Positions 1 through 32,632 of a stretch of 32,632 nucleotides of DNA are shown piece after piece. Under the pieces are notes generated by a model. The model was given only the letters and a program-made list of their open reading frames with translations, had not been told where the DNA came from and did no database searches. Every line of letters starts with the position of its first letter. Within the stretch, counting starts at the first letter, position 1. The translations under genes were made by a program, and so were the position numbers. The stretch spans positions 1 through 32,632 of the forward strand of contig QZJL01000011.1 of assembly GCA_003599745.1 (NCBI GenBank). The letters are read 5' to 3'. This DNA comes from Dehalococcoidia bacterium (GTDB lineage: Bacteria; Chloroflexota; Dehalococcoidia; Dehalococcoidales; SURF-40).

Positions 1-1
1 C

Positions 2-1978
2 TACCTGGTCACCGGTTCCTCCGAGGGGACAATTGCCAAACGTAGAGTCTACGCCACCATCATCAACTACAATACCCCGCCCATGACTATTTCCAGCGCC
101 TACGCCAACTACGCGCAACTTGAGGACTTCATCACCCAGTACTACGAAATCACCGCCAATAATCCCGGGCGGGCGGGCGAAGCCAAGAAGCAAATACTGG
201 AAAAGGCCAAAGAGGTAAAACTTGTTCCCGAAATGGCCGAGGATTTTTCCATCGATGATGTCTACCACGATATTATCGAGATGAAGAGTTCGCTCATCCC
301 CCGGGGCGTGCACATTATCGGCAAAAAGCTCACCCGGGATGACGAAACCGATTACCTGATGGCCGCCCTGCGCTTCGAAAGGGGTGAAATCCTGCCCATT
401 CAGAAAATCCTGTGCGCAGCGCTGGGCGTTGACTGGGAAGTCGCTAAAAAGCAGCCCGCTAACCAGGATTCAAGTGGCAAGACCTACGGCGAAATCCTGA
501 GTGAGGTTGATAAGCATTCCCGCGATTTCATCCGCGAGGTAGCGCTGGAGAACAAGGCAATGAGTTCGGCCATCAAAAAAACCGGTATCAAGCTCAGCCG
601 GGAGCAGCAAAACCAGTTGCAGCGTACCCTGGATTTCGGTGTTGGGGTCGCCCAGAGCCTGCGGGAAAGCGTGGAACTGGAGGTTGCCAACACGCTCAGG
701 GCCTTAAATGGCGAGTACATCCCGCCGGGCACCGGCGGCGACCCGGTGCGCTCGCCCGACGTCCTGCCCACCGGCCGCAACATGGTCGGGTTCGACCCCC
801 GCAAAGTGCCGACCAAACTCGCCGAGGAACGGGCACACACCATCACCAAGCAAATTCTGGAGGACTACGTCAAGGAGCACAACGAGTACCCGGAGTCGGT
901 GGGCGTGGTGCTCTTCAGCATGGAGGTCATGCAAACTCACGGCGAGACCGTGGCCGAGATTTTCGAGCTGATTGGCGTCCGCCCGAAGCGGTCTGGCGTG
1001 GGTAACATCGACCCGGCGCACTTCGAGGTTTTGCCTCTGGAAGAGCTGGGCCGGCCCCGGATTGACGTGGCGGTAGACGTCTCCGGCATCTTCCGCGACA
1101 CCTTCCCCGAAGCGCTTGAGTTCATCGGCAAGATTATCAGGGCAGTGGCCGAGCTTGATGAGCCAGTAGAGAAAAACTTTATCCGTAAGCACAGTCTCGA
1201 GATTGAGAAAAACCTCATCGCCGCCGGGCAACCGCCGGCGGAAGCTAAGAAATTTTCCTACATGCGCACCTTCGGCGTCGGCGCCGGCATCTACGGCACC
1301 AACATCTCGAAGATGATTGCCTCCTCCGACTGGAAAGAGGAAAAAGACATCGCCGAGATGTACATGGACAAGCAGAGCCACTTCTACGGCGACGGCGTCT
1401 ACGGCGAAAAGAACCCCCAGGCATTAAACGAAATCCTGAAGCACGTCTCGGTCTGCGCCCAGGTGCGCAGCTCAAGCTTGTACGGCATCTCCGACCTCGA
1501 CCACTATTACGAGCACCTGGGAGGTTTCACCAGCTCGGTAGGCTCCGTCAGGAAGAAGAAGCCGGTGGTAATGGTCGCCGACTCTTCCTCGGAGAAAATC
1601 ATCACCCGCAAGCTCTCCAAGCAGATTGAGGCCGAGGGGCGGATGCGCTTCCTCGACCAGAAATGGATTGACGGCATGATGGACTCGAGCCGTGGCGTCG
1701 GCATCATCGCCGACCGCACCGAGCATATGATGGGCTGGGCGGCCACTACCGGCGACGTCGACCCCAAAGTCTTTAAGGAGATGGCCGGCAAATACGTCTT
1801 CGATGACGAGAACCGCAAGAAAATCATGGAAAAGAACCCCTGGCAGCTCAACGACGTGATGAAAAAGCTCGAAGAAGCCCATCACCGCGGCTACTGGCAG
1901 ATTACCCCCGAAGAGATGGATAAAATGAAAAAGGTTTACCTGGAGCTGGAAAACGAAATCGAGGAGCGAGAAGAATGA
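2..1978 (+). CDS. Cobaltochelatase CobN / Mg-chelatase subunit H-like protein, C-terminal part (truncated by window start)
   Basis: Frame is open to the left edge (YLVTGSSEGTIAKRRVYATIINYNTPPMTISSAYANY... precedes the track's Met at 83). Motifs such as GRPRIDVAVDVSGIFRDTFPEALEFIGKIIRAVAELDEP and YGDGVYGEKNPQALNEILKHV fit the CobN/BchH large chelatase subunit. Confidence 0.88.
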   Translation, partial: YLVTGSSEGTIAKRRVYATIINYNTPPMTISSAYANYAQLEDFITQYYEITANNPGRAGEAKKQILEKAKEVKLVPEMAEDFSIDDVYHDIIEMKSSLIPRGVHIIGKKLTRDDETDYLMAALRFERGEILPIQKILCAALGVDWEVAKKQPANQDSSGKTYGEILSEVDKHSRDFIREVALENKAMSSAIKKTGIKLSREQQNQLQRTLDFGVGVAQSLRESVELEVANTLRALNGEYIPPGTGGDPVRSPDVLPTGRNMVGFDPRKVPTKLAEERAHTITKQILEDYVKEHNEYPESVGVVLFSMEVMQTHGETVAEIFELIGVRPKRSGVGNIDPAHFEVLPLEELGRPRIDVAVDVSGIFRDTFPEALEFIGKIIRAVAELDEPVEKNFIRKHSLEIEKNLIAAGQPPAEAKKFSYMRTFGVGAGIYGTNISKMIASSDWKEEKDIAEMYMDKQSHFYGDGVYGEKNPQALNEILKHVSVCAQVRSSSLYGISDLDHYYEHLGGFTSSVGSVRKKKPVVMVADSSSEKIITRKLSKQIEAEGRMRFLDQKWIDGMMDSSRGVGIIADRTEHMMGWAATTGDVDPKVFKEMAGKYVFDDENRKKIMEKNPWQLNDVMKKLEEAHHRGYWQITPEEMDKMKKVYLELENEIEEREE

Positions 1979-2066
1979 GGCTGGTCTTTCTGAAGAAGTA
2001 GTGTTGCGGGATTATTTGTGACGTCAGTAGTCAGTCCGAAATTAATTGGCTCATTTGGGGTGGCAA

Positions 2067-3095
2067 TCAGAACTGGCCAATTCGCTCTTCCCAGATGGAA
2101 TATCTCAGGGCGGCGAGATTGAGTATACGCCCTCCGAATTCCGCGTAGGAATAGCCTGCGAGTTCCGCCGCACATATGGTGCTGGTATCGGGACTGATAT
2201 CGGCATTGGGATTTACGTCAATGACGTACAGGTCGCCGTCTCTGATTCTCATATCGATACGCGCGTAATCGCGGCACCCTGTTAAGTCGTATGTGGTTTT
2301 GCAAACTCGTTCGATACTGCGGAGTTCGTCGTTGCCAAGTGGTGCGGGCAGCACCGTTTTTATTTTCTGATATTGTTCTGACTCAGGGACGAACTTGGCT
2401 TCGTAGGAGCAGATTCGGTCACGCTCGTTCCCGAACGATGAAAATTCCATCTCGGCTGCGGGCAGCATTTCAATGGTATTATTTCCCCAGAGCGAAAGAT
2501 GTAATTCGCGCCCGTCAATGAAGTCCTCGACCAAAGCCGGCTGTCGGAATTCCTCGAGAACGTAGTTAACCCTGTCTTTAAGCTCCGCTTCTGTCTTGAC
2601 GACCGCGTTACGGTCAATTCCCTCACTGCAATGTTCTCTGGAAGGTTTGACGATAGCCGGGAAGCGATTCCACTGGCAGGTCGAATCGCAGTCGAATACT
2701 TTCCACTGGGGGGTGGGGATACCAAATTCATCAAGGAGTTGCTTTACGCGAAGTTTGTCCTGCGCTAGCGCCATTGCCGCCGAACCTGCTCCGGTGAACG
2801 CAAAACCCCTCTGTTCTAAATGTTTGGTAACGAGCCACTCGCTGTGGGGTATGCCCGGTATGCTTTCGCACCAGTTGAAGACGATGTAATTATGAGGGTC
2901 GTATCGGGCTAATAAAAGGTCAAGGTCACTATTTGTAACTGGAGCAAGGGTTGTCTGACATCCTAACGACCAGATAGCTTTATCAAGTCGCGAGGTTATT
3001 TCGAGAACCTCTTCCTGTTCATGCGCCGACCAATCAGGGTTCAGGTTGAAGAGCAGCAAGACAGGCAGATCCGAGGAGGAAGTACCTACCGGCAC
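2067..3095 (-). CDS. ATP-grasp domain protein, D-alanine-D-alanine ligase-like
   Basis: 342 aa; FPAIVKPSREHCSEGIDRNAVVKTEAEL, ALVEDFIDGRELHLSLWG and YARIDMRIRDGDLYVIDVNPNADISP match ATP-grasp/Ddl C-terminal motifs. Start (GTG at 3095) is uncertain. Confidence 0.85.
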   Translation of the reverse strand: MPVGTSSSDLPVLLLFNLNPDWSAHEQEEVLEITSRLDKAIWSLGCQTTLAPVTNSDLDLLLARYDPHNYIVFNWCESIPGIPHSEWLVTKHLEQRGFAFTGAGSAAMALAQDKLRVKQLLDEFGIPTPQWKVFDCDSTCQWNRFPAIVKPSREHCSEGIDRNAVVKTEAELKDRVNYVLEEFRQPALVEDFIDGRELHLSLWGNNTIEMLPAAEMEFSSFGNERDRICSYEAKFVPESEQYQKIKTVLPAPLGNDELRSIERVCKTTYDLTGCRDYARIDMRIRDGDLYVIDVNPNADISPDTSTICAAELAGYSYAEFGGRILNLAALRYSIWEERIGQF

Positions 3096-3350
3096 TTGAG
3101 GTTTTCCAATCCCATTTTCTCCTTCCTCAAGTAAATCGGCGCAATCGTATCACCATCAGGCAGGTATTACTTTGTTGACAATTTGAATGAATGGTTTTCG
3201 CTCCCGAGTGAATTTCCCTCGTTTGTTTTACGTATTAAACCCGGTTTATTTTACTATAAACCTTATTCAATAGTTTGCGCAATACCCTGTGGCATTATTT
3301 GTCGTAATAAGTCGGAAGTCGCCAGAGACCGCAGTCTGGTCCGAGTGAAA

Positions 3351-3908
3351 TTATTCGCAGACAAAGCGCCAGCGACAGCAAACATCATCGTTGTTTTGTC
3401 TGGGAGGCGATTTGAGACACTTAATCTCTATATCGGGGTTGAAAAATTCCGCATAATATTTAAAGATTTTGGCTTCGACCTGGTTACACATCTCAACCTC
3501 TCTGCCCTCGCCCTCTCTTTCTAGAGATTCCAGAGTAAGACACCTGGTAACGGTGAGCGTAGCTTCGTTTTGCCCATTGCAATTTATCTTGTGTTCTAGC
3601 TGCTGCAGCCAAGGAACCATTTGTATCGCCTTCATCAAGGCGGCTATATTATGGCCTTGAATATTTAGTTGCTCGGTGATTTTAGCCATTTCGTATTTGC
3701 AGACTCTTCGCCATACCTGAAGGTCACAGGCCAGAGCTTCTTTATTGCTGACTCGCTCTTTTACCGCGAGGTACCAGAAGCCGTCCACCCGAACGAGTAT
3801 TTTTGAATATACGTCCAGTAATCCGGTAAGCGCGTCAGGTGAAAAATCGCCCGGCTTAAGCTCAGGATTGAATTCGCCGCTATAATCAACCATGCCTTTA
3901 TTATTCAA
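3351..3908 (-). CDS. Hypothetical protein, possibly L-2-amino-thiazoline-4-carboxylic acid hydrolase-like / DUF6125-like
   Basis: 185 aa ORF; C-terminal IEIKCLKSPPRQNNDDVCCRWRFVCE resembles the Cys/Trp-containing end of that family. Family assignment is from memory of motif style only. Confidence 0.55.
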   Translation of the reverse strand: MNNKGMVDYSGEFNPELKPGDFSPDALTGLLDVYSKILVRVDGFWYLAVKERVSNKEALACDLQVWRRVCKYEMAKITEQLNIQGHNIAALMKAIQMVPWLQQLEHKINCNGQNEATLTVTRCLTLESLEREGEGREVEMCNQVEAKIFKYYAEFFNPDIEIKCLKSPPRQNNDDVCCRWRFVCE

Positions 3909-3990
3909 TCAAAGTTCTCCGGGAATATATATAGTAATGAATCTGACCTTAAGAGGGGTGGTTTTTGTTTAGCTTCGGGTTCTGGCTAAG

Positions 3991-4063
3991 TAGGCCGTGC
4001 AGGTCTCGAACCTGCGACCACCTGATTAAAAGTCAGGTGCTCTGCCAGCTGAGCTAACGGCCC
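3991..4063 (-). tRNA. tRNA-Lys(TTT)
   Basis: Minus strand GGGCCGTTAGCTCAGCTGGCAGAGCACCTGACTTTTAATCAGGTGGTCGCAGGTTCGAGACCTGCACGGCCTA; cloverleaf folds with anticodon loop CTTTTAA; CCA not encoded. Confidence 0.97.
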
Positions 4064-4071
4064 ACGCCCCT

Positions 4072-4100
4072 AGTTTAACAAATCCCGTCGGCTGGCGCAA
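4072..4100 (-). promoter_or_regulatory. Putative sigma70 promoter of tRNA-Lys (TTGCGC-17-TAAACT)
   Basis: Minus strand -35 TTGCGC (4095-4100), 17-nt spacer, -10 TAAACT (4072-4077), just upstream of the tRNA. Confidence 0.55.
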
Positions 4101-4142
4101 TCTCTGCTTACGCCGGTAGAATGTCATCTGTTGCGCCGGTTA

Positions 4143-4151
4143 TGGTATAAT
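4143..4151 (+). promoter_or_regulatory. Putative extended -10 promoter of dgt (TGGTATAAT)
   Basis: Perfect TATAAT at 4146-4151 preceded by TGn; weak -35. Confidence 0.5.
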
Positions 4152-4193
4152 TACCGAGCCTGTCAGGTAGTTGTCGGGGAAAAGCCGGTGGTG

Positions 4194-5225
4194 ATGGTCA
4201 GCGTACGAGAGCTATCCGAAATCAAGGAAGAATCCCTTTCGCCGTATGCCGCCAAAAGCCGCCTCTCGAAAGGCAGGCTTAAGGAAGAAGCACCCTGTCC
4301 CATCCGCACCGCTTTCGCGCGCGATCGTGACCGTATTTTGCACTGTAACTCTTTCCGCAGGCTCAAACACAAGACCCAGGTCTTTATTGCTCCGCTTGAT
4401 GACCACTATGTTACCCGCCTGACGCATACCCTGGAGGTTGCCCAGGTGGCGCGTACCATCAGCCGGGCGCTCTCGCTGAATGAAGACCTTACCGAAGCTA
4501 TCGCTTTAGGCCATGACCTCGGTCACACGCCTTTCGGACATGTGGGTGAGGAAGTGCTCGACGAGATTTACCGGGAGGGTTTTCGGCATAATGAGCAGAG
4601 TCTCCGTGTGGTTGAACGGTTGGAGAACAACGGCCGCGGCCTCAATCTTTCCTGGGAAGTCCGGGACGGTATTCTCCATCACTCTAAGGGCAGGGGTGAG
4701 ATTCTGGACGAGAAGTGGGAGCCGATGGGCACCCTGGAGGGCGAGGTGGTGCGGCTGGCGGATATGGTGGCTTACATTAATCACGATATTGATGATGCTA
4801 TTCGGGCTTCGGTCATCACCCGTGGCGATTTGCCGGTGGGAGCGGTCGCGGTCACCGGGCGCTCGCGCTCGGAACGGATTGGCGTAATGGTGGGTGACAT
4901 CATAAAGTGTTCCTGGGCGGTGAAAGGTGAGAACGGGACGGAGACAGCCCCCCGTATTCTGATGAGTCCCCGGGTGGCGCAGGCCACATGCGAGATGAGG
5001 GAGTTTCTTTTTGAACGGGTCTATAATCGGCAGCTGGCGCAACAGGAAGTGGCGATGGCTCGAGGAGTTGTCGCCAGGCTTTACCGCTACTACAATGCGC
5101 ATGAGGACTCGTTGCCCCCTGAATACCGCTTCGGTGGCGAAGAGGTGGCGCGGCGGGTGGTTGACTATGTATCGGGCATGACCGATACCTATGCCCTTAA
5201 GCTGGCGGACGAAATCCCGGGTTAG
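4194..5225 (+). CDS. dgt: Deoxyguanosinetriphosphate triphosphohydrolase-like HD protein
   Basis: LSPYAAKSRLSKGR...CPIRTAFARDRDRILHCNSFRRLKHKTQVFIAP...LGHDLGHTPFGHVGEE is diagnostic for Dgt. The track start at 4131 is TTG and lies upstream of the -10; ATG at 4194 fits better. Confidence 0.95.
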   Translation: MVSVRELSEIKEESLSPYAAKSRLSKGRLKEEAPCPIRTAFARDRDRILHCNSFRRLKHKTQVFIAPLDDHYVTRLTHTLEVAQVARTISRALSLNEDLTEAIALGHDLGHTPFGHVGEEVLDEIYREGFRHNEQSLRVVERLENNGRGLNLSWEVRDGILHHSKGRGEILDEKWEPMGTLEGEVVRLADMVAYINHDIDDAIRASVITRGDLPVGAVAVTGRSRSERIGVMVGDIIKCSWAVKGENGTETAPRILMSPRVAQATCEMREFLFERVYNRQLAQQEVAMARGVVARLYRYYNAHEDSLPPEYRFGGEEVARRVVDYVSGMTDTYALKLADEIPG

Positions 5226-5251
5226 CGTTCCAGATAAAACGGTGACCGCAA

Positions 5252-7141
5252 ATGAGTGACATCGAAGAAGTAAAGCAGCGCAGCGACATTGTCGAGGTAA
5301 TCGGCGGGTACGTGCCTCTCGCCAAGTCGGGGCGCAATTTCCGGGGGCTGTGTCCCTTCCACAAAGAAAAGACGCCTTCGTTTTTCGTTTTTCCCGACCG
5401 GCAGAGCTGGCACTGTTTCGGTGCCTGCAACGCCGGCGGCGACGTTTTCTCCTTTATTATGAAAAAGGAGGGTGTCGGTTTCGGCGATGCCCTCAGGACG
5501 CTTGCCGGTCGGGCGGGAATTACCCTGCGCGAACGGGTGGGGGAGAAGCCGGAAGAGAAAGAAAAGCTCGCCCGGCTTTACCAGATAAACCAGGCGGCGG
5601 CGCAGTACTTCCACGAGGCGCTTGGTCTTCCGGCGGCGGTGGCGGCGCGCCAGTACCTTGATAAACGGGGAGTCAACCAGAAATCAGTGGCGGATTTCCT
5701 AATCGGCTATGCGCCCGGTGGCCACGAGGCCTTAAAGCGTAGTCTCGTGGAGCTGGGTTACGGTGAGAGCGACTTGCTGCTAGCCGGCCTACTTGTCAAG
5801 GGAGATGACGGCAGTACCTATGACCGTTTCCGTAACCGCCTGATGTTCCCCATTTTCGATTTCCAGGGGAGGGTCACCGGTTTCGGTGGGCGGGTGCTGG
5901 ACAATGCCATGCCGAAATACCTGAACTCCCCCCAGACGCCGGTCTTCGATAAGTCACGCAGCCTTTACGCGGTCAATCTGGCCCGCGAGGCGGCGCGGCA
6001 GGCCGACAGTGTCGTGCTGGTCGAGGGCTACCTGGACGTCATCATTGCCCACCAGTACGGCTTCCAAAATGTCATTGCCCCGATGGGCACCGCGCTCACC
6101 CAGTGGCAGATTGATATTATCAAGCGGTTGCGCCTCGGCAATCTAATCCTAGCGTTGGATCCCGATGCCGCCGGAGAAAAGGCGATGCTGCGCGGTCTGG
6201 ACTATAAAAAGCACCTTGAGACTCAGGGCATTCTGGATGACAGCCCGGAAGTAAAAGATGCCGATAAGCTTGCAGATGAAGGGGTGGACTACATCGACAC
6301 CGAAAACCGCTTCGGGGCTGAGGTCAGGGTCGCCGTCTTGCCGGCTGGCGAAGACCCCGATGAAGTCATCCGGCGGGATGCCGGTGTATTTAAGGCGTGT
6401 CTTGAGGCTGCGGTGCCGGTGATGGACTACGTTTTTGATGTGGTGAAGGCCGGGCTAAATGTAAAGACTCCTAAAGGGAAAACGGAAGCAACTTTAAGGC
6501 TATTACCACTCGTTGCTGAGATAGAGAATGATACTCGGCGGACTCATTATTTGTATAAGTTGGCGGATATGACGGGAACCAGCTATAATAAATTGGATGC
6601 AGAGGCCTCCCTCAGCCGGCTTAAATCCCGCCCCGGGTTACGGCGTATCCCGCCACCGCAGGCTGACCGGGATTTGAAAAAGGCGCTGTCAAGCCCGCTC
6701 GAAGAGTACTGTCTTACTCTCCTGCTGAAATATCCCGACTTGATGGCCGGCTTTAGCGGTCTGGACAGGGAGTATTTTGAGGACACGCGCCACCGCGAGA
6801 TTTTCGACGCTTTCCGGCGGTCGAAAAACCTGGCTGAAATGCGGGAGCAGCTCGATGAGGCACTGCACGATTACCTGGACCACCTAGCTAACGCCAGTGT
6901 CAAGGCCGGCGCGGTCGAGGGTAAATTCAAGCAGTGTGCCTTGAGACTGCGGGAAAATTATCTCAAGCGGGTGGCGGCCCGTCGGGGGCAAGCCCTGGCG
7001 CAGGCGAGTGGGGAAGTAACTCCCGAGAACCTGGCTGAGCTGCAGCAGCCGTCCCAGGAAATCAGCGAGAGACTGAGGGAAGTCGAAAGGCAGCTCGGGG
7101 GGCGCCAGAGGCCAGGGCAAGGAGGTACAAGATGGACGTAG
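5252..7141 (+). CDS. dnaG: DNA primase
   Basis: Zinc-finger region [39 protein letters not shown] and TOPRIM region [11 protein letters not shown]...[12 protein letters not shown]. Confidence 0.98.
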
Positions 7142-8574
7142 AAGACGAACGGGAAACGGTCGAATATCCCGTTGAAGAAACCAGCGAAGAAGAGGGGCTG
7201 GAGCTGCATCGGCCCGAAGAACTGGAAGAAGAGGTCAGCGAGGAGCTGCCGGGTTTTGACCTGGACACCAGTCTCGAAGGCGTTGCCGGTGAGGAAGCCA
7301 CTGATGACCCCATCCGTATGTACCTCCACGAGATTGGCCGCGTTCCACTTCTCACCGCCAATGATGAGAGAATGCTGGCGCAGAAAATGGAGCTGGGCCG
7401 GCGCATCAGCGGTATAAAGAGGTTCTTGAACAAGAGGCTGGGCCGCCAGCCTACCGCCACGGAAATACTCCTGAGCGTGCTCAAGCGGGTCAGCAAAGAA
7501 GCTGATTTCATCGAGGTTTTTGCCAGACACGTCGGCCTGTCCGACGGCAGCAGCTTCGTCCGGCTGGCGATGTCCCCGGAGCTCCGGAAACACCTTAGCG
7601 GCGAGACCGACCCGGCGCTGTTGCAGTCGGTCGCTGACGATACCGCCAAGACCCCGGCTGAAGTCGAGCAGATGATTGTTACCGTCGCTCCCGCCATCTG
7701 CCTGGTTCCCCGGGAAATGCGCAACCTCATCTCGGAAAAAGTTAACTTGCGAAAAGTCGGCGAGATGGCGGAAAACCCGTCCTTTGTTGCCAAGGCGCAG
7801 AAACACGAGGACGGGTTTACCTCGTTTATCGAGCACGTTCTCTCGCAGGCGGAGCAGGCGAAAAAGCACCTCACCGAAGCCAACCTGAGACTGGTAGTGA
7901 GCGTCGCCAAAAAGCACGTCGGGCGCGGCATGTCGCTGCTCGACTTAATTCAAGAAGGCAACATTGGCCTCATCCGGGCGGTGGAGAAGTTCGACTACCA
8001 CCGGGGCTACAAGTTCAGCACCTACGCCACCTGGTGGATACGCCAGGCCATCACCCGGGCAATCGCCGACCAGGCCCGTACCATCCGCATCCCGGTGCAC
8101 ATGGTGGAAACTATCAACAAATTGCTGCGGGTGAGCCGCCGCCTGGCGCAGGAGTACGGTCGCGAGCCGACGCCCCAGGAAATCGGCCAGGAGCTGGAAA
8201 TGTCGCCCGACAAGGTCCGCGAGATTGCCAAGGTCTCGCAGTTGCCCATATCCTTGGAGTCACCCATCGGCGAAGAGGAAGACAGTCGTCTCGGTGACTT
8301 TATCGAAGACCGCAACGCCTTGCCGCCGGTTGACGCCGCTTCCAAGCAGTTACTGAAAGAGCAGATTGACGAGGTCCTTTCGACGCTTACGCCTCGCGAG
8401 CAGCGGGTGCTCCAGCTAAGGTTTGGCTTAGAAGACGGCCGCAGCCGCACGCTGGAAGAGGTCGGTAAGGAGTTCAGCGTAACCCGCGAGCGTATCCGCC
8501 AGATTGAGGCCAAAGTCTTGCGCAAGCTGCGCCACCCCAGCCGCAGCCGCAAGCTACGCGACTACCTGGAGTAG
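7132..8574 (+). CDS. rpoD: RNA polymerase primary sigma factor (RpoD/SigA)
   Basis: [17 protein letters not shown] (region 1.2), [73 protein letters not shown] (region 2), ...[48 protein letters not shown] (region 4). Confidence 0.98.
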
Positions 8575-9887
8575 AACTGCCCCAGGTTGCGGGGCATCTT
8601 GCCGCCGGCGGTCATTTTCAGAAGCTTCTGCATCTGCTTGAAGCGGTTGAGCAGCTGATTTATATCCTGCGGGGTGGTACCGCTGCCCCGGGCGATGCGG
8701 CGGCGGCGGCTGCCGTCAATAATGTTGGGGGAGCGCCGTTCCTCAGTGGTCATCGAGAGGATGATGGCCTCTACCTTCTTCAATTCCTTTTCGCTGTCGG
8801 GCAGTTTTTTGGTCGTGCCTGACATGCCCGGAATCATCTCTAAGAGCTGGTTCAGCGGTCCCATTTTCTTCATCTGGCGCATCTGGACTAGGAAGTCATC
8901 GAGGCCGAAGCGGGCGCTTTTTACCTTTTTCTCTAATTCCTCGGCTTGTTCGCGGCTGAAAGCTTCTTCGGCTTTTTCAATCAGGCTGAGCATGTCGCCC
9001 ATGCCCAGGATGCGCGAGGCCAGCCGCTCCGGCTGAAATACCTCCAGGGCGTCGGGCTTTTCGCCGGTGCCGATATAGCGGATGGGGACGCCGGTCGCCC
9101 AGCGTATGGAAAGGGAGGCGCCACCCCGGGCATCGCCGTCCATCTTGGTCAAAATCAGGCCGGTAAGGCCGAGCCGCTGGTGGAATTCCCCGGCGATGCG
9201 CACTGCTTCTTGGCCGGTCATAGCGTCGGCCACGAGCAAAATCTCGTTGGGAACCAGGATTTTCTTGACTTCTTCCAGCTCGGTCATCAGGGCTTCGTCA
9301 ATCTGCATGCGCCCGGCGGTGTCCACCACCGCCCAGCTTACTTCCTCTTTCCTGGCCTGCGACAGAGCACGGGCGCAGATGTCCTGCGGGCGGGACTCGG
9401 GGGTCTCACGATAAACTGGGATGCCTAAAGGGGTCGCCAGCGCCACCAGCTGCTCGATGGCGGCGGGGCGGCGGTTATCGGCGGCGACCAGCATAGGTCG
9501 GTGGCCGGATTTCTTCAAGCTCAGGGCGAGCTTGGCGGCGGTGGTGGTCTTGCCCGAACCCTGCAGCCCCACCAGCATCACCACCGAGGGTGGGCGGGGA
9601 GCACCTGTCAGCGGGCCGGGCGTTGGCCCCAGGATACCAACCAACTCCTCGTTGACGATTTTGATGATTTGCTGGGCGGGGGTGAGGCTTTCGAGTACTT
9701 CGGCGCCAAGCGCCCTCTCATTTACCCGGGTGGTAAAGTCCTTCACCACCTTGAAGTTGACGTCGGCCTCCAGGAGCGCCAGACGCACCTCGCGCAGGGC
9801 TTCTTCTAGGTCTTTGGGGGTAAGCTTGCCGTGGCGACCCAGGCGGCGGAAAATCTCCCCCAGCCGCTCGCTTAGATGTTCGAACAT
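8562..9887 (-). CDS. ffh: Signal recognition particle protein Ffh (SRP54)
   Basis: G-domain [74 protein letters not shown]-domain [30 protein letters not shown]. Confidence 0.98.
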
Positions 9888-10021
9888 ATCAATTTATTGT
9901 ATCGGGCGGATGAGGCTGGCGTCAAACGAGGGATAGAGACCTGGTAATCTTCGGCGAGGCAGATTTCAATCTGTTTCCTCAGCTCGGGAATTCCCTCAAC
10001 CACCAGTATGACGTCTTTCAT
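9872..10021 (-). CDS. Small ORF (~49 aa from ATG) resembling the N-terminus of a CheY-like receiver domain; possibly a remnant
   Basis: MKDVILVVEGIPELRKQIEICLAEDYQVSIPRL...; GGGAGG lies about 8 nt upstream of the ATG on the minus strand; the 3' end overlaps the ffh start. Confidence 0.4.
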   Translation of the reverse strand: MKDVILVVEGIPELRKQIEICLAEDYQVSIPRLTPASSARYNKLICSNI

Positions 10022-10187
10022 GTTAGAGAGCCTCCCTTCCTGTGGATTTCGATATATTTCAAGATAGCACACCAGACGCCGCCTGAGGCTTTCTTTCAAT
10101 TGCACTTTCAGTCAGGTACTTATCACCGGATGGTACTTTTGTTTTGCCTTTATGCTAAAATCATCCCTTAGCGGAGGCAGCTTGTAG

Positions 10188-12761
10188 ATGATTCCGGTGA
10201 GACTATCCCTGAATAACTTCATGTGCTATGGCAGCGACGTGGCCCCCCTCCGCTTTGAGGCTATCCACACCGCCACCATTAGCGGCGATAACGGCAGCGG
10301 TAAGTCGGCGCTGATTGATGCCATGACCTGGGCGCTCTGGGGGCAGGCGCGTACCCGTAGCGGCGACGACCTAGTAAAAAGCGGCGAGCGCGAGACAACG
10401 GTCATTTTCGATTTTCTTGTGGCTGATACCCTTTACCGGGTAAGACGCCAGCATGCCCGGCCCACCAGGGCGACCGGCTCGGGGCGGTCGGCACTTGACC
10501 TTTATGTTACCGACGGCGATGGCGGTTTCCGTACCATTTCCGAAAGCACCATTTCCCAGACGCAGCAGAAGATTTGCGGCATCCTGCGCATGGACTACGA
10601 CACTTTCATCAATAGTGCCCTCCTGCTCCAGGGGCACGCCGACGAGTTCACCCGCCAGACGCCTTCGCGGCGCAAAGAGGTGCTGGTCGGGATTTTGGGG
10701 CTGGACTACTACGAAGAACTGGAAATTGAGGTTAAGGAAAAGCTGCGTTCGCTGGACTCGGAGAAGCTGCGGCTGGAAGCTGCTATCAGCGAAGATAGCC
10801 AGGAGCTTGAAAAGCAGCCTGGATTAGAGGCGGCGCAGGCGGCGGCGCAGGCGGAAAGTACCCGACTGGAAGCGGTCGTGCGCGAACAGGCAGCGAAACT
10901 GGAAGGTATGAAGAAGCGGCATGACGACCTGAACAATATAAAACGCGAGTTTGAACGTCTTTCGGGGGACATCGCCCAGAGACAGGCCGAACTGGAGCGC
11001 TGGCAAAAACAGGCAGCGCAACACCGCGCCAATATCGAAGAATACCGCAGGCTCAGAGGCCGCCGCGAGGCCATCGAGCAGGGCTACCTTGGATTTGTGG
11101 AAGTAAAGAAGGCGGTAGCCGAAATGGAAAAGAAACTGCGGACGGTAGCGGGTCTTAACGAGCGTAAGCACCGCCTGGAAATGGCGGTCTATCAAGCACA
11201 GGAGAGCCTTAACAAAGAACACGCTCTGGCCCATCACCGCCTTGACGAGGTAGTAAAACAGGCTGAGAAAATCGCCGGGTTTGAGGCCGCTATCAGCGCG
11301 GCACGGGCCGAAATGGAGAGTCTGGCAAAAGAGGCTTCAGCGCTGGAAGAGAAAAAGCAAGCCTGGCAGGAGCTGCGCCTCGGCCAGCGTCGCCTCGAAG
11401 AAGAGCGCCAGCGGCTGGAAAAAGCCAGGGCCGACGTTGATGAGAAAATCCGGCTGCTGCTCGCGGGAGACCAGACGCACTGCCCCCTCTGCGAGACCGA
11501 ACTGGGCAGCGACCATATCCGCATCGTCGAGGAGAAATACCGCGCCGAGAAGAGGCAGATTGAAGACTCCCTGCTTGCCAATCAGGATGAAATGGCGCAC
11601 CGGCGTAAGGAGATCGGGGCGTTTGAAGCGGAAATAAGCGGCATCGAAGTCAGTCTCAAGGGAAGCCAGGCAAAAGCCCAGGAGCGTTTAAGCACCTTGA
11701 CCGAGCAGCTCCGGGTAGCGAAAGAAGCGGCGTCCCGGCTTGAACCCGTGAAGGAAGAAATCGCGCAAATCGAAGCGCGTCTTTCGGGTCGGGACTACGC
11801 CGTTTCGGAGCAGCGTATGCTTGGCGAAATTGACAAAGAGCTTGACGCCGTCGGTTATGATGGTGAGTTTCACGAGAGGACGCGCGAGCGCCTGGCGGCT
11901 TTAGAAAAGCATGAAGCTGAGAAAAGGAAGCTCGAAGAGGCTGACCGGCTTTTCGGGCAGGCGGAAATTGGCCTGAAAGAGGCGGAGACTGCCATAAGCG
12001 AGCTTTCGTCGGCTTTGGAAGCATACCGGCAGCGGCAGAAAACACTGTCCGGAGAGATGGCGCAATTGCCCGGTGTTACCGAAGAGCTTGCCCGTGCCGA
12101 GGGGGAACACCGCGCTCAGGATGCCGGGCAGCGCCAGATGCAGGAAAAGGTGGTCGAGCTACGCACTCGGTTGGCGCATCTTGCCGAACTTGGGGAAAAG
12201 CTGACCGCCACCAGAGGCAGGCTTGAGGTGCTCGGGCAGCAGGCGGGCATTTATCGCGATTTGCAGGTAGCTTTCGGCAAACGGGGCATTCCGGCGATGC
12301 TCATCGAGACGGCACTGCCGGAAATCGAAAACGAGGCTAATATGTTGCTTGGACGAATGACCGACGGTCGCATGGGCCTCAGGCTGGAGACGCAGCGGGC
12401 GACCAGGGCAGGCGACATCACCGAGACACTGGATATCAAAATTGCCGACGAACTGGGGACGCGTGACTACGAGATGTTCAGCGGCGGCGAGGCCTTCCGC
12501 ATCAACTTCGCCCTGCGTATCGCTCTCTCGCGCCTGGTGGCGAGACGGGCGGAAGCCCCCTTGCCAACCCTCATCATTGACGAAGGCTTCGGCACCCAGG
12601 ACGTTGGCGGCCTGGAAAAGGTGAAGGAAGCCATCAACTCCATTCAGGATGATTTCAAGATGATTTTAGTCATCAGTCACATCGAGGAGCTGAAAAACGA
12701 GTTCGACGCCCGCATCGAGGTGGTTAAGACGGCGAATGGCTCGAATTTAAGGTTGAATTGA
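10188..12761 (+). CDS. SbcC/Rad50-like SMC-family ATPase
   Basis: Walker A ISGDNGSGKSALIDAMTWALWGQ, long coiled coil, zinc hook CPLCETEL, C-terminal FSGGEAFRINFALRIALSRL...LIIDEGFGTQD. Confidence 0.93.
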   Translation: MIPVRLSLNNFMCYGSDVAPLRFEAIHTATISGDNGSGKSALIDAMTWALWGQARTRSGDDLVKSGERETTVIFDFLVADTLYRVRRQHARPTRATGSGRSALDLYVTDGDGGFRTISESTISQTQQKICGILRMDYDTFINSALLLQGHADEFTRQTPSRRKEVLVGILGLDYYEELEIEVKEKLRSLDSEKLRLEAAISEDSQELEKQPGLEAAQAAAQAESTRLEAVVREQAAKLEGMKKRHDDLNNIKREFERLSGDIAQRQAELERWQKQAAQHRANIEEYRRLRGRREAIEQGYLGFVEVKKAVAEMEKKLRTVAGLNERKHRLEMAVYQAQESLNKEHALAHHRLDEVVKQAEKIAGFEAAISAARAEMESLAKEASALEEKKQAWQELRLGQRRLEEERQRLEKARADVDEKIRLLLAGDQTHCPLCETELGSDHIRIVEEKYRAEKRQIEDSLLANQDEMAHRRKEIGAFEAEISGIEVSLKGSQAKAQERLSTLTEQLRVAKEAASRLEPVKEEIAQIEARLSGRDYAVSEQRMLGEIDKELDAVGYDGEFHERTRERLAALEKHEAEKRKLEEADRLFGQAEIGLKEAETAISELSSALEAYRQRQKTLSGEMAQLPGVTEELARAEGEHRAQDAGQRQMQEKVVELRTRLAHLAELGEKLTATRGRLEVLGQQAGIYRDLQVAFGKRGIPAMLIETALPEIENEANMLLGRMTDGRMGLRLETQRATRAGDITETLDIKIADELGTRDYEMFSGGEAFRINFALRIALSRLVARRAEAPLPTLIIDEGFGTQDVGGLEKVKEAINSIQDDFKMILVISHIEELKNEFDARIEVVKTANGSNLRLN

Positions 12762-12772
12762 CATAAAGCGGT

Positions 12773-13327
12773 CTATAATCCCAATTCCCCGGCAATCCCC
12801 TGCATCGCCCCCAGTCCCAGCGCGATGAACTCTTCCAGGCTCAGTCCCAGCTCGGAGCAGCCGGCTATCAGCTCGCGGTTCGCCCCGGCGGCAAAGCCCT
12901 TCTCCTTATAGCGCTTCAGCACCGAAGCCGCTTCCAGCTTCGCCAGCTTTTTGTCCGGCAGGACGAGCGCCGCCGCGGTGATGAGACCGGTCAGGGGGTC
13001 GGCGCAGATGAGGGCTTTTTCCAGCTTGGTGGTCGGCTTGAGGCCGTGCGTCTCGTTGTGCTTCAAGATGGCCTGCGCCATCTCTTCGCTGGCGCCAAGC
13101 TCGCGCGCCAGGTCGGCCCCCAGGACGCTGTGGGAGGCCTTATCGCCCTCGGTAAGCTCGACGTCAATATCGTGCAGTAGCCCGGTAAGTCCCCAGGTCT
13201 CTTCATCTTCCCCGAGGCGCTTCGCCAGCGCCCGCATGATAGCTTCAGTGGCGAACATGTGCTTGCGCAGGTTGGCGTTTTCCACGTTAACGCTGATGGA
13301 GTCCAGGGCATCTTCGCGGGTCAACAT
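12773..13327 (-). CDS. HD-domain phosphohydrolase-like protein
   Basis: LRKHMFATEAIMRALAKRLGEDEETWGLTGLLHDIDVELT...ILKHNETHG: HD-type metal-binding motifs. Confidence 0.88.
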   Translation of the reverse strand: MLTREDALDSISVNVENANLRKHMFATEAIMRALAKRLGEDEETWGLTGLLHDIDVELTEGDKASHSVLGADLARELGASEEMAQAILKHNETHGLKPTTKLEKALICADPLTGLITAAALVLPDKKLAKLEAASVLKRYKEKGFAAGANRELIAGCSELGLSLEEFIALGLGAMQGIAGELGL

Positions 13328-13342
13328 TTCGCGCCTCCTAAA

Positions 13343-16204
<2,862 letters not shown>

Positions 16205-16287
16205 AATCTCCTCTGAAGCCTATAGTCAATTGTAGCATTCGGCGTAAAACGGCCACAAGCCGAGAGGCTGGATATAAGGAGAGTAGT

Positions 16288-17220
16288 ATGAAATTTTTGA
16301 AAGGGCTGGCCATCACGCTGGCGGGTTTTTTGCTGTTTGTGTCGCTATCGGCCTGGAGCACCGTGTTCATGCTGAAGCAGACGCTGGCGAACCCGCAGTT
16401 CGTCGCTGGCGAAATCAACAAGCTGGACACGGCGCAGCTTGGGAAAGAGATGGTCGGCGACCAGATTAAGGCGCAGCTCCCGGCTGATTTGAACCTCACC
16501 GGGGCGGTTGATGAGGTATTCGATGAGATGGCGCCGTGGTTCAAACAAAGGCTCGAAGACATCACCTACGCCGTCTTCGATTACCTGGGCGGGAAAGCCG
16601 AGCACGTTTCGGTGGAGATTTCCTTGGAGCCGGTGAAGACCGCCATCGAGGCCAAAATAAAACAGGCGCTGGCCGGGTCCCTGCCGTCGGGGATTGCCGG
16701 AATGCCCCCGGCGCAGCAGGCCGAGCTTATTGACCAGTATGCCGCGCAGTACGCCGACCAGGTGCCGGACAACTATACTTTCGAGTTTGGCGAGGATAAT
16801 ATCCCTCCCGAGTACCGGGGCATCGTCTCATACCTGAGATGGGCGGTCACCAATTTGAACGCCCTTTACTGGGGGTTGATTGGCCTGATGGTGGTGCTGG
16901 CGCTCGGCCTGTTCGCCCTCTACCGCGACATAAAGGGTTTTGCCCGCAGCCTGGCTTCGCCCCTGCTCACGGTGGGCGTGCTGGGATTTGCCGGCATCTG
17001 GATTTCCGAAAGCCTGATTTTACCCCAGACCGGCATGCTCGGCCTGCCCCCCGAGCTAAGCCGCTGGCTCGGCCAGTTCATCGCCGACGTTGATGCGCCC
17101 CTCAAGACCCTCTACATCGGCCTGGCGGCGGACGGCGTCGTCCTGTTCCTGGTCTCGATATTCTGGCGGAGGAGTGCCGCTAGGGCGGCGGGCGCACCCG
17201 CCGAAACGCCGCCGGGTTGA
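16288..17220 (+). CDS. Hypothetical multi-pass membrane protein
   Basis: N-terminal hydrophobic helix, a soluble ~150-aa middle part, then three hydrophobic segments; RBS AAGGAG upstream. Confidence 0.75.
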   Translation: MKFLKGLAITLAGFLLFVSLSAWSTVFMLKQTLANPQFVAGEINKLDTAQLGKEMVGDQIKAQLPADLNLTGAVDEVFDEMAPWFKQRLEDITYAVFDYLGGKAEHVSVEISLEPVKTAIEAKIKQALAGSLPSGIAGMPPAQQAELIDQYAAQYADQVPDNYTFEFGEDNIPPEYRGIVSYLRWAVTNLNALYWGLIGLMVVLALGLFALYRDIKGFARSLASPLLTVGVLGFAGIWISESLILPQTGMLGLPPELSRWLGQFIADVDAPLKTLYIGLAADGVVLFLVSIFWRRSAARAAGAPAETPPG

Positions 17221-17245
17221 GGCGAGGCCGGTTTTCGGCTATAAT
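17217..17245 (+). promoter_or_regulatory. Putative sigma70 promoter for the tRNA-His/tRNA-Arg pair (TTGAGG-17-TATAAT)
   Basis: -35 TTGAGG (17217-17222, overlapping the upstream stop codon), 17-nt spacer, perfect -10 TATAAT (17240-17245). Confidence 0.7.
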
Positions 17246-17259
17246 TATCCCGTCTGGAC

Positions 17260-17337
17260 GGTGAGTGTAGCCCAGAGGCCTAAGGCGCCAGGTTGTGGCC
17301 CTGGATATCGTGGGTTCAAATCCCACCACTCACCCCA
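17260..17337 (+). tRNA. tRNA-His(GTG)
   Basis: G(-1)/C73 pair typical of tRNA-His; acceptor GTGAGTG/CACTCAC; anticodon loop TTGTGGC; CCA encoded. Confidence 0.96.
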
Positions 17338-17345
17338 TTTTACAG

Positions 17346-17422
17346 GCGCCTGTAGCTCAGCGGACTAGAGCATCGGTCTTCGGAACCGAGGGTCGTGGGT
17401 TCGAATCCCACCTGGCGCGCCA
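17346..17422 (+). tRNA. tRNA-Arg(TCG)
   Basis: GCGCCTG...CTGGCGC acceptor, D-arm GCTC/GAGC, anticodon loop CTTCGGA, T-arm GTGGGTTCGAATCCCAC, CCA encoded. Confidence 0.94.
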
Positions 17423-17495
17423 CTTTTTACCGCCATCCTGTTCGAAATAAGTCCGCGATGCGCTTGAACCGTCACCTGAAGTGAAACCGGAGTTA

Positions 17496-19601
17496 CTAGC
17501 TTTTGTCGTCGGCTACCTTACTATCGCCTTTTTCTTCCCGGGTCGAGGAGGATTCGACTACCAGGTCATGAGGTAAAGAATTTTTTATTTCAGTGACCGC
17601 TTGCGACCCCAGCCTTTGGGCGGCTTCCAGAGCGCCCCTGGCGGCTTCTTGAGCTGCCTTATTCTCTTCCAGGTGCAAAGCCCGTGACGTTTCCCGGGCA
17701 CCGGCGATAGCCTCAGTAGCAGCGCGCCCTAAATCTACGCCGGCTTCGCTAGCGCCCTCCACAACCCCGAAGGCGGCACCCCTAATGGCGTCATAGGGAC
17801 TCACCTGAGCGTCATCCAGGGCGCGTACGATACCGACTACTGCCGGCCCCGCCAGTTGCTCAATTTTCCCCGGCATCTCAACAAGTGCCTGGACAGCCCC
17901 CCGCGCTGCCTGTCGGGCGACTTCAGTGTCATGCTCCTGGGGTTTCCCCCCGGTCTTCCACAAACGGGAAAGCCCGTTCTGGATTGAACGTGCCAATCTA
18001 ACCGCCGTTCGACTGCCTTGTAAAGCCGCGGTCGTCACACTTTTGGCGGTGTCAGCCAATTGGTAGGCAGTAACGCCGATGGCGACATCCACACCGGGCA
18101 TGCGGCTTAAAAAACTTGCCGGAAACATATTCAACAAGTTTGGCTCGGGTACTGAAACCACCGACCGCAGGGCGGAACGTGTCTGCACTCTCAGTTCACT
18201 CAGAACCGCCTCCCGGCCGGCTTCTCCTTCCTCACGTAGAGCCGCCAGCATGTTCAAAGTCGCTAGCCCGATAATGAAGGTCAGGACAAAAAGAAAATCA
18301 AAGCCCGTAAGGTGTATCACTCCCAGGTTCACCGTCCGGGTGGGGTCGGCCCAGGTTAAATCCAACGCCAGTGTGCGCACGCTGAAGAAATGGGCAAGAA
18401 AGCCTCCAAGCAGTGGCCCGATACCGGCGCCCAGGTTGGTTGCCAGAGACGCACCGGCCAGATAGGGTGCCGATTGTGCTTGGGGAGCCAGCTTGTAGCC
18501 AATCGTACCGATTATCAGGCTCACCCCGGCGGCGGCGATACCGGCGAAGATGTGCAGCGTCACGAGCAGCGGAATAGTCAGGAAATATCGCTCGGGCATG
18601 GTGGTGAAAGTCCAGCCCAGGATAACCAGCAGGTAAAGCGAAGCGCACAGGGACAGAACCGCCTTGTTGCCGAAACGGTCGGCAAGCGGTCCCCACACGC
18701 GCAGGAATAATATGTTAAAGAACTGGCTCAGAATACTCAACCCGATTACCGCCGAGAGGGGCAGTCCCAGTCGCTGCAGCATGTAAACGGCGAAGAAGGG
18801 GACGGCCATATTTAGCGCAAGACTCCAGGACAGCAAGAACTTCATCAACTGTCTGAAGTTGCGGTCATGGAGCGGCATGGTGACGGTTTTCCACAAAGAC
18901 GGCGGTTTCCCCATTGGCTTTTGCATCAGTGGCTCCGGCATGCGTGACATGAATAGAGGACTGGCCAGTCCGAGGAAGAAAGCGCCGAAAAGGAGAACGT
19001 AGGTATAGCCAAGAACGGCGCTGTCCGCTAGCACTTCTCCCCGCCAGTAGTCCACAAAGAAGGCCGCTCCCAGCCCGAAGACCGCGGCCACGGCGGTTGA
19101 CAAGGCCAGCCGCCTTGAGAAAAAACGCCCCAGGATTTGCTGGGGCACCAGGTCGCGAACCCAGCTGTTCCAGGAGCAGTTGGTGACGGCACTGAAAACA
19201 CCGCGAATCGCCATCAGCACCAGGAGCGATGAAATCGCCGCAGCGCCGGGAACCTCGATGAAAATTGGGATAAGCGCCATCGGAAACCACAGAAGCTGTG
19301 CCACCAGCCAGGCAAACACGGCAATGGCCTTACGTCGGCGAAGCTTTTCCACCAGGAGAATGGCCGGTATTTGCAGTGGCTGCATGATGAAAGGAATTGC
19401 CGCCAGAATACCTATCTGAAGATTGTTGGCACCCAGGGCGATGGCAAATGCTGCCAGAAAACCGCTCGTGGTGATGCTGGTGAAACCGATGGAAGTCATC
19501 CCCTCCAACGTCAGCATGCGAAGACCATGGGCGGTCTCCTTATCAGACATGGTTAGTTTTGGCTCAAAAATGCTCATAATATTCTGTCCGGCGTAAGGCA
19601 C
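17496..19601 (-). CDS. MFS transporter with long Ala-rich C-terminal tail
   Basis: About 450 aa of MFS-like multi-helix region followed by a ~230-aa Ala/Gly/Glu-rich soluble tail. Start may be the internal ATG at 19577. Confidence 0.85.
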   Translation of the reverse strand: MPYAGQNIMSIFEPKLTMSDKETAHGLRMLTLEGMTSIGFTSITTSGFLAAFAIALGANNLQIGILAAIPFIMQPLQIPAILLVEKLRRRKAIAVFAWLVAQLLWFPMALIPIFIEVPGAAAISSLLVLMAIRGVFSAVTNCSWNSWVRDLVPQQILGRFFSRRLALSTAVAAVFGLGAAFFVDYWRGEVLADSAVLGYTYVLLFGAFFLGLASPLFMSRMPEPLMQKPMGKPPSLWKTVTMPLHDRNFRQLMKFLLSWSLALNMAVPFFAVYMLQRLGLPLSAVIGLSILSQFFNILFLRVWGPLADRFGNKAVLSLCASLYLLVILGWTFTTMPERYFLTIPLLVTLHIFAGIAAAGVSLIIGTIGYKLAPQAQSAPYLAGASLATNLGAGIGPLLGGFLAHFFSVRTLALDLTWADPTRTVNLGVIHLTGFDFLFVLTFIIGLATLNMLAALREEGEAGREAVLSELRVQTRSALRSVVSVPEPNLLNMFPASFLSRMPGVDVAIGVTAYQLADTAKSVTTAALQGSRTAVRLARSIQNGLSRLWKTGGKPQEHDTEVARQAARGAVQALVEMPGKIEQLAGPAVVGIVRALDDAQVSPYDAIRGAAFGVVEGASEAGVDLGRAATEAIAGARETSRALHLEENKAAQEAARGALEAAQRLGSQAVTEIKNSLPHDLVVESSSTREEKGDSKVADDKS

Positions 19602-19750
19602 ACCTCGGTGTTCTATTTCCGCACAGGTCTATTTTCTCATTCTAACAGAGGAAATACTACCGTCTCAACGCGTGACACCCGGGATGCCAGCTTGGCAGTC
19701 GTTGCTTTGGTTGATTAGAATACTATCGCGGTGTCTCACCTTCCCCCGTA

Positions 19751-19778
19751 TTGACACCCGCCAGTCTTGGTGTATACT
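19751..19778 (+). promoter_or_regulatory. Putative sigma70 promoter (TTGACA-16-TATACT)
   Basis: -35 TTGACA 19751-19756, 16-nt spacer, -10 TATACT 19773-19778. Confidence 0.7.
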
Positions 19779-19809
19779 TTTACATAAGTTATCGGGGAGG
19801 TGAAAGTAT

Positions 19810-20010
19810 ATGCCGTCTACCTTTAAGGCATTGGCCTCAATTACCGTCTGGGTGCTTTTCATCTTCGGTCTGCTGTCGCTGGTTGGCGGGTTCGGGCGCA
19901 TTGCCGCCGGCTCGCCGAGCACGTTTTTGATGAGCGCCTATTTCGGCTTCGGGGTAGCCAGCCTTTTCCTCTCGGTAGTTACCATGAAGCTCCGCAAGAT
20001 GCTGGATTAG
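19810..20010 (+). CDS. Small membrane protein (66 aa, two hydrophobic helices)
   Basis: Strong SD GGGGAGGTGAAAGTATATG and an upstream promoter; MPSTFKALASITVWVLFIFGLLSLVGGFG... Confidence 0.75.
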   Translation: MPSTFKALASITVWVLFIFGLLSLVGGFGRIAAGSPSTFLMSAYFGFGVASLFLSVVTMKLRKMLD

Positions 20011-20042
20011 CGTTACCCGGCGTCTTCTCAATAAGGTTACTG

Positions 20043-20732
20043 ATGGATTTAGGGTTAGCCCTGCGGACGCGCCGGAGCATCCGGGTTTACCGCAGGGATG
20101 CGGTGCCCCGCGCCGTCATCAAAGAGATTCTGGATACGGCGGTGCGGGCGCCTTCGTCCTTCAACTCCCAGCCCTGGGAGTTCGTGGTGGCAAGCGGTCA
20201 GTCCCTCGACGCCATCCGCGACCATAACGAGCAAATGCTGGCGCGCGGCGAGCCTCCCCATCCTGACTTTCCCGCAAAACGGCTGGAGGGGGTTTACCGC
20301 CAGCGCCAGCTTGAGGTGTTTGCCGAGCTTTGCCGCCTCGAAGGTGTTGACCCGCATAATAAGGCAGCGGTCGCCTGCCTGCGGCGGCGGAGTTACCGCT
20401 TTTTCGAAGCCCCGGCGGCCATCATCATCTCCTTCGACGGCTCGCTGGATGCGGTGCGCGCCCACTTCGACCTCGGCATGGTGAGCCAGAACATCTGCCT
20501 GGGGGCGCTGGCGCAAAACCTTGGCACCTGCCTCTGCCTGGAGGCGGTGAGCTATGCCGAAAAGATAAGGGAGGTCTGCGCCATCCCGCCGGAGAAAAAG
20601 ATTTGCGTCGCCATTGCCCTGGGCTATCCCGACACCGGGCATCCCGCCAACCGGCTGCTCAGCCAGCGCGAGCCGGTGGGGAACCTCACCCGCTGGGCCG
20701 GCTTTGAAAACGAAGAAGCTTCTGAGGCTTGA
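20043..20732 (+). CDS. Nitroreductase family protein
   Basis: LALRTRRSIRVYRRDAVPRAVIKEILDTAVRAPSSFNSQPWEFVVASG...FDLGMVSQNICLGALAQNLGTC...VAIALGYPD. Confidence 0.93.
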   Translation: MDLGLALRTRRSIRVYRRDAVPRAVIKEILDTAVRAPSSFNSQPWEFVVASGQSLDAIRDHNEQMLARGEPPHPDFPAKRLEGVYRQRQLEVFAELCRLEGVDPHNKAAVACLRRRSYRFFEAPAAIIISFDGSLDAVRAHFDLGMVSQNICLGALAQNLGTCLCLEAVSYAEKIREVCAIPPEKKICVAIALGYPDTGHPANRLLSQREPVGNLTRWAGFENEEASEA

Positions 20733-20776
20733 CACCGATGTCCCCGGGGCGCTAATGTTATTTTAGGCTTTGTGTC

Positions 20777-21109
20777 TTGAGGAGACCGAAAGTTTCAAGC
20801 TCCCTCGATGATTTTAATGCCCTTCTGGCGCGGACTGACGTCATCAGGCAGCTGCACGAGAGTCTGGTGCGGGAACCGGCATATATCCTGGGACACATTT
20901 GCCGCATCCACGAGCAAAGCGGCCAGTGCGTCCCCGACCACCGCCTGCTGCTGGGCGGCTTTTTAGGCGAGGACTCGCTGCGGGCTCTCGTCGAGGCGGG
21001 GCTGGTGACGAAGGAAGTCGGTCAAACCTCGGTCTATTGCTATACCCCCACCGCCGCCGGTAAAGAGCAGTACGCAAAGCTCAAGACCGGCGGTCTTTTC
21101 TCGTACTAG
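20777..21109 (+). CDS. Small hypothetical protein, possibly winged-helix-like
   Basis: 110 aa; LREDS...LRALVEAGLVTKEVGQTSVYCYTPTAAGKEQYAKL-type C-terminus resembles a winged-helix region. Start codon uncertain (TTG in track). Confidence 0.6.
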   Translation: MRRPKVSSSLDDFNALLARTDVIRQLHESLVREPAYILGHICRIHEQSGQCVPDHRLLLGGFLGEDSLRALVEAGLVTKEVGQTSVYCYTPTAAGKEQYAKLKTGGLFSY

Positions 21110-21161
21110 CATTTTCACTTTCAGCCGGCGAAACCGGGCCGGTATATCTAAGGAGTGTTCT

Positions 21162-22349
21162 ATGTTCAGGGGTTTGAGGTTCGGGTCACTGGTGGTCGTC
21201 ATTATCCTGGTGGTGTGGCTGGTAGCGGGCTGCGACGTTTTGCCCGGCATCGGCGTTCCCGCCGCAAAATCTCCGGCAAAAGTAACTGAAGCCTGGAATA
21301 TCATTTTCAACCACTACGTTGAGAAAGACCAGCTTAACTCCGATAACCTGAGCGAGGCGGCCATCCGAGGCATTCTCGACGCCATCAATGACCCCTACAC
21401 CTCTTACCTTGATGCCCGCCATTACGAGATTTTCCAGAGCAGCTTTGAGGGCGAACTGGAAGGCATCGGCGCCCAGGTCGGGGTGCGTGAGGGCAACATT
21501 GTCATCATCGCCCCGATTGCCGGTTCACCTGCGGAAAGGGCCGGTATCCGGGCGGGTGACATTATCCTGGCGGTTAATGGCGAGCCTACGGCGGACATAA
21601 GCCTGGCCGAGGCCATCCTGAAAATCCGGGGGCCAAAGGGTACACCGGTGACGTTGCGGGTGCTCCACGAGGAGGAAGCGGAGCCGGTGGAAATCACCAT
21701 AATCCGCGACACCATAACCGTACCCTCGGTAGAGTTCAGTATGGTGGAAGGCATCGCGCTCATCAGCATCAGCGAGTTTTCGGAGCGGACGGGGGACGAG
21801 ATGTCGCCGGTGATGACGGAGTTGTCCCGTCAGGGGGCGACCGGCATCATTATTGACCTGCGGGGTAATCCGGGGGGGTTGCTTTCTGCGGTGACCGAGG
21901 TCGCCAGCTATTTCCTGCGCGAGGGCGTGGTAGTTAAGGTCAAAGACAACCGGGGCAAAGTTACCGATTACCCCGCCAGGCCGACCGGCCAGGTCAGCGA
22001 CCTGCCCATGGTGGTGCTGGTGGATGATTCCTCGGCCAGCGGCAGTGAAGTGCTGGCCGGCGCTTTGCAGGACCACCGGCGCGCCACCCTGGCAGGCAGC
22101 ACCACCTTCGGTAAGGGCAGCGTCAACCAGTTCTTCCCTTTAAGTGACGGCTCCGGCATTTATCTTACCGTGTCCCGATGGCTTACCCCGCTGGGGCGAC
22201 CCATCGAGGGCGTGGGGCTTGAGCCGGACGTAAAACTTGAGCTTACCGGCGAGGACGCCATCCGCTGGGCGGTGGACTACCTCAATGGCAACCAAGCCGC
22301 ACTCACCGGGGCAGCGTCCCCGGGCGAGGCGCTGGCGGTAATCGGTTAA
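21162..22349 (+). CDS. S41 family C-terminal processing peptidase, predicted lipoprotein
   Basis: Lipobox VAGC after a hydrophobic leader; PDZ region AGSPAERAGIRAGDIILAVNG; catalytic region IIDLRGNPGGLLSAV...DDSSASGSEVLAGALQDHRRATLAGSTTFGKGSVNQ. Confidence 0.95.
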   Translation: MFRGLRFGSLVVVIILVVWLVAGCDVLPGIGVPAAKSPAKVTEAWNIIFNHYVEKDQLNSDNLSEAAIRGILDAINDPYTSYLDARHYEIFQSSFEGELEGIGAQVGVREGNIVIIAPIAGSPAERAGIRAGDIILAVNGEPTADISLAEAILKIRGPKGTPVTLRVLHEEEAEPVEITIIRDTITVPSVEFSMVEGIALISISEFSERTGDEMSPVMTELSRQGATGIIIDLRGNPGGLLSAVTEVASYFLREGVVVKVKDNRGKVTDYPARPTGQVSDLPMVVLVDDSSASGSEVLAGALQDHRRATLAGSTTFGKGSVNQFFPLSDGSGIYLTVSRWLTPLGRPIEGVGLEPDVKLELTGEDAIRWAVDYLNGNQAALTGAASPGEALAVIG

Positions 22350-22380
22350 AATCCACTTCTGATTAAAAATTATGGTGCCC

Positions 22381-22425
22381 TGTGACTTTGCCTCAAATGT
22401 CACGCTGAGAAGCGAAGCGACATAT
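22381..22425. repeat. Short imperfect inverted repeat resembling dispersed 'GTCATGCTGAGCGAAGCGAAGC'-type intergenic repeats
   Basis: tgtgactttgcctcaaatgtcacgctgagaagcgaagcgacata lies in the convergent gap; only one copy seen in this window. Confidence 0.4.
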
Positions 22426-22430
22426 CCCTT

Positions 22431-23600
22431 TTAGTGTTTTTTAGTAGCAAGCCGCTTCAAGTAGTTTTTGCAGTTGCGCCTGGTCTCGGCGAGGTTGTCG
22501 CCGCCGAACTTTTCCAGTAGCGCCTGCGCCAGCACGAAGCAGGTCATCGCTTCGGAAACGACTCCGGCGCGGGGCACGATGCAAATGTCCGAGCGCTCGG
22601 TGATGGCCTCGGCGCTCTTGCCGGTGGCGAGGTCCACGGTGCGGGCGGGCTTGCCCAGCGTGGCGATGGGCTTGTGATAGACGCGCAGAACGATATCTTC
22701 GCCGTTTGAGATGCCCCCCTCGATGCCGCCCATGTGGTTTGTCCGGCGGCTAAAACCGGCCTTTCCGGGCGTGATGGCGTCCACGGTCTGCGAGCCGGTT
22801 AGCCCGGCCAGCGCACAGCCGTCGCCGATTTCGACCGCCTTCACCGAGGGAATGCTCGCGAGCGCCCCGGCCAGCGCGCCGTCAAGGCGGCGGTCGTAGT
22901 GCATGACGCTGCCCAGTCCCACCGGTACGCCGCGGGCGATGACTTCCAGCACGCCGCCCAGGGTATCCCCTTTACGGCGGGCTTCGTCAATTGCCGTCTT
23001 CATCTTTCGTGACACTTCAGGGTCGAGGCACCTTGTTTCGGGGTCGCGCTCGTATACCGCGGCCACCTCCTCAAAGCTGGGGCGGGTGTCTTCAAGCTTC
23101 ACTTTCCCGATTTGTACGGTGTGACTGGCGACCCGGATGCCGAACTCGCCGAGCAAGCGGCGGCAGACCGCCCCGGCCATCACCCGGGAAACGGTCTCTC
23201 GGGCGCTGGCGCGTTCCAGCACGTTGCGGATGTCGCCCTGGCCGTATTTCAAGGCGGCGGCGAGGTCGGCATGCCCCGGGCGGGGGCGGGTGAGCGGCTC
23301 GGCCTCGTCATCGCTTGCCTCAATCCTCATTACCGCCTGCCAGTTCTCGAAGTCGCGGTTTTGCACCACGAGGGCGATGGGACTGCCCAGCGTTCGGCCG
23401 TAGCGCGCTCCCGCCAGGATTTCACACTCGTCTTTTTCAAGCAAACCCCGCCCGCCGCGGCCGTAGTCACTGCGCCGCCGGGCGAGGTCGCGGTTGATGT
23501 CGCCGGCGCTTATGCCGAGGCCGGCCGGTATGCCTTCAATAATCACGACACAGGCCGGGCCGTGGGACTCACCGGCGGTCAGAAATCGTAACACCTTCAT
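22431..23600 (-). CDS. aroC: Chorismate synthase
   Basis: MKVLRFLTAGESHGPACVVIIEGIPAG...RPGHADLAAALKYGQGDIRNVLERASARETVSRV...GGIEGGISNGEDI. Confidence 0.98.
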   Translation of the reverse strand: MKVLRFLTAGESHGPACVVIIEGIPAGLGISAGDINRDLARRRSDYGRGGRGLLEKDECEILAGARYGRTLGSPIALVVQNRDFENWQAVMRIEASDDEAEPLTRPRPGHADLAAALKYGQGDIRNVLERASARETVSRVMAGAVCRRLLGEFGIRVASHTVQIGKVKLEDTRPSFEEVAAVYERDPETRCLDPEVSRKMKTAIDEARRKGDTLGGVLEVIARGVPVGLGSVMHYDRRLDGALAGALASIPSVKAVEIGDGCALAGLTGSQTVDAITPGKAGFSRRTNHMGGIEGGISNGEDIVLRVYHKPIATLGKPARTVDLATGKSAEAITERSDICIVPRAGVVSEAMTCFVLAQALLEKFGGDNLAETRRNCKNYLKRLATKKH

Positions 23601-24417
23601 CTCCTTTTAACGCCCGTGTCAGCGCCTGTCCCATCTGGACAAGCGGGGCGGTGTGGCCGGTGAAAAGCTCGAACTGGCGGGCGGCCTGGTAGAGGAACAT
23701 CTTGTGCCCGTAGACGACTTTACAGCCGGCTTTTTTGGCCTCAGCGAGCAGGCGGGTGGTGCGGGGGCGGTAGATGACATCGAAAACGACGAGTTTCGGG
23801 TGCAGGTAACTGGCGGGCACCGATAGTTCGTCAACTTTTGGCCACATGCCGACCGGCGTGGCGTTTGTCAGGATGTCGGCGTCGCCAATCTCCGAAAACC
23901 GGTCAAAACCGCCGGAACCTTCCGCCCCGATTCGTGCCGCTAAAGCCGCCGCTTTCGCCGGCGCGCGGCCCAGGATGACCACCCGGCTGCCCCGGTGCTT
24001 TAGAGCCAGAGCGATGGTGAGGGCGGTCGCCCCGGCGCCCAAAATTACCGTTTTTTTACCCCTTAAGGGCGTCTTTTCCGAGAGCGCCTTGAGCGCGGCG
24101 TCGTAGTCGGTGTTGTAGCCCTTCAGGTGGCCGCCACGGTTGACGATGGTGTTGATGGCGCCAATCTCCTTAGCTTCGGCGTCAAGTTCGTCAACGCAGG
24201 CCAGCGCCGTCGTCTTGTGGGGGATGGTAACGCTCATACCGGTGATGCCCAGCGTCCGCATGGCGGCGATAGCGGGCGCGGCCTCTTTTACCCGGAAGGC
24301 GAGATAAACGTAGTCCAGCCCCCGCGCCTGGTAACCCCGGTTATGCACCAGCGGGGAAAGCGAGTGCGCCACCGGGTCGCCGATGAGGCAGCAAACTCTG
24401 GTTTCGGCGTTAATCAC
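23569..24417 (-). CDS. aroE: Shikimate dehydrogenase
   Basis: CCLIGDPVAHSLSPLVHNRGYQARGLDYVYLAFRV...GMSVTIPHKTTALACVDELD...NTDYDAALKAL. GTG start at 24417 (AAAAAGGTGATTAACGCC) preferred over track start 24474. Confidence 0.96.
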   Translation of the reverse strand: MINAETRVCCLIGDPVAHSLSPLVHNRGYQARGLDYVYLAFRVKEAAPAIAAMRTLGITGMSVTIPHKTTALACVDELDAEAKEIGAINTIVNRGGHLKGYNTDYDAALKALSEKTPLRGKKTVILGAGATALTIALALKHRGSRVVILGRAPAKAAALAARIGAEGSGGFDRFSEIGDADILTNATPVGMWPKVDELSVPASYLHPKLVVFDVIYRPRTTRLLAEAKKAGCKVVYGHKMFLYQAARQFELFTGHTAPLVQMGQALTRALKGDEGVTISDRR

Positions 24418-24922
24418 CTTTTTCTCCCAGCCGCCTGATAATGGTCTCGGCCACCTGTTCGGGCGCAAGGCCATCGGTATCTACAATTATATCAGCCGCC
24501 CGCCGGTAAACCGGCTCGCGCTCTTTTAGCACAAGCGCCATATCTTCTGCCGGCGGCTTGCCGGTGAGGCTGGGGCGGGAGGCGTCGTTTTTTGTCCGCG
24601 CCAGCAGGGTTTCCAGCCTTGCCCGCAGCCAGACCAGCTTCCCGGTTTCCTTGAGCGCCCGGATATTTTCCTCACCGGTGACCGCGCCGCCGCCGGTGGC
24701 GTTGACAATGTCGTCGAGCGCGGCTACCGACCTGACTACTTCAGATTCAATTTTGCGAAAGCCCGGCCAGCCCTGGCGGGCGACGATTTCACTTACGCTC
24801 ATACCGGCTTTCCGGGTAATCATCTCGTCCATTTCGATAAAGCGCCTGCCCAGCTTTTTAGCCAGCAGCCGTCCCACCGCGGTCTTGCCGCTGCCCCGCA
24901 TCCCTATCAGCACGATGTTCAT
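24410..24922 (-). CDS. aroK: Shikimate kinase
   Basis: MNIVLIGMRGSGKTAVGRLLAKKLGRRFIEMDEMI...NATGGGAV. Confidence 0.97.
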   Translation of the reverse strand: MNIVLIGMRGSGKTAVGRLLAKKLGRRFIEMDEMITRKAGMSVSEIVARQGWPGFRKIESEVVRSVAALDDIVNATGGGAVTGEENIRALKETGKLVWLRARLETLLARTKNDASRPSLTGKPPAEDMALVLKEREPVYRRAADIIVDTDGLAPEQVAETIIRRLGEKGD

Positions 24923-24931
24923 GCCGGGGTC

Positions 24932-26218
24932 TCAGACTTCCTCGTATTTTGCGCCGACCTTTGCCAGGTCGCGGAAGAAGCCGGGATATGACTTGCCGAC
25001 GGCTTCAGCGCCGCTGATGACCGTTTCTCCCTCGGCAAAGAGCGCCGCTACGGCCAGGCTCATAACCAGGCGGTGGTCGTTGTGGGACTCGACCCCGGCG
25101 CCCCTGACCCCGCCGCCGGTAATCAGCATGGTGTTTTCGGTGACCTCAACCTCCGCTCCCATTTTGCGCAGTTCCAGGGCGGTGTGGTTGATGCGGTCGG
25201 TCTCTTTATAAATCAGGTGGCCGATGTTCCTGATAAGCGTTTTGCCGCTGGCAAAAGCGGCGACCACCGCCAGCGGCTGGACGATGTCCGGGTAGTCGCC
25301 CATGTCCTGGGTGGTAGCGGCCAAGGGGTTACGGCGGCTTGCCGAAATGCCTTCTTTGCCGAAGTCAATCTCGCAGCCCATTTGGGCGAGAATGTCAAGA
25401 AAGTGGCGGTCGCCCTGCACCGAACGGGAGTTAAGGCCGCTGACCGTCACCGTTACCCCGCCGATGGCGCCCATAGCGAAGAAATAGGCCGCCGACGAGT
25501 AGTCGCCCTCGATATCATACTCGCGCCCCCGGTAAGTCTCTCCGGCGGTGACCACGAAATGCTCGTAGTTGATGTTGCCGACCTCGCCGCCGAAGCGGCG
25601 CATAATATCAATGGTAACATCAACGTAGGGTTTGGAGAGCAGTTCGCCGCTGATGTTCAGGCGCACGTTGCGCCGGGCGTAGGGCGCGGCCATGAGCAGG
25701 CCGCTCACGTGCTGGGAGGTTATCAGGCCGCTCACCACCACCTCGCCGCCCAGCAGCGTCCCGCCGTGGATTTCGATGGGGGGGAAGCCGTCCCGGTTGA
25801 TGGAAGCCGCCCTGATGCCCAGCGCCTTGAGCGCCACCAGCAGGTCGCTCACCGGGCGCTGGTAGAGCCGGGGCTCGCCTTCGAAGACCACTCGTCCCGG
25901 TGTCAAGGCGGCCAGCGGGGCGACCATCCTTACCGTGCTGCCCGAGTTACCGACGAAAATTGTCTCTCTGCCCGGCTGGACGCTGAACTTGCCGTCCCGC
26001 CCCTCGATTTTCAGCGTGCTGCCGTTAGCCCGTATGGTGGTGCCCAGGGTGCGTAGGGCTTCGGCGGTGTAACGGGTGTCGTCGGCGTCGAGGTAGTTGG
26101 TGAGTACCGTCTCGCCCTCGGCCAGCGCGCCCAGGATGAGCGCGCGGTGGGTGTAGCTCTTCGAGGGCGGGGCGGTAACCTCGCCTTTCACCGCCCCGGG
26201 CGTTATCTTTACCTTCAA
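24932..26218 (-). CDS. aroA: 3-phosphoshikimate 1-carboxyvinyltransferase (EPSP synthase)
   Basis: VTAPPSKSYTHRALILGALAEGETVLTNYLDADDT...FVGNSGSTVRMVAPLAAL...ESHNDHRLVMSLAVAAL. Confidence 0.98.
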   Translation of the reverse strand: MKVKITPGAVKGEVTAPPSKSYTHRALILGALAEGETVLTNYLDADDTRYTAEALRTLGTTIRANGSTLKIEGRDGKFSVQPGRETIFVGNSGSTVRMVAPLAALTPGRVVFEGEPRLYQRPVSDLLVALKALGIRAASINRDGFPPIEIHGGTLLGGEVVVSGLITSQHVSGLLMAAPYARRNVRLNISGELLSKPYVDVTIDIMRRFGGEVGNINYEHFVVTAGETYRGREYDIEGDYSSAAYFFAMGAIGGVTVTVSGLNSRSVQGDRHFLDILAQMGCEIDFGKEGISASRRNPLAATTQDMGDYPDIVQPLAVVAAFASGKTLIRNIGHLIYKETDRINHTALELRKMGAEVEVTENTMLITGGGVRGAGVESHNDHRLVMSLAVAALFAEGETVISGAEAVGKSYPGFFRDLAKVGAKYEEV

Positions 26219-26219
26219 T

Positions 26220-26660
26220 TTACGCAGGTTCCCCCAGGTATCTTACCAGCGCCTCGAGGCCGAGACGGTAGCTTTCGGCCTTAAATCCCGAAACCTGTCC
26301 CACCGCCACCGGGGCGATGACCGAGTGGCGGCGAAAACCCTCCCTTGCCCCGATGTTGGAAAGGTGCACTTCCACCACCGGCTTGCCCGAGTCTGCTAGG
26401 GCGTCGCGCAGCGAGTAACTGTAATGCGTCAGCCCCCCGGGATTGATGAGTATGCCGGCTGCGGTGTGACCCGATTGCTGGATGAAGTCAATGATGGCGC
26501 CTTCGTGGTTAGACTGGAAAAAGACCAGTTCGCAGCCGAGCTTCCGGGCATCGTTTTTGAGGGTGTCCTCAATCTGCTTGAGAGTCGCCGTGCCGTAAAG
26601 GGCGGGTTCTCTCTCTCCCAGGCGGTTCAGGTTGGGGCCGCTTATGACCAGAATCTTCAT
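26220..26660 (-). CDS. aroQ: 3-dehydroquinate dehydratase, type II
   Basis: ILVISGPNLNRLGEREPALYGTATL...FFQSNHEGAIIDFIQQ...LINPGGLTHYSYSLRDAL...EVHLSNIGAREGFRRHSV. Confidence 0.98.
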   Translation of the reverse strand: MKILVISGPNLNRLGEREPALYGTATLKQIEDTLKNDARKLGCELVFFQSNHEGAIIDFIQQSGHTAAGILINPGGLTHYSYSLRDALADSGKPVVEVHLSNIGAREGFRRHSVIAPVAVGQVSGFKAESYRLGLEALVRYLGEPA

Positions 26661-27754
26661 CGGCAGACCTCCGCCAGTACCTGGCTTACCAGCGCTTGTG
26701 GTACTTTACAATTTACCACGCCGCGCCCAATTTCCGCCAGCAACACCCACCGGGGCTCGCCGCCGCTCGTTTTTTTGTCGAACTTGAGATTGGCGAGCAG
26801 CTCCCCGGGCGTTACCTGCGGGGCGTGGACGGGTAGTCCGAACTTTTTGAGAACTGCCTCTATCCTCGGTGTGGCGCTGGCCGAAAGCATGCCCAGCCGG
26901 GCGCTGATGCGACTGGCGACCACCATGCCGAAGCTGACCGCCGCCCCGTGCTGGCCTTCGAGGTTGCTGGCGGCTTCCAGCGCATGCCCGATGGTATGCC
27001 CGAAGTTGAGGATGGCCCGCGCCCCGGTGCGCTCGGTCTCGTCGGCCATCACCACCTTCGCTTTCAGGGCGGCGCAGCGCTCGATGATGGGTATCAGCTC
27101 CGCCGCTTTGAAATCGGCGTCTTTTTTATGCTCCAGACGCTCGAAGAGGTCTTTATCCATCGCCAGCCCGTATTTTAAAATTTCCGCCAGGCCGTTTCTC
27201 ATCTCCTGTGGCGGCAGCGACTTCAAAAAATCAACGTCGGCGATGATGGTCTTCGGCTGGTAGAAGCTGCCGACCATGTTCTTTTTACCTCCGAAGTTGA
27301 CGCCCACCTTGCCGCCGATGGCGCTGTCCACCTGGGCGAGCAGCGTGGTCGGTACCTGGATATAGTCAATGCCCCGCAGGTAGCTGGCCGCCAGATACCC
27401 ACCGGCGTCACCCGGCACGCCCCCGCCGAGGATGACCAAGAGAGCGCTGCGGTCAACCCCGTTTTCCATAAGAAATGTATAACCTTCGGCCAGGCTCTCC
27501 GGCGACTTGGCGATTTCGCCCACCGGAAGAGAAAATCTCAAGACTTTCTTGCCGCTCTGCGCGAGGATGGCGGCGACCGGTTCCCCGTAAAGGCGGTCGG
27601 TAGTCTCGTCGGTAACCAGCACCAGACTGGAGTAGGCTTTTAAGTCAACGAAATCGCCGATGCGGCCGGCAAGGCCGCGCCCGAGGTAGACCGACCACGC
27701 CCGCGTTACGGTTATCTTGAACGGTATTTCCAGGCGTTTTTCCGGCTGACTCAA
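26657..27754 (-). CDS. aroB: 3-dehydroquinate synthase
   Basis: LGGGVPGDAGGYLAASYLRGIDYIQVPTTLLAQVDSAIGGKVGVNFGGKKNMVGSFYQP. TTG start at 27754 with GGAGG upstream (GGAGGAAATAGCCTTGAGTCAG) preferred over track start 27829, which overlaps aroF. Confidence 0.96.
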   Translation of the reverse strand: MSQPEKRLEIPFKITVTRAWSVYLGRGLAGRIGDFVDLKAYSSLVLVTDETTDRLYGEPVAAILAQSGKKVLRFSLPVGEIAKSPESLAEGYTFLMENGVDRSALLVILGGGVPGDAGGYLAASYLRGIDYIQVPTTLLAQVDSAIGGKVGVNFGGKKNMVGSFYQPKTIIADVDFLKSLPPQEMRNGLAEILKYGLAMDKDLFERLEHKKDADFKAAELIPIIERCAALKAKVVMADETERTGARAILNFGHTIGHALEAASNLEGQHGAAVSFGMVVASRISARLGMLSASATPRIEAVLKKFGLPVHAPQVTPGELLANLKFDKKTSGGEPRWVLLAEIGRGVVNCKVPQALVSQVLAEVCR

Positions 27755-27773
27755 GGCTATTTCCTCCGGTTTT

Positions 27774-28841
27774 TTATTTGCCCGCCGGTTTTCGGTGGAT
27801 TTCTTTGTAAATGCGCCGGCAGGCGTCAATGATGTCTTTCAGTTCGTCGGGCGTCACCGACTGCGGCCCGTCCACCAATGCTTCCGCCGGGTTGTGGTGC
27901 GTCTCGATCATCAGGCCGCTGGCGCCGGCGGCGACGGCGGCGCAGCTCATGCTGAAGATGAGGTCGCGCCGCCCGGTGGCGTGGCTGGGGTCAACGATGA
28001 TGGGCAGGTAGGTCTCCTTCTCGATGGCCGGCACCGAGGCCAGGTCGAGGGTGTAGCGGGTGAAGCTCTTGCCCTTGCCGATGGGGATGATGCCACGCTC
28101 GCAGAGGATAATGTTGCGGTTGCCCTCGACGGCGATGTATTCGGCAAAAGAGAGGAACTCCTCGATGCCGGCGCCGAAGTGCCGCTTGAAGACCACCGGC
28201 TTGCCCGTCCGTCCGACCTTGCCCAGCAGGTCCTGGTCGTACATGTTGCGCGCGCCTATCTGGATGATGTCAACGTACTCGGCGATGAGGTCAATCTGGC
28301 TCTCGCCGCGCGCCTCGGTGATGACCGGCATCTCGTATTTATCGCCGGCCTCGCGCAGCCAGCTGAGCGCCTCCTGCGCTTCTTCCTGGCTGCCTGAGCC
28401 AAGCCCCTGGAAAGAGTAGGCGCTGGAGCGCGGCTTGAAGATGCCGCCCCGCAGAATCTGGGCGCCGGCTTTTTTAGCGCCTTCGGCGATTTTCAATAGT
28501 TGCCCTTTATTCTCCACGGCGCAGGGCCCGGCGATGAAGACCGGCTCGCCACCGCCGATTTTGACATCACGTACTTCGATGACGCCGTGTTTTGCCGGGT
28601 CTTCCGAAAGGCGGCTGAACTCCCGGCTGATGAGCTTGTAGGGCGTCTCAATGCGGAGAGTTTCTTTGACGCCGGGGAGCGCCTCGAAATGGCTGAAGTC
28701 TATTTTTCGCTCGTCGCCAACGACGCCGATGACGCTGCGGAAGTCGCCCCTTGAGAGGTCGGCTTTCAGCCGCAGGCGTTTTATCTCGTTGATGACGTTC
28801 TCGATTTGCTCTTTGGTTGCCTCGCTGCTCATGATAATCAC
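27774..28841 (-). CDS. aroF: 3-deoxy-7-phosphoheptulonate synthase (DAHP synthase, type I-beta with N-terminal ferredoxin-like domain)
   Basis: FIAGPCAVENKGQLLKIAEGAKKAGAQILRGGIFKPRSSAYSFQGLG...IIVDPSHATGRRDLI; GTG start with AGGAGG five nt upstream. Confidence 0.97.
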   Translation of the reverse strand: MIIMSSEATKEQIENVINEIKRLRLKADLSRGDFRSVIGVVGDERKIDFSHFEALPGVKETLRIETPYKLISREFSRLSEDPAKHGVIEVRDVKIGGGEPVFIAGPCAVENKGQLLKIAEGAKKAGAQILRGGIFKPRSSAYSFQGLGSGSQEEAQEALSWLREAGDKYEMPVITEARGESQIDLIAEYVDIIQIGARNMYDQDLLGKVGRTGKPVVFKRHFGAGIEEFLSFAEYIAVEGNRNIILCERGIIPIGKGKSFTRYTLDLASVPAIEKETYLPIIVDPSHATGRRDLIFSMSCAAVAAGASGLMIETHHNPAEALVDGPQSVTPDELKDIIDACRRIYKEIHRKPAGK

Positions 28842-28852
28842 GTTTGCCTCCT

Positions 28853-28884
28853 AAAAAATGAAGAACCCTCCGCGCCGGGAGGGT
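28853..28884 (-). terminator. Rho-independent terminator/attenuator of the aro operon leader
   Basis: Minus strand ACCCTCC-CGGCGC-GGAGGGT (28884-28865) followed by TCTTCATTTTTT (28864-28853), between leader-peptide stop and aroF SD. Confidence 0.85.
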
Positions 28885-28919
28885 CATCTTTTGCTCTATC
28901 GCTGATTAGCTTTTGCGGT

Positions 28920-29006
28920 CTATCGCGTTTCGGCCAAACTCCTCCCAGCGCATCCGGTGCGCCCGGTAAAGTAGTAGCCGTAATACCACTGGGAGGCCAA
29001 AAGCAT
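28920..29006 (-). CDS. aro operon leader peptide MLLASQWYYGYYFTGRTGCAGRSLAETR*
   Basis: 28 codons plus TAG; SD-like GAGG upstream of ATG; WYYGYYF cluster; located between a strong promoter and an attenuator hairpin upstream of aroF. Confidence 0.9.
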   Translation of the reverse strand: MLLASQWYYGYYFTGRTGCAGRSLAETR

Positions 29007-29022
29007 TTTCTACCTCGCCCGC

Positions 29023-29051
29023 ATAATATCATGGTTAGGGGAGAGTGTCAA
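29023..29051 (-). promoter_or_regulatory. sigma70 promoter of the aro operon (TTGACA-17-TATTAT)
   Basis: Consensus -35 TTGACA (29046-29051), 17-nt spacer, -10 TATTAT (29023-29028). Confidence 0.88.
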
Positions 29052-29075
29052 CTTTCGTAGCGAGGCATGCATCGG

Positions 29076-30542
29076 TCAAGGAGCTATACTATTCTTAACC
29101 GCATTGTAAACTGGTTGAGGAGGATGCGTTGTAAACCGAGTAGGAAAATAAACGATGGATTCGGCTTTTGTTGGTTTCTTTCGTAAGCCAAATAGTCCTT
29201 CTAGGTTAGGAGTTTGAAGAAAAACGTTCTCAGCTCCCAGAAGCGTTTTCAAACTGGCTATTGCGGTCGCAGTGGCAGGATTTTCTGGGTCTTCATCTAT
29301 CAGCGCATACGTTGGTATGTGAAATAACCCCAACACTTTTGCTATTGGTTCGATGTTGGGCAAGCCCCCACAATCGATGATAGAAACGCAATGTTTATCT
29401 AAGTCTAGCCCCAAACTGGTGAGAGCGGATACGCAGGCGACCTTGTCTGGGTACCCTTCTGTGAGCACGACGTGATTAGCGAAGAAGACTTCGTTAATCT
29501 CCTCATCAAATTTGGAAGCAGCTGAAACTTGGCTCTGAAGGGTTGCGTACTGCCCGAAACCTGAACAAACGGTTGTGTCCCCGGTTTCCCTTTTTACAAG
29601 GCGAACACTGTTAAAGTCAGATATATCGACGAAGCATCTGTCGTGCGTGGTGTAAATTATCTGAACATTGTTTTGGGATAGGTGTTTTAGAATTTTGTGA
29701 AAATTGCGGCAACCATGCGGATGAAGATAAAGCTCTGGCTCTTCGATAGCCAAAACAAGCGGTTTAGCAACGATTTGACCGTACGCTCTAGCTATAGCAA
29801 CTGCTAAAGCACTTTGAGTGCCAGCACCCATATGCTCTGCATCAAACTCTAAAGATGCAGAAGAGTCACTCAAAAAAGGTCTGAGATTCTTGATGGTATC
29901 GATAGGGTCAACGAGTTGCATCTTGAGGTGTAGTTCAAGGCCAGTCTGCTCTTTAACACAATCTCTCAATATGGTCTCTAAAGTCTGGATATCTGCGGCA
30001 ACATTTGAATCATATGCACTCTTTATACCTTGTATGAAAGCAGTTTTCTTAGCTGGGTCAATACTCTTCTCAATATATCTGAGCAATTTGCCATACAACG
30101 TCCATTGGCTAGGGCGGACTTGTTCAGATGCTTCCCTGTCCAATCCCAGGTACATCAAGGTTACTTCATCTTTCATGTCTGTCGAAACACGGATTTCTTT
30201 TTGGCTAGGGTAAGTCAATACTCTTCCAAGTCGGTCCACAGCGAAATAGCCAAAATCACTACCGTCATAGGTCATTTGAAAACCCCATACATTGGGGTTG
30301 GTAGCCAATTGCGAATCAAACATTATTTGGAGGAAAATCGGAGAAGTTTTGTCATATTTATAAAAGTCATGGTCACTAAACGAGCGCGCAGAAGGATAAG
30401 ATAACCCCAATAGAAGGTCAAGCGCTTTCATCAGGTTAGATTTTCCGGCGTTATTGGGCCCAATGAGACTTGTGATAGCGCCGAAGTCAAGATTGACTTC
30501 TTCAATGGAACGGAAGTGTTTTACAGTGAGTTTTTTTATCAT
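29076..30542 (-). CDS. OLD-family ATP-dependent endonuclease (AAA ATPase plus TOPRIM)
   Basis: MIKKLTVKHFRSIEEVNLDFGAITSLIGPNNAGKSNLMKAL Walker A; LVLAIEEPELYLHP Walker B; TOPRIM-like VVLTEGYPDKVACVSAL...YALIDEDPEN. Visibly lower GC than neighbours. Confidence 0.9.
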   Translation of the reverse strand: MIKKLTVKHFRSIEEVNLDFGAITSLIGPNNAGKSNLMKALDLLLGLSYPSARSFSDHDFYKYDKTSPIFLQIMFDSQLATNPNVWGFQMTYDGSDFGYFAVDRLGRVLTYPSQKEIRVSTDMKDEVTLMYLGLDREASEQVRPSQWTLYGKLLRYIEKSIDPAKKTAFIQGIKSAYDSNVAADIQTLETILRDCVKEQTGLELHLKMQLVDPIDTIKNLRPFLSDSSASLEFDAEHMGAGTQSALAVAIARAYGQIVAKPLVLAIEEPELYLHPHGCRNFHKILKHLSQNNVQIIYTTHDRCFVDISDFNSVRLVKRETGDTTVCSGFGQYATLQSQVSAASKFDEEINEVFFANHVVLTEGYPDKVACVSALTSLGLDLDKHCVSIIDCGGLPNIEPIAKVLGLFHIPTYALIDEDPENPATATAIASLKTLLGAENVFLQTPNLEGLFGLRKKPTKAESIVYFPTRFTTHPPQPVYNAVKNSIAP

Positions 30543-30554
30543 TTCTTTCAGAAA

Positions 30555-30583
30555 ATGATAGTATTAAATGTTAACATCGTCAA
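30555..30583 (-). promoter_or_regulatory. Putative promoter of the OLD gene (TTGACG-17-TATCAT) with a palindrome in the spacer
   Basis: -35 TTGACG (30578-30583), -10 TATCAT (30555-30560), 10-bp perfect palindrome ATGTTAACAT (30568-30577). Confidence 0.65.
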
Positions 30584-31770
30584 GGTGTGGTGGTTCTCCT
30601 CACCGCCTCTCTCAGCAAAAATACGGCGCAGATGAACGCCAGGACGCCGAAGATGGCGGCGATGTTGAAGACCCAGTTAGTCCCCATCATTGTCGCGAAG
30701 TAGCCCAGCAGGCTCGCCGAAAACGAGCCGACGCCGAAGCTGCAAAAGAAATAGATGCCGTAGATTCTGCCGCGCCAGCTTTGCGGGGTGTAATCAGCCA
30801 CCAGGGTGTTATAGATGGGCTGCCCCATGAAGTGAAAGAAGGCGAGGCTGGTCGCCGCGGCAATCAGCAAGAACCCGGTGGTGTTGCCTACCGCCAGCAA
30901 TAGCGGAAAGACCAGAGCGGCGACAAACATGGCGAGGCGCTCCCGCCGCCAGCGCTCGGCGAGGTGGCCGCCCAGGAACTGGCCGCCGATACCGAAGACC
31001 AGGGCGAAGGTGGTGAAGGAGCCGGCAATCATCACCGCGTCCAGGCGGAGGAAGCCGAGTTTCAGCCCCTCGCTCAAGTGCAGGGGCAGGAAGGTCACCA
31101 GCCCCCGGTAGATGAGGCCGTTGAAGACCTGGATGGCGAAGAGCAGCCCCAGGAGGGGCACCACCGGCCCGAGCCGGGCGCGCCCGGTGGCGGCGGTTTC
31201 GGGCGGCGGGGTGTCCGCCGGACGGTCTGGCTTCGTCAGGGCGAACAGGACGGTCAGGATGAGGGCGGGCGCCGCCAGGACGAAATAGCTTACCCGCCAG
31301 TTGAAGGCGGAAGCCGTTAGACCGGCGACCAGCGGGCCGAGAGCCAGGCCGAGGTTGCCCCCGATGCCCATGTAACCGAAACCCATGCCCCGCCGGGTGG
31401 CGACGCGGGCGACAAAGGCGCTGGCTACCGGGTGAAAGATGCCCATCGCCAGCCCCAGCACCAGCAGGCCGGCGCCCAGGGCGTAGATGTTGGGCGATAG
31501 CCCGATGCCGACGGCGGCGGCGGTCATACCGCTTGCGCAGACAATGAGCAGGTTCCTTTCGCTCGAGCGGTCGGCAAGTACGCCCGAAGGTAAAGCCATG
31601 AACCCGAAGGCCAGGCCGAAGATATTGGCGACGATGCCCATAGCCAGCAGGGAGGCATCGAACTCCAGGCTGATGCCGATGAGCACCACGCCGTAGGTAA
31701 GCTCCAGCATGTGCACCAGGGTGTGGCAGGCGGCGGTGGCGGCTACCCCCGCTTTTTGCGGGTTTATCAT
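30580..31770 (-). CDS. MFS transporter
   Basis: 396 aa, about 12 hydrophobic segments, GVLADRSSERN loop and PVASAFVARVATRRGMGFGYMGIGGNLGLALGPLVAG. Confidence 0.9.
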   Translation of the reverse strand: MINPQKAGVAATAACHTLVHMLELTYGVVLIGISLEFDASLLAMGIVANIFGLAFGFMALPSGVLADRSSERNLLIVCASGMTAAAVGIGLSPNIYALGAGLLVLGLAMGIFHPVASAFVARVATRRGMGFGYMGIGGNLGLALGPLVAGLTASAFNWRVSYFVLAAPALILTVLFALTKPDRPADTPPPETAATGRARLGPVVPLLGLLFAIQVFNGLIYRGLVTFLPLHLSEGLKLGFLRLDAVMIAGSFTTFALVFGIGGQFLGGHLAERWRRERLAMFVAALVFPLLLAVGNTTGFLLIAAATSLAFFHFMGQPIYNTLVADYTPQSWRGRIYGIYFFCSFGVGSFSASLLGYFATMMGTNWVFNIAAIFGVLAFICAVFLLREAVRRTTTP

Positions 31771-32366
31771 GCGCGGGTTGTCCGGTCGGCGGGCTCGGCG
31801 GCGGAATTTATGGTGGCCTTCCGCCAGCGTTCGCGGTCGGTCTCCATGAGCAGGAAATGATGGCCTTCAATCATCTTCTCACCTGAGGCAATGAAGCCGC
31901 ATTTGGCGAAGCATCGCTGTGCCCGGAGGTTGTCCCATAGTGTCTTGAGCCTGATTTTTTTCAGGTCGGTCTGTCTGAAGATATAGTCCAGCAGGGTGGT
32001 CGCGGCATCGCTGCCGTAGCCTTTGCCCCGGTACTGGCGCTCGCCAATCATAATCCCCAGTTCCGCGTCGCCTTTTTGCCGGTCAATGCCGTAATAGCTG
32101 CAGTTGCCGATGTGCTGGCCGCTCAGAGTCTCGATGGCAAAAAAACGGCGCTCCGGAGAAGCGAGAGAAAGCATTTTCCGGTACTCGGCCAGGTACTGGA
32201 CAAACGGCATCCGGAGTGGTTCGGTAGCGTCGAGGCAGGCGGTCTCGGGGTCGCACTGCCACCGGTAGTCACGCCCGGCGTCGGCGAGAGTTTTTGCCCG
32301 GAGACGGGTCTTGGTGCCGAGCGGCGCGTCAAAACCGCAGGGAGAAGGGGTTTCCATCAGAATCAA
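31767..32366 (-). CDS. GNAT family N-acetyltransferase (RimJ/RimL-like)
   Basis: IGNCSYYGIDRQKGDAELGIMIGERQYRGKGYGSDAATTLLDYIFRQTDLKKIRLKTLWDNLRAQRCFAKCGFIASG. Start may be ATG at 32357. Confidence 0.92.
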   Translation of the reverse strand: MILMETPSPCGFDAPLGTKTRLRAKTLADAGRDYRWQCDPETACLDATEPLRMPFVQYLAEYRKMLSLASPERRFFAIETLSGQHIGNCSYYGIDRQKGDAELGIMIGERQYRGKGYGSDAATTLLDYIFRQTDLKKIRLKTLWDNLRAQRCFAKCGFIASGEKMIEGHHFLLMETDRERWRKATINSAAEPADRTTRA

Positions 32367-32632
32367 GCTCTTCCAGTGCCGCTTCGGCGGCTTCTCTGGC
32401 GGCGTCGTTTTCGAGGCTAGCGCATTTTTTCAGAAATCGCCTGGCTTCTTCGCCGCCGATTTTGCCCAGGGCGGCGATGGCCGCCAGCAGCACCTCGGTG
32501 TCGGGGTCCTGGATATGGCGGGCGAGGTAAGGGATGGCCTCGGTCTCCCCGATTTCCCCCAGCGCCTGGCATGCCTCGTACCGGGTCTCGGTGTCGGCGT
32601 TTTCCACCTCCTTGAGGAGGATTTCCAGCCAG
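32329..32632 (-). CDS. HEAT-repeat protein (truncated by window end)
   Basis: ADTETRYEACQALGEIGETEAIPYLARHIQDPDTEVLLAAIAALGKIGGEEARRFL; frame is open to the right edge (WLEILLKEVENADT...). Confidence 0.88.
   Translation of the reverse strand, partial: WLEILLKEVENADTETRYEACQALGEIGETEAIPYLARHIQDPDTEVLLAAIAALGKIGGEEARRFLKKCASLENDAAREAAEAALEELDSDGNPFSLRF

Follow-up and report, generated by a model that had tools for sequence, protein, structure and literature searches.

The analysis of the aro leader found in the window (i.e., the whole stretch of 32,632 nucleotides of Dehalococcoidia DNA analyzed in this work) supports, with a high degree of confidence, the idea that this region controls the chorismate operon by ribosome-mediated (leader-peptide) transcription attenuation. 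On the minus strand, a gene coding for an ATPase-like protein ends at 29076 and aroF starts at 28841; the leader lies between the two and directly precedes the genes of an operon (aroF-B-Q-A-K-E-C) embedding the entire route to chorismate, from which tyrosine, phenylalanine, and tryptophan are made. From the codons of the leader peptide we infer that the attenuator would sense mainly charged tRNA-Tyr and, in addition, tRNA-Phe and tRNA-Trp. The elements of the leader, all of which are seen directly, and the genes following it are listed below.

29023..29051, minus strand: sigma-70-type promoter TTGACA-17-TATTAT (29051-29046 and 29028-29023), with 11 of 12 consensus matches
28920..29006, minus strand: leader peptide ORF MLLASQWYYGYYFTGRTGCAGRSLAETR, 28 residues, with ATG at 29006 and TAG at 28922-28920
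28989..28996, minus strand: outer segment 1 CCTCCCAG, auxiliary complement of segment 2
28968..28988, minus strand: control codons TGG TAT TAC GGC TAC TAC TTT (WYYGYYF)
28948..28962, minus strand: local 1:2 hairpin, GCGCA (28962-28958) - CCGGA - TGCGC (28952-28948), conserved
28941..28951, minus strand: segment 2 GCGCTGGGAGG, 5' arm of the antiterminator, overlapping the 3' arm of the local hairpin
28872..28884, minus strand: segment 3 ACCCTCCCGGCGC, of which 28882-28872 pairs with segment 2 and 28884-28878 with segment 4
28865..28871, minus strand: segment 4 GGAGGGT, 3' arm of the terminator
28853..28864, minus strand: T-rich tail TCTTCATTTTTT of the intrinsic terminator
28847..28852, minus strand: aroF Shine-Dalgarno sequence AGGAGG (28852-28847), directly after the T-rich tail of the terminator
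27774..28841, minus strand: aroF, coding for a DAHP synthase with an N-terminal ferredoxin-like domain, GTG start
22431..27829, minus strand: aroB, aroQ (type II dehydroquinase), aroA, shikimate kinase gene, aroE, and aroC

The promoter is the sole promoter-like site within 501 bases and, on the basis of its position, transcription is expected to start at about 29016. The control codons (four for Tyr, one for Phe, and one for Trp) form a run within a short ORF whose translation is predicted and whose ATG is preceded by a Shine-Dalgarno-like GAGGT, and the intrinsic terminator lies between this ORF and aroF. The set at which the first-pass annotation had the ribosome stall (WYYGYYF) thus includes Trp and Phe, most of its codons being for Tyr. 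The gene directly upstream of the leader (29076-30542, minus strand) codes for an AAA/OLD-like ATPase, whose best NCBIfam matches are the retron Eco8 effector and MADS3, both far under the respective cut-offs.

The same annotation had proposed four segments with mutually exclusive pairings. All of them were found on the minus strand where it had placed them, that is, CCTCCCAG at 28996-28989, CTGGGAGG at 28948-28941, ACCCTCCCGG starting from 28884, and GGAGGGT at 28871-28865 followed by the T-rich tail, and the pairings 1:2, 2:3, and 3:4 do comprise 8 bp, 8 bp (one G-U), and 7 bp. The 8 bp assigned to helix 2:3 are too few, however, since GCGCTGGGAGG (28951-28941) and CCTCCCGGCGC (28882-28872) form 11 consecutive pairs, one of which is G-U, with a duplex energy of about -27 kcal/mol. 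Such a four-segment arrangement was found at one place only in the 32.6 kb of the window, both strands being scanned; when the 165-nt leader was shuffled 3000 times with its dinucleotides preserved, no shuffle matched it at the same thresholds, and two did so at much looser ones.

A DAHP synthase of the aroF type was detected in the majority of the relatives belonging to this order, and also in public genomes assigned to Dehalococcoidales, Dehalococcoidia, and Chloroflexi. Several of the public records have the very same leaders as the relatives, and this puts the window within or close to the order Dehalococcoidales. Upstream of this gene we retrieved 47 orthologous leaders from the relatives, which are mostly metagenome assemblies; hence, 48 leaders are available including that of the window. 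Each of the 48 exhibits a short ORF with start and stop codons, a block rich in Tyr/Phe(/Trp) directly before the segment 2 hairpin, and a terminator after it. The blocks of the orthologs (e.g., YYAYFTF, YYYYYF, and YYTYYVF) are dominated by Tyr, the best 8-residue windows of the 48 leaders containing 178 Y, 87 F, and 13 W. A TTGAC motif plus a -10 promoter element is located upstream of 38 of the 48 leaders. The distance between the GGGAGG of segment 2 and the stop codon, which is usually 8 nt, reaches 18 nt in the window, which is therefore an outlier.

Three helices are conserved across the leaders, i.e., the local 1:2 hairpin, the antiterminator 2:3, and the terminator 3:4, and for the first two covariation is directly observed. 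In the local hairpin, 89.5% of the cells are paired, and 16 double-change cells were counted versus 4.6 in the shuffles (0/500 shuffles), with compensatory examples such as GCGCA/UGCGC, GCACA/UGUGC, and GCGGC/GCCGC; in helix 2:3, 90.9% of the cells are paired, with 26 double-change cells versus 7.4 (0/500 shuffles). These shuffle-based values are somewhat inflated by the kinship of the sequences, most of which come from different families. RNAalifold, receiving the alignment as its sole input, also returned helix 2:3 unprompted. Since MAFFT had set the row of the window one column off register (A2), a second test of 2:3 was performed with a pair-independent anchoring; in the part of the helix that involves the terminator loop, 126 Watson-Crick pairs were observed versus 96 +/- 5.8 when segments 2 and 3 were swapped between species (maximum 117 in 2000 swaps). 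The loop is unpaired in 3:4, and thus only the antiterminator accounts for its covariation with segment 2. The trp-type logic advanced by the first-pass annotation, for which a covariation check on orthologous leaders had been suggested, is therefore strongly supported by 47 such leaders and by their compensatory changes.

The same data bear on the idea that the terminator might be a constitutive one belonging to the upstream gene, with the peptide being simply a small protein. Indeed, the intrinsic terminator is clear and the upstream gene ends at 29076; however, a near-consensus promoter separates this gene from the leader, the terminator is located inside the leader of the aro operon, and a plain terminator does not need the covariation between its loop and segment 2. 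We consider this explanation extremely improbable.

As for segment 1, the picture emerging from the orthologs differs from the one first proposed, according to which the 1:2 helix is formed by CCTCCCAG (28996-28989) and CTGGGAGG (28948-28941) and is masked when the ribosome is on the Trp/Tyr codons. The complement is real in the window, where it is a perfect 8-bp duplex (-21 kcal/mol), and an equivalent pairing reaches a shuffle p<0.05 in 20 of 48 leaders, versus about two expected. Nevertheless, such a complement is absent in several orthologs (L015, L019, L022, L024, L030, L031, L041, L042, and L065), whereas nearly all the leaders have a hairpin immediately before segment 2, and the unconstrained minimum-energy fold of the full window leader takes this local hairpin, together with the terminator, rather than outer segment 1. 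Therefore, segment 2 has its conserved partner in GCGCA (28962-28958), an element that follows shortly after the control codons and is missing from the first-pass annotation, and CCTCCCAG was rejected as a general 1:2 partner. The model in its exact original form appears unlikely; outer segment 1 is most likely an auxiliary extension that is stronger in the window than in most leaders.

By analogy with the established attenuation of trp, phe, and his genes, stalling, termination, and induction upon starvation might proceed as follows. RNA polymerase would start near 29016, and a ribosome would begin the leader peptide. If charged aromatic tRNAs were short, the ribosome would stall in WYYGYYF, and its leading edge would mask the 5' arm of the local hairpin, which starts 6 nt past the last aromatic codon; early stalls would also mask the auxiliary segment 1. 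A ribosome covers about 15 nt on either side of the P site; with the last Phe codon (28970-28968) in the A site it would extend over approximately 28988-28958, so that at the last codons (Y4 and F) 28962-28958 would be covered and 28996-28989 no longer fully. Segment 2 (28951-28941), being free, would then pair with segment 3 (28882-28872), no terminator would form, and aroFBQAKEC would be transcribed. With plentiful aromatic tRNAs the ribosome would pass; the local hairpin closing in its wake would then sequester segment 2 or, in most orthologs, the ribosome standing at the stop codon would mask it, so that 3:4 would form and transcription would end at about 28853.

The folding of alternative structures, a check also suggested by the first-pass annotation, fits the proposed attenuator. 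In the full window leader, a ribosome stalled on the control codons (at W, Y2, Y3, Y4, or F) is predicted to disrupt the 1:2 helix and to cause the switch to 2:3, which is exclusive with the terminator. In the nascent RNA, before segment 4 is made, every one of the 48 leaders favors 2:3 for one or more aromatic-codon stalls, versus six of 48 with the ribosome at the stop codon, the latter number being low because the stop usually lies 8 nt after GGGAGG. In complete transcripts at equilibrium, no more than 20 of the 48 leaders, including that of the window, shift toward 2:3 upon a stall, and therefore the switch must be kinetic. When no ribosome is present, the nascent RNA favors 2:3 in 34 leaders out of 48, the window among them; on the basis of the folding model, transcription might thus continue past a leader that is not translated if the local hairpin, the first helix to form, did not last. 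For the window, the probability of 2:3 with the ribosome at the stop codon is 0.83; the stop lies 18 nt beyond segment 2, too far for a terminating ribosome to mask that segment. Outer segment 1 may compensate for this distant stop codon, and the window may rely more than other leaders on the re-forming of 1:2.

To explore the distribution of this RNA, a covariance model (R1) containing 2:3 was built from 29 leaders; hence, the 2:3 pairing of the paralogous leaders found with it is not independent evidence. R1 hits occur in 41 of 294 genomes of the class and, among 301 genomes of the phylum, every hit but one marginal lies in the class. In the genome of the window R1 matches two places, the aro leader and G000:C10:25726-25826 (L163, L200; E = 4.7e-8). 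At the latter, the leader MGNNKFIFTRRTLGALGGRIAD belongs to another instance of the attenuator, in which the control codons are for Phe, and is followed by genes for an AMP-dependent acyl-CoA ligase, LivH, a LivM-like permease, a solute-binding protein, LivF, and a PaaK-like ligase (the last scoring below the curated PaaK cut-off, and the Liv names other than LivH being assigned by eye). Overall, 17 R1 hits precede this ligase/Liv operon, with Phe-rich blocks such as FNFFFFFFF and FSFFFSFF, and two relatives assembled in a single contig (G156:C1 and G265:C1) carry both the aro and the ligase/Liv attenuators. Tyr is present in the block of 48/48 aro leaders versus 6/17 ligase/Liv leaders (Fisher p = 1.4e-8).

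This exchange of Tyr for Phe codons on the same RNA scaffold is relevant to another possible explanation, i.e., that the leader is a metabolite riboswitch or a T-box directly sensing aromatics or uncharged tRNA, the short ORF being incidental. Riboswitches and T-boxes also use terminator/antiterminator arrangements; however, besides the difference in Tyr presence, the ORF frame and the aromatic block are kept in all 48 leaders, no conserved aptamer accompanies the three helices in this short leader (about 165 nt), and no Rfam family matches it at gathering score or at E values up to 10, thresholds at which the Rfam scan returned only tRNAs. Thus, this explanation seems very improbable.

Single R1 hits lie in front of other genes, too. 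In L166 (G031:C9), the leader MLIYTTAHYYYYYYYYAFTGRIGTLGG, with eight consecutive Tyr codons, precedes a hisC-type aminotransferase gene (440-1543), which suggests that the enzyme might serve tyrosine synthesis; similarly, the Tyr-rich leader GYIYYYPG preceding a TRAP transporter (DctP/Q/M) in L169 (G035:C41) suggests a putative importer of tyrosine or aryl acids. Moreover, a Phe-codon leader precedes two CaiB-type CoA-transferases and a 2-hydroxyacyl-CoA dehydratase-like gene set (L165/L206, G031:C21), a Tyr-codon leader (DYIYAVRT) precedes a molybdopterin oxidoreductase (L168, G004:C21), and a single R1 hit, with the block SFIFTFTG, lies before pheS-pheT (L190, one genome). The latter genome is the only one in which the model detected a pheS leader, 30 other pheS loci showing no convincing Phe leader; pheS was not found in the assembly of the window's genome, which is an incomplete one. 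No convincing Trp-rich leader peptide was found upstream of trpE at 30 loci of the relatives (L213-L242); therefore, the control of Trp synthesis appears to be of another kind. Across the paralogous leaders, codons and genes correspond as attenuation predicts. We can tentatively speculate that in Dehalococcoidia an interchangeable RNA scaffold defines an aromatic regulon, in which the chorismate operon has Tyr/Phe/Trp leaders, the ligase/Liv/PaaK-like genes have Phe leaders, and sporadic Phe or Tyr leaders occur elsewhere, and that the Phe operon imports and activates aryl acids (e.g., phenylacetate) as an alternative route to Phe; this wider picture is somewhat less probable than its alternatives taken together, and a part played by the ligase/Liv operon in supplying Phe is a speculation prompted by its control codons.

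Leader-peptide attenuation is best known in Proteobacteria, Actinobacteria, and some Firmicutes. In the Escherichia coli trp, pheA, and pheST attenuators, a protector hairpin, an antiterminator, and a terminator are mutually exclusive, and the control codons correspond to the pathway product. The leaders described here share with them the three exclusive helices and the codons for the pathway product; unlike them, they have a conserved segment 1 lying 3' of the control codons without overlapping them, and one leader contains codons for three end products and governs the common chorismate pathway. According to the description given in PMC11802643, ribosome-mediated attenuation occurs at the aroR leader of the Corynebacterium glutamicum aroF operon (Neshat et al. 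2014), where an aromatic-codon leader peptide is likewise located directly upstream of the DAHP synthase gene; however, the AroR peptide contains Phe-Tyr-Phe, responds to Phe and not to Tyr, in contrast with the Tyr-rich leader of the window, and belongs to another phylum. Setting aroR beside the window by description, we regard an independent origin of the two RNA elements as likely. The uORFC-13-1 motif upstream of aroF in Acholeplasma, with 24 representatives from Acholeplasma and environmental sequences only, also has a uORF with Phe codon(s), a terminator before aroF, and a predicted promoter, but its codons are for Phe only (PMC8632094). A survey of 2010 stated that leader-peptide attenuation was known only in Proteobacteria and Actinobacteria before its own case in Firmicutes (PMC2965389), and no aro leader appears in the main text of a screen describing a Dehalococcoides rdhA motif (PMC11109978). 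Our search of the open literature for leader-peptide attenuation in Chloroflexi/Chloroflexota or Dehalococcoid retrieved no report. The type of mechanism is a textbook one, and the Dehalococcoidia leader family is, provisionally, undescribed in the open literature searched.

The attenuator represents a conserved device of a class whose members include organohalide-respiring bacteria, and its covariation is sufficient for a search model. In addition, the control codons show which amino acid is answered to, and they thus provide functional clues for uncharacterized operons, such as the Phe-controlled ligase/transporter genes.

Follow-up and report, generated by a model that had tools for sequence, protein, structure and literature searches.

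The seven-gene shikimate operon in the window, which is the whole 32,632-nucleotide stretch of DNA analysed here, is very probably controlled as a unit by ribosome-mediated transcription attenuation (probability of roughly 0.9), in which a short leader peptide rich in aromatic residues would serve as the sensor. This reading is based on the conservation of the leader in all 84 upstream regions collected from relatives, the intrinsic terminator that follows it, and an antiterminator that covaries and keeps its spacing to the aromatic codons; the same evidence strongly supports the first-pass annotation, which had proposed this mechanism for the operon. From it we infer that the leader is translated, that the ribosome stalls on uncharged tRNA, and in which direction and how strongly the operon responds. 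The operon genes lie head to tail in the order aroF-B-Q-A-K-E-C, leading from DAHP synthesis through to chorismate (Table 1), and the true start of aroB is probably located further inside the ORF as listed.

Table 1. Coordinates of the leader, its RNA elements, and the shikimate operon in the window.
Feature	Position	Strand	Remarks
Sigma-70-type promoter (predicted)	29051-29023	minus	TTGACA (29051-29046), 17-nt spacer, TATTAT (29028-29023); 11/12 matches
GAGG, resembling a weak Shine-Dalgarno sequence for the leader ORF	29016-29013	minus	coincides with or lies close to the predicted transcript start; from sequence
Leader peptide ORF	29006-28920	minus	28 codons, ATG 29006-29004, TAG 28922-28920; encodes MLLASQWYYGYYFTGRTGCAGRSLAETR*
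Region 1a, CCUCCCAG	28996-28989	minus	just 5' of the cluster (before the Trp codon); complementary to CUGGGAGG of region 2
Regulatory codon cluster W-Y-Y-G-Y-Y-F (putative)	28988-28968	minus	read from the sequence
Hairpin P (GGCGCA / UGCGCU)	28963-28947	minus	begins 4 nt past the last aromatic codon; 3' arm overlaps region 2
Region 2, antiterminator 5' arm, GCGCUGGGAGG	28951-28941	minus	
Region 3, antiterminator 3' arm, CCUCCCGGCGC	28882-28872	minus	also terminator 5' arm and loop
Intrinsic terminator (3:4)	28885-28853	minus	stem-loop 28885-28864, eight pairs, then T6; U tract to 28853
aroF, DAHP synthase	28841-27774	minus	NF006421, 1.9e-131; GTG start at 28841; Shine-Dalgarno AGGAGG 28852-28847
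aroB, 3-dehydroquinate synthase	26657..27829	minus	TIGR01357; coordinates of the ORF as listed
aroQ, type II 3-dehydroquinate dehydratase	26220..26660	minus	
aroA, EPSP synthase	24932..26218	minus	
aroK/aroL, shikimate kinase	24410..24922	minus	
aroE, shikimate dehydrogenase	23569..24474	minus	
aroC, chorismate synthase	22431..23600	minus	

The leader ORF starts 16 nt past the promoter and ends 34 nt before the terminator, and the leader contains one Trp, four Tyr, and one Phe residue. Its sequence, reading frame, and coordinates had been given exactly by the first-pass annotation, and the reported presence of six Trp, Tyr, or Phe codons among seven consecutive codons was verified. This is the single site in all six frames of the window with at least six aromatic codons out of seven, and dinucleotide shuffles contain 0.025 such sites on average.

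Relatives were gathered from GTDB genomes with the AroF protein as the query and an orthologue cut-off of at least 55% identity. The GTDB family of the window holds only its own genome, and the relatives were therefore drawn at the rank of order, which gave 84 distinct aroF upstream sequences from two neighbouring families as well as Dehalococcoidales itself. All 84 contain, at the equivalent position, a short ORF that starts with ATG and carries an aromatic cluster, for example MINASQKYYWYYYYFTGHEGALGGH, MLNVKSFKNYYYFTKTSLLGR, and MVAQSFYAYYYFTWCLQGTSGRYGVIA; thus neither the ORF nor the cluster has been lost from any orthologous leader, the comparison by which the first-pass annotation had proposed to refute itself. 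The leader is also found in single-contig genomes from the order of the window, and in both of the families of the same class that lie outside the order (G109/G221 and G169). The best eight-codon stretch holds five to eight aromatic residues in 81 of the 84 leaders, whereas at least five are reached in only 8 of 840 shuffled regions. Variation between the leaders at the first and second codon positions is 0.28 and 0.53 inside the aromatic run, compared to 0.67 and 0.70 before it, and both synonymous codons are used within the runs (Tyr: TAT 173, TAC 132; Phe: TTT 125, TTC 36). The constraint on the run codons, together with the freedom of synonymous change, shows that selection acts on the encoded amino acids.

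Promoters scoring at least 10 of 12 are located directly before 77% of the 84 leaders, compared to 1.4% of shuffles. In the window, the region directly upstream of this promoter is occupied by a gene for an OLD-like AAA ATPase with a TOPRIM domain (29076-30542, minus strand; Pfam AAA_15 and OLD-like_TOPRIM), which has weak similarity to phage-defence effectors. A Shine-Dalgarno-like element precedes the leader ATG in only 13% of the 84 leaders, as against 98% of the aroF starts. The efficiency of initiation is therefore uncertain for the 87% of leaders that have no such element, which counts against attenuation. In about a quarter of the promoter-positive loci, the distance from the end of the -10 box to the leader ATG is no more than 10 nt (5-10 nt in some), so that these leader transcripts would be nearly leaderless. 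There is a precedent in the ilvBNC operon of Corynebacterium glutamicum, which is reported to have a leader peptide produced without a ribosome binding site (reference 42 in PMC4046766). Judged from their sequences, the leaders described here would add an example of leader peptides translated with little or no Shine-Dalgarno signal.

The terminator is positioned between the leader ORF and aroF, directly before the latter, and terminators were detected at 81 of the 84 loci by script and at the remaining three by eye. In the window, regions 2 and 3 can pair over 11 bp to form an antiterminator that is mutually exclusive with the terminator. The pairing is kept despite changes in sequence, as in GCUUGGGAGG:CCUCCCAAGC, GCUUGAGAGG:CCUCUCAAGC, GCCUGGGGGG:CCUCCCAGGC, GCUCGGGGGG:CCUCCCGAGC, and GCUGGGGAGG:CCUCCCCAGC. 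The search for the longest helix is biased upward, and for this reason shuffled and swapped controls were included: the mean helix length is 8.2 bp, compared to 5.4 bp when region 2 is shuffled and 7.0 bp when region 3 is swapped between species. In an alignment of 80 rows, 87.6% of the antiterminator cells are paired and 66 cells show a double change, whereas 500 row shuffles reach at most 83.3% and 41, respectively. The pairs at variable positions switch among TA, CG, and GC, and the compensatory covariation of the antiterminator is strong. The count of covarying cells for the terminator helix 3:4 was not above that of shuffles on the joint alignment; this is due to the 3' arm being aligned out of register, and detection in each sequence was used instead.

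Two other helices could compete for region 2. Region 1a pairs with region 2 over 10 bp in the leader of the window, and this pairing shows a modest to weak enrichment across the family. Across the family, hairpin P starts at a median of 4 nt after the run and has a median overlap of 3 nt with region 2, and its mean energy is -7.2 kcal/mol, compared to -4.6 kcal/mol in shuffles; it reaches at least 5 bp in 73 of the 84 leaders, but also in 70% of shuffles. The lower family-wide support for these upstream helices counts against attenuation.

The spacing of these elements fits ribosome-mediated control. Region 2 starts at a median of 18 nt (interquartile range 16-19) after the last aromatic codon in the family and ends at a median of 11 nt before the leader stop codon, so that a ribosome stalled in the cluster would leave region 2 free, and a ribosome at the stop codon would usually cover it. 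A masking model, which is restricted to equilibrium folding and assumes a ribosome footprint, gives the antiterminator a mean probability of 0.67-0.81 with a stalled ribosome, compared to 0.21 with a ribosome at the stop codon, for transcripts ending at region 3. For the full-length leader of the window, a ribosome modelled at the first or middle aromatic codon results in antiterminator probabilities of 0.99-1.0 and a terminator probability of 0.0, and the model without a ribosome gives 0.90 for the terminator. Two outcomes for the window fit the scheme less well. The terminator is still favoured when the stall is placed at the final Phe codon. With the ribosome at the stop codon, region 2 is not predicted to be blocked, and the terminator probability is 0.71; this less clear-cut outcome can be explained by the rather large distance between the stop codon and region 2 in the window.

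Under attenuation, RNA polymerase would initiate a short distance before the leader ORF, with a ribosome following behind it. When charged tRNA-Tyr (or that for Phe or Trp) is in short supply, the ribosome would stall within the aromatic cluster, where it would occupy the nucleotides preceding region 2, among them the 5' arm of hairpin P, and leave region 2 itself free about 16-19 nt downstream of the cluster. Regions 2 and 3 could then pair, the terminator could not form, and the operon would be transcribed. When all the aromatic amino acids are plentiful, the ribosome would reach the stop codon just past region 2 and either mask or clear this region, in which case region 3 would pair with region 4 and transcription would halt before aroF.

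Several other readings of the leader have to be weighed against this scheme. Control could be exerted at translation, with the leader RNA or reinitiating ribosomes setting access to the ribosome-binding site of aroF, as might be thought from the window itself, in which the U tract abuts the AGGAGG element and the minimum-energy fold pairs an upstream CCUCC with it. However, in many relatives 40-100 nt or more separate the terminator from aroF, both the terminator and the antiterminator are retained across the family, and a hairpin followed by a U tract indicates transcription termination, which makes translational control improbable. Even less credit is given to a metabolite- or tRNA-binding riboswitch, for instance a T-box, or to a protein-bound leader, in which the short ORF would be a by-product. 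Riboswitches may likewise end in a terminator, but no Rfam match, T-box included, was obtained in the window and five relatives, and the T-box or riboswitch reading was rejected on this basis. The Rfam scan of the window gave only tRNAs at the gathering threshold, and comparison of six loci with the Rfam 15 amino acid leaders, including Trp_leader (RF00513), gave no leader family at E<=1. Besides the short helices, moreover, the conserved feature is a coding sequence, since the amino acids of the run are kept while synonymous change is free. Short ORFs are common, and the aromatic run could in principle have arisen by chance within non-coding spacer DNA, although no result favours this; its presence at 84 of 84 loci, the expectation of 0.025 for the window, and the rarity of five aromatics in eight codons among shuffled regions (8/840) refute this explanation, whose probability is practically negligible.

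Within the attenuation reading, the identity of the sensed amino acids is a separate question. The first-pass annotation had regarded the peptide as integrating all three aromatic amino acids. The codons of the window's leader bear this out, but it does not hold as a constant of the family: the core run contains Tyr in 82 of the 84 leaders and Phe in 81, whereas Trp is found there in 34 only, and the mean numbers of residues per leader are 4.0, 2.5, and 1.0 for Tyr, Phe, and Trp, respectively (n=84). Some other Trp codons fall within the RNA-constrained sequence of the antiterminator. There is about an even chance that the ribosome mainly senses Tyr (and Phe), with the Trp codon being incidental and no three-way integration taking place. 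The scarcity of Trp in the core runs is in line with this, as is the aroF attenuator of C. glutamicum, which carries Phe-Tyr-Phe and is reported to act on Phe limitation only and not on Tyr (PMC11802643). On the other hand, Trp is the first residue of the cluster in the window, where the first cluster codons give the strongest antitermination in the folding model, and W is found again in the runs of several clades (YYWYY, WYYY, and FYWYF). Going by codon content, the family taken together looks like a sensor of Tyr and Phe in which Trp is optional, and three-way integration of Tyr, Phe, and Trp by the leader of the window is possible.

Six genomes carry two copies of aroF (L066/L067, L056/L073, L064/L081, L082/L075, L059/L062, and L069/L072). 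Five of these pairs combine a leader richer in Tyr (3-5 Tyr) with one dominated by Phe (1-2 Tyr, 4-5 Phe); in the sixth, L059/L062, the leaders differ little. This composition suggests that the leaders of duplicated aroF genes may be isozyme-specific attenuators. The more far-reaching proposal, that one leader peptide works as an OR gate through which all three aromatic amino acids act on the common shikimate operon of Dehalococcoidia and that the leaders of duplicated aroF genes have diverged into Tyr-sensing and Phe-sensing attenuators, is put forward tentatively and is somewhat more doubtful than its converse. If true, such pairs would represent an RNA-only counterpart of the Tyr- and Phe-specific DAHP-synthase isozymes of enterobacteria, which are controlled by repressors.

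The device is not used on every aromatic gene, since neither the second DAHP synthase of the window's genome (L002, about 45% identity) nor its trpE (L150) has an aromatic leader. A search of this genome (G000), a 78%-complete MAG, gave no prephenate dehydratase (PF00800). Such a leader is mostly absent from the phylum's other DAHP synthases (44-50% identity). About ten distant Chloroflexota DAHP synthases (L151, L165, L168, L171, L172, L179, L190, L192, L195, and L199) were seen by eye to be preceded by a short leader rich in aromatic residues and then a terminator, the RNA pairing around the leader stop codon being laid out differently. Inspection by eye also gave CAYYFYRFFWYY as the leader of L151 and YYYLFTKPEGPA as that of L165/L168, in which the bases directly preceding the terminator are complementary to the stretch that surrounds the leader stop. 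Counterparts of the leader family in other Chloroflexota classes are probable.

In Escherichia coli, the trp, pheA, and pheST leaders each sense one amino acid and belong to a terminal branch or a synthetase, and the common aromatic pathway is mainly under repression by TyrR and TrpR. These leaders and that of Chloroflexota have in common a peptide rich in end products, alternative 2:3 and 3:4 helices, and an intrinsic terminator, and a candidate for the 1:2 helix is present in the window. The enterobacterial ilvGMEDA (Ile/Val/Leu) and thr (Thr/Ile) operons each have a single leader whose codons stand for more than one product of a shared pathway. A multi-amino-acid leader is also described for ilvB of Corynebacterium (PMC11109978). 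The Chloroflexota leader resembles these three in carrying codons for several products, but they serve the branched-chain and threonine pathways rather than the aromatic one.

Leader attenuators on DAHP-synthase genes are already known or proposed elsewhere, so the kind is a known one, although the first-pass annotation was aware of no described example. In C. glutamicum, the leader peptide encoded by aroR before aroF is a published ribosome-mediated attenuator with Phe-Tyr-Phe that is reported to respond to Phe and not to Tyr (Neshat et al. 2014, via PMC11802643; PMC4046766). Both it and the Chloroflexota leader are aromatic leader peptides before the gene for the first step of the pathway, a likeness of position and principle. 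The aroR leader belongs to another phylum and has three aromatic codons, whereas the Chloroflexota leaders typically have five to eight, are dominated by Tyr, precede a seven-gene operon, and are conserved across an order. In Acholeplasma, the uORFC-13-1 motif is a predicted upstream ORF directly before aroF with a terminator, for which Phe codons were proposed as the signal (PMC8632094); unlike the Chloroflexota leaders, its 24 representatives have at least one Phe codon, with no Tyr/Trp cluster described in that paper. Attenuation of aroF-tyrA in E. coli has been raised as a hypothesis only (cited in PMC8632094 and PMC2659441). No amino acid attenuator of this kind is described for Dehalococcoides or Chloroflexota in the open-access literature searched. 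What appears to be new is the Chloroflexota family itself, together with its multi-aromatic code and its leaders, most of which have no Shine-Dalgarno element.

Collectively, the leaders constitute a deeply conserved and covarying family of at least 84 members that is not covered by Rfam. Duplicated aroF genes, with one Tyr-rich and one Phe-rich leader, provide natural pairs in which codon-based specificity could be studied, and the family as a whole raises a testable question about how one leader would weigh three amino acids to set the flux through the common aromatic pathway.
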